Below are positions 1-64,000 of a stretch of 64,000 bases of DNA, one piece after another. How positions within the stretch are numbered: position 1 is the first letter of the stretch; the number at the start of each line of letters is the position of its first letter. The translations under genes and the position numbers were made by a program. Location of the stretch: assembly GCA_029959195.1 (NCBI GenBank), contig CP114127.1, forward strand, positions 930,001 to 994,000. Direction: 5' to 3'. The DNA is from Dictyophora rubrovolvata (Eukaryota > Basidiomycota > Agaricomycetes > Phallales > Phallaceae). The notes below the pieces were generated by a model. That model saw nothing but the letters and a program-made list of their open reading frames with translations, ran no database searches and was not told the origin of the DNA.

Positions 1-1
1 C

Positions 2-1060
2 GCCTCATCCTCATCCTCCTCCAAAACCTCCATAACAGCAATCGCAGCAGGCGTAGCCGGTGTCGTCCTCGCTCTCTTGGCCGGAATTCTCATCTGTCTC
101 TACAGACGTCGCAAACAGCGCCGATCCAGACCCGGCGCAGGTGCGTACGGCGCTGTCGGCAACGGCAACCGACGAAGTAGATGGCAGAAAATTATATCAG
201 GTGGTGGTGGTGGTGGGGATGGTTTGTCTTCGGATGAGGAAGGCCTTCAAAAAAGAGTCGGTCGTCCTCCATCCCCCATGCTCGAGACATTCCGCTCTTC
301 GAGAGATTTGGAGGCTGAATATGGGTACGGTTTTATTCCGACTGAGAGTAAAAATTTAGGTGGAGGTGGGTTTGGCGGTGTATCCCGATCGGCTGTTCCC
401 TTTGCGAGTATACCCGGAGACGCGGGTAGAGCGAGTATAGACGACGCACGATCAAGCGATGACATGGATAGAGGATCGTATAACATCAACAATAACAGTA
501 TGCCGCCTACTCTTGCACCCGTAAAAGGTCTCAGTCCCATCGCCGAAGACGAATTCGAACCACGTCCTCAAATAAATAAATCACTCAGTCGCAGAACATC
601 GATACCAAGCATTTACTCAGCCTACTCTGACCCGTGGCAAACAGTCGACGACGACTACTACTACAATAGCGACGCAGAAGACGATCCCACCGGCGCAAAA
701 GCAGAACGCTTAAAAGCGAATCTGAAACTCAGCGCCAACGCCGGTGGTGGTGGGGGTGGTGGCAGGAAAAACACCACCGCGACCACTCGAACTCGCCGCG
801 ATACAACGGTGAGCGTGAAAAATATGTTGAATGACTTGAACGATGCTATTCGAACTGGGGCTGATGCGTTTGCTTGGAAGAAGTCTACGATGCCGTCTGA
901 TGCGTCGTCTAGTGGTGGTGGTGGTGGTGGTGGTGGTGGTAGACCCCCTGTGCCTGCTGTCCCAATGCAGTTTTTGTCCCCCAATAGTGCGGCTGTTGGG
1001 AGGAAACAGACTAGAGGGACCGGTCATAAACCTTCGAGGTCAACAGATGTGTTGATCTGA
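2..1060 (+). CDS. Partial glycine-rich single-pass membrane protein (3' end)
   Basis: The reading frame is open from the left edge of the window to a TGA at 1058-1060, so the 5' part is missing; 352 residues are visible. A serine-rich stretch is followed by one hydrophobic segment (visible residues 11-34) and then the basic stop-transfer run YRRRKQRRSRP. This suggests a type I plasma-membrane protein with an outer N-terminal domain that lies outside the window. The cytoplasmic tail is low complexity, with four poly-glycine runs, several serine-rich patches and many acidic and basic residues, and shows no catalytic motif. The layout resembles fungal proteins with a Ser/Thr-rich ectodomain, one membrane helix and a disordered tail (mid2/WSC-like sensors or orphan proteins). 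The ectodomain would be needed to name it. The membrane topology is seen; the sensor role is only a possibility. Confidence 0.7.
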   Translation, partial: ASSSSSSKTSITAIAAGVAGVVLALLAGILICLYRRRKQRRSRPGAGAYGAVGNGNRRSRWQKIISGGGGGGDGLSSDEEGLQKRVGRPPSPMLETFRSSRDLEAEYGYGFIPTESKNLGGGGFGGVSRSAVPFASIPGDAGRASIDDARSSDDMDRGSYNINNNSMPPTLAPVKGLSPIAEDEFEPRPQINKSLSRRTSIPSIYSAYSDPWQTVDDDYYYNSDAEDDPTGAKAERLKANLKLSANAGGGGGGGRKNTTATTRTRRDTTVSVKNMLNDLNDAIRTGADAFAWKKSTMPSDASSSGGGGGGGGGRPPVPAVPMQFLSPNSAAVGRKQTRGTGHKPSRSTDVLI

Positions 1061-1839
1061 TTTTTATTTTGAGCCGACTTTTTATTTTGAAAGAAGGTCC
1101 CCATTTTTTGTATATGTATTTTTGCTATTTTAATTATATTTAAACATTTTCTCAATCTCTAGTGCATGCTAAATGCTACACTTGTTAGTAACTAACTTAT
1201 TTTTTTAACAAACACGTACATTCGTTATTAAAGTAAAGGACCTTTTCTAAAAAAAAAATTTCCGTCAACTATACTTTTTATATAACAACCACAAGTAGCC
1301 GCAAATTGATTTGGCCTTCGCCTAATCATCGAGAGAATCCGGGGCCTATAACCTGTGAGAATTCGGACATATGTATGTAGCGCAACTAAATACAATTTTC
1401 CGTAGCAGCTAATAGAAATATGTCTATCAAGCGTCATCATTACTATGTATGTAACCCTTATGCTCCTAGAAAAAACGGACTTACCCAAATGTTTGTTAGG
1501 AAATACTGGGGAATGCTACATATTGGAAACATCCATAAACGCTAGGTTGACCGTCGGTGATACGTGTGATTCTGTAAGGATTCTATATGCGCATGGAATT
1601 GTGTTGTCAATGCGGGTGCATGCATGAATTGGACCTAGAACAATATGAGACTCACATTTACATAATGGAGTATGATATTCTGTGGTCCAGGAAGCTGTAG
1701 GATGTGGTAACGTTACAGGCGTGGTGTCGACGCTGTCTGTCGATGTTTTTGTTTTATTAGAGAACTATAATCCTATCCGTGTGTTGAATAGTGCGCGCTT
1801 TACCTAAATTGAGTTGATTGACTATTTGGCGGATTTTGA
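1061..1839. other. Intergenic, nothing recognised
   Basis: AT-rich DNA downstream of the membrane-protein gene. It holds T-rich tracts typical of a 3' untranslated region near 1060-1150. I see no gene or repeat here. Confidence 0.5.
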
Positions 1840-1930
1840 ATGTTCACGTCAACAATTGAACAGAGATGGGCGTTGATGCGGGTGCCATTCTTGAAGAATA
1901 GTGGTCGTTGTTGAGGATACTACCAAATAC
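1840..1930 (-). pseudogene. Remnant of small hydrophobic family Y gene (5' end only)
   Basis: On the minus strand, an ATG at 1888-1886 starts a peptide beginning MAPASTPISV, which matches the start of the family Y gene at 4749 (MAPASIPTSV). The frame meets a stop at 1844 after 14 codons. The next ~60 bases still resemble the 4.7 kb copy at nucleotide level but are not in frame. It is best read as a decayed end of the X-Y cassette array that occupies 1.8-6.6 kb. Confidence 0.55.
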
Positions 1931-2166
1931 CGACGGAGGATCAATAGAAAGAGCAAGAAAGGGAACAGTTGAAAATGTCGTTGACATGAATGAACGAGAA
2001 ATATAGATCACCAACACTGTGGATGCCATGGGCTGAGGGGAGGAGAGGGGGAGAATTTATTGGGTTGAAGAAAAGGGCGAGAAGAAAAATTTAAGGAAGA
2101 AAAAGTATTCGGTTTGAGGATTCTTTTATACATGTTACTGACTGGGAATCCCATGATTAATATCGT

Positions 2167-2266
2167 GCATACAATGAATATATCGAAGCGCACAATAAAT
2201 ATATCGAAAGTTCACAATGAATACATCGAGATGCATAATGGATATAATGAATATATATCGAAATTC
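2167..2266. repeat. AT-rich minisatellite of ~22-bp units upstream of family Y copies
   Basis: About four imperfect units resembling CACAATGAATATATCGAAG lie head to tail. Single or double copies of the same unit occur at 3301-3345 and 4870-4892, and in reverse orientation at 57776-57800, each time at the same place relative to a family Y copy. It is therefore part of the duplicated cassette and not independent satellite DNA. The adjoining string TCTCGCGATAAGTTGAGCA is also shared between 2303-2321 and 3391-3409. Confidence 0.7.
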
Positions 2267-2737
2267 GTTATATCATTTATTCACAATTTGTCTACATACA
2301 ATCTCGCGATAAGTTGAGCATATATATATGTTGAGGGATTTAGAGAGAACTTGAATGCGCTGGTAAGAGTAAGAAAAAGGAATCGGTCGTCCTATATAAT
2401 TACTAACAAATAACAAGTGTTTTTTTCCTCCTGCGTCCGTGTCCATGTAATATCTGCCTATTCTGAGCGTATTTAAGGACGCTCCATCTATTTCCGAGTC
2501 TATAATTTCAACAAGTATTGTTGAGAACGATGATGAGGATACGAAGAAAAACCATGATAAAAATCGCCCGAGTCCCATCGTCCCTGTATATTACTCGTGA
2601 TCCCCTTGGCCTCCAGAACGCGTGAACCCTAATACATGTATGCAATCGTCCGCTAATGTCGCATAACACTCCACTTACAATCTGGTCCGCGCATAGATGT
2701 CCGTGTGGGATGCAAAGGTACCGGAGAAAGAAGGGAT

Positions 2738-3250
2738 TTAGGAAAATTCGGTGGTGGTGGCGTTGGTGGTTCTTTTAACCACTTCTCCCATTTCTTCCCC
2801 ATCTCTGTTTCGAAGGACTTGCCTGCCAATCAGTGTGCTGCAGGAGCGAGTAGTTTTTCTCAACCAATGTAACGAAACCCCGACAGCTGCGGCCGTGCCT
2901 GTAGCGCGGGCCGCCTGGATAAGTGGGATCTCGACGGCAAGGGTGGGCGGGTGTGAAAGGTGTCGCAGGAGGGGCTGTCGCGGGAGGGGCGGGTGTGGGA
3001 GGGTTGTCCGTCCGGGAGGGTGTCTCCTGGGGCTTAGGTACCACAAGTAGTTTCACAATGAATTTCCCCGCTCCCGTCTTGGAAAACTTGTCCCATACCT
3101 GCCCGGCTATTAGTGTCAGTAACGAGCGGATGAGGAACATGGCAAACCCCACCGCGGCGGCCGTCGACGTCATCCACACAACTAGGAGAAGAGGGATTTC
3201 TAGATGCAGTAATGTCAAATTGAGGTTTGGGTTGACGATAACGGCCGCGT
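2738..3250 (-). pseudogene. Family Y small hydrophobic protein, decayed and internally duplicated copy
   Basis: Two family Y segments follow each other on the minus strand. The first (about 3240-2980) contains MTSTAAAVGFAMFLIRSLL followed by a basic and then a proline/threonine-rich stretch. The second (about 2960-2740), in another frame, contains EIPLIQAARATGTAAAVG then VSLHWLR. Both align with the copy at 4749. The start codon used there reads ATC here (the residues are KIATPN where the other copy has RMAPAS), and the two halves are in different frames. An open frame could still start at 3371, but the loss of the conserved start and the frame change argue for a relic. It lies downstream of the truncated family X copy at 3784-4330, in the same orientation, as in the other cassettes. 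Confidence 0.5.
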
Positions 3251-3783
3251 TTGGCGTAGCGATTTTCAAAGAAGGGAAAAAAGTTATTAGGTCAGATCCA
3301 TGTAATGAATATATCGAAGCGTACAATAAATATAGCGACATACATATCAAATGTATTATATCATTATTCACCTGGTTCTACATACAATGAGTCTCGCGAT
3401 AAGTTGAGCAAATTATGTATATGTCAATGGATTTAAAGAGATTAACTTGCTTGCAGAAAAAAAAACCCGGTGCTGACACTGCAGTGGATTTTAGGTGGTA
3501 CATGGCGTTCGCGGCCATTCTTTTCAAGAATTTATGAGTGAGTGATAATGACAACTATCAAGGAAAATCTTGAATTTGTGCGCCATGCGCTGCACAGTAA
3601 ATACTAAATACATACCCCAACTACTTCGACAGCAATACTTGTTCTTTCTCATACATGTCTCCAAAAAATAGTTTCATAACTTTATCCATATTGATGACAC
3701 ACGATACCATTCAGACTGTCAATGCCTTAGTCCGAAGAGTAAGTGTCAAGTAACAACTTCCGTCCTCGTTAATACATCGACGA

Positions 3784-4330
3784 CTAAAACAAACGGTGCT
3801 GTCGGTCAATATGTTGTCTAACATACAGTAAAAAAACGACTAACAAGCTATCCACCGTGTGACGGGAAAATGTCCAATAGTGTTTACTCGGTATGCCCCC
3901 TTTTGGGAGATCTACCGGCGTCGACATGTTGGTCGACCACATTGGGTGGCCCATGGCCGACCCCCGGGTAAAAATCTTTCTTTTGCCATAACGTGAAACT
4001 TCAAAGGACACATGAACTTTTTTTCCCTCCAAATTGATTTGAGAAGGTTTCAATGGATCTAGATATAACTTCCACTGTCCGAGTTGTCCGCCCTCGACTG
4101 AAAGGTACATTCCCCAGACCTGACCTTTAGGAAGAAATTACAGAATTAACAATCCAAACCAATTTCGACAACAAATAAATACCTCTAGCCACAAATTCTA
4201 TATCAACGAGCCCCGAAGCCAATCTCTGTGACATATCAGGAACAAACCACTTCATCTTGAACCCAGAACGAGTGTGAACCACTTCTAGAGATTCTGGGAG
4301 GCCGGAAGACCTTAAGCCTTGTCCGCTGTA
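3784..4330 (-). pseudogene. Family X gene, 5'-truncated copy (copy B)
   Basis: Only the 3' third of the family X gene is present. Reading on the minus strand from about 4328, the sequence matches the intact copy from its AKYIEIGHGLR segment, through GFKMKWFVPDM and a small intron, to WKLYLDPLKPSQINL and SRYGKRKIFTRGS. Matching introns and a final exon coding INEDGSCYLTL can be traced to about 3720. Everything 5' of the AQIS codons is absent: the sequence there passes straight into the 3' flank of the family Y gene at 4749-4312. This abrupt joint looks like the boundary of an unequal duplication or deletion. It has no promoter or start and is presumably non-functional. Confidence 0.7.
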
Positions 4331-4749
4331 CGATATTTGCGCCTTTTCCCACCGGACACTTGCAGGAAGAGTTGGTTCTGGGGATAATGTGTCAACATGA
4401 GCAGGCTAAATGGATGATCTACAGATACAGAATTATCACGCACATGTTCCCTAAACGGGGGGGTGTCCGATGTTTGTGGCGTTGTAGTCTGGCAGTGTGT
4501 GCAGAATGTGCGCGGATGCTCCGGGGGTTCCCTGAGCCACTTCTCAAGCTTCTTCCTTACGCTGGTGTCAAAGAACTTCTTCTTAAGTCGGTTCCCTAAT
4601 AAAATCCGCAACCAGTGCGGTGATAGTCCGACCCCAACCGCCGTGCTTGTAGCCCGGGCCACGTTGATCAGTGGGAATTCAACGACGAAAGCAGTTGGAT
4701 TGAGAACATTGACATTCACAACCGAGGTCGGTATCGATGCGGGTGCCAT
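4312..4749 (-). CDS. Family Y small hydrophobic protein of unknown function
   Basis: This is the only family Y copy in the window with both a start and a long uninterrupted frame (145 codons from the ATG at 4749-4747). I do not recognise the protein. Residues about 20-60 form a mainly hydrophobic, Gly/Ala/Val-rich segment with motif VEFPLINVARATSTAVGVG, then SPHWLRILL, followed by a strongly basic stretch (GNRLKKKFF) and a Pro/Thr-rich tail with EHVRDNS. The pattern suggests a membrane-associated helix with a basic flank; that is inference. It sits downstream of family X copy A in the same orientation. The last ~20 codons run into the truncated X copy B and are probably not part of the ancestral protein. 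An upstream ATG at 4773 is possible, but the paralogue at 1888 supports 4749. Expression is unproven. Confidence 0.45.
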   Translation of the reverse strand: MAPASIPTSVVNVNVLNPTAFVVEFPLINVARATSTAVGVGLSPHWLRILLGNRLKKKFFDTSVRKKLEKWLREPPEHPRTFCTHCQTTTPQTSDTPPFREHVRDNSVSVDHPFSLLMLTHYPQNQLFLQVSGGKRRKYRTADKA

Positions 4750-5218
4750 TCTTGAAGAAGAAGAAAAAATCATTAGGTTCAGGGTTTTATACCCGCGGAA
4801 AAGCGCCGTGTATTAAGGTCGAAAAAATTCAAAATAATGCCCGTGCTATAGTTATTCATTTTTCTGATTGATAGCACGCATACAATGAGTATATCAAAAT
4901 GTATTATAGCATTCATTTGCCTTGAACAGTAGTTTGTATACGCCGGACTTGTTAATTTACATGAATAATGTAGGACACTGCTTCAGTCTTCCGCTGTCAG
5001 AACGCGCAAAAGATGTTGCGAAGAGTGTTGAAACAAAAAAGAAACTATAAATAGAAAATAAAGTGTATTTTAAGTATGTCTCGAAAAAAAAAATTCCCCC
5101 GTGAATAAGAGAAAAGAAGAGACAACCATTCAAATTATTACAATGCAAAACTCCAAACTTTAAGTGTCAAATAACAGCTTCCGTCCTTGTTTATGGACCG
5201 AGGACTAAAAACAAATGG

Positions 5219-6338
5219 TCAATATGTCACCTGATATATTGAAAAAATGACCAACCATCCATCCACCATGCGACTACGTATTGTCCAATGACAGGTGTTT
5301 GGAATGTCTCCTTCGATAGGGAGATAATTCAGTGTCGGGATGTGGGTCGTATTCAGGTCAAACGCGGTCGAGTCCCGGCTAAAGATCCCCCCCTTGCTAC
5401 GACGTGAAACTCTTAAGGACCCATGAACACTTTCCCCCTTTAAATCGAGTTGAGAAGGCTTCAGTAGACATAATACTACCTTCCACCTCTTTGCCCTCAG
5501 ATCGAATGTACATACCCCAGACTTGACCTGCAAAAGGAAAATACCAGGATTTTCATGATACATTGAACTCGACCGAAGTTTTAACCATACCTCTTGCCAC
5601 AAATTCTATACCAATGACGACACCTAATTCCAACCTCTGCGACATGTCGGGAACAAACCATTTCATCTTGAACCCGAGAGAAACAGGAACAACCGTCACG
5701 GTTTCCTGAAGGGTAGTAGGAGGCGGCCGTAGTCCGTGTCCGATTTTTATATACTGCGCACGGGTTGTTTTAGGACGAGCTTGAAGCTGTCTCAAACTTT
5801 CTCGTCGGACTTGGCTGAAGAAATTGTTGAGACCTGTCGTGGCGCACGCTGAGTATAGCTCATCTCTGATAGCTTCAGTGAGAGGGAACTCGTCCAGAAA
5901 TATTTGAAGGAGGCGATGTCGTATGCTAACTTGTAGCAGGTCGTCCGATGGCGAGTGGAGAATTATCCAGGCTGGCAGAGATTTACCTTCTAGTCGGAAG
6001 TCATAAAACTGAACCACTGGACCAACGGATAGTTCGGTCTGTTTACTCGCTTCGATGCATTCGCGAATGGCTGTTATGATGCATGGTGACATCCTTTGAG
6101 CGTGGGAGGCAAGCCAAATGTGTCGAATCTGTAGCAAAAAAAAAGAAAAGGTCCATTTAATTCGAATCGCGGTTACGCCGTCTGGTAAACATCGAATACC
6201 ACCCACGAGATCAATGATTTGAGCTTTGAATTCCTCGACGGATTTGGAATCGTTGAGCTTTACCCCAAAATAATGGAAAAAGTCCCCAGCTTCACCGCAT
6301 TCGCATTCGCATTTATGATGGGACAGTTCAAGTTCCAT
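5219..6338 (-). pseudogene. Family X gene, copy A, probably inactivated
   Basis: This copy is collinear with the intact gene at 56146-57447. Exon 1 codes CECGEAGDFFHYFGVK, an intron of similar position follows, and exon 2 contains RHIWLASHAQRMSPCIIT, VQFYDFRLEGKSLPAWI and GFKMKWFVPDMSQRL. The promoter is also conserved, including a TATATAA box. Two lesions stand out. The ATG used at 56146 is deleted, leaving the later ATG at 6338. After the third exon begins (GQVWGMYI), a net 11-base difference shifts the frame, so translation would end about 35 codons on, while the old frame (LKPSQLDLKGESVHG) continues unread. A shortened protein cannot be excluded, but a recent pseudogene is more likely. 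No function is known for the family. Confidence 0.6.
6097..6104. other. Junction area inside family X copy A intron 1
   Basis: The first intron of copy A ends near here and keeps the T-rich acceptor tract seen in the intact copy; the exon that follows starts with the codons for IRHIWLASH. The shared intron position supports descent of the X copies from one intron-containing gene and argues against retroposition. Confidence 0.35.
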
Positions 6339-6768
6339 GTCCTTAGAGTCGAAAGTCGAGGGTTTTTCGGATTCTGATTGACGAGAAGAAATTGCTAGTT
6401 TGAACGGTAGGTTGAATTCAGAATCATGAAAGTATTATATACGGGCTAATGTAATCTGGAAAGGAGGCGGATGAACGGTTTAATAGTACCGGAATGTATT
6501 TGAACGATGGTGAGACATATCAGTCCTATCTTCAAGCCTCTGGAGCCCTTATAAGTTGTTTTTAAACTACTTCATCGAGCAGATAGAATGTCAATCTTCG
6601 AACGCGAACTTGAGCCTTGAATATTGAATCAACACCGACGACTCGCCGCCCACTCTAGCGCTAAAAACGCGTAACGTCGCACGAACACTCGCGGAGTCTG
6701 AAAACGCGACAACAACCGCCCTACCCTACTCAAGCTCAAGCGTCATCCTCTTAACAAAGAAACTATAC

Positions 6769-7560
6769 ATGTCGATTGTTTCAATCAAAAATGTTCGTGT
6801 AAGTTGGTATCTGATTATATTATAAGAGGGTACTTCTGTTAATCTATGCAGTTTTTAAATAACCCCGCGCGGTTTCTCGATCCATACCGATTTCAGGTTA
6901 CCTTTGAATGCATGGCTCCTCTAAAAGACGGTAAGAAGAAAAACTTCCTACCCAATTTCCGCGTCTACCTCAAGTTTTTTAAAACGAAATCTTCAGATCT
7001 CGAATGGAAACTCATCTACGTCTCATCACCGGACAACATGTCACTCGATCAAGAGCTAGATGACTGTCTCGTCGGACCGGTACCAGTAGGAATCAGCTCT
7101 TTCGAATTCCAAGGATCGCCCGTTCAGCCATCGCGTATACCACGGAACGACGTGCTCGGTGTTGCAGCGTTGATTTTGACAGGGAGTTATAACGATCAGG
7201 AGTTTGTCCGTGTTGGGTATTATCAGAATACGGAGTATGATAATGAGGAGATGCAGCTTAATCCACCGGAGAGTATTCAGTTTGAGAGGTTGGTTAGGAA
7301 TTTGTCGGATAAGCCGCGGGTGACGAGGTTTCATATCAAGTGGTGGGTTTGGGGTTTTCAAAGAGGTTGAATTGACGCTTGACGTTTGTTTGTTTGTTAG
7401 GGATGTTGTGCCACAGATGACTGCACAAGTTGCTGTTCAGGGTGGTCCTGCTCAATCTGCATCTGTTCCGTCAGCAAACGATTATGTCACTACGACTACG
7501 AGCACTGCTGCAAGTGCTACAAGCCCCGAGCGAGAGCCTAACGGAGTTGCTGTTTCGTAA
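6769..7560 (+). CDS. ASF1: Histone chaperone ASF1
   Basis: Four exons (6769-6798, 6852-6930, 6997-7342, 7401-7560) join in frame to give 204 residues. The protein binds histone H3-H4 dimers in the nucleus and passes them to CAF-1 and HIR during replication-coupled and independent nucleosome assembly. The conserved core is plain: MSIVSIKNVR, then NNPARFLDPY, FEC, DDLEWKLIYV, then DQELDDCLVGPVPVG, NEEMQLNPP and RVTRFHIKWD. The conserved core of about 155 residues is followed by a short Ser/Thr/Ala-rich tail, as in other fungi. The first exon codes only ten residues; its ATG is chosen because MSIVSI is the family start. It is divergent from family X copy A, with about 430 bp between them. Confidence 0.96.
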
Positions 7561-8009
7561 GGCTATTATGGCGTAGGAGTGTAGGATGGAGTAGTAGGGC
7601 GTCGGGTGCACTGTTGCCATCTCGGTGGGCTAGTCTTTGCGGGATATATATCAAAGAGTTTGTTGGCGCTGTACCACTGTTTTGTAGCTTGTAGTTTGTA
7701 AGGACGGAGCTGAGCACATGAAGTGTACTATAATCAGATATCTAATTGGAGAGCACGGTGGAACGTGCTTAGTGCTTAGTACTTAGTACTTGGTGCTTAG
7801 CCAGCCAGTGCTTAGTGATTACTAAGTAGTCTTTGTCATCTGTTTTTCCGCGACCAGCATCCCGTAGGGAATCCCAAAGGAATCCGATGGAATGGAAAAA
7901 CCCGGCTTACATATCAAATGATGTAACTGGCGCGCGGCTGTTCTTTAAGTACTGTTCGTCTTCGTGGCAATCACCCCATCTATTATCTCTCATCCTCCAC
8001 TGACAAAAT
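7561..8009. other. Intergenic between ASF1 and GAPDH; 7-bp tandem repeats
   Basis: It holds the ASF1 3' flank and the GAPDH promoter. At about 7764-7825 there is a run of imperfect GTGCTTA / GTACTTA heptamers. A CT-rich tract occurs just before the GAPDH start (7970-8000), as is common before highly expressed fungal genes. Confidence 0.6.
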
Positions 8010-9584
<1,575 letters not shown>

Positions 9585-10386
9585 ACTCGGAGCTTGGCTT
9601 AGTAGGCTGGTCTCGGTTATGATTGGGTTTAAAAATGAAACCACTGCTCCGCTCTCTCTCACAATTATGTTGTTGTTGTTGTTGCATTTATAGAAATCTT
9701 ATTAGTATTGTTAGAATGAAAAAGAATCACATTAAATATATGTATATGTATCTTCTTAGAGAGCGAGGTTCATTCTAATAGTGACAAATGCGAACACGTA
9801 GCGCGTAACTAATTACATATTACATTCATGGCCCGCTCTTTCTCTGAATGGCCATTTGTTCTTTCTTATACGTATCATGTGTTCTCATTAAACTACTAGC
9901 TGCAGTTCAAGTGAAGTAATCGATAAAGCAACATGCGTGTTTCCTGCTAAGCGATTGGTCCGTTGTCAATTTACCTAATCTCAGCTCTTGATCGTCGTTC
10001 TACTTACCTCAACATCGTCGCCGGCACTCTTGATAGCCTGCTCCATCTTGATTTCTTTGGTCCGTGCAGACCATCCTTCGGAAAACCCTATGCCCCGGAA
10101 TAAACATAGTACATACTAGAACGTGCATCGATGAACAATGATTCAGATGCCGGTGATGATGATCCTTGCGATCCTTGTTGTTATATTATTATTTCCTTGC
10201 ACCGCAACACCTGTTGTGACCGTAGCTCAGTGAAGCGGCTTTTTTTACTAACGATGGCCGGGCGCCTCGATTCGGTTAGATCAAATGGATATAAAGCCCC
10301 TCTCCGCTCGCCTTTAAACCACCCCATCACTTTCAGCTCTTCCACTACCTCTAAATACCCAATACTCGTCATTCCCAGCACCTATA
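9585..10386. other. Intergenic between GAPDH and UAP; possible short minus-strand exon
   Basis: On the minus strand about 10090-10008 there is an open segment coding GWSARTKEIKMEQAIKS and ending at a good donor (GTAAGT), with an acceptor at 9950 and a short frame beyond. I could not find a first exon or a family match, so it is not called as a gene. The stretch 10290-10380 is presumably the UAP promoter; a TATAAAG occurs at about 10292. Confidence 0.4.
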
Positions 10387-12058
10387 ATGCCCAACGTCGT
10401 CGACGCCGTTTCTCTCTTTGAGAAATACAAAGCAGCGAAACAAGACCACGTATTCACTTACTGGCCGATCTTATCCCCTTTGGAGCGTACCTCCCTCATC
10501 TCTCAATTAGCAGCTATCGACGTCGACAGAGTAAATGGGATTTACAAACGTGCCATGGCGTACGAACAACTCAATGCAAGCGCCGCGAGTGCCGGTGCGA
10601 AAGACACCGTCGAGCCGTTACCCAAAGAAAGAGTAGAAAGCATCGTCGCAGCGAGTAACCCGACGACTGCTCGCAAAATTGACGAATGGCGTAGTGCAGG
10701 TCTTAAAGCCATCGCTGCCAACCGTGTCGGTGTTGTGCTCATGGCAGGCGGTCAGGGAACGCGGCTCGGCTCGTCCGCGCCTAAAGGTTGCTATGACATT
10801 GGTCTTCCGTCTCATAAAAGCTTGTTTCAGTATCAGGCGGAGAGGATTAAACGATTGCAGGCTGTTGCTGCCCAGTTTGAGGGTAAAAAGTCGCAAGATG
10901 TTGTTATTCCGTGGTATGTTATGACTAGTGGTCCTACGCGTGCCGAGACACAGGCGTTTTTTGAGAAGAATGGGTATTTTGGATTAGACAAGTCTAATGT
11001 TATATTTTTCGAGCAAGGTATGTGGATGCATAGTTAACCCGTTTACACGTAACTGAACCGAGGGTTGTAAAGGTACATTACCCTGCTTCACCCTCGAAGG
11101 CAAAATCATGCTCGAGACGGCCTCAAAAGTAGCCGTAGCACCAGACGGAAACGGTGGATTGTACGCAGCACTTCGCCAACCACTCTCTTCCTCCACCTCC
11201 GAACCCAACCGTTCAGTCCTCTCAGACCTCCGATCGCGTAAAGTAGACTTCATTCACGCCTATTGCGTCGATAACTGTCTCGTCAAAGTAGCAGACCCCG
11301 TCTTCATAGGATACAACATCCAAACCGGCGCAGAATGTGCTGCAAAAGTCGTTCCGAAATCGAGTCCTACCGAGTCTGTCGGTGTTATCGCGCTGAAAGA
11401 CGGGAAATACTCTGTTGTGGAGTATAGCGAGATTTCGAAAGAGAAAGCTGAAAGAAGAGAAAAGACGGGTGAACTTACGTTTAGAGCGGCGAATATTGCG
11501 AATCATTATTATACGACTGCGTTTTTGGGGCGTGTGCAGAGTTTTGAAGACGAGATGCCGTTTCACGTTGCGAGGAAGAAGATTCCATATGTTCCAACCC
11601 CAATTTTACCATCCGATTTCTCCATTTCTGCTACTCCCCCCCCATCATCATCATCATCATCATCATCCTCACCCCCACGAACCGTCAAAGCAACCTCTCC
11701 AAACGGTTGCAAACTCGAACTCTTCGTATTCGACGTATTCCCCTTCGCCAAAACATTCAGCGTCCTCGAAGTCTCCCGAAGCGACGAATTCAGTCCCCTC
11801 AAAAATGCACCCGGAACAGGCTCGGACGACCCTCAAACTAGTCGACGCGATTTACTTCGTGTTCAGAAAGGTTGGCTTGAGAGCGCTGGTGCTGGTGTTG
11901 GTTTCGTTAAAACGAGTGGGGATGAGGTTGGGATTGAGGTTGAGGTTTCTCCGCTTGTGAGTTATTCTGGAGAAGGGTTGGAGTCGTTGAGGAATGTTGT
12001 TCTTAAGAAGAGTGGGGTGTTGGAGAGTTTGGATGATTTGAAGGCGTTGGTTGCTTAG
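10387..12058 (+). CDS. UAP1: UDP-N-acetylglucosamine pyrophosphorylase
   Basis: Two exons (10387-11017 and 11073-12058) give 538 residues, close to the eukaryotic norm. The enzyme joins UTP and GlcNAc-1-phosphate to UDP-GlcNAc in the cytosol, feeding chitin, N-glycan and GPI-anchor synthesis. The nucleotide-binding signature is VVLMAGGQGTRLGSSAPKG at about residues 117-135, followed by the QAERIKRLQ helix, the PWYVMTSGPT segment and, after the intron, the LPCFTLEGKIMLE and APDGNGGLY blocks and the YCVDNCLVKVADPVFIGY segment. A run of about ten serines after a proline pair (TCA repeats near 11645-11668) interrupts the C-terminal third; it is a low-complexity insertion. The yeast orthologue is QRI1. 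Confidence 0.95.
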
Positions 12059-14301
12059 AATTGGGTAAACCCAATAGTAGTAGTGGACATTTCAATTCCC
12101 CCCTTTTTTTTTGCTCGCCGTTTTTACATAATTAGAAACTTTGTGTACCCGTATTTTCCTAATTTTTGCAGACTTGGATAATAATATACATGAAAATGAA
12201 CAGCCCCCGTCAGGACCTTTCAGCCTCCCTCAGCGTCGGACTATCAGCACAAGTCAGATTTGGCCCTGCCCAGATCAGGCTCAGGTGTTTTTTTTTGACA
12301 TTTTATTCCCCCGCATCATGATCACCAATGTTCTCTGATCGTATCCCCGGTATATTAGCTTCTGAGCAAGACATTTCTTGAATCACTCTACAGATTTTAG
12401 GACGCCATATGTGTATGCACTTAGTGGTGCGGGGGGTTGCTAGTTGGTCGTGTTCGCCATGAAATATGTATGCGCTGCGCGTGGCAGAAGTTAATACCAA
12501 GACTACATCGATCTTGTTTGTCTACATCGCGCGAGAAATTTCTGGAGAAACAGAATTAACCTAAATCGTACAAAGAGCGGAAGAGAGGAGGACTATTATC
12601 ATATTAATGTTACCGACACAGTTACCAGTTACTAACAGGTACGACTCACGAGTGATGAACGCGGCTGGGATATTTAGTCCATCGAAGTCATAACTGTCAA
12701 AAAATCGGAAATTGAAGGTGTTCTTCTTTATTCAGTTGAGAAACAGCCGAATAGTCGACGTCGATGGGCAGTGTGAGTTTTTGTATTATGTGGTTCAGCG
12801 CATGAATATTTTTTTGAGTTTGTGTTCCTGACTGTGGACTAATCCCGATATACAATTGCTTTGACACCAATATATCTAGTTCAGCGTCGCTGAACGTTCG
12901 AACTACCGTCCCCGAGGCCCGCCGCTGCAATGTTACATACATAGTAGTAGACGACCTTAAAAGATATGTAACATGAGATTTCCCGTGTATTGGTTAATAA
13001 ACAATCAGATCGTGTGGAGCGATGATATTAATGAAGTTTGATAAAGAATGCACACATACGCATTATGAAGCATCCTGTTTGCCGACACGACGTAGGTACT
13101 GATGATGCTTACAGTGATCACGGGTTTTACCGCGATGCATGGCATGACATGTATATTGTAGTGCCATGACATCGTGAATGAGTCTTGGGCGAATTAGGAT
13201 AGAGTAATGGTACAATGCTAGCGCTCGAAGCTGACAGGAAAATCAAAATCAAAATCAAAGGTGGCTTACAAGGTTAAGATTCACAAAAAAGGGAATGCTA
13301 CTTATAAAATCAGCAGAGTTGAGCAAATCATCTCAAGCATAAGGGGTAAAAAGCTCAGATACTTCTAGCTTTAACGAAGTATATGCGAGCTTCAGCATGC
13401 AAAAAAAAACAGTAATACACACATACGTCTGAGAGGAGCGGACTTACATGCCTGAGGCGCATCCATGTGGGCAGATCCGAATATAATTGGAAAGACTGCT
13501 CATGGGAAAGGCGGATGTACGGATGAAATTAATATCTTGGAGGAATCTAGTGTACTAAAAATGTATGTATGTAATTCGGGACATCATGATGATGGCTAAG
13601 CGCGTGCTTAAAGCTGTCAGTGTCAGACTAACTCAAAATGGAGGCACGTTATTGAAAATCCAATGATTTAATTAGTTTAAACTTTGAGATTAATATTCAA
13701 TCTTGAAATCTTAGACTTAGATGTGCATAGATGTATATGCTATTGCAAGCACGACCTACGCCTGTGCATATATGCGGACTATATGGGACCTCAGAATATT
13801 AATAGTCATATGTTACGAACGTTGAAAAGACCTTATTGAATTTATTTACGAAACTCGGACTCCGTATACGTATTCGCATACCGTGACGTACGTACAGAGG
13901 TTAGAAAAAAGAAGTCCGAATTCGCTGGCAGGTGTGATCATTAGCACCGAATGGACCCCTCAATTTTCAGGACAACTTTTCTGATGCTCCACCCATGAGA
14001 AAAACGTCGATGGTGAGTTCACATACTATAGGTAGTCATGATGTTTGAGTTCCTGTCCCGGCTATGTACATTCCGTCATATTTAATTTGCGCTGCTTTTA
14101 TTTTCCGTCTTTCCGTAAGAGTAAGAATGGCTTATTAAAACATCCTTGCACAGCAATTAACCTCAGCAAAAATGACAAACATATATCATAATATTTTATT
14201 TAACTAATCGGGTTACACATTTAGAGTTTAAATAAAAACCCCGACCCCTCACTTCAACTTGCCACTTGAAGGTCAAGTTACATAAGGAATATATATCTTT
14301 C
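12059..14301. other. 2.2 kb gene-poor stretch
   Basis: AT-rich with no recognised gene. The longest reasonable frame is on the minus strand at 12942-12697 (81 codons, starts MYVTLQRRASG). It has no low complexity and a plausible composition, but no family match or conserved feature was seen, so it is recorded only as an orphan frame. A tract of AATCAA repeats occurs at 13241-13258. The last 100 bases would be the hydrophobin 3' flank. Confidence 0.4.
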
Positions 14302-14870
14302 TCACAAGTTGATAGCATTGCATCCAAGATTGATCTAATATCAGTGTTTGTCAGATCCTTTGTCCAAAAAAGCGACGTCGCATTTTTGTTTTAAATTTGA
14401 GACTTACAAGTCCATTGAATTGGTCGTTAGTGCAGCAAACGGCTTGTGCGCTGCAAGCAGCATTGCCAATGCCACTGCAAGAGGGAAAGAAAGATTAAAA
14501 ACGTAAAAGTGAAGGTAAGGAAAAGGGGGGGAAACGTACACGACGCTGATGGGAGTGCATCCCAGACCGACAAGACCTGTAACATCGCCCAAGACAATGC
14601 CTAATAGGCCTAAAAGTGAAGTTACAACGTTGCTACTGGAGGATTGGACGCTGTTGCAGCAGGAAATGGTCCCTGGAAGTGTCAGTGGTTTAAATTAGTG
14701 AAAGGAGTGTCGAGTTTAGCAACGTTCGACATACCGGTGTTGCATTGAGAGACGGTGGTCACCGTTGAGGCAGGTGCAGTGGCAGTTACAGTAACGGTAA
14801 CTGGGTTGTTGGCAGTGACGAAGACTGCGAAGAAAGCAGTGATGAAGAAGATAACAGCTTTGGGGTACAT
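14302..14870 (-). CDS. Class I hydrophobin
   Basis: Four exons on the minus strand (14870-14735, 14672-14540, 14474-14408, 14334-14302) join in frame to 122 residues. The product is a small secreted protein that assembles into amphipathic rodlet films on hyphae and fruit bodies. A signal peptide ([20 protein letters not shown]) and a Thr/Val-rich spacer lead to the eight-cysteine pattern: QC, SCC, a hydrophobic loop, GC, AC, VCC, then GC in the last exon (C-CC-C-C-CC-C). The long spacing between Cys3 and Cys4 and the hydrophobic loop fit class I. The last exon is only 33 bases and carries just the eighth cysteine; without it the protein would look incomplete. The start at 14870 is chosen because the signal peptide begins there, though an in-frame ATG lies at 14921. 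Confidence 0.93.
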
Positions 14871-17800
14871 GATGTTTTTAAAAGCTTCAAGTTGTTTGAG
14901 AGAGCAAATGGAAAATCTCAACTAGATGCAGCTGATGAGGAGAAAGAATACGGAAAAAATGGGTTCATTTTATACTGTTTCGAGAAGTATTGGATTTCCT
15001 TTTTTTTAATTCTGTTTTTTTTTTTTTGGACAAAGCGGACACAAACAGACGCTGTCGATCTGGGCTCAACCCCGCGGCAACACCCCAGAACCGAAGGTTA
15101 TCCCAGAACAACGGCAGCGGTCTGGCAGTAGCATGCTTCATGCTTGACAAATGAATTCCTTTTTGACATTGACAGTTCCGTCGGCAGAACGGTTGTCAGG
15201 TTGTTTTCTCTGTTCTAGATTTGACTGGAGGACTCCAAAAGAGGGCATATATCATGCGTTGATATCATAACGCGCTTGCAGCGTTTTCAGGTACAAAAAT
15301 CACGGCCGAGAATCCGGATGTCATTAACTGTCATTCGAATTCTAAATAAAGTGCCTCGTGCAATTCAGTTGAAAGAACAATCAACGATCAAAGAAACCTG
15401 AGATATATTTGTATTCATGGTGTCTCTGTTAGCATACACATTCAAGCAGTTCCTGGCTGCGCGCAGTGAACAGTGGGTACGTCGTGAAGCAAAAACGATC
15501 TGCCAAAAGTTCGCTCCGAGAAAAACATTAATAGCCACGAGTTAATTGTACATAACCACCAAGAAAGTTATTTAAATCGCGTACGTCATTGACATCACTC
15601 CCAAGCCAGACTCAAGGAATCTGAGAAGAGTTGCTTGTCATGCTAAATATCTTATGACAAGTACGTCAACGGTCAGTTGACAGACTTGAAAAAACATTCC
15701 CCCTTTTTTTTTCAGAATCAAAAAACTTCGAAAGAGAGCAACATACACAGAGATGATCCGATGGAATGCTGAGAGATTCTCTTGGGAATTTCTTGAGCGG
15801 GTGGAAGTGGATTGATTGCTTGTCGAAGCTCAGTTTTGCCGAGTGCGCGTGAGCACGGTTACACACGCTTGACGTGAAATCCGAGTTGCCGCGGGTGAAC
15901 GTACGGTGAACACTGAAAAGACCTTTATACATAAAATGTCTTTCAGAGGTCTTATGGATCATCTAATAAGGATATCTTAAAACTCATTGATCAGCGATAT
16001 AACAAAGCTCAAATCAGAATCAAAAGACACTTAACTTTAAAACTTATCCGCGCGGGAAACATCTTCCAATGAAAAACTTAACTAACTCCTTAGGAACACG
16101 ATCCAATTGGAAAAGCACTAAAAAAAGTGTGCGAAAGCTATCCATTGACATTTGGAATTCGAGAAGGAACAATTGAGAACAAAGAGAACAATAGAAACGG
16201 CGTTAATTTCCTCAGCGGCATGGTATGTTCTTCTTTGAAGCTTTAATATAAGTATTTGATGATTCAAGTTGTGTCGCGCGGCACGCCGTTAAAACAGGTT
16301 TTTATGAAAACTATTACTTCCAGCCTATGACGAAGTTTGTATCACGGGTTGCTTCCCGAAATGAGCGTGAACAGCTGATTGATAGCGCACACGCGTCCTT
16401 GAAGCCCGATTTGCCTCTGTCAGCCTGAGGGAAGAAGTCGTCTGCAGTCATAAACGGGTTTGACTAACAAAACTTTAGTAAAATAAATCCAGATAAGCAT
16501 GAAGCGTTACGTATATAAAAGAAAAGCAGGGCCTTACCATAGGATGAAACCCAACTTGAAGCCGGAATCCGAAGGCTGTTCGAGTTTCGAAGCTCAAAAG
16601 ACCCGATCTCGGAGTGGTGCCGTGCAATTTTCTTGTTGACAGATCCTTCTTCAAGGCCATTTTTTTAGTACATCAAGAAGTTTCAACAAAAAAACGAGAG
16701 GACATCGCGAAGCAGATATATGTATGCGCATACTTTCAATATGTTTAATACAAAGAATTATGTGTAATTTATCGATGTACCTGAATACGTGAATTCAAAT
16801 AATGGACGATTTAGTATTACCACAAAGTTAATAGCGTTCAGATTTCAGAGGCAGATTAAAGCAGAGAAATCGCGCCCGCTTAACTAGTTAATTTGTGATA
16901 TGCGAAGTCCGGCCAAGGTCTGCGATCACGTCAGACAAATCCACGCCCGTCTGTCCCACCAAGATACATAGACCTTAGGTCCAACCAAATGTTGTGACTG
17001 CAGTGCAATGCAGCTGGATCGAAGGCTTCAATTCGACGCAAGAGTGTCGATGCCTTGCGAACTCACTCAAGACCAGCTGTCACCACGATCTCACCACTTC
17101 CATTGTCATTCGCTGAACCCAAACATCGCCAGCGTTTCGGTCAGTCGATCAGAGAACGTTAGTCCGTACGTACTGTCTTTTAATTCAGTACTCTGCTTCT
17201 GCCTCCACCACCATCCATATCCATGACCATTACCTACTTGAAGTTGGGACCTATGTAGTAGGTACTACTAGTAGGGCAATAGTAATTGGTCTATCTTCAC
17301 CCACTCTGGAGCAATGTTTCAATAGTTCTTCCGTTTCTTCAGTGCTTTCAACAGCGTGACCGTCGGCTTCAAATTATGCAGTGTATCACAAATTCCTCGA
17401 TTGGCTACGTAGCATGGTCATGAAAATAGTTTACATCGAGGTCTAGCGCCCTTTTGGAGCTCCGCCGAGCCGAGACGGATGGCCGTTGGTACCTTACTCC
17501 AGCCTTGGCTCCCAAACAGTCTATTGAATACTCCATGGCTGGTATCATCCTCGTAAAACAACCTAACTCGACACCAGGATACAGGAGGACAATATTTTCA
17601 ATAATAATCAAACGGTCTTTCGAAAGCGGGGATGCCCAAGGAATCAAAAACGCCAGCAGTTCAGTATGACGATAAAGGCAAGGCAAGAAACACAAGTTAC
17701 ACAACTATGTATTTCCATTCGTAATTCAAGGATATGGTATCAAATGCTATCTGTGATTCCTGGATTAAATCACGGTTGCATTGCGGCACATTCCGACCCT

Positions 17801-18492
17801 GTTGGTGAACTTGGGGAGACAATCTGGCCGCTTAGTATTAATCCTTAAGATTTGGGGATAAGAATTCTCGCATATCCTCCAGTCTTCATTGTTACACCCT
17901 TACATATCTCCTTAAGGATCATGCGGAACATTGTCATGTTTCAAATTCATCCGGAACCGACGGATTGAGTCAGTCACCGGTCATGCATCCTGCATCCTGA
18001 TCCGAGTCATCTCTGAATATCACCTTTTATGCGCATGCGCGAGTGGGCGAGTGTTCGTAATACATAGATGATAGTCCAGAGTCCTCAAATTACTTTAATC
18101 CTGTGAAGGTCGGTTTTTAGGCCATGTAAGTCGTTCATTGTCTCGTCGCGGTCTATTGTTGATGAATATGTTATGTAACAAGTGTAGGAACATCTCTTCC
18201 TCCGATCAGTCTATCGGCACAGTGCAATTTCAAGTCTAGAATGTAATAAATTACGTAAGTATCTCAAGTTTACCCATAACACATTTGCCACAGAAACACG
18301 TATGCACTCTAGTACTTGCCGGTTCAATAACAAATGATGCTTGGCATCTAATATACGAACATCCCTCATTTCGCCTGAAAAGTTCAACACAGGGTCCACG
18401 CCATACATAAGTACGAGCTTTCAGTCGACAGTTCTTCACTCACCCCAAGTACCTACACCTTCTCAAACAGAAGCTACTTTTCGTTCTAAACG
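14871..18492. other. 3.6 kb gene-poor stretch
   Basis: It contains the hydrophobin promoter, T-rich tracts near 15001-15028 and no recognised gene. One weak candidate is a two-exon minus-strand frame: an ATG at 16660 (MALKKDLSTRKLHG), a donor GTAAGG near 16534, an acceptor near 16463 and a continuation (SNPFMTADDFFPQADRG) to about 16313. It makes about 90 residues without an obvious family, and chance cannot be excluded. Confidence 0.35.
14967..14974 (-). promoter_or_regulatory. TATA box of the hydrophobin gene
   Basis: TATAAAAT on the minus strand, about 97 bp upstream of the hydrophobin ATG, is a suitable distance for a core promoter of a strongly regulated gene. Confidence 0.5.
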
Positions 18493-20035
18493 ATGTCCGT
18501 GTTCGGTTCTCGCCCAACAGCTGAGAGTGTAGCCAAAATCCTGGCCAATGAAATAAAAGACAAAACTGGTATGATTGAACAGAATCTCATGGAATTTTCT
18601 TTAATTTTTTTTTTCATAGTGATTATCACTGGCGTAACTCAAGGTGGATTCGGTGGAGAGGCAGCGCGTGCTCTAGCTCTATTTGGAGCCAAAGTTGTCT
18701 TAGCTGGTCGCAGTCTACACAAGTATGCTATACAAGTCATAATATACATATATGCGTATTTTCACCTTCTGATACCCCTTTAGATTGAAAGAAACAACGG
18801 AGTCCATCAAAAAGGAAGTGTCTAACGCAGATGTGCGCGAGCTTGTTCTCGATCTGGGCTCGCAACAGTCAGTACGACAAGCTGCGGCTGAAGTCCTCGA
18901 ATACCCAGCACCCGTAGATGTCCTCATTCTAAACGCGGGGACTGTAAGCTTGTCTTTTTGATTTTCGTGACAAATCTTCTTTGGTGAACCAACGTATTTT
19001 AGATGGTCACATCCCATGCTAAAACACCAGAAGGGCTCGAACTACAATTTGGAACAAATCATATCGGTCATTTTCTTTTCGCTAATCTGATTATTCCAAA
19101 GCTCCTTGAGGCACCTGCACCTCGCGTTGTCTCTGTAGCCTCAGTGTTGCACTTTGCAAGCGACATTCATTTTGATGTATGCCTTGAGTATCGTTCTTTC
19201 AGCGAGAATTTGCATGATGGACCTTCCTTTTTTTGACAGGATCTCAACCTAGAAAATGAAGCTACTTATGATAAATGGGTCGCATAGTACGTAAAATCTT
19301 CGATACCATTGAGATTCCATCGTGTGATACTTCTCCTTTCAGCGCCCAGAGTAAAACGGTGAGCTTATGTTTTGACAAGTCAAGGAAAAATACACGCCTT
19401 ATTCTATCTCCCAGGCAAACATGCTTTTCGCTCTAGAACTCGCAGAACGCTACAAAAATCAAAAGCTTCTCGCGTTCAGCTTACACGTGTGTTATTCTAA
19501 CATCTGCTTGGATGCTCTCTAACATTCCGCACACGGTTTATCAGCCAGGAGGATCGTTGACCGGGATGACAAGCCACATGACGACGGAGGACTATATCAG
19601 ATTCTCTCATGGCTGGAATCCTGATGGCACGCCAAAAGGAGATTGGGTGCGAACACCTCAGGAATGTGCCGCAAAGTGAGTCTATTTTTCGTAATACCAG
19701 CCGTAATACTTTGGATTCACTGTTCCTCTTCATCCAACATAGTCATATTGTCGCCGGCTTCGATCCGTCTATAGCGGGTAGGCGATGTTTCTGCGATGTC
19801 AGGGAATCGGCTTTTCACTTAGATTTGTTTACTGTTTCTAGACAAAAGCGGCTCTTATTTGGTGGAATGTCAGGTTACCGAGGATCCGCAGCACATGCAG
19901 CCATATGCGCGCGATAAGGTATTTAAACTTATAAAAGTCTTGGAATGACTTCCACTCATTTTACAACAGACAAACGCGAAAAGACTTTGGGAGTTGAGTG
20001 AGAAGATTGTTGGACAAACATTCAATATTCTATGA
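18493..20035 (+). CDS. Short-chain dehydrogenase/reductase (retinol dehydrogenase/WWOX-like)
   Basis: A multi-exon gene of about 335 residues that oxidises or reduces a small alcohol or ketone with NAD(P); the substrate cannot be told. The classical SDR motifs are clear: the cofactor loop VIITGVTQGGFGGE where the family has TGxxxGIG, LAGR for cofactor choice, the LILNAGTM block (NAG), the FGTNHIGHFLFA helix, VVSVASVLH carrying the catalytic Ser, and YAQSKTANMLFALEL carrying the YxxxK pair. The cofactor loop GVTQGGFG departs slightly from the consensus. No transmembrane anchor or targeting peptide is evident. The stop is at 20033-20035; the 3' end faces the permease gene across only 264 bp, so the pair is convergent. 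Confidence 0.88.
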
Positions 20036-20299
20036 GAAAATAAAAATACAAGCCGGACAAACGGGTAGCATACATTTGTCCAGCAGGGTACGGTAAATGC
20101 GAATCTATCGCAATTGCTTTCTTTTCGGAATAAACTTAACGAGAGAAGGATTGCTTTGAAAAATACGTGCATTATTTCCGCAAGTTCCGTATAACATAAT
20201 TGACTAATTAGAAAAACGAAAAAGTGCGGCTGCATTTTAGAGATACTTGACGTGCAGATACTCAGTACTCCACCGACATTACGACAACAACAACACTCT

Positions 20300-23200
20300 T
20301 TAGGCTAAGTCTTTTTCGCTTTTGTCTCTTCCTGATTCAACTTCGGTGACACTCGAAGTTTCTCCGTCATTATGACTATTCTTGGACAAATTGGATATTG
20401 GTCCTTTGTAATGGCGGCGGCCACCAAGGAAGTACCACGCCCTAAAGACAAGAAACAGTCAAGCTTCCATGAATCACCAACAGTCAAAAGGAGTTCACAT
20501 ACAAACTGAATACTACAACACCAAGAGTGATAACGCTGGCATAATTCATGTTCTGAAAGTTGTCAATAAACAACAGGGAATCAAAACTCAAAAACAAGAA
20601 CACGACGAACTTCCTTCGTTACGGGCTTGACGTTGGGGAAAGCGAAGATGACACAAACAAAGCTTAATTTCATGGATACATTAGCTCTACCTTTCATTTA
20701 CTCAGTCGATTGACATACCAAACCCATCTAGATAATGTGTTATGATGTGTATGGGACTCAGCTACGCAAAAAAACGTACGAGCAGCATATTATATTAAAT
20801 GTCCACCCCAATAATCCGTCTCCTAGATAAAATGGTCCTGGTACGAATCTTACATCAGGATGGTTTTGGTAGATCCTGCGAAGAATAATACTGTATGAAT
20901 CGTAGTCAACAAACCGGTCATTTTATTCAAAATAAAAACAGCTCACGGAATAATATAAGAGGAATCAAGGGCTATCAAGGAAAAGGTCAGTCAAACGCTT
21001 CTGAATAGGAATCAGACACACCCATGGCTGTTAGACTGAAAATGGCATTAGCAGCAACGGGACTTGCTAAATCCAGCAACCCTGGGAGGAAGCTGAGGAG
21101 CACGACTATCCAGACGGAATATAATGGTGTTCGGGTGTATTTATTAACTTCTCCGAACAATCCGCGATCTGAGAGAGGAACCAAAACATTTAAACCCGAA
21201 AACTCCATTACATCTCAAATAATTAATAATCGTACCGGGGAAACCGTGATCTCTCGAAAAAGCAAAAACTGTTCGGGAATTCGCTTGTAAAGCCTGTGAT
21301 TTTTACACATGTTAGTGATTAATTCGGAATAATATTGACCCTTAAAAACTACCGTTCTATAAAGCACATCAGAATTTAGCGTTTGTTGCACATATGAACT
21401 ATATTCATTACATACTGTACGACTGCGAACGCAGTAAAACAAACGAATGTCCACAAAACGAGAGCACCGGCCGTTCCCATGCGGAGTTGCATAATCTGAG
21501 CATCAATTAGACTATATTTTTAGTGTCGAAAACAGTGTAAAAACATGCTTGAAGCATTGCTGAGCCAGAGGGACCTGGCAGGTTCTCAATCGGACCGCTG
21601 CATAATATCAACACTATATTGAGAAGCCATCCGATGAGACCTGTTCCGATTACCGCAATGAATATTGCGACTGAAGTGGATCATCTTTAATTTTTATGAC
21701 GCCACATTCGCGTATTATCGGAAATTACCTGGAGCTGAAACAGGATTTCGCATGTCAAGGAAGTGCTTGAGGAGAATAGCGTAAGGTCAGTTACCAGCAT
21801 ATGAAGCCCGTCGTACTTCCTCTCTGTTCATTATATTATGGTCAAACCAAATCTACTTCAATAAACGGAAAACAAATCCGTACGATATATGAGCTATATA
21901 CGTCATGTTCAGTTTCAATGAAGGACTTGCATGTAATTAATCGAGACCCACCTGTGGCATCATAGTCCTGGTGGTGAGATGATTCAGATCGTTAATTTGA
22001 AAAACCAAAAAAAAAAAAAAAAATTACCGTCATCTGTCCAATGAAAAAACAGAAATTCGGTTAGATAAGCTCATCTCATGAAGCATGAAGCGTGCTTACA
22101 GTCCATTGAACGCTATCAGTCATTCGTCATATTAACCTCACTTCCGGTCTCCTGAGAACTTGACCACACACCTCAGTAACCCAAAGAGAAAAGCAAGGCC
22201 GTTATTCCAACCTAATCAGAATCAGAATGTCATTTAAATTGACTACTTCTCGAGCCGCATATATACCTCCGGTTTGGTTGATAAAGCCTAAAATAACAGC
22301 AAGATAAGTGGATATGCTGCGGAGGTGCTGAAAAGATCGCCCACCTCCGCTCCCGAAAACATAACTAGCAGGATGCATATCTGATCTTTTAGTGCAAGCC
22401 AATAGGACGATTATTATCACTTCAAAGTATAAAATAAATTAGCCAGAATAATGTACGACAACCTCGGTTGTACGGACAAAAGGCAGCTCCTAAATTAATG
22501 AATACGAAGCATTTCGTCATCCAAGCCAAATGACGAGTCGCCAAGGAGTTCTATTTTAAACAGGTGTTATCAAATTCAACTTCAGCTGGTTTGTTCATTT
22601 GTTCACCAGAATCCCATGGACTATCAAGAGTCCAGCAAATAAACCCACAACCTTGCCCGATGTGATCTCAACTTCAGGCTATCATAAATTTGGCACACAT
22701 TAAAAAAAGTGAACGATCCCAGCTGAAAAAGGCAATTAAACTAACCCGTGCGATGGTCACTGCCGCCCATATCATATTGCTGAGACCAAATTCGGTTGAC
22801 CTATTGGAAACAACTTGAGGAAATGACAACGTGACAGTGATTGGTACTTACGAAACGCCAGCAACTTGTCCTAGTTCAGGAGTTGAATTAGCCGTATGGT
22901 CGAATCAGTGAACCATTTACCCAATATATTCAGCCATCCAACCACCCACCCGACCTATATAGGTTATTTATATTCTTATTCAGATAAGATATCATAGATA
23001 TCACATACGATCGCACGATGTTTCTTGGGGCAGAGCTGCGCTGATGCCGTGTATAGACCACCTAGACAGGATTCAGGATGGCGTTGAAACATCATTGAAG
23101 GACACATACCGCTTGTAGGGTACGCAGAGACTGTCGAAAGTTACATTGAACATGGCACGTAGATATCGATATTATTGATTCAGCGCACCTAGCTCAGCGA

Positions 23201-23575
23201 TAGAAGCTCCAAGCGTGAAACACATTGTGGCACCTAGGTGAAAAACCAAAATAAACATGGGCGCATCGTTTGACGGTTTTTTTTTCACCGAGTATCCAGC
23301 ACCATACCACAGAGGATGGACCGCCAAATAATAAAGGCGTATTAAAAGTCGTCGCGATACTTGAGCATAAACCCTTTTTAGATAAGGACGATCCTCAGGA
23401 CGCTTTTCCGTTGACAGAAAAAAAAACGTACCATTATTGAAAAAGCAAATGAAATTGTGGCCAAGTTTGAAAACTCCCTTTTGAAGGAGGGAGCATAGCC
23501 TTGAGCTGCAAGTTGAACGTCATCTTCGTCAATGTATTCGTTAATCCGCAAGGGGGGAGACTGTGCATGCGACAT
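20300..23575 (-). CDS. Amino-acid/GABA/choline permease (APC superfamily)
   Basis: An intron-rich minus-strand gene (well over ten exons) coding a fungal APC-family permease that imports amino acids, GABA or choline by proton symport across the plasma membrane. The ATG at 23575 opens a hydrophilic N-terminus with ERF-like FKREFSNLATISFAFSIM, the family hallmark, followed by the exon GLCSSIATTFNTPLLFGGP and SSVVWCWILG, then hydrophobic exons all the way down. Near the 3' end a last hydrophobic helix precedes AWYFLGGRRHYKGPIS, another family hallmark, and a Ser/Glu-rich tail ends at a TAA (20302-20300). Substrate cannot be decided by reading. Many exons are very short (tens of bases), so automated models are likely to be wrong here. 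Confidence 0.85.
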
Positions 23576-23850
23576 GATTGAAGCTGAAAGAAAACCCAGG
23601 TCTTGGTATGTATTTACACGGACTGAATTTCTCTCGGCAAGGGTGCTTTAAAATAGAAAATCCAGGAACCGGAGTGCAGCATGGTTCCAAGTCCGGTAAG
23701 ACCCTGACCTCATAAGCGGCTCTTATCTAATTTTTTGGAGCGTGTGGAGATGACGAAAGTGTAGAATACAGTCAAGTGTGGGCGATTTCCAAATCACGAG
23801 ATAACAAATGGGGAGTTAGGCGTAAATGTATTAATGAAGATTGTACATTG

Positions 23851-26800
23851 TTAATTCATTGATAAACGTTCTTCCCAGTCTTGTTGCCATTTCTTTGAGT
23901 CTCGTTCCGTGCGACAAAACTCACAGTATATCCAGTAGGCCTGAGAAACCTCACCATAACCGAGAGATACGAGTTCCGGAAGAGTGGGCCCGACAGCGGC
24001 TATATCTCCCTCAGGCATACAGTCTTCACAGTAAGCGACAGGACAGGTTCTGCAACTTCGAAATTTTATGGCCATCAGCAAGTTTGCAGACGGATCAAAA
24101 GTGAGATGTACCGGAATAGCATTCCACCAGCGGCACTTGAATTTCTCTCACAAACCACACAATGATGTTGCGAGCAGAGTAGTCGACCTTTAAAGTTGCT
24201 GACGGCATTAATGCCCCGACAATCCTTGTGATCTGGGGCAACAAAAAAAAGTGAAATAATCAACTGCTCAGCACCATGATACGTACAAACACGTGGACAT
24301 CTATCACAACATATCAAATCGCCTCCGTCCCAGCAATCAAGACACGTGTTTTCGTGTTCCCAGGTGGCCTTTCTGCTGTTCGTTTTAGGTCCAATTCTGA
24401 CCTTACTGGCCGCGTAAGGTAGTTCGTCAACAAGGCTTGCAATGCCGTTATGTATTACAAGTCGTTGGGTCCTATTTCGCTTTTGGATGTCATTCCATTC
24501 CTGGTTTAACGCCTTCTCGTCTTTTCGATGCCATTGTCCTTCGAAAAAACGAGTGCGAACAACGGTGGCGTTTGAGAGGAGCTCTTGCTCTTCTTGTTCA
24601 AGCTCCTCGACCAAATTATCATTGTCAGTCATTTCCCCGGCTTCGTGTTTTAGCTTATTGTCTCGCAATCTCTCCGTCTGCTTGCTGCGAGTCAAAATCT
24701 CTTCCAGAGAAGCGGACAGAAAAGCAGATAATCCACGGTCAGAGGAATCAGCCTCCCACCGTGCGACAGCACTCGTACCCCGACGAAGAATATTGAGAAG
24801 TTCCCGTGCGCCCATGCCGTCTTGATCGCTGTCCGCGTTGTTACTAGTTTCTGTCATAACTTTACACGAAAGGAAAAGTTTTTTCCTCAACCGCTGAGGG
24901 ATTTTAAAATGCGTAGCCAAAGAAAACGCGGTATAACTTACGTCAAGCATTTGGTCTTCAACGCTCTGTATAGATATAAGTTACGCAAAATGTAAGGCGG
25001 AGCGTGTGCTTACATCCTGACATATGAGGCGATATACCTTCACTTCTTTAGTCTGTCCGATTCGATGACTTCTAGCTATTGCCTGCTGATCAATTTGAGG
25101 ATTCCACGTAGAATCACACAAAATGACATGAGATGCTTTAGTCAGGTTGATACCTTATATATATGTGTTGGTGCATCACTCCAAATCAGACACATACGCC
25201 ACTGACCTAAGCCTCCCGCTTGGGTTGATATGAGGAACACTTGATATGCTGCCGAACATAGCTATGTTACTGGTAGTAAACTGAGATCATAAAACTCACG
25301 ACTTTCGTCTTGTTGGAACAATTTCATATCGAGGGTTCGCCGCGCCCTCGGGACTGACCTAAGGCAGCTTTAGAAGTGATAGGATCAACACGTAAAAGTA
25401 AACTTACCCATCCAGACGGGCATACGGTATTTCCCTTAATGCCATATAATCTTCGAGCATGTCCAACATACTAGCATCTGTGATCAGAAAAATTCAACGA
25501 GCCGAGACTACTAAACACCTACCCTGTCCATTGACTAAAGCACAGAATGCGCTCCTTTTTGGGTATCAGATCTTTTAGGAGCTTGTCTATGAACTGCAGC
25601 TTTGAAGAAGAAGCAACAATATGCTCTCCCATATGATAATCCTCAGGGAATGATCCTGTAAAAGTGAGTTCATGGTCAAAGTCAATAACAATGTGTGTTT
25701 AACCTTTTATGATGTATGGGTGGTCACATAAGCGACGAAGTTGCTATTAAGCAGGCTTCAGAATTTGGACCAGATTAAAAGCATTTCAGGGCTTACCATA
25801 AGCAAGTTCATGAGCTGCTTGTATGCCTGTTTCCCTTGCTGTCCTTCCGAGAGCGCCTTTTGGACTAGGCTGGCTACTTCTTTCCGGCCGTCATCGTCTT
25901 CTTCGATTTTACATTGAAATATGTCATTGAGAGCGAGAGTATCAAGTCTTCGTAGAAGACGTAAATACCAGAACCGCTGAGCTTCAGTAAGGGCTGAAAA
26001 GCGCCGTGAGTCTGATGTCTACTAAATGAAGGTTAAGCGGCGCACGCAGAAATACCACCATTTCATCTAACGGAGGCACGGAATGTTCAACAAGTTGCTT
26101 GGTTCTTCTCAGCATAATTAAACGCAAGACTTTCTTGACACTATCCAAAAACGGTCCTTCATATGTACCGCCACTTAAATCAAATGCATCTTTGAAGATG
26201 CGTTGCGTTGATTCAACAAAGACGGTGGGATATAACCTAAATTACAAGTCAGGGTCAGTTGCTCGGACGCGCAAGTCATCATACCAATGTAATACTATAA
26301 ATTAAGATAAGCCGACAAATACCAATGTTGCCAATGTGGAAGGACTTACGACTCCAAAGTTCAGTTAGGTTATTTTGGATGGGTGTGCCAGTAAGTACTG
26401 ATCAAATGTCAATATTTTTAAACATGGGATAGATCGGAGCGAGCTCACTTAAGCGATGTAGCGAACCTAAACCCTGCACTTTACGCGCTATTAGTGTCGT
26501 CCAGTCCTTAATCTTGTGCCTTGAGAAATAATTGCGTAAGATTTTTAACTTTGTCCCAGTACATCATGAGACCTGATGTACATACCCTTCATCCAGAACA
26601 CAGTAGCTTGGATAATCAATCTCAGTGTATAGCCATATACAACACAATAAAATTACCTCCAGTGTTTGCTCTTGACTAAACGAGAGAAATCAAAAATGAG
26701 AGAGTATACACTGCAAAGCACTTACACCATGAATCTTCTACGAAGTACGCATCATAGGTTGTAACAACAACATCAGTCACTTTATTTCGCAATAGATCCT

Positions 26801-27680
26801 TTTGGTGAGTTCTTTCTGCTGCAGGCCCGTGTATCTTGACTATGCCGAACGAAGGGAACCACTTATTGCACTCCTACGCAGTAGTGATCAACTTCAATCC
26901 AAAAACACGACAATTTTATTTCTTACATTGATCCAGCTCGAAAGCACCGAGAGGGGGCAAATGATGAGATTGGGAAACGAATCTAATGGCAATTTAAGAA
27001 GCAAGAAATCGGCTAAATTCATGGAAGCACTTACAGCCGTCTGTCTCCTTAAGATAGGCGAATAACGACAAAGTCTGCAGCGTTTTTCCAAGACCCATTT
27101 CATCTCCGAGAATACAGTTCATTCCATTGTTATGCATCCATAGTAAAAATGACAAGCCTTGTAACTGATAATCCTTCATGAAGCCTGACTTCATCAGTGA
27201 CGGCTGATCTTCTAACTCCGTTCGAGGCGAAACCTTTTGGTTAGGTGAATATTCGGACATCAGTTTGTCAAAAAACTTTGAGTTGGAAGGCAAAAGTGGT
27301 CGGAAATGGCTACGATGATGCATAAGGAATTTTGCCTGAAGTGACTCAATGGCCCGCTTTTTTGCACTGAAGGGATCTTTTTTCTGCGACGACAAGGTAA
27401 GAGAATATTGATATATGTAAGCACCAAAACTTACTTCTTCTAGTTTCATCCTTTTGCTTTCAGGTTTTGTCTGAACAGGTATAGGTGATCTGGATCTTTT
27501 CCTGCTTTTTCGACTCTTCTCATTTTGTTTAGCTTTTGGCATTTGCACGGAGGCACGAGGTTGAGTTGTTCGTAGTGGACGCTTTTTCTCTGCAAGGGTG
27601 AATCCGTCTGCCAGCTCAGACTTGAGCGGGAGGATATATGTAGTGTTTATATGAGAAAGAGCAGCTTTTGAGTCGCCCAT
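23851..27680 (-). CDS. SNF2-family chromatin-remodelling ATPase with C-terminal PHD-type fingers
   Basis: A large multi-exon gene. After a basic, proline-rich N-terminus (KSRKRSRSP) comes the two-lobed SNF2 motor: [15 protein letters not shown], Walker [12 protein letters not shown], a DEGH box split by an intron (near 26590), [11 protein letters not shown], and in the second lobe CFSQWTGMLDMLE, TQAGGLGINLT and the [10 protein letters not shown] arginine-finger motif. A linker rich in charged residues leads to a PHD-type finger, [20 protein letters not shown], and a second Cys-rich part ([14 protein letters not shown]) near the C-terminus. This order resembles fungal remodelers related to ISWI/SMARCA with reader fingers. 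The product would slide nucleosomes in the nucleus. The start is uncertain: MGDSKAAL at 27680 is taken, but the frame is open to an ATG at 27806. Confidence 0.9.
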
Positions 27681-27850
27681 GAAGTAGCCAGCGCGGGGGA
27701 TAGAACGCGTGGACCCCTGTGGACGCGTAGCGAGGACATTCAATTGAGTCCGCGCCAAAAATTTCAAAAAATTTATCATTGATTGTATAGATACATAAAG
27801 ATACAAATAAAGGTATAATTTTCCTATGATGTAAAATGGGAGGAAGAATT

Positions 27851-29154
27851 CTATACGAAATAAGGCATTCCTGACTAGAGAACAATGAGCGGATTATTGA
27901 GTGACTTGTATTTGAACATATACCATTCTCCGAATAGTTTGCATGTTCCGATCATGTTGATTTTCTTCAGCGGCGGTAAAAACAGTGAAATCTCGTGCTC
28001 CAGAATCTCGGACGTTAAGGATACTTGCCGAGTTTCCACATCGGTAACAATAATTCGGTGCTGACCAGACAGTGACTAAACGTTCATCAAACATATATTT
28101 ATAACCTTCTTGGACAAGTTGGTGGGCACGAGCGATCAAATTGAGAGCGTTTACATGGTTGAACTTGACCCCGTGTGTCAACTGCCAATAGGCACGTATT
28201 TTGAATTGGGGTACTCACTTCTTTTGTCACGGAGGCACCGAACAACCATCCTGCACCGCGTGGACTTACGGCCCACGTTTCAACATCATCTGGATCAGAC
28301 CACATGAGATCTAAAGTGGGGTTGAAGTCAAGACAAGTGCGCAATGTGTGTAAACCCGCCGCTTACCACAAAAAGCACCTTCATGCGGAATTTCCTGAGC
28401 TCGAGATAGAATTCGGATTTGGTCCAAAGTACGGATATCTGGCGACAGACCGCCATGAACGCATAATGTTTCACCATCGATAATCTACATGATATAGTGA
28501 TAGTTAGTCAAGCGAAAGGCACGTTATACATAGGGTTAACACGCACTGCTGCCAGGCTGAGATAGTCAAAAACGTTACAACAAGCTTTCCATACACTCGG
28601 ATTACCGTACTTTTGTTGACATTCCTCTGGTTAACGGATATATCGGCACGTTGATGATGAAGGGTGCCTGAACTAACCGTAAAAACCGTATACCTGAGTT
28701 ATCTGCCGACTCTCATGGTTACCTCTAAGTAGGACGACACGATCTGGGTATCTTAGGAAAAAAAATAATGAGCATTGTCTTCCCAAACATTGAACTAACT
28801 TTGAACTACACCTGGCTTTTAAGGCTAAGAGTAACGATACCGTCTCGAGACTATAGAATCCTCGATCCACAAAATCGCCCTATGGGTTCTTTTGAGAAAA
28901 ACTTCTTTCCCAAAGATCACAGCAAACCATACCATGAATATATAACTCGTCTCTGGGACAGGCCCACCTTTCCTCAGAAGTTCTAGTAGATCCCAAAATT
29001 GACCATGGATGTCCCCGCAAATAGTAACTGGACTCGACACGGGCTGAATATTGGATTCTTCGATGAGAATTGAGCGAACTCTGTCGCATAACTGCTTCAT
29101 CTCCCATTCCTGGAGATATTGACATTGCTGAAGTTTGCTGATCCATTTGTCCAT
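27851..29154 (-). CDS. ppg1: PP2A-like Ser/Thr protein phosphatase, PPG1 type
   Basis: A metallophosphatase of roughly 310 residues. The signature motifs are present in order: [81 protein letters not shown] and [14 protein letters not shown]. All metal ligands (GDIHG, GDFVDRG, GNHE, the later His residues) are in place. The segment [20 protein letters not shown] and the start MDKWISKL resemble fungal Ppg1 more than PP4 or PP6. The gene ends in a 24-base exon (27874-27851) coding SGMPYFV and a stop, the equivalent of the methylated YFL tail of PP2A-like enzymes. Yeast Ppg1 acts in glycogen metabolism and with the Far complex. It is divergent from EMC1 with only 75 bp between start codons. Confidence 0.9.
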
Positions 29155-29229
29155 CCTAAAAGGTTCAAATGATGCGAGAGTCTGGATGACGTAAGACAGT
29201 CTGGTAAAGCCCGCGCACACTCTCTTGCA
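29155..29229. promoter_or_regulatory. 75-bp divergent promoter shared by ppg1 and EMC1
   Basis: The two start codons (29154 minus, 29230 plus) are 75 bp apart. No clear TATA box is seen in either direction; initiation presumably relies on other elements. Confidence 0.6.
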
Positions 29230-32200
29230 ATGCGCGTCGTGTTGCTCTGGTTGTCAATATTCCTCTCGACTTGCCTCGCTTTATACGAATCGGATGCTGG
29301 GAAAATCGACTGGCATGACTCATTGATAGGAATACCACGAACTGAAACTGCCGCAGTTGCTCCGAAATTCCAACCATCGTCTGGTACCAGTCTCATCGTC
29401 ACTGTTTCAGAAAACAATGTCCTCGGTGTTATTTATCCTTTAACTGGCGTTATTGGTAAGTTCTACTTCCATATTTCCTTTGAAACACTGAAATAATTTC
29501 GTAGCATGGAGACAAGTGCTAGATGCAGAGGACATTATTGGCGTGTATGAAAGTGATCCAAACCGTGAGGCGACCAATTCAGTATATATTTAGTTGTGTA
29601 TTTTGGTTAACTGAGCATTAGGTGTTGTCACCCTTTCCGGTCCCGGAGGAGCCTATCTTCGCTCATACGAGTTAAAGACCGGGGGTCTGATATTTGAATC
29701 TCGTCTTCACGAGTTTCAGTCAGGAAGGCTTTTCGAACCTCATGGACTGGGCCAGAAGCTAGCTTTTGCTACTGATGCGAGTTCAGACATATTTGCCTTA
29801 ACAAATGGATACACTATTCGTCGTATAGATGGCTTGACTGGTTTGACAAAATGGGAATGCTCCTCCGACGATGAAAGGTAAGATAGCGAGAAGCGCTATA
29901 TCGTTGGATTTCACATTGATTCAAAGTAGCTCTTCCATCATTTATACTACTATGATTTCCATTGGAGATACCCTATATGCCGTCGGTCTCACCAAATCAT
30001 TTGCCTCTCTTACACTCGCCGTCACCTCATTAAACGCACAAACTGGCTCTCTAATCTCGATGAAGCACATTCCGTCTAAAGTCACTTCGCCTTCTGATGT
30101 CCTCACCATCAGAAATTCCGACGAATCCCTGCCTATGGTAGCTTGGCTTGACACAGGTATCCACGCATTGGCTTTAACACCGGAACTTGACGCAATCCCA
30201 AATTACGTGTCAAAAACCACATATGACGAATTATCAAGCCTTGAAAATCGGAAAAATTCTTTTCTGATTGGAAGAAAATTTGATGGTTCAGCTGACGTCT
30301 TCCGAATCCGTTCCTCGAGCGCTGTATTAGAAATTGTTGGAGAATTTGCTACTTCTGTAAGTGTACTTTGTGCCAGCTTTCGTGTCTATTGAGATTTTTC
30401 TAGGACCATAGCACTTTCAGCTACACAAGTGGAATTGATCAGAAGGGCACGCCATATGTCTCCCGTGTCTATTGGTCACAGACGTTGGGCGTACGTGCTG
30501 CTTTCATTTCTTCACTAGCCTCTCGTTGATCTATGGCCGCAGCTTGCATCTCATGAGCTGCTTACCATTAGCAACGGCGCCCATCAAGGCACACTGAGAT
30601 CTTTTACTTTTGCTTATGAACCTGAGACGCATGGGAGTATCATTCACGTGAGTGCCTCAAGGTTTTAGATAACATTAAACTTACTACTTGCCCATAATGT
30701 AGCACGCTTTGCAGATCATCCCTTTGAAGTCTACGGGAGACATTTCAAGAATCTTACTAGCGACGTCAAGCGGAGCAGTTCAGCTATGGCAACAAGACCA
30801 ACTCCAATGGAACCGCGAAGAATCTCTATCCCAAATTGTCAGTGTTGAATTTGTCGATCTCCCCGAACGAAAGTCTGTCGAAACAGCGTTGGATGGACTT
30901 GGCCTTGTATCTCGTTTAACCCGTCAGGCCAAGAAAGCTAAGGTTCTAAACCATTTGCTCTTAACCTATGACCTTACATTAACCTCGTATGGAAGGCCTT
31001 TCCGAATTACATTTCACAATTTGGCCGTCGATTCTTAATGGGCTCAAGGACATCATCACTTTCAGCCAAGCGAAAACAAAGCGAACCACTCTTTCGTGAT
31101 CCATTTGGATTTCGCAAGCTGATCGTTGTTTCGACTGCTACCCGAAAGGTTTTTGGTATTGATTCCGCCAATGGCAATGTCGTCTGGAGTAAACTCCTAG
31201 ACCTTGCTCTATCTGAAAGCACAGTAATACCGTTTAAACTCTTCGCTACAGCCACAGTCACGGATGGCAAAATCCCCGAGATAGTCCTATTAGCTCATGT
31301 CCAGCATACTCTGGTAAACCATTTGTCTCTCAGTTAGTCAGTACTAAAAGTTCTTAGACTCGACAGGTCGTCGTTGCTTATCATTTTGCGGCATTAACGG
31401 GAGCCGACTTAAAGGCGAACGAGTCAAAAACCTTGAAAGGAGAAGAGCTATTTTCTGGGGCAGCTCTGGACGCATATTTAACACGTCATGGGGAAGAACG
31501 GTCCATTGTCATCATCAGTGAAAGTCAAGAGGTGAGATGCTTCATCCCCTTGATAACAAAAGGCTTACTTGATCTTCGTTAGGTTCACGTCTTTCCTCGG
31601 GAGACACTACAAAGCTTAGGAAGCTCAACATCTCCCATTTACTTCTCCACCAAATCTGCTCATCACCAGTTACATGGTTACGAGATAATCTCAAAGGCCA
31701 ATAACACGCAGTACCTAGTTTCGGATCGGTGGTCGATATCCTTTAATGCTGCCGAGCGCATCCAATCCATCCTCAAGCGTCCCAAAGAGCCTATCGCTTC
31801 GTTCGGCAAAGTGTTGGGCGACCGAAGCACGTTATATAAATACCTAAATCCTCATCTCATACTCGTTTTGACCGAAAATCTTCCTACTTCTCAATGCTCG
31901 CTTTATCTTGTTGACGGTGTCAAAGGCACAGTCGTGTATACTGTTGTTCTACCTGCCGCTGGAGGTTCCTACAATGTTCATGCAACACTAACGGAGAATT
32001 GGCTAGTGTATCATTATTATGACGAACTCTCCGAAGAATCCAAAGGATTCAAGATTGTTTCAGTCGAATTTTATGAAGGTGCTAACATCGACGATAAAAC
32101 CCGAAGGTAATCCGTCCACCTTTGACGTTGCTACGTTCAACAACTCACCTAGTTATCTTTAGCTCTGAATCAACGAGTTACTCTCACCAGAGCACCAACC

Positions 32201-32815
32201 TACATACATATACACAATCGTATTTGTATCCGTTTGGAATTACAGCTATTGCCACGACTTCTACCAAGTTCGGCATCACTAGCAAAGATGTACTTGGTAT
32301 GATATCTCTTGTGCTTGCATCTTCCCGCCTGAAGTACTGATACTTTGCGAAGTCGCAAATGCAAACTATCAGATCCAATCTATACCTAGATTATTCCTCA
32401 ATCCTCGCCGACCGAAAGGGAAACCTACCGCTCAAGAACAAGAGGAATGGCTAATCCAATACGATCCTCTCCTTCCTTATGACCCTAAACGTGTCATTTC
32501 TCACAACTACCAGGTAAGACCAATCCTCCCGCTACTAGTCGTATCGTATAACGTCGTTTACCATTGTACCAGGTAGCTAGGATCAACCACATCGCCACCT
32601 CGCCGGCCTTGCTCGAGTCGACATCAATCGTCTTTGCGTACGGATTGGATCTTTTCTTAACCCGCGTTGCACCTTCAAAGACATTTGATATTCTAAGCGA
32701 AAGCTTTAACAAAATTCAATTGGTGCTGACTATTCTCGCTTTGGGTCTGGGCGTTGCAATCACCAAGCCCATGGCACGCAGGAAACAGTTGAGACAACAT
32801 TGGTACAACTCATGA
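29230..32815 (+). CDS. EMC1: ER membrane protein complex subunit 1
   Basis: A multi-exon gene for a protein of about 1000 residues. The EMC inserts tail-anchored and multi-pass membrane proteins into the ER; EMC1 supplies its large lumenal beta-propeller. The product begins with a signal peptide ([17 protein letters not shown]), followed by propeller repeats such as [29 protein letters not shown] and [16 protein letters not shown]. The conserved C-terminal DUF1620-type region includes [36 protein letters not shown], a SKDVL segment and PRRP, then the membrane helix [14 protein letters not shown] and a basic cytosolic tail ([10 protein letters not shown]). The stop is at 32813-32815. Confidence 0.94.
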
Positions 32816-33232
32816 TGCTTCGCTTGCGGTTCCATTTTCAAAATTCGTTACCCGGTACAATGCTGAATGGCTTATAACATCGGTGGTGATTGAAGAAAAG
32901 AAAAGAGACGGGCACTATGGTTTGTGTTACAGTTTTATTAAACTAAAATGCAACTACTCGCAATATGAACTTAATTTATTTTATTCCATCCTGTTATACT
33001 ACAATTCGGCTGAGGATTATATCCTCGTCTTCATCAAACCTTGACTTTTGTCTAATTAAATGTTTTGTTGCCTCCTAGAGATATCTAATATTGCAAGGGT
33101 ACAAACATTCTAAGTAATATACATGACAAACAGTATCTATGATAAGTGATTACTTTGACCTTTCGTTGAATATAGCAGAACAAACAATATAACGAGAGTT
33201 TGGCATTCGAAAACAAAAACAAAAACAAAAAT
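32816..33232. other. Convergent 3' flanks, nothing else seen
   Basis: AT-rich spacer between the 3' ends of EMC1 and the trehalose-phosphate gene, with an A-rich CAAAAA repeat tract at 33212-33230. Confidence 0.5.
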
Positions 33233-36200
33233 TCACTGTTCACTAGACGTGAACTTCCACAAAGTCGGTATGACCTCAGGAACAGTCAACCTCCACTTTG
33301 CATCACTTCCCTTCCCACTCGTAGTGACCGTCTCCGCATTATGCAACTCGTTCAACCTACTTAAAAGCTTTTCGTCAGTGCCCATACACAAAAGAAGGTC
33401 GACGTCTAAATCTTGAGATGGGTCGCTTTCTGGATGTGAGAACCACATAGTCGGTATTGACTGTGCTGGGCCTCCTGGTCGGAGGATGGCGCCAACAGCG
33501 GTTGAGCGGGAGATGTTGCTCGGCAGAACGATAAAGCTGGTTTCCATTGGGATAATACGTAAACCTGGGTATGATAATATTAGTTTTTTTTACGTATTAA
33601 AAAAAGGGGGATCCAAACCATATCGTTCGCCAAGACTGTTTTTGTTTTACAACATTAGCGGGTGAAAGTAAAAAAAAAGGTCATGCTCAAATCACCTATC
33701 CCAGATATGATTTTGTGCTTCTGAGGCTTGACGTCTGACCCATGCACGGTCAGTTTTTTTCTTGATAACTTCATCTGTCAAGAAGTACCATACGATAGAA
33801 GCTTCTCGAACGACAACAAACGAGCCTGGCGTACGCTCCGTGAACTGCGGACGATATTCACAATTAACCCTTTAAGGAGAATAGCCCAAACTTACGTATG
33901 CCAAAATCTCAATGCACGGCGTCTTCCAAGTCATGTTATAATTCACAATCATGTTGATCCAATCTTGCTCCTTTCCTTTAACAGCACGAGGCTTAATATA
34001 ACATCCGTTCTCGGCCCTTTGCATAGTTGAGTCAACTATAACACGTGGATAATAAGTCTGTGAATTCAAGAACATACACAAGTCCAATGTTTGGCATGAG
34101 AGCGGTCATTTTACTCAACGCCGCTCGTGGAAGACCGCTCAACAACCAGACTTTATTCTTCTTATCGTCTGCCAATTTGCGAAGGATCTCCACAGAATCA
34201 TGGGGCGGTTCAAACCCATGTTCAGGGTGTTCTCTAAAAACGGACAAAGAACACAAATATTAAACGAGTATGAACAGAACGAACATAAGTCCAGGCATAC
34301 CTAATCCAAAGTGTGTCTTCCAAATCAAGCAAAATAAGCCGTTCAGAACTGTGTCTGTACTTGGGAAGAACACTGTCTATATCAAAGGTTGGTATAGACT
34401 CGGGATCGCGTTGTTGGTGTTCAAGGTTGACACGAATGCAACGTGTCAGAAAGGACGTGACGAACGCTTGAGCCGTCTGAGTTATGACGTGACGGTGAAG
34501 ATCCTAATACACCAGCATTATCATCTACCAATAATACAATATTCCTAATTAGTGAGCGCATACCTTCCAGCGTGCAGTAGCTTCCTTGTCCGACATAGTC
34601 AAAGCTTGATATATAGCCTCTGCCGTGTTTTTGGAATCCCATGGATTAATTGCAATACATGACCTGAAACCAGCGTATGAATACGAGCCAGTGAACTCGC
34701 TCAGAATAAGTGGCCTGTGACGCTCTTCTTGGCATTCAACAAACCTTCGCGTCTTTTAGTAAACATAACCATGGTAGTACGAATCGGGTATAACGACTTA
34801 CTCATGAGTACGAAGCGCCATTCCTTCCCGCAAACTTGTGACTAAAAATGCATCCGCGACGATCAAAAGCGCGAGATATTGGGAAAATGTCAACTCATGG
34901 GTATGCAAGAACATGGCGGGTTGGTACGTTAGCGTAGAAAATCTGGAGTTGATACGGGCTACTATGTCAGTTACACCGCCTTGTGCTTCGTTTTCTTCCG
35001 AGGTGGGCAGAGAAACTTGGATAAGAACAACCTGAAAGCGGGCTCAGCACCACAGATCAAAAACATCCCGGAGCACATTTTACTCACCTGTCCACAGAAC
35101 TCCGGATGTGTGATCAAAAATTCTTCAAAGGCCTGGAGCTTTTGCTTCACCCCCTGTACTTCATCGAGCTTGTCTCTTCCGACTATCAATTTAAGCCCTT
35201 CATAACGTTTCCTTAACAAAGCAACCCATTCGGCAACTTCGGGATCTCTGCGCTTCATTGTCAAGGAGCGAACATCAATACCCATCGGAAAAACGCCGAC
35301 ATCGGTGAATTTGCCTTCTTTCGAGGTAATGCCTTTTGGAACAGCCTCTAAACTTAAGATTCGCGAGACGGTTTGCCTGAAGTGACGCGCAAAGTTTGCT
35401 GTCTGGAAACCTATAAGATCCGCCGCCAGCATTCCCTTAAGTCTAAGGTGTAACATGAGCAATAAAGGGGGGATTTCCACGACATATGATAAACGTACAG
35501 GTGCTCTCTGGCAGCTAGACACCTGAAGATCTCGGATGATGGAAATGCTACGTGCATAAAAAACCCGATAATGGCAGAGGGAAGTGCCGCTCTGACCATT
35601 GAAGGAACAAGCATAAGATGATAGTCGTTGACTGCCATTTTATTGGTACGGCAAATTTCAAACAATAAATCACGTACCCCAGACTATGTCGCCTTCTTTA
35701 TAGTTGGCAATGATAGCGTCAGCGAATTTTTTGTTACAAGATTGATACTATGTAAATGGTCAGTAGAAGAGATGAGTATACGGATAAGTTTATACAAACA
35801 TGGGTAAAAGTGCTGCTCTCATAAAAGACCTTGGTCTTGGGAGCATCGGGAACAGCATAATGGAGACAAGGCCAGAGGACCTTGAAACGTCGGTCAAGGA
35901 TAGGTAGATAAGAAAGTAAATAGGGGACATACTTGATGGCAAAAAGTGTCATAATACCCAGAAAACTCGGCGTCATCTGATACACCCAATATGAGAAAGT
36001 TATCGGCTTAATTAACTGCCGGGGCTCATACCTATCCAAATTGGTGCCAAATCATGATCTTCTCTTGCCCTTTCATCGACCGCTTGACGTGTGACTTCGT
36101 CGAAACCATCTGTAGCCGTTCCCAAAGTACCAACCCAGAGCTTCCGCCTTAAAACTGTATTAGGTACACTGGCGATGGCATTGTAGAGGCCTCCATTGCC

Positions 36201-36768
36201 GTGCGGATTTGGTTCAAAATGCCACGGGGTGGTACCATTCCCAGAATGGGGAGGTGTTTCGGATCCACGTTGACGACGTCTAATGGAAGAGCTAGAGCGA
36301 GATGATTTACGACCGGCAAGTCGGGGTGGGACGTCATGTCTGCTCGGAGTTACTGCTCTCTGAGATGCCGGAGTTGCCTGACCAGAGGTGGCGGTGGCCG
36401 GATGTCTAGGTTTGTCGAAAGATTGAAATGCCGCAGCAAAAGGGTTAGAAACCTCTACGCGAGGAGTTGCAATTGGGGTGGCAGCTTTGGACTAAAAAAA
36501 AAACATCGGTGTCAACTTATCTGCTGAAAAACGGCGCAACCGGCGTTTTCAGGCTTACCTTTACTGTAAGATCCTCAACGATACTTAATAAAGGAGTAGC
36601 CGCAGGGCGACTGAGTGGTATTGCTGGAGTTAACAGGGCCGGCGTGGCAGGTGTCTGGAGGGCATAAGATATTTCTGAGCTAGTTTCTGAGACATCAGAT
36701 GTCAGCGCGACAGTGTTGGGTAAAAAGAGCGATGCGATGATAACACGATGCTCCCGGAAGGATGTCAT
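33233..36768 (-). CDS. Trehalose-phosphate synthase/phosphatase-like protein, probably TPS2/TPS3-related
   Basis: A multi-exon gene with a Ser/Thr/Pro-rich N-terminus, a glycosyltransferase-20 domain (RVIIASLFLPNT, WVGTLG, FKVLWPCLHYAVPD, DYHLMLVPSMVR, FFMHVAFPSSEIFRCL, GFQTANFARHFRQT, VFPMGID, SLREGMALRTHE, LSEFTG, INPWDS) and a C-terminal HAD phosphatase-like domain. Family members make trehalose-6-phosphate or remove its phosphate, or, like yeast Tps3/Tsl1, are regulatory subunits. The HAD motif I reads LLDLEDTLW where active TPS2-type phosphatases have DxDGT: the second Asp is Glu and the Gly is Asp. This suggests weak or no phosphatase activity and a regulatory role. The start at 36768 matches the conserved RVIIASLFLP region and follows a TATA box. 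Divergent from the dihydroorotate dehydrogenase gene. Confidence 0.88.
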
Positions 36769-36827
36769 GACCGCTGGGGGATAGAGCACAGAAGACGGCG
36801 AATCCGAAGCCAGAGGAGGAAGAGCTT

Positions 36828-36837
36828 CCTTTTTATA
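36828..36837 (-). promoter_or_regulatory. TATA box of the trehalose-phosphate gene
   Basis: TATAAAAAGG on the minus strand, about 60 bp upstream of the ATG at 36768. Confidence 0.6.
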
Positions 36838-36889
36838 GCGAGACTGGGTATTGGCAGCGTTTAGACAAGATTATCTCGACAACTCACTA

Positions 36890-36901
36890 TGACGTCACGT
36901 G
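36890..36901. promoter_or_regulatory. Overlapping CRE and E-box palindromes
   Basis: TGACGTCA (36890-36897) overlaps CACGTG (36896-36901). These are the consensus sites of ATF/CREB-type bZIP factors and of bHLH factors. They lie 122 bp upstream of the trehalose-phosphate gene ATG and about 540 bp from the divergent gene. ATF-type stress control of trehalose genes is known in fungi; a link here is inference. Confidence 0.6.
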
Positions 36902-37442
36902 ATATCGCCCGTATCTCCAGTGCGGCTCGATTTTCGGTCATTTTTTAAAGAGCGTTCTTTAAGAAGATATAAAGGAAAGAAATCACTTCAAAATGCGCAA
37001 CCTTGCTGACTACTTTGAGAGTATTTGCTGGGAGATTTGGTGTGAAGGACACTCCATGTTGGCTAGCCGAGCTCGGGACGGCTCGTCACGCTCCGGCAAG
37101 TCCCGTGTGATTTCTCCGTACCCTGACCGTAATTGTGATGACGGCACTCGAATTATGACTCTGCTTCTTCATCGGTTGATCTTTGGTATTTGGGCATCAT
37201 CAATGACCTAACTGGCTCGCTCGCAACGTTCGAGACTCACGAGTACTCACGGCTAATACCGCTTCAAATGTCGTCCTCCCCGGAGTCAATTCGATGAATA
37301 CCTGACACGTATCTTTTCAAGGGTTAAAAACGAGGTGACTTGGATGCCACCCGACAATTGCTGGAGAGCCAAAGACTGGCCAGTTCAGCCAATCGTTCGC
37401 AGAAAGAAAGAAAGAGCGATCTACACATGGATCTGAGTTCGA
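36902..37442. other. Upstream region of the dihydroorotate dehydrogenase gene
   Basis: No further gene recognised. An open frame at 36993-37211 has no conserved feature and probably lies in the promoter or 5' leader. Confidence 0.4.
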
Positions 37443-38552
37443 ATGCTTATCAATACCTTGTCTATTGATCCACCAGTTTTCAATTCCTCGTCGTTCTGGG
37501 CTTCATCCTATGAACAGCTTGAAGATCTTTACAACAGTCCCTACACAGGAGCAGTTACAACTCGAACTTCAACTTCAGAAGGGTTCAAAGAGGATCTCCA
37601 ACTTCACAAGGTTTCATTCCAGTTCCTTCGACGCAATGCAATTTGAATCCAGTTAATTTTATTTCAAGCATGCGTTTTTAGGCGGTGAAGCATCAATCAA
37701 TACGTATGGCTATTCCCCGCACCCACTCAAAACTTACTCGGACTGGATCCTTGCTATCCTATCGCGGTCCGCTGTGCGTACTAAACCCTTCATCATAAGC
37801 GTTGCCCCAAGTAGCGTGACGGAACTAACTCAAATGCTGGACATCATACAAGAACTACGACTCCGTATCAATGACCCCACATCGAACAACGACAAATGTC
37901 GGATCGGAATCGAGTTCAATACCTCCTGTCCAAACATCCAAGGGCACTGGCCACCAGCTTACAGTCCCGCTACGCTCATACCCTTTCTGAGCACCCTCAA
38001 AGCATATTTTGAACAAGATAACTCGCTTACCATTGGACTGAAACTCGCTCCTTTTGTTCACCATGGTCAATTTGAGGACCTGATCAAAGTGTTGGTCGAC
38101 TTAGTACCCACGGTTGGGACGACTGGGGAAGAAGACCGTCATTTTGTTTCATTTTTAAGCTGTACCAACACCCTAGGATCAAATTTCATTTTCCCGGATC
38201 AAGAAACAGGATCAGAGACTTTATCAAACTCTCCCGGACTGTTTGGCGGTTTGGGAGGTAAACCCATTCACACGTTATCTCTCGGGTAAGGCGACCAGAT
38301 CCAAGAGAGAAAGAGAAAAATAAGACTATTACATGCATCTAACATTATTGTTTCTGCAGAAACGTCCGAACTTTTAAGAAACTATTATCCGAGCATCCTT
38401 CGCCTGCCCTAAGAAGAATCCACATTATCGGCATCGGAGGAGTTACTTCAAAGGATGCCCGAGAAAGGATGGTAAAATCTGGTGCATCTGCTGTTGCATG
38501 CGCGACAGCTCTTGGACTATACGGCGTTGGAGTGTTCAAAGAGCTAGCATGA
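37443..38552 (+). CDS. Dihydroorotate dehydrogenase, class 1A-like FMN oxidoreductase
   Basis: Three exons (37443-37610, 37669-38285, 38360-38552) join in frame to 325 residues. The enzyme would oxidise dihydroorotate to orotate in pyrimidine synthesis. A soluble class 1 (fumarate-type, URA1-like) form is suggested by the lack of a targeting peptide or membrane helix. Visible motifs are SPYTGAVTTRTST, SINTYGYSPHPL, the catalytic loop FNTSCPNIQG with the class 1 Cys, LKLAPF, the SCTNTLG strand, GLFGGLGGKP and the FMN-phosphate loop IIGIGGVTSKDA. The first intron starts GTTTCA and ends TTCAAG; this choice restores KHAFLGGEASINTYGY, which matches the family, whereas reading through gives a stop. 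Basidiomycetes may carry more than one DHOD-like gene, so the physiological role is not certain. Confidence 0.87.
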
Positions 38553-38789
38553 GTTCCAGTTAATTGCCAAGATATCGATTTTGTATCTCTGCTAAATATA
38601 TCTAACCTCTGAACCTCAGAAGGACGTGGCACCTCTTATATTCGCATCGTGACACTTATAACTATACTCTGAACGCGAAACAGCAGGCAACAGTCCGTAA
38701 TTAAGGCGCCTGTCAGAGACTGGAATATACCGTTCTCAACGCGGACAAAATTGCCGAACACGATGAATACATATATAGATCCATGAGGT
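38553..38789. other. Short convergent spacer
   Basis: Nothing recognised between the dehydrogenase stop and the uncertain minus-strand gene. Confidence 0.4.
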
Positions 38790-39356
38790 TTACGACAGCC
38801 ATCGAGGCCGGGTCGAACCAAGGATCGGCTGAGCTATGCCTAACGGGTACTGCAAAGTAACAAAAGCGATCAGCATGTCAAAAACTAATAAACACAGCGA
38901 AAGCGACTCACAAAACTAACCCCACTTGAACTTGGCCATAACTGCTTCCCAGCTACTATAAACTTTAATTGCATTCCGTCCACAACTCGCCCCAACTTAT
39001 GATCTCACCGCCTACATTACGCATCTCACAGCGCAAAAGAATCGTTCGCCACGACCGTCGCGGTTGTTTGGAACTTGGGGTCGGCGACTCCAAGAATGGT
39101 CTACCTGAGACAGGAAGGAAAACACCCGACTGAAATACTTGGAGACTGTGATAGGGAACAGGAACAGGGTCTGCTTCGCGTTGTTGCACAAAATGTTCCT
39201 GTTGTCGACTGAAGGAAGTTGAAGAATACCGACCTGCCTGGGTTATATTGATATTTGTGGTTTGACCTAGGTTGCCGTCACTGGTACTGAGCAGTGAGGG
39301 GTTTGGATAAACCTCCACCCGCTAAATTGGCACTCTCAACCCGGAACGGTTCCTGA
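38790..39356 (-). CDS. Uncertain small minus-strand gene, unknown product
   Basis: A minus-strand region with good splice signals and long open frames but no recognised family. One model reads an exon containing VPVPYHSLQVFQSGVFLPV and SWRTILLRCEMRNVG, a 53-bp intron (GTGAGA...TATAG), an exon GKQLWPSSSG, a second intron (GTTAGT...TGCAG) and a final exon GIAQPILGSTRPRWLS ending at a TAA (38792-38790). Another frame through the same DNA (ESANLAGGGLSKPLTAQ upstream, then GILQLPSVDNRNILC) is also open. No convincing ATG was found in either; the first exon may lie further upstream or the gene may be decayed. Recorded as a candidate only. Confidence 0.3.
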
Positions 39357-39790
39357 TTCCGGGAGACAGCAGGGGGATGTGTGTGCAGTTATAAGAATTA
39401 AAGGCATGAGAAACAGAGAATCAATTGTCACAAGATGTGTCCATTTATTTCAAGTGCGCACCCTAGAGGTCAATATCACCTCAACAAAAGGGAAGAACGA
39501 TCAAGGTGGAATATCAAAACTGAACACACCAAACGGACAGCAATAACAGGACATTGAATGTAATCGAAAAGCAACTAAACAGCGGGACGGGTAGTAGGTA
39601 ATCCAGTCAAATTGAGTTGCAATACACCCAGATTAGGTATTAGAACGCGAGTAAAGGCTGTGTTCCAAATCGTTGTTTGCCCGAGCGGTCGACGTGGACA
39701 GGGTTTAGCCTCGACGTGAACAACTTGAAGTCTGGACTCTGGAGTTCTTGCGTGTAGTCACAATGTCACCGTCACGTCACACCTCAAGAA
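39357..39790. other. Spacer upstream of bL31m; open minus-strand segment
   Basis: It holds the promoter of the ribosomal protein gene. On the minus strand, 39752-39575 is open for 59 codons (LGQTTIWNTAFTRVLIPN) with no ATG; it could be an exon of the uncertain gene at 38790-39356 or chance. Confidence 0.35.
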
Positions 39791-40264
39791 ATGTTTTCTC
39801 GACCTCTTGTAAGACTCCCCTCAAACCAATGCGTCAATACTATTCATTACGCTCTCCGCCAAATACCGAAATACCAGACTCGCTCCGTTTCTGACTCGCC
39901 GTACGGCCGCGCACATGTCTGGAAACGGCGACGTCCAAAACTCCCCAACCCCATCGTACCCATTTTCCCTCAACGTGTCGTACAATCGGATGGTTCGACA
40001 TTCGTACACTACATCACCTCTCCAAAGTCGACTATCCGGCTGACTCGTGATTTAACCAACAATCCATTGTGGAACTACGGCGCAACTGGCGGACGCTTCG
40101 AAGATGACGAAGGTAGCGCGGGACGAATGGGACGGTTCCGGAGGAGGTTTGAGGAGCTTAGTGACAATGCAGATTGGATTGTTGAGGAGTCGAGTACACT
40201 TCCCGCAGATACCGTTACTCCCCCAGTCGGCAAGAATGAAAAGAAAGGCAATAAGAAAAGCTGA
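39791..40264 (+). CDS. Mitochondrial large-subunit ribosomal protein bL31m
   Basis: An intronless gene for 157 residues. The N-terminus is basic and free of acids until about residue 34, as expected for a mitochondrial import signal. The core contains KLPNPIVPIFPQRVVQSD, GSTFVHYITSPKSTIRL and TRDLTNNPLWN, which match the fungal bL31m family (yeast Mrpl36). The C-terminal third is acidic then lysine-rich and is variable in the family. The product would be a component of the mitoribosome large subunit. Confidence 0.8.
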   Translation: MFSRPLVRLPSNQCVNTIHYALRQIPKYQTRSVSDSPYGRAHVWKRRRPKLPNPIVPIFPQRVVQSDGSTFVHYITSPKSTIRLTRDLTNNPLWNYGATGGRFEDDEGSAGRMGRFRRRFEELSDNADWIVEESSTLPADTVTPPVGKNEKKGNKKS

Positions 40265-40439
40265 ATTGTTTTGTATGGTGGGTTTGGCTATTTGGTCGAA
40301 TATAAATCGTTCTAAAATGCAGTAATTCGTAGTGCGCCATTCAAATTCACTATGTCAAAAAGTAATAATCCTTGCCAAATATATGTGGGGAGATGAACTT
40401 TACGGAATGTTAATGAGCGTTCAACTGGTGGTCAGAATG

Positions 40440-40680
40440 GCCTCCAAGTACCTAGTAACTTAACATGAAACAGAAGCCAGCGTATAAAGTGCCATTGTAT
40501 ATTCAGGATATACGGCTACAAATTCAATTTCGCGAAGACATCGCTCACATTGCAATATTCACATCCAAGGGATCAAACAGCGAGCGAATAAGAGCTGAGA
40601 ATGGGTGATCTCGAATTTTCATGGACATCCCGTAACTGGGACAGTGATTCACTGGAATAGAAAACAAGATGAGAGGTAGA
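40440..40680 (-). pseudogene. Decayed partial copy of DML1 exons
   Basis: This stretch aligns on the same strand with 42340-42600, inside the DML1 gene. Shared blocks include CCCGTAACTGGGACA, GAGAATGGGT, ATTCAGGATATAC and CGAAGACATC. It covers the exon that codes LLSQLRDEYPKLPILSFCS in the gene, the following intron and the start of the next exon. Small deletions and stops break every frame here. It is an eroded tandem duplicate of an internal part of DML1, about 700 bp beyond the 3' end of the living gene. Confidence 0.75.
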
Positions 40681-41387
40681 CAAAGGAAAATCTAGACTTT
40701 TCGCCACCCTTGTCACCGCCTACCTTAGGACCTCTCTCAAGTTGCTCTGAGACATTCAATATAGCTACTGGTACCAGACTTAGTAATGCTCGGGACCATT
40801 CATGTCCCCCGGCCTCTTCCTGAGGCGGCGGGCTATAGTTCGGACTTACAAACTACTTACGGCGTTCTAAATTATCAGCCAGGTGAATAATGCAATAATA
40901 CATTTATTAGATGCGCGGTTTTAGTCAAGTAGCTACTGCGCGAACACCGTTTTAAATCTTCTATGTCGAGGCCGCTGGTGTCTTTCGGAGGTATTACGTT
41001 TCTGCGGTGAGGATATAGATCAATAAATATAAATATAATTTATAGCATTGTTCAAGCCCCAAGTCCATTGGTTTTTTTGACTTTCGATTAGCATTTGGGA
41101 GCCTATTAAAGTGAGTTCTCTCTTCATCATTGGCATATTTTATCACGCGCCCCGTAGATAGGTTTACCACCACAGCTATCACCTTCACTTAACTCTTCGA
41201 GTCCGGCCCCGCTTGAACGAGGGTTTGTCGCAGGTGGCAGAAGTCGAAACATCAGTGGAAAGCTTACAGAACCTGGTGAAATCTTAACGTGCTAACAGTC
41301 GGAAAAGATAAGGAAAGTCGACATGGTAACTAAATGTAAATAGCTATTACTAGGCCGCTTCAGATATATTTAGCATAACATGACGTT
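40681..41387. other. Intergenic between the DML1 fragment and DML1
   Basis: AT-rich spacer; no gene recognised. Further eroded sequence from the DML1 duplication may extend here but I could not trace it. Confidence 0.4.
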
Positions 41388-43504
41388 TCAATCATCCTCG
41401 TCGATATCTCGTTCATCTTCTTCCTCGTCATCACCTTCATAGGCCCCAACCCATTTCCACCAGTCTTCTCCAGAGTCCTTAACCACGTCTCTCTCAATGC
41501 CAAGCTCTTCAATGACGCCCGTGTATCTCTTAGATACTCCACCAACAAATTGAGCATATGCTTTGGCTAGTTTGCCGGTACGGGATGTTGTACGAATGGA
41601 CGAGTATAATGGAACAGACCGGATCCGAATGGGCCGTGACTGATTTGTGAAGAATTGGGGATACGATGAAGGGATAGGGTAAGGGATATCGACAAAGGTA
41701 CTGTTCGAAAAGGTTTAGAGCCCATAAGCACCAATTACATGCGTAAAAGTGGGACGTACTTGATATGAAAGGGCTCTCGGAACCCACTATGAATTTCGCT
41801 CACCCATTCCAAAACCGCGGACTTTTTGCCAGCATCAAGTCCGCGGTAAACCGCTCGCTGAGCGAACGGAAGTGATTCCGTCTCCTAAAGGAGATATATG
41901 AGGAAAAATATTCACATTAGAAGATTTAATTCTTACTTCATGTAAGCTAGAAGGATGTGAGAAGTCAAACTCGGATCCTTTAACATTTGAAATTAAATTT
42001 GTCAATGAGAATGTCCCCGTCATGGCGGAGAATGGAGTATCGTTTCTCCAATTCATGTGTGAAGTCAATGTAGACATGTCAATCGATCCAGGAACATTTG
42101 ATTTTAACCTAGAGATTGATCGTTCCAAACGCCGATTTGAAAACGGATATGGTTCCTCACCGAAGAGGTAGGGTTATGCTTTCAATATGAGCGGATAACA
42201 GTGCCGAGGAATGATATGGGCTCAGAAACTATCAGGCCCGGTCATTTCTGAAAGGTTTTCATTGGAACATAAAAATACTGACATTAGTCACAATATCTTC
42301 ACACCACGAACTCCTGTTCCAAGAACTTGGATGCTGTAATGGAATAACCTGACATGAAAGAGAAGCTAATTTATGGAGTGTCATTGCGTCATTCAGGATA
42401 TACATCCCTGTTTCCGGCTAAAAATCGTGATTCGAGTTTCATGAATTAAATCACGAAGAAATCACGAAGACATCACTCACATCATCAACATTCGTATTCA
42501 GGGGATCACGGGGCGACAGCGAACAGAAACTGAGAATGGGTAATTTCGGATATTCATCCCGTAACTGGGACAATAATTCAACAGAAAATGAACCAAACGA
42601 GACCGCGTCTATGGTTGTTTGGAGTCCCTACGACAAAACACGTGTATACTTCATAATTCTAAAAAGAAGCAACAGCCTGTAGCCGTACCTGTAATAAATC
42701 GCATTCCTCGGCAAATATTCTGAAAACATCATCTTGAATATCATGGTCCTAGATAACGGTAACATAGTTTGTTCTGTATCAATAAAACACGCTTACTGAT
42801 ATGACTTCTCGATATCTTTCGATACCCCTAGCCCAGCCGACATCACGTTCCCAGTCTGGAGGATCTGGTAGCCGACATAATCCACGAGGATGATAGTAGA
42901 CTCTTGAAAAATCAGACCAATAGAAGATAGAAGACGTAAAATCGCGCGGTGGTTCTTCGTTGACTTTTGCATCTTCTTGGTCGTCCCCCTCTTTTTCCAT
43001 AAACTCGTGGTAGGAGCTTTGGGGTATCTGCTCCTGTTGAAAAATTGAAACAGAACCTGTCCTGCTTGAGAGTGTTATCTTATGCAATCGTATTGAAGAA
43101 GAACGTTGCGAACCATAGGGCAGGATCTGAATCCGCGTTATCTGTTGTGTCTCCGGACCTGGACGCGTCAATGTTGGCCGTTGAACCGAATTGTTCTTGG
43201 AATGTTTAAGTCGATAGCTGTAAGAAAACAGGGGTTCTCACTCACTTTTATAATCCAGTAGAATGGCACGGGGAGTATAGGTCACTGTGTCCTAGTTTAT
43301 TCACTTTCAGAATCTTTAAGTTTCAAGGAACATCCACGAAAAACGTACGTCCCGAGCTCGACCCTCTTGAAAGGATATGTCATGATCTACGAGGATTTCA
43401 TCTTTTTCGGAACTATCGTCATAGGTAAAGTAACTTCGCGAAGTATTGAAGAAATGAGCCGCGAGGTAGCCTGTCCCTGTATGAAGGTAGAGAATCTCTT
43501 TCAT
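41388..43504 (-). CDS. DML1: DML1/Misato, mitochondrial inheritance tubulin-like protein
   Basis: A multi-exon minus-strand gene from the ATG at 43504 to a TGA at 41390-41388. Misato-family proteins resemble tubulins and act in mitochondrial distribution and DNA inheritance. The N-terminal block MKEILYLHTGTGYLAAHFFN plus DISFQEG is typical. Next come FYWSDFSRVYYHPRGL, the tubulin-like DDVFRIFAEECDLLQGLQ, an exon with LLSQLRDEYPKLPILSF, ALLSAHIESITLPLR, and a C-terminal half with MSTLTSHMNWRNDTPF, RAVYRGLD and a strongly acidic tail (DDEEEDERDIDEDD). The gene is complete. It is divergent from the SEC14-like gene, 216 bp between starts. A decayed partial copy lies downstream. Confidence 0.88.
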
Positions 43505-43720
43505 TATCTGTCACGGAGTTTCTATTTTTGGTATGTGTGTTTTCGTGACAGTGTGTGCACGTAATCTTTTGTCACAGCCTGAGCAATCAAATAAATTTCT
43601 GGTTTAAACAAAGAGTTCATATATAAATATTCAATAGCTAACACAATTTTGAATCACCTGGATTCCACAATTAAATGCAGAGAAACGAGTCAGACTCATT
43701 GGCTGCGCATTACAAATCAC

Positions 43721-45266
43721 ATGAGTCGGGAACAAGCCGAGATCAACTCCCCAAGCATGCCGCATGGGTTAGTAAGTGAGCATGTCCTACGCCATCATTA
43801 TTCATTGACACCTCCTTGACCGAACTCGTTCAGCTCGACATCAATTCTATCTTTCCAATGTCGATTATCATTCAAGAACATGAGCGCGGCATAATTGACC
43901 AATTTCGGATGGTACTTTTGAACGAGGGTATCGTCTCACCTGGGGACACTATAGGAATAGACGACGTTACATTATTGTTGGTAAAATCCCGTGGCATGAC
44001 TGCATTGACGTATCTTTTGACGAAAAGGACTGTTTTTCTCCTGTAAGACGATTTCTGCGCGCTCGAAAGCTCAACATACATGATGCAAAGAAGATGGTGG
44101 TTAATTGCCAGCATTGGCGGAAGACAGTAGAAGGTGTTGGAATGGACGTGTTGTATGATTCAATAGACCCTTTAGATGCAAGTCTATTCTGGTTATTATT
44201 ACGTTACTAACTTCTTTACATTCATCAGTATCCAGAGAGAGAACTTGTCACACAATACTGGCCTTTGTATTTTCATAAAGTATGACTTCATCTGCCGCAC
44301 TTTCCACCGCTATTAATGAAATTTACACTTTTTTAGACAGATAAAGTTGGATTTTTCATACCCTCTTTTTTTTGTGAAATAATTGATGGACTTGAAGGAA
44401 GGACATCCAATTAATATCCAGGCATTCGGCAAACTTGATGTTGCCTCCTGTGAGTACCTACTGTCTGCTAAAGCAAGATTATTCACAATTTAATCATGTG
44501 CGTCATAGTACTAAAGAAGGTCGATGGCGATCGACAGTGGAAAGCGTTTCTTACCAACTGCGACCTACCTATACGAGAGATATTTCCGGCATGTTCAAGA
44601 GTCAAAGGCGCTCCGATCGCCTCATCCTTCTGTATAGTCGACTTGAAAGGCTTTAAGCAAGTTGACCCAAAAACCATGCTTTTGAAATAAATTATTCATA
44701 TTCTCTTCATAGCTTGCAGAAGTTTTGGTCAGCCAAATCTCACTTGAGAGCAGCATTTCAGATTGCTCAAGACTATTACCCAGAAATGTAGGCATTTTGT
44801 TCCTGTATAATCTCCGAAACGTAACTTACTCTCATCAGGATGGCCAAGCTTGTCATTATAAATGCACCCCCTTCCTTTACTGTAATTTGGGCTGCCGTTA
44901 AACCATGGCTCGCTGCGGAAACTGTGGCGAAAGTAGTGATCCTAGGTATTCAAGTTGCTCACGTTGACCTACCATAGCTTATTTTTTCATGTCATCGTAG
45001 GGGCGGATTATAAGAACTTTTTATTACAATTCATAGATCCAGAGAATCTTCCGTCAAACTTCGGGGGAACTTGCACTTGCGAAAACCTCGGTGGTTGTGC
45101 TTTAGCTGGCGATGGACCATGGCTGGAAGGAAGGATCTACACGGGACAAGGACCGTCCAAGTACAAACCCAAACTCGAGCAAGAGTTATGTGAACTTCAA
45201 GCGAGAAATGTAAAGGAAGAGCATTCAATACCGGCCGATCCTGCGACTATTCAAGTCGAAGGCTAA
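43721..45266 (+). CDS. SEC14-like phosphatidylinositol transfer protein (CRAL-TRIO)
   Basis: A multi-exon gene of about 320 residues, close to the yeast Sec14 length. The protein would exchange phosphatidylinositol and phosphatidylcholine between membranes and support Golgi transport. The CRAL-TRIO N domain shows DDVTLLRFLRARKLNIHDAK and NCQHWRKTVEGVG. The lipid-binding domain shows YPERELVTQYWPLYFHKTDK, GHPINIQAFGKLD, the CIVDLKGF strand, MAKLVIINAPPSFTVIWAAV, KPWLAAETVAKVVIL and the gate/closing block FIDPENLPSNFGGTCTC followed by ENLGGC. The start MSREQAEIN at 43721 leads into an early intron. The R-F-L-R motif needs an intron with a GTTGGT donor. At least one internal exon (44490-44660) must be read in the frame giving LPIREIFPACSR. 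Confidence 0.87.
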
Positions 45267-48200
45267 CATTGTTCTTTTTGTCAAACCCTTACCTTAGACA
45301 TATTCACCTGCTCGTTCGTCTATAAATTATTTCAAACGATTGACGAATCCTATTTTGTAGTGTTATTGTACTGGTCCTTCCAATACCAGTACGTCTTGTC
45401 CATTTGTATAATTGAATAATAATAAGGCAGCTCACTGGTTCGGGTATACCAAACTATAGTGATTACATGTTTTTAAAAAACACTAGTAGTTACTCTACTT
45501 CACGTTCGCTCCGTATTTCATTAATCCATGGCATGGAACTAATCGAATCAAAATTTGCTGTGGGTGAAGTTTTGTTGAAGTCTCGTTTCGAAATTGAAAT
45601 GAGGACCCTGAAATCCGTGTTCATAGGGTTCATGGTCCCCAAAAAATCCACTTAGCCCCAGTACTCGACCCCAAAGTCGGGCGTGTGACCCTCGAACTTT
45701 CTTCAATGTGAGAACCCCAGGCCTTTTATCATAATAAGGTTATAGGGAGATATTTGATCTTCTGGCCTTGATGGCGCTTGCAGTTGCTACTTGAACGCGT
45801 GGAGATGAAATTTTTCTCTATCATGCCGTTATGTTAAGCTATGCAGATGTCTGCAGACTATGACGCGAATCAATCGGAGATCTCAATGTGTCCGTGAACA
45901 CATTCCGAAGAGAGTTTTGTTAAATCCCCTCCCTTGGTTCAATCGTGACCTCACCAGGTAGCCGAGCAGCGTCAAAATCGATATCACGGCTTTTATACCA
46001 AGCTATCACGGCTCTTTTGTTTCTCCGGCGACTCATTCCTACTCGACTTCAACACAACGCGCTGAGCCGACATGCATTGTTCAACAAAGCCCCGTGCAAT
46101 GCATTTTTGAAAATGTGGCACACAAGCATCTCGTGCAACCAATTCCGCTCCCAGACGATTAATTGCATATGTCAAACATGCATAGTAAAGAAGCATTATT
46201 ATCCTGGAGTTTGAAGGAAAAGTATGTCTGCGTTAATGGGTTAGCGTGGTTCATGACAAGCTGCAGCTCCTCAAATTACCTTCGAAACCTTCCCGACATA
46301 GAAATACAATTTCTTTTTTTCGGTAATCATGGTTATATCTTCACCAGCATGTCTTCAATTCATTGTTCGGCATACTCGAGATTGACTAGGCTAAATATAG
46401 ATTTATGTCAATTGTGAGAATTTCCCAGGCGTCCAATCCAAAGCAGCGTAGGACTAAGGAGATATTTGCCGACCGCTGACCTTCTAAACTGGCGGATAAG
46501 CCAGAGACTGTGATTTATTCGAGGTGTGAGACCAGATCTATATACTACTAACATTACGGAAGCAACTCACCGGTTTCTTCCAGTATTCGGAAACCGCATA
46601 TTTTCACTCACTGTGACGCTTCGAGGTAATTGAAGCCGATATCGTGCCACGAGACATAGAAAACACTCGATGTTTGCACATACACAACCGAATCGGAGGT
46701 AGATTTTTGGTAGTAGAACTACCTGGAAATCCTTGCATCATGCTTTCCATGAGGTTAGCGACGCAAACATTGTAGTGCGACCACACCACCTTTGAAAGTG
46801 TCCTTGCCATCAATGAATGCGGCGTCGCCGCGAAGTACTTGCGCATAGTGTCCGGAAACTTTCAGATTTGCCACCGGCCATAAAAAAATTTACTGAAACG
46901 AGGATTTTATTTTTATTTGGTCTACATGTACATGTACCGTTCCTTGCCACCACAATTCTGATCTGCTTCTTCCCCGCATTACTCCGACGAATATCCTGCT
47001 GAGTAGAGGCTTTATTACTTCGACCGCAAGGTACACATGTCTTTAGAAGAATCAAACGGTGACCTTGCTTCATCCGGTAATTTAAGTTATGGGAAACGAC
47101 GCAACTTCACTGAAACACGTTACACGAGTACGGATGTGCTGCCGTAGCACATCGTTCCTGACGGTCGAGCTTAAGGATCGGTCATTTTATCTTGCCACTG
47201 TAGTGCTTTTCATTTGGAAAAAAAAGTTGCTTCCGGGCGTATGGATAGTACAATTGTCAATTTGAGCCAATCACGGGGGAAAATCATTCAATTATCAAAC
47301 GAGGCTCGAAAAGAGTACTCATGAATAGTACTCTGGACAAAATCAATTCACTTCCAAGACTAAGAGATATATTCCGGATCTCGGTGGGGATTTTCGATAT
47401 TTCAAAATCGACACTGAATTCTCCAGATTTCTCGATTTTTCCTTGAACAGCCAAGGCCCTGCCATATCGGGATCCTAACATGAGTAATATCGCTCCAACT
47501 ACGGACTGCTATGGATCACAAATCGATCCACGATGTTGAATATTGTAAGCCTCGTGAGTCAACTTTTATGGCTTGCAAAGTTTATCGGATGCTTTAGTAA
47601 TATGTTTATTATGCATACACCAAGTCAATCGTATTTGCATACGCATACGCATGCATGCCTGAGAATTGATTGAAACCACGTCATCACCACTTGAATCCCA
47701 CAGCAATCATAAAATTAAAAAAGCGCAATCGAGATCATATTTATTTCCGATTCTGAATCTCAGATCTCAGGAGGCTCCTCAAGGCTGGTTCATCGATGCC
47801 CATCCCATCCTTTCAAAGCGTTCGGCATCGATATCCCTAAAATCATCTTCGAAACCATCACCTCTTCTGATACAGGCCAAACACCTTGACAAGTGGATGC
47901 TTCCGTACAGATCTTAATCATATAGCGTGTCAAGTGTTTATATTTTATTTTACCAGAACTCAATTAAGACTTTCGCCACTGATGCGTTGTTTAAAGTTTG
48001 CAGATAACCAATGGCTTGCGTGATTGGTGGTTCCGGCATATATATCTACATGCGTTTTCCATCCACATGCCTTGTGGTGATGTAGGATTACGGTGGTGAA
48101 AAGTATGAAAAATGCTACTGAAAATTTCTTACTCGTAGCTAGCTGAGCCTGAAGATGCGTACGTCGTATAGATTCAGAGGCCTTGGCTGTTCTCGGAAGC

Positions 48201-48383
48201 CGAGAATCATAATATAATGGTACGCCAGGTTGGAGAACAAACAGTAAGCACTGTTTTAGGATAGTAATACAACAAATATAAGCTGGAGAACTAATCACTA
48301 TGTGTGATACAAGTCAGTAGCAATTTTAGTTGTGTTATTATTACAATAATGCCTACATTTTGTGGAAGGTGTCCTCTTGTTCA
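45267..48383. other. 3.1 kb gene-poor stretch
   Basis: AT-rich, with no recognised family. The best orphan frames are on the minus strand at 46846-46604 (starts MRKYFAATPHSLMARTLSK; looks codon-like until a possible donor after 42 codons) and 48298-47960 (contains one hydrophobic stretch), and on the plus strand at 47666-47917. None has a conserved motif. Alternating GCATAC repeats occur at 47635-47656. Confidence 0.4.
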
Positions 48384-49874
48384 TTAATATCGTTTTACTA
48401 ATCCGTCGTCTCCCGCAGTCCAAATAGTCCCATTCACGGCTTTGATACATCGCACAGCATCACAGTTATATCCCACAAGTTCTTCGATTACTTGAGGACC
48501 CTCCGGCTTTAGTGACGCGATGAAGGGTAAACCGTCGGTGCTCGCTACACCAAGACGGACTTCGCCGCTCCCCGAAGAAAGAAATACTACATCTTCAATT
48601 GACGATGTATTCCGATGAAAAGTAACCAGAACTTCCGACATTTGCCGCGTGTCGTATATTGAGATTATTCCTAAGCGAGACCCCGTGGCTAGCATATGAT
48701 CTGTACTGGAATAAGCCATGGACTCAAGAGGGGTCCTTCCCGAGACGGAAGAGACTTCAGAATGAAAAAAGGATAATTTGGTTCTTAAATCGAATGCTTC
48801 GAACGTTCCGTTATTGAGGGCCCCAAATGCAACTTTATCGTCCACCTCTACTTCTCGTGGATCAACAGACGGAGGAAGAGGCTCCACAGTTCTTTCACCA
48901 TCCGGGGAATAAAATTTTCGATCAATATCTTTGAGGCCTAGCGCCATTTTATGAACGGGGGAATAGTTATAGGAACTGAAAGCGCGTATTTGGGAGCCGG
49001 AACCGACATCCCACAGACGAAGTGTGCCGTCCTGTGTTGAAAGGTTTGGGCTCGGAATCAATATATATGTTTTTTTATAACAGAGGTGATCGGCTACAAC
49101 ATACCTTTGAACAACTTAAAACATTACGGCCTCTAGAAATAATCCCACAGTCGGTGACAGCGCGAGTGTGACCTTTAAGCTTGCGTGGTACACTGAGGTC
49201 CTCTGCCGAAATGATTGCCAGAGTAAAGTCATTGCCTGCGGTCAAAATGACCTTGGAGGATGGAAAAAATCGTAGAGACAATATTGTTGAGGCATGAACG
49301 GCATTTTTGAGCTTGGAGGCCGAACCCGAAGTCGAGCATACTGAAACGTTCCCGTTATGGTCACCCGTGGCGTAGATGGAGGCATCTGGGGCTACATCAA
49401 AGGCAGTGAATTCATTAGGCTTGATATAGGAAATCAATGAAACGCGCATTGAAGAAAACAATGAAGCAGCAACACCTCACACCTTTTGACTTGGCTGGCC
49501 AATTACTTGACGGGGCACACGCAACTTCGTCGGAGGAATGGATAGGGGTGGACATGCTACAGAATATACATTCTGCGGAATTGTTTGTTTATTTTTCTGT
49601 TCCCGGATTTCAACAATGACTATTTTTTGACACGCACATGTTGGTCATTCTTGAATTCGACCTTATCGGGAATCAAATCAAGGCCGCTGCTGGTATTGCC
49701 ATGGAATTTTCCCGGTTTTGGTCGAACGGAAACAAGACCATGAACTGTTTCGCAATTCTGCTTGTAGCAAGAAACCCAAAAGGACTCCTGGGGGACAGTT
49801 GCATCTTGTACGTCGGCAATGACCGTCTGGAAGTCATCCTGAACGGTTATCAGAGGTAGAACGACGGTGCTCAT
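48384..49874 (-). CDS. WD40 proteasome-assembly factor, PAAF1/Rpn14-like
   Basis: A minus-strand gene with about four exons. The ATG at 49874 begins MSTVVLPLITVQDDF; other in-frame starts lie upstream. WD repeats are visible: FTAFDVAPDASIYATGDHNG, SLRFFPSSKVILTAGNDFTL, a KLKGHTRAVTDC repeat, then DGTLRLWDVGSGSQ, a long insert, YSSTDHMLATGSRLGIISIY, a further repeat and the ending TIWTAGDDGLVKRY. That ending and the order of repeats match PAAF1 and yeast Rpn14, which bind the Rpt ATPases and act as chaperones in assembly of the 19S base. Other WD40 proteins are hard to exclude by reading alone. Divergent from the Myb gene with 193 bp between starts. Confidence 0.75.
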
Positions 49875-50067
49875 AATAATGTAAAATGTGTGTAAGGCAA
49901 GGGTCACGTGCGTGGGCGCCCACAAGCACCCACATTGCCTAGCCTCGCCGTGAAGGTCCTAGAGCCTTACCGCGACCTTGCATTTGCCATCGAGGACGTT
50001 TATTTTCACCTGTTGTTTGCTTAATCTCTTCTTTTAATCGACACGCTGTAAACTAAATAAATGAACG

Positions 50068-52771
50068 ATGGCTTCGTCCGAAGAGCAGCCTCAGCCCGCA
50101 ATCTCTAAACCCGGAACTTCCATACCGTCAGCATCGTTCTCTTTTACAGCACCGTTCCCACTTCGGCTGGGAGTTTCGAATCCTACAAAACAGAGACGTG
50201 TCTCTTTACCTTCATCTCCACGTCTTTGCCCCGCCTCAGGTTGGCCCTTTCGTGATGAAATGGGCTTAGAGGCAATTTCGACAACAGCTGCTGTTGCTCA
50301 CCAGGATAAAGATACAGATATAAAGGTCGACAAGAAACAAGAACTAAACCTAACTAATTTAGTTGGGGACGACTCAGTAATGCTCCCACCAGCCTCTTCA
50401 GAGAAACGACCGAGGAAGAAATGGTCAAAGGAGGAGACCCAGATGCTCGTAGATGGCTGCAACAAGGTATGTTGTCTTGTCCTTACTGCATTCAGAGCTG
50501 TATTGATATATATCATTGCTCATCGCTAGTGGGGCGTGGGGAACTGGAAATCGATCTTGAATGACCCTGCTTTCACGTTTGACAACCGTTCTCCGGTCGA
50601 TCTTAAAGACAGGTGAATCTCGCATCCCTTAGCAACGTACCAGGGACTATCCTTGACTATGCATTTCCCCCCCCTTTTTTCACAAAGATTTCGTACCTAC
50701 TTTCCCGATGCGTATAAGCAACATTACCCCAATGCTAAAACACATTTATCCTCCAAAATACGATCATCCTTACCCGACGGAACGTCAATCTTCGAGAAGA
50801 CTCGCAGTAAAAAGCGAAGACCTTTTACGCCAGAAGAAGACGAGGCGTTGAAGCGTGGGTATGATAAAGTACGCAGTATATTAATATCATTTGGACCTTG
50901 GGATATATATATGAACGAGTGCAATTTCATTTTAGCACGGTACCCTATGGGCGTCCATCCTCAAGGATCCTATATTCCACGAAAAAAACCGGCGCTCGAC
51001 GGACCTTCGAGATCGGTTTCGAAATGCATTTCCCGATTTATACGAAGCTGCCGGATACAAACCTCGCAACAACGCGAAAAAGAAAAAGTCGGATGAAGGC
51101 CAAACTACGTCTATCGTCGTGTCTTCGCTCTCAGAGATTTCGTCAAGGGAGATCGAGAGGCCAGAAAGGCCTCGAAGGAAACGTGCTAGTACGGCTCCAG
51201 GTCTACGATCCTCAATACGCGGAAGAAAACCCATTCCAGATAGCACAACGGCCTCAGATTCCGAGACAAGCTCAGGCATAGAGGAAGGTCGGAGGGGTAG
51301 AACCATATCTAGACGACGTCGCAGTCGTAGTAGAGCTACTCCTCAACCCGAACGGAGTCGACCTATCGATATGGTCCCTACCGCTGCCGAAATACTTGCA
51401 CAATCTCAAGAATTATCTCCTGGTGAACTATCATCCTCGATGACTGCGCCTTCCACTGGGTCAATGTCCACCGAGTCGCTATGCTCACATAATGCGTGGC
51501 CAATAGCATGCAGAACACCTACTGACCCTACACATACTACAGGATGGATCCCTTCCCCACGACGTGTTATCTCGGCAGACCTCTTCCTTACCTCTTCCCC
51601 TCCCAACGCAATTAATCCTCACGCAGTTATTGGTAAATCAGCCTGGATGCCTGAAGACTGGCTTTCAGCTAATCCGCGTCTCGAATCGTCTCATCTGTCA
51701 TCAAGTAGTGGTCCATCGCCTGCACCCTCTTCACCGTTCTCTTTCGCTCAGGGCGTCGTGGACCGCTATGATCTTTTCCCGTACACTTCTGCATCTTCAG
51801 AATTCGAACAAGACACGCATTCTCACTCCGCTTTCTCTGAGGCAGACATGTTTAACGCCGCTACATCTAGTTATCGTGGATTTACACATCACTCCAGTGA
51901 AGCGGGTGATCTCATCTTTGCCGTCGGTCGAAATAATGTTAACGGAATAGGTGTCGGCTCAAGACTAGACATGACTGTCCATAGATCTCTACCTAACATA
52001 GATGAAATCCCTGTGGACACTGTCCGGTTACCTGCACACCACCGTCTTGATACGGAAATGAGCGAAGCACAATTGTCGTCGCCACCTGACGAACCACCAG
52101 AACTTGACTTCCATATTCCTCTTGTCTCTACGCCTACTTCAGAAGTGCCGATGCCTATTCCGACACCTGCCATGGCGAAAATTCGCCAACAAACCGGCGC
52201 CGCGATGGGTAGCTACCGATCGTCGTCACAGCCTCCAACTGAGCTGTCCCACTCGATGCGGACGCACTCACTTTCAATGTTTGATTTACCGGGTGAACAC
52301 GATCTTACCGATTTACCATTTCTTGATATGCATTATTATGGCGTTGGAATGGGGGTGTCGAACGCACATGCCGCACTTCTTCAGGATCCTGTTGTCGAGT
52401 CTTTGGATCTAGCGGGAATGGCGAACTCGATCAAAAATGGGAACAACCATACTGATCATCTACATCCTCCAGCATCACCTACACAATTTCATTCGCTGGC
52501 TCAGGCGCATTTGCAGCTTTCGCCCTTTTTAGCTCCCAGTACGGCTACTCCTTCTCATGCGAGCTCACTGACGTCGAGCAACTCGTTTTCATCTGTTGCT
52601 GCTGTACTGTCGCCTCCGTCTCTTCCCTCCAAGTTCCCCGTGTTCCCTTCTCCAAACGCTCGTCAGATGTATCACCATAATCGAGTACAATCAGCTGTTT
52701 CTCCTGCGGATCTACTTCTCAAAGACAATAAACGAAAGCGGGTCTCGTGGGATGGCGGCAACGGCAATTAA
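50068..52771 (+). CDS. Two-Myb telobox protein, Tay1/Teb1-like telomere-binding factor
   Basis: Four exons; the last one is long (about 1.8 kb). Two Myb/SANT domains lie at about residues 112-175 and 205-265: KKWSKEETQMLVDGCNKWG with VDLKDRFRTYFP, and RRPFTPEEDEALKRGYDKHG with TDLRDRFRNAFPDLY. Each ends with the telobox-type third helix VDLKDRFR / TDLRDRFR that reads TTAGGG repeats in TRF, Taz1, Teb1 and Tay1. The rest is disordered, Ser/Pro/His-rich, with a nuclear-type basic patch (NNAKKKKSDEG) and a basic C-terminus (DNKRKRVSWDG). Two tandem Myb domains near the N-terminus fit Tay1 of Yarrowia and Ustilago and Teb1 of fission yeast. It may bind telomeres, act as a transcription factor, or both; the sequence cannot separate these. 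Confidence 0.83.
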
Positions 52772-54792
52772 TGTATTTGGTTTTCTTTCCTTTTTTTCGG
52801 AGGGCCGGCCATTCTCCGCAGCCTAGGAATTTTTCTAGACGGTTAAATTCCTTGTTTGAAAGCGCTTTTTTCCTGTCTTCTGCTTTGTCCGTTGATTCAG
52901 GACAAACATATACACACCCACCTTTCCCTCTATGGTTCGAGCTCATGGCGTTTTTTTACATATTTGGCATAATGATTGGCTGTCCGTCTACGTTACATTT
53001 TGTCTCTGGCATTGAAAGCATTTTATCAATTTCTCATGCATATGCACGCATTAATCTCTTCTCTCTCCGCTTTTTCCAATTTTTTTGCTTTTGTTTTCTT
53101 CAATCGAATAGCAAGAGACTTTTTTTAAGTTATATTGGGTCTATGAATGTGAACATTCAAGACGTTACATATGAAATATCATGTTCCTTATTTTCATATC
53201 ATAATACGCTGAACAGCCTAGCCTCGAGGCTTCGCTTGGATGGCTCAAGTGACAAACCTTTGTGGCGCAGGTTTCCGGAACGAGGTAGTCACGGTTCAAA
53301 ACCTGGACGCCTACTATATACGGGTTACAATTAACACGAGGTTGGACTATAGACCATGCTTGCCAAACCCGGTGTATTTCCCTCTCAAACGCACAGTTCA
53401 GATTGTCAGAACACATGAAGCATACTATAGGCTTATTTCTTCTAGCGGCCGCACTAGATGTTTTCATATCAGATGTTCTCATTTCCAAGCCGGGGCATTA
53501 AACTGGCTTTTGCGTGAAGACATACGGCAGCCTGTGCAAAATTCAAACGCGTCCGTGACGGTACTACATGGCATTCTGTTCTGGATTGCAGAGGCTTTAA
53601 GTTAAGTCACCATCCGTTCATATACAAGTTTGGTACACGTACGTTTAGTCCAAGTGCCAAATTCGAAGCTATTCATGTCTTATGATCCTCCAGCGTGTGG
53701 TCGGTTTTGGCACAAAAAAGCGATATACATAACTATGTGCAGCGATGCACGAGGTCAGAAACAAGGACACGCTGCTCATCTGAAATAGAAACTAGCCAAC
53801 AAATGACATGGACACTCCGAGTCCCGCGATGTTCAATCAAGCTAGTCAAGTGAGGACGTTTTTCTTTTTGTCAAGAAATAGCTCCGAAGTGGTTGACCAA
53901 ACAGTGTCATTGACAAATTGTTTAGGCAACAGCGCATTTGGCGAATTTTCCTGGCCACCGCAAGTTAATCGAAAGATTGTGCCTTGTCTATTATAAAACA
54001 GCCCAACAGACAGATTGGCATTAGAACGAAACGATGTTTAGTGCGGAAAAAAGATTTACCCTGCGGTTATTCCGAACTGTCACGCGGTCACATATGGCTG
54101 TAATATCCATATTAGGAAGTGGCAATATCCTTTTTGGGACTTTTGTCTTCGGAACTCGTTGTTAGCCAGTTGTTCAAGGTTGCACCGATCTGCGTTGTTA
54201 CCTTGTTCAAAGCTAGTTTCAATAAAACAAAACTAGTAAACAAGTAGATAAAACAAGCAAGAAAATAGAACAAAATGCCGACTTTTCCAAAACTTTTCTC
54301 TCTCAGTAAAGCGTCTAACATTAAATGAATAGGTCTCGGAAATGCACAGACAGATGCATAGTATTTCTGAATTTACGCGCAATAATCACGCTACTCATCA
54401 AAGCGGAAATCATCACCTCCTTCCGAAAATCCCACGTCCCTTAAAAATGTCGCCACTGATCGGCAACTTATTATTGTGTTCTCGATCGAGAACTGGACTT
54501 ATTGACGAATTCATTCCGTTGTTATCAAATTAGGTATTTGTCTGAAAGTCTTTGATTCTCATTTGGAAGCCTTTTCTTTGACAAGACTTCGATATCATCA
54601 GCACCTCCTTCTATTGTATCCTCAGTTGGGCGTATTGTATCTCAAACAAGAGACTTTTGCATATAAAAACCCGATACATTTCAAGGCTGTCATCAAACAA
54701 TTCACTGTCTTCGTCTTACTGTTCAAAGCCTACTTCGCCTTCAAACCGAGCCGTCTCTTCTAACACAAACACATTCTACTCTTATTAAACAA
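52772..54792. other. 2.0 kb stretch between the Myb gene and the pheromone gene
   Basis: No recognised gene. T-rich tracts occur at 52775-53120 (probable 3' untranslated region of the Myb gene). Orphan frames include 53240-53605 (plus, no motif) and 54321-54112 (minus; starts MLDALLREKSFGKVG and holds one strong hydrophobic segment, then a lysine/serine tail). The latter could be a small membrane protein but has no other support. Confidence 0.4.
54662..54669 (+). promoter_or_regulatory. TATA box of the pheromone precursor gene
   Basis: TATAAAAA on the plus strand, 124 bp before the pheromone ATG. Confidence 0.5.
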
Positions 54793-54912
54793 ATGGATTC
54801 TTTCATGGACGTCACCCGCTTCATCAACAACTCCGCTGTCGATGAAACCGAGATCCAACGCGATGAAGATACCGCGACTACTTCTAACGGAAGCTACTGT
54901 GTAATTGCATAG
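54793..54912 (+). CDS. Mating-type lipopeptide pheromone precursor (CaaX)
   Basis: A 39-codon intronless gene. The product starts MDSFMDVTRF and ends NGSYCVIA followed directly by the stop, a perfect CaaX box (Cys, two aliphatic residues, Ala) for farnesylation. Basidiomycete pheromone precursors have this exact size and design: an MDxF-type start, an acidic middle and a C-terminal CVxA. Cleavage near the acidic/basic pair in TEIQRDEDT would leave a mature farnesylated peptide of roughly a dozen residues, which would signal through an STE3-type receptor on a compatible partner. No STE3-like seven-helix gene was found in this window, so it is either an edge of a pheromone/receptor locus or a solitary pheromone gene. 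It is easy to miss in annotation owing to its length. Confidence 0.85.
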   Translation: MDSFMDVTRFINNSAVDETEIQRDEDTATTSNGSYCVIA

Positions 54913-55929
54913 AGATTTTCCTAGAAGGTACGTTTCAGTCCAGTTCACTTCAATTCAAAAAATGCATTTGCTTATATTGCACACTTCAGCTCTCCCAAGT
55001 ACTAATATCCCTTGTCGAAAATCTCCTATTTCGCCTTCTCATTCGTCGAGGTTCCTTCCTTTCCAACAATGCATCATTTCATCTCTATCATCCGGGTCAA
55101 TCACTACATGCATATATATGCAATCTCAATGTTCTATATGTGCCATACAATTCATAATTTCGACTCTCTAAATTTATTCCTAAAGCATATCTGATAGTAG
55201 TGGTTTTTGTTCTTTTATTACATTTTAAAATTTGTTTGCATTATAACTGTCATATCACTCTCAATATAGTGTTGTCCTACTCTTTTTTTTGTGAGCGAGT
55301 CCGTTTTGTGATGGCATTTTCGGTATGAGATGCAATTCTGCCTACATATGTGGTTAGACCATCGCTTGCATCCGTACAATGAACTACTAACTGTCACCAC
55401 TTTCAGGTCTGATCACTTATAATGAATTGGAAATTCGCTTGAAGCATACATCTCGTCTTACAATGGCATCTTGAAAGGCCACTTCAATTCGTGTTGAATG
55501 AACTCGTAGATTTTTAAAAAAAAACATTCGCCAGAGACAATGAAGCTAGCAGCGGCTGGAGGCGTTGGGGGGTTCGGCGTACCCCTCCTCTACTTACGGC
55601 ATTTTTGCCCTCTGCGCTGAGGTCGAACGGTTCATCCCGCCCATGGGGCGGGCGGAATCATAGGTCGCCGGCTTTATAAAAATAAACCCTTGGTTTTCAT
55701 CATCTGCGGGCATGGTAGTCCGAATTCCTTTGCTGAGTGCCGCCACTCTCACAAGTTCGTATTCCCTCATTTTGGGTGAAGTGGGAACATGGGGAATCTT
55801 ACAAGTGACTCAGTGAGGCCCAGTGAGGTGATAAATGCCCGCGACTTGATGTGACCCTTGTAACGCGTGTGACGCCAGCCCGTCGGTCCAGACTCCGACT
55901 CCAAAGCGTCCTTAGTGGTGGGTCGCGGT
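54913..55929. other. Spacer between pheromone gene and the right X-Y cassette
   Basis: No gene seen. A GC-rich part at 55540-55700 includes a perfect small hairpin, CCCGCCC ATG GGGCGGG at 55639-55655. It contrasts with the AT-rich surroundings. Confidence 0.4.
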
Positions 55930-56096
55930 GTTGGTTGGCTCGCGTTCGCGTTCGAAGACTGACATCTCGATTAATGGCTCACACACAACTTATAAAGGCC
56001 GGAAAATGGACTGATATGTAAGTACGTCATCATCGTTCAATAAATTCCGGTACTATTGAACCGTTCATCCGCCTCCTTTCCGATTACATTAGCCCC

Positions 56097-56104
56097 TATA
56101 TAAG
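56097..56104 (+). promoter_or_regulatory. TATA box of the intact family X gene
   Basis: TATATAAG, 42 bp before the ATG at 56146. The paralogous promoter at 6.4 kb keeps TATATAAT at the same place, so the element is conserved between copies. Confidence 0.55.
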
Positions 56105-56145
56105 ACTTTCATGATTTCCAATTAACTCACCGTAAATCACCCAAA

Positions 56146-57447
56146 ATGAATACTGTAGCAATTTCTCCTCGTCAATTAGAATGGGAAAAACCCTCGACCG
56201 AAATCGTCATTCAAAAGGACATGAAACTGTCCCATCGTGAATGCAAATGCGGTGAAGCTGGAGACTTCTTCCATTATTTTGGGGTAAAGATCAACGACGC
56301 CAAATCCGTCGAGGAGTTCAAAGTTCAGACTATTGCTCTCGTAAGTATTCTATGATTACTGGGCGTAAACGCGATTCAAATCAAGTGGAACTTTTTTTTT
56401 TTTTTGCTTTAGATCCGACACATTTGGCTTGCCTCCCACGCTCGAAGGATGTCACCATGCATCATAACAGCCGTTCGTGAATGCATCGACACGTATAAAC
56501 GAACCAAACTACCCGTTGGTCCAGTGGTTCAGTTTTATAACTTCCGATTGGAAGGTAAATCTCTGCCAGTCTGGATAATCCTCCACTCGCCGTCGGACGA
56601 CCCGGGCTCGTTACAGGTTGACACGCGACATTGCCTGCTTCAAACATTTATGGACGAGATTACTCTTACTAAATCTATCAGAGACGAGCTATACTCCGCG
56701 TGCGCTAGGACGGGATTCAACAATTTTTTCAGCCGGGTCCGACTGGAAAGTCTGAGACAGCTTCAAGGTCGTCCTCGTCCCAAAACAACTCATGCGAAGT
56801 ATATCGAAATCGGACATGGCTTACGGTCGTCTTCTGGTCTCGCAGAAACTGTCAAGGTGGTTAACACTCGTTCTGGGTTCAAGATGAAGTGGTTTGTCCC
56901 TGACATGTTACAGAAATTGGAATCGAATCTCTTCGTTAGCATAGAATTCGTGGCTAAAGGTACTTCAAGTTGATGTGTTGTTAATTCTGAAAACCCTTGA
57001 TAATTTTTCCTTCTTCGCATAGGCCAAGTCTGGGGTATGTACATTCAAGCCGAAAGCGGACAACTCGACGAACAGTGGAAGTTAATAATATGTCCATTGA
57101 AGCCTTCTCAAATCAATTTGGATGGGAAAAATTTTTCTGCGTCCTTTGCAGTTTCGCGTTATGGCAAAAGAAAGGTTTTTAGCCGGGGTTCGACCGTGAC
57201 GGAGCGCCTGAGGTCGACCCGCATGTCGACGGTGGATCTCCCTGAAGGAGGCATGCCGAATAATCAGTATTGGAAATTTTCCCGTCGTCAGGTGCATGGC
57301 TTGTTAGTCGTTTTTTTTTACTGTATGTCAGGCAACATATTGACTGACGGTACCGTTTGTTTTAGTCATCAATGCATTAACGAGGACGGAAGTTGTTGCC
57401 TGATGCTTACACTTCAGACCCCGGAATTGTCACAGTTTAAATGGTAA
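56146..57447 (+). CDS. Family X protein, intact copy, unknown function
   Basis: I do not recognise this protein. Three or four exons give about 390 residues: exon 1 from 56146 ends at GTAAGT (56341), exon 2 begins at about 56414 (IRHIWLASH), exon 3 follows an intron near 56961-57024. Features are a Cys-rich start ECKCGEAGDFFHYFGVK (two Cys in CxC), a helical region (RRMSPCIITAVREC), VQFYNFRLEGKSLPVWII with the following LHSPSDD, NNFFSRVRLESLRQL, GFKMKWFVPDM and a basic beta-like C-terminal region with LKPSQINLDGK and SRYGKRKVFSRGST. There is no signal peptide, membrane helix or catalytic signature. The end is uncertain: the frame stops at 57447, or splicing of 57325-57366 gives an earlier stop. 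Only this copy keeps the first ATG and an unbroken frame. Confidence 0.65.
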
Positions 57448-57859
57448 TAATATGTGGATCAAGTTATGAAACTATTTAGAAACATGTACGTTAACTTAGA
57501 GTATTGCTGTCGAAAGTATTGTGATATGTATTACTGTGCAGAGCAGGGATAATGACACACCTAAAATCCAAGTTTTTCCTTAATCGTTGTCATTATCAAT
57601 CACTCAAACAAATTCTTGAGAAAAAACGGCTGCCGGAGGTTTGCGCAAATACTATGTACCCCCTAAAATCTACTGCAGTGTCAGCACCGGAATTTTTTTC
57701 TTGCCAGCGCATCCAAGTTCTCTCTAAGTCCATCGACACGCTTACTCAACTTATAGCAAGATTCGGTATGTTCCTTGTGCACTTCGATATATTCATTGTA
57801 TGCATGTTAATCATGGGATTCCGACTCGGAGTCAGTAATTACGTATAAAAAAACCCCAA

Positions 57860-58200
57860 AAGCCGAATATCGATACCGACCTCAGTTGTTAACCCAATCT
57901 CCTCAATCCGACTGCTTTCGTTCTCAAGTTACCACTGAACAATGTGAACCGGGCTAGTACAGGTACGGCGGCGGCGGTTGGACTATCGCTACATTGGATG
58001 CGACCCCAGCAGGGAACCGACTCAAGCACAGGTCCTTTGATACGAATATGCTCTATGCGCCTAAAACACACTCTGAATCGCCATTCTTTGGCCCTATTGC
58101 ACTCATCCTTTCCCTGGTCACAATCAAACATCTCACTTCAAGGGTGGTTGAAGGAACCCCCAAAGCCAAAATTTCCCCTCCTTTATAACTCAGGTTCGTT
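57860..58200 (+). pseudogene. Family Y small hydrophobic protein, decayed copy
   Basis: Downstream of the intact family X gene and in the same orientation. The sequence matches the 4749-4312 copy from ATACCGACCTC onward, with the conserved RASTGTAAAVGLSLHWMR block at about 57947-58000. The ATG is lost (the bases before ATACCGACC no longer code MAPAS), and one base is missing in the Val-Asn repeat, so that block lies in another frame from the start. It appears inactive. Confidence 0.6.
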
Positions 58201-58435
58201 GGAGTGTTCTTTTTATCTCTTGATGCTTCAGCTTGACGGCTCGTATTAGTTTTCTTATAAATCATTTCCAAGCTTTCGAAGTTGTCATTGTTCATCACTG
58301 TATGTCTGAGGTAAGTATTCAATCTGGCAAGATCACTTTGTTCATGCAAACTATTAGGTTCTATAAATATAAAGAACATGTACGTGATAATTCTGCAGAA
58401 TCTGTAGATCATCCAGCCTGCTCACGGCGTCAGTG

Positions 58436-58502
58436 ACACTCATTATCACTCATTCCCAACATGATTGATTAGACTATATTAATACAAAAACATAAAGAGC
58501 CA

Positions 58503-58563
<61 letters not shown>

Positions 58564-61500
58564 TACTTTTATATTCGTACAATCTGTCTGGTCTCGCAAT
58601 TTCGTTTCAAGTTGTTGGTATCGGAGTCGCCGGCTAACAGTCAAATTAATATTGCGTCGTCGCCGACGACGCATTAGTTAAGTCTTAGTAAAATATTATA
58701 AATCCCGGTAGTTAGTTTTTACCTTTTTCATATTTATAATTTTGTATATAAAGCTCTATATTTCGAGCACTAAATAACAAGTTCTATCTAAACCATAACC
58801 GCTAGTTGCGACACAAGTCTCTATAGGTGAATGTCTCTCTTTCAAAGAAAACAGTCTTAAAATTGAAGGCCCATTCATACCTCTCAGTCGCGATAGCGTG
58901 GCATAAGATGCAGGTATCAACAGGCAACTTTCAAGACCTACTATGCACGTGCTGTTGGGAGAGCAACTCTGTAAATTGTGGGCCATAAATGCGAATGTTG
59001 GTAATTGTGTTCTAGTCGTTGTGTAGTTTTATTTTTCCAGGCAAATTGTATGCGATCTGTGATTTGACTGGGACAATTGAGGATGTTCGTCTGGACCTCT
59101 GTTGTACTACTGATTTCTATTAATGCTGAAGTCGCATACCGCAAACCATTCTTCGTGATATATTTTGCAGATATTAATACCAAATCCTCCATTGGACAGT
59201 CAAAGATGGGTTGCTATGTTTTGCGTTAAGAATATTGGCATGTTCGGTATCAAGACCACAAGGGTAGTTTTCCCGCTAAGTCATGCGTAACGGGAGTTGC
59301 GCGCGTCTCTGACAGCGTTAGACTGTGTATGGAGGGTCTAACCGAGGAGCTCGTGGATTCATGTCCTTCTGGTTTTAATCTAATCACAATTTTTGCGACG
59401 TCCTGCTATTCGGAAAGAGGCAGGAATCCGGCCCGAGCTATTTAATGTTGAATCTCGGATTGACGTGCATTGCTGAAAGCCAATAATTAACACTCAGATT
59501 GGAGTTGTTTTACTCAATTCCAGAAAAATGCCTGACAATCCCAACTTTGTGTATTGACGCGAGTTCTATAATGCGAACAGAATTGAGGCCCGGAGTTCGA
59601 AGAACAAGAAAAGCTAACGTTACGCGTCACGCGTGCCACGGGCGCTTTGGGTTTGAAACTTGAGAACGAGCTCACCAAAGAAACAGAAAGCAACAACACC
59701 AAGTCCGCTAACCACTATATAGAGTCGAAGATGTCATTAACAGATCACTTCCCGTTCTGTAATGAATGACACAATAGGACGACAAGTATAGTATACACTA
59801 CGAGGTTCCCCCTTGTCAGATTTAATATATCAGGCTCAGGAACAAATGTAGGCAGGCACATTTTGTAAAAGGAAGAAGTGGGAGAAACTCGAGAGATGCA
59901 GAAGAAAAAATGAGGATGGTGTTTTTCCCCTGAACGTCATAGCAACCTCGAAATCAAGGGTCTAAGCCGTGCGTCCTTGACCGTCAAATCGTCAAATGAC
60001 TCAAGTGCTGAGAATTACTTTGTCTGACAGTTAAATTTGGAAAAGTAGTTTCACCACGACTCCGGCCTGGGGCTTCACCGGAACTACTTTTTGGTTTCCT
60101 GCTCATGAACGAGCGAGGGCAGATCACGAATAGCCGAGACGAGTATAGAGCCGAACCAGAACAGCGCCCTAACCTACACTAACAGCTTCCGACCAACATC
60201 GTCTAGGTTACTCCAGGATTGATATGTATTAAAGTTTGAGTTTTTACCCTGGAAGACCTTTTATCGTCATAGGCCTTGCGATGGTCCTTTGGCTGCGCAA
60301 TTGCTAGATGTACATAATCCCGGCCATTGAGGCCGTGATGTCAACGGCCATTGCTGGAGGTCTGGATATAGACACGGATCAGAATTCCGGTTTAGAGTGT
60401 TAGGCTTGAACGAACTTGATGGATGTAAGGTACACTCCGTAGGTGGGTTCCTGCGAGTTTATCACAGATATATATTGGTTGCTTAATCACTCACTTTCAC
60501 TCTGAATGAAGGGTATCTATGAGTCTTCCGGTTCCCGAAAAACTGCACCTGAATAGGAGCAATCACACTGCCCCCAAATCTATCTAAACCCGGGATCGAA
60601 TCTGTGTGCTCTCGAGGCCTCGAGGACTTTGAAGCTCAAAGCATGAAAGATTCCCATTGAACCTGTCGATGAGCCCCCGACTCGGCTAATCTTGGTGTGT
60701 TTCACCGTAATCCACCACTGCACGCACATCACACGCATCACATCTTGACATTATGTATGTATGTATGCGTGCACTGAGTAATTGAGAAATTCACCCAATG
60801 TTTTTCACGATAGTGCTTGTTAAGCTACCGTCTAAATAGGTATACATACATACATACCTCATCATTAGAGCAGAGAGTCGAGACTTCCCCTGAGTTCTGG
60901 CCAGTTCTGATCCTGGGTTTTTAGATTAAAATACTCTTCATATTTATAGAACTTACGATTATAGCCGCCCTTCTCCGCTGGTTCGATTCTTTACTCCATA
61001 ATCCTATTTGTCCCGTTCAAATCAGCCTTGGCGACCCTGGTCTTCTGAAAGGGCCTTCAAGGCCGATTTCGCTGCAGTTGCCTTTATCGATTTGTCGACA
61101 ACTTTGGATGAGACTCAAAGAATCTACGTCGGATAATTGGCTCTTGTATCAAAAAAGACCTGCGAGTAAGGTAAAAACAACCTAAAATTTTCGAGTTCAT
61201 ATGTATTAGGAGAATTTTTTGGGTCATCAGGGTCATCTTGCCGGTGAGTGAAAGTTCTTACTTTTTTGGAAATCATACAGCTAACGTAGGTACCCTTTTT
61301 CAGAAAACCCTTCACGCTCTAAACCGTCTAGTCAAAAGATGTTCCAACGAAGCTCTTGTGGAAATTCATCCGAAAAAAATCAGTAAAGTGTTTCTTATTC
61401 TCTGATTTTGCAGTTATGTGATTGCCTTGTACCAAAACTAAGTTTTTAAGCAGCGCAGAAAGGTTGTAAATCAATCCATGTACTTTTTTTTTTGTTGCCC

Positions 61501-61661
61501 GCCGTTGATTTCTAACCCGCGGAGCCGCTAAAGCCCTGCAGTCCTTTATAAACGCTGTTGCTAGGCCTATTATCTTCAACACTCCCTTTTGTCTCTCTTT
61601 CCTCTTCGCAGCTTTAGTCCTCTCTAGCTCCAAACTCTCCTTTATTGATTTATTTCTCGAA
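58436..61661. other. 3.2 kb gene-poor stretch
   Basis: Besides the CA repeat there is an inverted pair of four-base repeats: TATGTATGTATG at 60753-60764 and TACATACATACATACC at 60842-60857, which could pair. No gene recognised. The last 150 bases are pyrimidine-rich (CTCTCTTTCC near 61590-61610), as before many fungal starts, and belong to the peroxidase promoter or leader. Confidence 0.45.
58504..58560. repeat. (CA)n dinucleotide microsatellite
   Basis: An uninterrupted AC repeat of about 28 units (57 bp). Expected to vary in length between strains. Confidence 0.95.
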
Positions 61662-63569
61662 ATGCTCCCCAAATTTCTCGCAGGACTGATGATAGGCAGT
61701 TTGCCAGTATCTCTTTCCGGCCATCGCCTTGATGCAGCAGTGGTTCGAAGAGACACCAGTATGCTCATGAGTGAGTAGAAATTTCCTCATTAATTCGGTT
61801 TACCCTTTCTTAAAAAACGCGATTTATTGAACAGATATCCCTGGTCATCCTCCACTACCGAAGATTAACCAAATCTCAAAAAACATTAATATCCAAAACA
61901 TCCAGGCTGAAGTTCTGTGAGTATCATAGTGAATTTTTCACCATCAACGTGGAAATTTATGCTCTGGGTAGGCTTGGAATGAGACAGCAGAATGAAATAT
62001 TCCACTTTTTCAGCATCGCTGACCCCCCTACCTTTAAACGACAGGTGTCTGGCGTGATTAGTCAAATCACCACCGTTGAATCTATGCTTGACCCGTCCAC
62101 CCAACCTCATGCTATGACGAACATCGCTTTCTCCCAATCTGGGCTTACCACGTTGGGAATTCACGATGACGTCAATGATACAGATTTCAGAATGGGACAA
62201 TTTGCGAGTGCCCCTGTTTTAGCAGAAAACACAGATAATTGGGTTGATCAGTTCAAGGGTACGAAAGTACATGGTGTTTTCATGATCGCATCAGATTCTC
62301 AGAACTTAATGATGGGACAAAGTCGATCTATACAAAATCAGTTTGGTCGGTCGATAAACATTCTCTATAGCATCCAAGGCCAAATGCGCCCAGGAAACCA
62401 AGCAGGCCATGAACGTAAGCCCTATTATTTTTTTTTTGCTCTGATACAACAAGTAACTCATAAACTTTACGCCAGACTTTGGTTTTTTGGACGGTATTAG
62501 TCAACCGCTTCCTGAAGGATTTGGTCAACCCGTTCCTGGTCAACAAGTTGTTCCAACAGGTACCGTGTTGCACGGCAATGACCAAGACAATGTGATTCGT
62601 CCACCATGGATGAAAGATGGTTCATTTTTTGTTTTTCGCCAATTAAAACAAAATGTACCCGAGTTTCATAAATTCACGAGAGATAATGCCGCATCTATAC
62701 CTGGAATGCCACTGGACCAAGCCGCCGCTCTCACAGGCGCTCGAATGGTTGGACGTTGGCCAAGTGTATGTTCAAACTCGAATGCTATATTTCTAAAATC
62801 CCCCATCTTCTAACAATCTTGTCTTGCGTCTTCAGGGTGCCCCAGTTTATAAGGCACCTGTCTTTGACGACCCCGAATTGGGGTCGGATCCAAACCGGAA
62901 CAATGACTTCAACTATACGCATCCAGGCTTGAACAGTTCAGACGATCAGACTCGCTGTCCTTTTTCTGCCCATATTAGGAAAACCGCCCCTCGTGCGGAC
63001 CTCAGTCCGGTGGATCTTAAACATCATATTATACGTGGTGGCATACCCTATGGAAAAGAAGGTCAGTATCGTTTTCGGAGTACTCACATTCTGAACATTG
63101 CTCAAGAAATTGTTTTTCATAGTTACACCACAGGAACAACAACAACAAAAAACTACGCAAGAGCGGGGCCTTTTGTTCAGTTCGTATTATTATTATTTGA
63201 GAGAAATCGTGCGTTTGTAACTGATTTTTATTCCAGCTTGTACCCAGTCCAGCATCGTTTCAGGATTTCAATTTTTACAAAAAGCGTGGATAGATAACCC
63301 CAAGTAATTCCCCAACTTTTCTTCTGTGATCCACTTCAGTTTTATAAACAAACCCTTTTCTTTACAGGTTTGTAGGAGGTAAAAACGTCGGACCTGGATT
63401 TGACCCCATCCTCGGTCAAAATAATGGCTCAGCATTATTCTCCGTAGGACTTGACCCTATGGAACCTTTAGGCAACACTACTATACTACACCAATTTGTG
63501 ATGTCTCGTGGAGGAGAATATTTCTTCATTCCTTCGATATCAGCGTTGAAACATATAATAAACTCGTAA
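61662..63569 (+). CDS. Secreted dye-decolorizing peroxidase (DyP)
   Basis: A gene of about seven exons for roughly 490-500 residues. DyP peroxidases are heme enzymes that oxidise dyes and phenolic compounds with hydrogen peroxide and take part in lignin breakdown. A signal peptide (MLPKFLAGLMIGSLPVSLSG) and a dibasic RR suggest secretion with a propeptide. The first domain has NIQAEVLLGMRQQNEIFHFF (assembled over a 55-bp intron, 61917-61971). The distal heme motif GFLDGISQP (GxxDG with catalytic Asp) follows an intron at 62415-62475. The second domain has CPFSAHIRKTAPR, the proximal His-containing block DLKHHIIRGGIPYG, ERGLLF, SSIVSGFQFLQKAWIDN and a final FVMSRGGEYFFIPS. Introns near 63060 and 63150-63240 need care: a GTTCGT donor restores ERGLLFTCTQSS. 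Exon 1 starts at 61662, since that ATG opens the signal peptide. Confidence 0.92.
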
Positions 63570-64000
63570 ATGACTCTTGTGCTTCATCATCATTATCAAT
63601 CTTTTTTTTTTCTTTGGTGCTTTTTTCTTTGGTGCATTTAATTGGTAAATATATACAGACAACAATTGATAGTATACTTGTATACTTGTACGGTAATAGC
63701 ATTTTTAATTACAAATGGCAGGATCTGTTTTCTCAGCGTGAAGCAAAATAGCGGAAATAGTACAACGCAAACTTATTCGTTATGAAAAAAAAATGTTACA
63801 ATGTTAATATTTATGGTTGACTGCATAGAACTGCAATGAATAATAAGAAATGTCAGTATCCTCCCTGGCCGACTAATCAAACATAGCCAACTAATTGATT
63901 GGTGGGTATCTGCGATTAATCGCATCCGAGCTTGCATATAGTTTCGATAATAAGACCCTGTCTTTAACTTTCCAACAGCTTTGCAATAGTCGTCAATTTC
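63570..64000. other. Right edge; possible 3' end of a minus-strand gene
   Basis: The minus strand is open from 64000 to about 63777 (starts EIDDYCKAVGKLK), and another frame ends GQGGY and stop at 63855-63853. The first residues look coding, so a gene may enter from the right. Too little is visible to call it. Confidence 0.3.

Follow-up and report, generated by a model that had tools for sequence, protein, structure and literature searches.

Two orphan gene families, X and Y, in a decaying cluster on chromosome 11 of Dictyophora rubrovolvata

Described systems with paired, divergent genes

There are two described fungal systems that bear comparison with this locus. The wtf genes of Schizosaccharomyces are multi-copy, include many pseudogenes and undergo non-allelic gene conversion, and some copies adjoin a second family, wag (available portion of PMC9562144). 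At the het-B locus of Podospora anserina, two adjacent genes exist in highly divergent forms, and the C-terminal domain of one of them is highly divergent (available portion of PMC10890737).

The locus described here is found in the edible stinkhorn Dictyophora rubrovolvata. The window, the whole stretch of 64,000 nucleotides that was analyzed, is part of chromosome 11. Two putative gene families, designated X and Y, are neighbors there. Like wtf, they are multi-copy and rich in pseudogenes, they show signs of non-allelic exchange, and a second family stands next door. The members of a wtf-wag pair are oriented divergently; X and Y stand head to tail. Driver activity is a property of wtf, and none is known for X or Y. 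In contrast to het-B, no HET domain was found in X or Y by Pfam, and the X-Y variants are paralogues in one genome, most of them broken. The assembly represents a single strain.

Layout of the X-Y blocks in the window

Three cassettes or parts of cassettes had been proposed in the window, and this was borne out, at 6.4-4.4, 4.3-1.86, and 56.1-58.4 kb (Table 1). Y lies downstream of X and is read in the same direction, with copies at 4749, 3275, and 2962 on the reverse strand and at about 57893-58015 on the forward strand. The cassettes do differ in their state of decay: the X at 6.4 kb has lost its start and carries a frameshift, the start codon of the Y at 3275 has changed from ATG to ATC, and the Y at 57.9 kb is without an aligned ATG. 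The promoter and the X-Y spacer have both been duplicated, as had also been claimed. Inverted repeat pairs of at least 40 bases were absent from positions 1500-7000 of the window.

Table 1. Coordinates of X, Y, and associated elements in the window.
Feature	Position	Strand	Remarks
Y start-region fragment, 40 bp	1859-1898	-	85% identity to 4720-4759
Y type A fragment (Yb2)	2700-2962	-	N-terminus missing; 3' part in another frame
Y type B (Yb)	3018-3275	-	start codon ATG changed to ATC
Truncated X, 3' half	3746-4336	-	last part of exon 2 plus exons 3 and 4; introns 4182-4125 and 3826-3784
Y type A (Ya)	4440-4749	-	ORF from ATG at 4749
X-Y spacer end and Y promoter (TATAAAACCC)	4750-4954	-	common to cassettes 911, 935, and 1006/1009
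X copy C11_935, pseudogene	5162-6398	-	aligned start codon gone
C11_935 exons 1-2	~6398-6207, 6128-5591	-	introns 6206-6129 and 5590-5528
C11_935 exon 3	~5527-5234	-	frameshift near 5487; exon-4 remnant contains stop
Conserved element AAACCGTTCATCCGC upstream of X	6467-6481	-	
Conserved element GAACCGTTCATCCGC upstream of X	56058-56072	+	74-88 bases before start codon
X copy C11_986	56146-57403	+	intact by every check made, 359 aa
C11_986 exons	56146-56340, 56413-56959, 57023-57322, 57366-57403	+	
Y type A, decayed (Yc)	57740-58430	+	aligned start codon gone
Yc recognizable core	57893-58015	+	followed by extra sequence

The X motif, CxCGEAGDFFHYFGV, is present in both of the longer copies (~6398-5162 and 56146-57403), which are 74% identical in DNA over 1.27 kb (E 8.6e-233). 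The earlier note gave X about 390 residues. The spliced protein is shorter, about 360 aa (359 in the 56-kb copy), and is encoded by four exons with three introns. The truncated X has its longest DNA match to the 56-kb copy. The frame of Ya continues to 4312 because it abuts this truncated X; since the frame enters that fragment, the natural 3' end of Ya is uncertain.

The upstream element of X, in its 14-bp form AACC[AG]TTCATCCGC, has 10 exact matches in the genome, and nine of these are upstream of an X copy. The remaining match, C2:1046120, was considered as a possible hidden X. No X was found on reading the stretch, where the best tblastn result was a single row on the other strand (E 0.006, 35% over 48 residues). 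A TATA-type Y promoter is common to three cassettes. To judge from the sequence, X and Y are probably transcribed separately, each having its own upstream block.

Cassette 935 was compared with cassette 1006/1009 in alignment segments of 100 nt. Identity is 0.72-0.94 along X, spacer, and promoter, 0.65 in the segment across the Y start codon, and 0.47-0.53 past it. That related promoters precede deeply divergent Y proteins is new, and it is the one unusual feature of the locus. The Y types do not match the relationships of the cassettes, and simple block duplication alone is an insufficient explanation.

X and Y across the genome

X was found at 15 loci, spread over five chromosomes, in a genome searched without about 4.6 Mb of unplaced contigs, so that the X and Y counts are lower bounds and more X-Y pairs could be there. 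Weak matches on C8 (E 0.10) and C6 (E 0.11) were left out of the count. X is clustered on chromosome 2 (2.43-2.75 Mb) and chromosome 11 (0.91-1.01 Mb), and the rest are singles. Eleven of the 15 copies are broken or fragmentary. Four are open through exon 3 and may still be coding, although just one is intact by every check; the frame of C9:1072 is open and starts at its own ATG, and C2:2665 has an altered aligned ATG with an in-frame ATG further upstream. Turnover is thus less complete than a single open copy would imply. The model of the 1006 copy has seven stops, some of them inside an inserted repeat. This 0.4-kb repeat was found in the X copies 1006, C9:1577, and C2:2635. As an X-specific element it was ruled out, because it is present in many copies (423 candidates at first look, 40 of them scored). 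Transposons sit within and beside X copies, and a Tc1/mariner element lies between an X and a Y.

Intron 1 and intron 2 were each found at corresponding positions in 11 of 14 modelled copies, with models fitted to the 986 protein and hence biased towards that layout. The exon-4 tail, VVxxLTRTEVVx, was identified in five copies by motif and in a sixth by reading. The pN/pS of exon 2 is 0.35-0.77, and its 95% bound is below 1 in 54 of 55 pairs. X was thus kept as a protein under past purifying selection. dN/dS is greater in exon 3 than in exon 2 in three of the four pairs compared; exon 1 of the 1006 copy was dropped as spurious, since it extends into the repeat. The tree covers 11 of the 15 copies (C7 and C2:2604 were too broken, and exon 2 is absent or mostly absent from the 934 fragment and C2:2635), and in it the four from chromosome 11 form one clade with support of 100/99 (DNA) and 97/95 (protein). 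Copying has been recent in one C2-C9 pair (dS 0.13). Cassettes 911 and 935 are 100% identical in intron 1 and 82% in exon 3.

The putative Y product looks small and basic, with a hydrophobic stretch, and is perhaps membrane-associated. Three types, A, B, and D, are 34-38% identical to one another with pS of 0.68-0.79; exon 2 of X in cassettes 935 and 1006 has a dS of 0.23. Both an ATG and an open frame are present in just two of the Y copies found. One Y beyond the window lies at C11:1009183. Differences among Y copies are more frequent at third codon positions than at first or second ones. Their pN/pS is 0.32-0.73, below 1 in 10 of 10 pairs and with the 95% bound below 1 in nine, from a protein-guided alignment that favors values below 1. 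No conservation was found on the 3' side of Y.

It had been proposed that X is always followed by Y. This holds on chromosome 11 but not genome-wide. None of the ten X loci on other chromosomes has a Y in the 0.8-2 kb read there, a distance from which a fast-diverging fourth type, or a Y pushed away by an insertion, could escape. Three Y queries detected no Y in the genome beyond the chromosome 11 cluster. The four chromosome 11 X copies in the tree are one clade; therefore, the X-Y neighborhood arose once and was then copied. The two open X genes on chromosome 11 have a Y that is broken or missing, and the two open Y genes are preceded by a broken X. The integrity of X and Y is thus unlinked in the cluster, which argues against an obligate two-component cassette of the poison-antidote type. 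These observations do not support a fixed pairing. X and Y could still act in trans.

The earlier note recognized neither protein, and no significant match was found for either in Pfam, NCBIfam, PHROGs, or PDB sequences. Nor was there a clear match to a known family such as that of a transposon protein. The best Pfam matches, all below the curated cut-off and judged to be due to chance, were Zot (E 0.025) and Rap-GAP_dimer (E 0.039) for C-terminal parts of single X copies and Zn_ribbon_Nudix (E 0.069) for Y. The best PHROGs match was that of Yd to phrog_32529, of unknown function (E 0.036). NCBIfam gave no match, and the best PDB values were E 0.48 (X profile) and E 1.3 (Y). Bacterial/archaeal and viral contigs scanned with the X exon-2 alignment gave 28 and 27 pattern matches, respectively, none of which was confirmed. 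Thus, X and Y add two unnamed families to the fungal orphan genes.

AlphaFold models of a nearly full X (mean pLDDT 36.6) and of its C-terminal part (37.2) were too poor to interpret beyond a layout of helix followed by strand; the C-terminal model is strand-rich. From its sequence, X would be a soluble protein whose N-terminal part is conserved, mostly helical, and rich in Cys (CxC..FFHxFG), with strands prevailing in the C-terminal part. A protein of this build could serve as an adaptor or in recognition. Judged by eye, W and strand-like segments follow one another in the C-terminal part in an order that resembles a MATH/TRAF-like beta domain. A MATH domain (PF00917-type) was not matched in Pfam at E up to 10 by seven spliced X proteins or C-terminal parts.

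Origin and possible role

The preferred explanation, with a probability of about 0.6, is that X and Y are dispensable, lineage-specific orphan genes in birth-and-death turnover and not an obligate two-gene machine. X is a dispersed, multi-copy protein-coding family whose members share an upstream element and a layout with three introns. One chromosome 11 X would have come to stand about 0.4-0.5 kb before Y, and local segmental duplication of the X-spacer-promoter-Y block would then have produced the five cassettes or parts of cassettes. Several of these were later broken by point changes, unequal exchange, the Tc1/mariner insertion, and the 0.4-kb repeat.

A lineage-specific, conflict-type role had been suggested. 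The duplication and decay, the divergent Y types, and the lack of a known family agree with it; the domains do not, as neither X nor Y has a Pfam match to a HET, NACHT/NB-ARC, TIR, or HeLo-type domain or to any other domain of death or sensor proteins. A role in conflict is possible, though unproven. In one form of it, an unlikely one, X and Y are a self/non-self or allorecognition pair in which Y, or the C-terminal domain of X, is the specificity part, with selection maintaining or reshuffling the divergent Y types as the promoters and X are homogenized. The fall in identity at the Y start codon, the divergence of Y types beyond that of X exon 2, and the higher dN/dS of X exon 3 would fit, and het-B is a known adjacent, highly divergent gene pair (PMC10890737, portion available). 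Besides the missing domains, what speaks against it is that the divergent Y types are paralogues within one genome and not alleles, and that 11 of 15 X and all Y but two are broken or fragments. With no conservation 3' of Y, one-sided recombination junctions suffice. Slightly more doubtful is a stinkhorn recognition cluster on chromosome 11, where gene conversion would keep X and its promoter similar while divergent Y types are swapped. Y would then confer specificity in a killer or self/non-self system that has no sequence relation to known fungal ones. Two haploid genomes of Phallus echinovolvatus have been announced (PMC11766896). In the available portions of two Phallus and Dictyophora genome papers, the terms "incompatib", "heterokaryon", "meiotic drive", and "mating" do not occur. 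A connection with mating was also considered. At the mating-type (A, HD) locus, homeodomain genes adjoin the mitochondrial intermediate peptidase. This link was not borne out: X and Y have no homeodomain match, and Peptidase_M3 matches are on C3 and C4, with none on C11.

That Y is conserved non-coding DNA in which reading frames occur by chance is about as doubtful as the recognition cluster. The scarcity of Y copies with an ATG and open frame would suit this, but the excess of changes at codon position 3, the pN/pS below 1 (favored by the alignment method), and the shared TATA-type promoter point to a gene. X, or X with Y, is very unlikely to belong to a transposable element, whether as its cargo or as one of its genes. 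The dispersal over five chromosomes, the recent C2-C9 pair, and the transposons in or beside X copies are what such an element could leave. No transposase, integrase, reverse transcriptase, or other mobile-element match was obtained for X or Y, the transposons are insertions into or adjoining X copies, inverted repeat pairs of 40 bases or more are absent from 1500-7000, and the X copies are not retrocopies, since their introns are kept. Least probable of all is a killer meiotic driver or poison-antidote family like wtf/wag. The duplication, the many pseudogenes, and the signs of non-allelic exchange between 911 and 935 do recall the evolution of wtf (PMC9562144, portion available), and Y is small, basic, and hydrophobic, but the unlinked integrity and the ten of ten X loci without Y off chromosome 11 count against it.

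X and Y have clearly been duplicated and lost locally, and lineage-specific genes that duplicate and die quickly are of a well-known kind. If population data were to place the Y types under balancing selection, the cluster would become a new target in the search for genes of allorecognition or conflict in the Phallales.

Cassettes on chromosome 11 and across the genome

The cassettes proposed in the earlier note are real. X, a four-exon orphan gene with a CxCGEAGDFFHYFGV motif, is followed on the same strand by Y, which is predicted to encode a small hydrophobic protein, and each Y copy takes the orientation of the X before it. Comparison between cassettes bears out that the spacer and promoters were copied along with the genes. 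The X copies 935 and 986, named by kb position, share 74% DNA identity. Short AT-rich direct repeats were also seen in inter-cassette spacers. Several of nine reading frames scanned in the window matched housekeeping families (UDPGP, SNF2, glycosyltransferase 20, WD40, and DyP). A 611-aa frame a few kb ahead of the 986 cassette matched no Pfam family at an E cut-off of 0.001; by eye, it may be a portion of a regulatory protein.

Coordinates of X and Y copies and other features (C, chromosome; L015, L030 and L036, analysed stretches)
Feature	Location	Strand	Remark
X loci, C11	911, 934 (fragment), 935, 986, 1006 kb
X loci, C2	2429, 2604, 2616, 2635, 2665, 2745 kb
X loci, C9	1072, 1577 kb
935 X	window 6398-5162 (6.4-5.2 kb)	-
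986 X	window 56146-57403 (56.1-57.4 kb)	+
X 3' half (934 fragment)	window 4.3-3.7 kb	-	DNA match to X
Ya (type A)	window 4749		cassette 935
Yb (type B)	window 3275
Yc	window ~57.9 kb		cassette 986
Yd (type D)	C11:1009183		cassette 1006
Extra Y start fragment	window 1859-1898
AT-rich direct repeats	window 2147-2250, 3299-3359, ~57770-57810		AATGAATATATCGA type
611-aa reading frame	window 50936-52771
0.4-kb repeat	C11:1005786-1006192 (L036:536-942)
Tc1/mariner-like element	C11:1007381-1008965 (L036/L030)		~1.6 kb; transposase frame open over at least 348 codons
Replaced X C-terminal part	C2:2428291-2431827 (L015)

The strain is described as Di001, of the edible red-volva stinkhorn, and its full assembly is given as 32.89 Mb (PMC10411574). 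The search covered 11 contigs (28,239,528 bases), in which the window occupies C11:930001-994000. Since about 4.6 Mb of unplaced contigs lie outside this set, the copy counts of X and Y are lower bounds. A total of 15 X loci were identified, five on C11, six on C2, two on C9, and one each on C10 and C7. The X copies C2:2745 and C9:1577 differ by a dS of just 0.13, which indicates recent copying between chromosomes. A 14-bp element, AACC[AG]TTCATCCGC, lies upstream of X and has 10 exact matches in the genome, nine of them preceding an X copy. At the tenth, C2:1046120, a hidden X was sought and nothing convincing was found. Allowing one mismatch raises the count to 22, compared with 11 for the reversed control, an enrichment that partly reflects X kinship because the pattern was derived from X copies.

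Origin of the pairing

Genome searches with three Y types found Y or a Y remnant in the C11 cluster and at no other place, at E up to 1 for one query and 10 for two. A Y profile run on the flanks of nine X loci off C11 gave nothing convincing (best E 3.8), and its best hit at the C2:2635 flanks (E 0.41, 4.3 bits) was judged to be chance. None of the frames listed within 806-1499 bases downstream of the nine off-C11 loci looked like Y by eye. At C11:911, the Y promoter and start codon are kept and the Y body is replaced by unrelated sequence. Exon 2 of X from 11 of the 15 copies was used to build a tree, in which the four C11 copies present are one clade (100/99 for DNA, 97/95 for protein). A tree of exon 3 only, with seven copies, groups 935, 911, and 1006 at 93/94, under the tool's mark, and does not place 986 with them. 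Because the four C11 copies in the exon-2 tree form one clade and Y is limited to their cluster, the X-Y neighbourhood has a single origin. The fixed pairing described earlier thus amounts to local duplication, that is, copied linkage.

Integrity and constraint

Spliced models of X were built for 14 copies by fitting to the 986 protein. Introns 1 and 2 were each found at the corresponding site in 11 of the 14. Exon 4 is short (VVxxLTRTEVVx-stop); it was identified by motif in 986, the 934 fragment, 911, 1006, and C2:2616, and by reading the sequence in C2:2665. The 986 gene is predicted to encode a 359-aa protein with no stop or frameshift and passed all checks. Three other copies are open through exon 3: 911 (intron-3 donor altered), C9:1072 (own ATG, exon 4 not recognised), and C2:2665 (ATA in place of the aligned ATG, with another ATG in frame farther upstream).

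Most cassette copies are broken, including 11 of the 15 X copies, which are broken or fragmentary. The differing states of decay reported before are evident as lost ATGs, a frameshift, stops, and an inserted repeat and transposon. The 935 X has lost its aligned ATG and carries a frameshift. The 1006 X has in-frame stops and an inserted 407-bp high-copy repeat, and a Tc1/mariner element (DDE_3, HTH_Tnp_Tc3_2) lies between it and its Y, apparently at a TA. Three X copies or more (1006, C9:1577, and C2:2635 among them) contain the 0.4-kb repeat; among 423 first-look candidates, 40 were scored, and there are at least 40 near-full-length places at 96-100% identity. In L015, the X C-terminal part past exon 2 is replaced by other sequence, which by eye resembles a piece of the translation factor eIF5B. 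Yb and Yc have lost the ATG; Ya and Yd are open from theirs. Within the cluster, the Y beside each open X (986 and 911) is broken or missing, and the X beside each of the two open Y copies is broken; therefore, integrity is unlinked within cassettes.

Exon 2 of X has pN/pS of 0.35-0.77 (55 pairs, 11 copies), and C2:2616-C2:2665 is the one pair whose upper 95% bound is not below 1. Its dN/dS is 0.36-0.75 for five recent pairs and 0.12-0.44 for deeper ones, six being saturated and not computable. In exon 3, dN/dS is 0.88 (911-935), 0.69 (986-911), 1.30 (911-1006), and 0.57 (2616-2665), higher than in exon 2 in three of these four pairs. For Y, pN/pS is 0.32-0.73 in all 10 pairs (bound below 1 in nine) from a protein-guided alignment that is biased toward a coding-like outcome. 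Codon position 3 is the most changed in each of the 10.

The break at Y and the nature of the family

The 935 and 1006 cassettes were compared in 100-nt windows with the Tc1 flanks joined. Identity is 0.72-0.94 over exons 2-3, the spacer, and the Y promoter, falls to 0.65 in the window across the Y start codon, and is then 0.47-0.53. The break in the 911 cassette is less sharp (0.60-0.76 in the last promoter windows, then 0.36-0.53). Types A, B, and D of Y share 34-38% of residues with pS of 0.68-0.79, against a dS of 0.23 for X exon 2 of 935 and 1006. Ya and Yc have diverged less from one another (pS 0.58, pN 0.18), though their cassettes are more distant. Y types therefore do not track cassette kinship. 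Exchange between cassettes or replacement of the Y body is the likely cause. Conservation is lacking on the 3' side of Y, so the divergence may reflect either a hypervariable gene or one-sided recombination junctions. Between 911 and 935, identity is 93% upstream, 96% in exon 1, 100% in intron 1, 93% in exon 2, 84% in intron 2, and 82% in both exon 3 and the spacer, a pattern that also suggests conversion at the 5' end.

Neither X nor Y had a significant match to anything known in the libraries searched, and there the families stand as undescribed, as first proposed. AlphaFold models are too poor to read beyond their layout, in which helices fill the first 1/2 to 2/3 and strands come after. 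A MATH domain was considered for the X C-terminal part from a likeness by eye; Pfam gave it no support. In Y, a hydrophobic stretch of 19 residues (mean Kyte-Doolittle 1.4-2.0) is combined with a net charge of +3 to +9, which would fit weak membrane association. A role in recognition or conflict leans mainly on the Y-type pattern and seems improbable. The best reading, with a probability of about 0.6, is that X and Y belong to a birth-and-death family of orphan genes.
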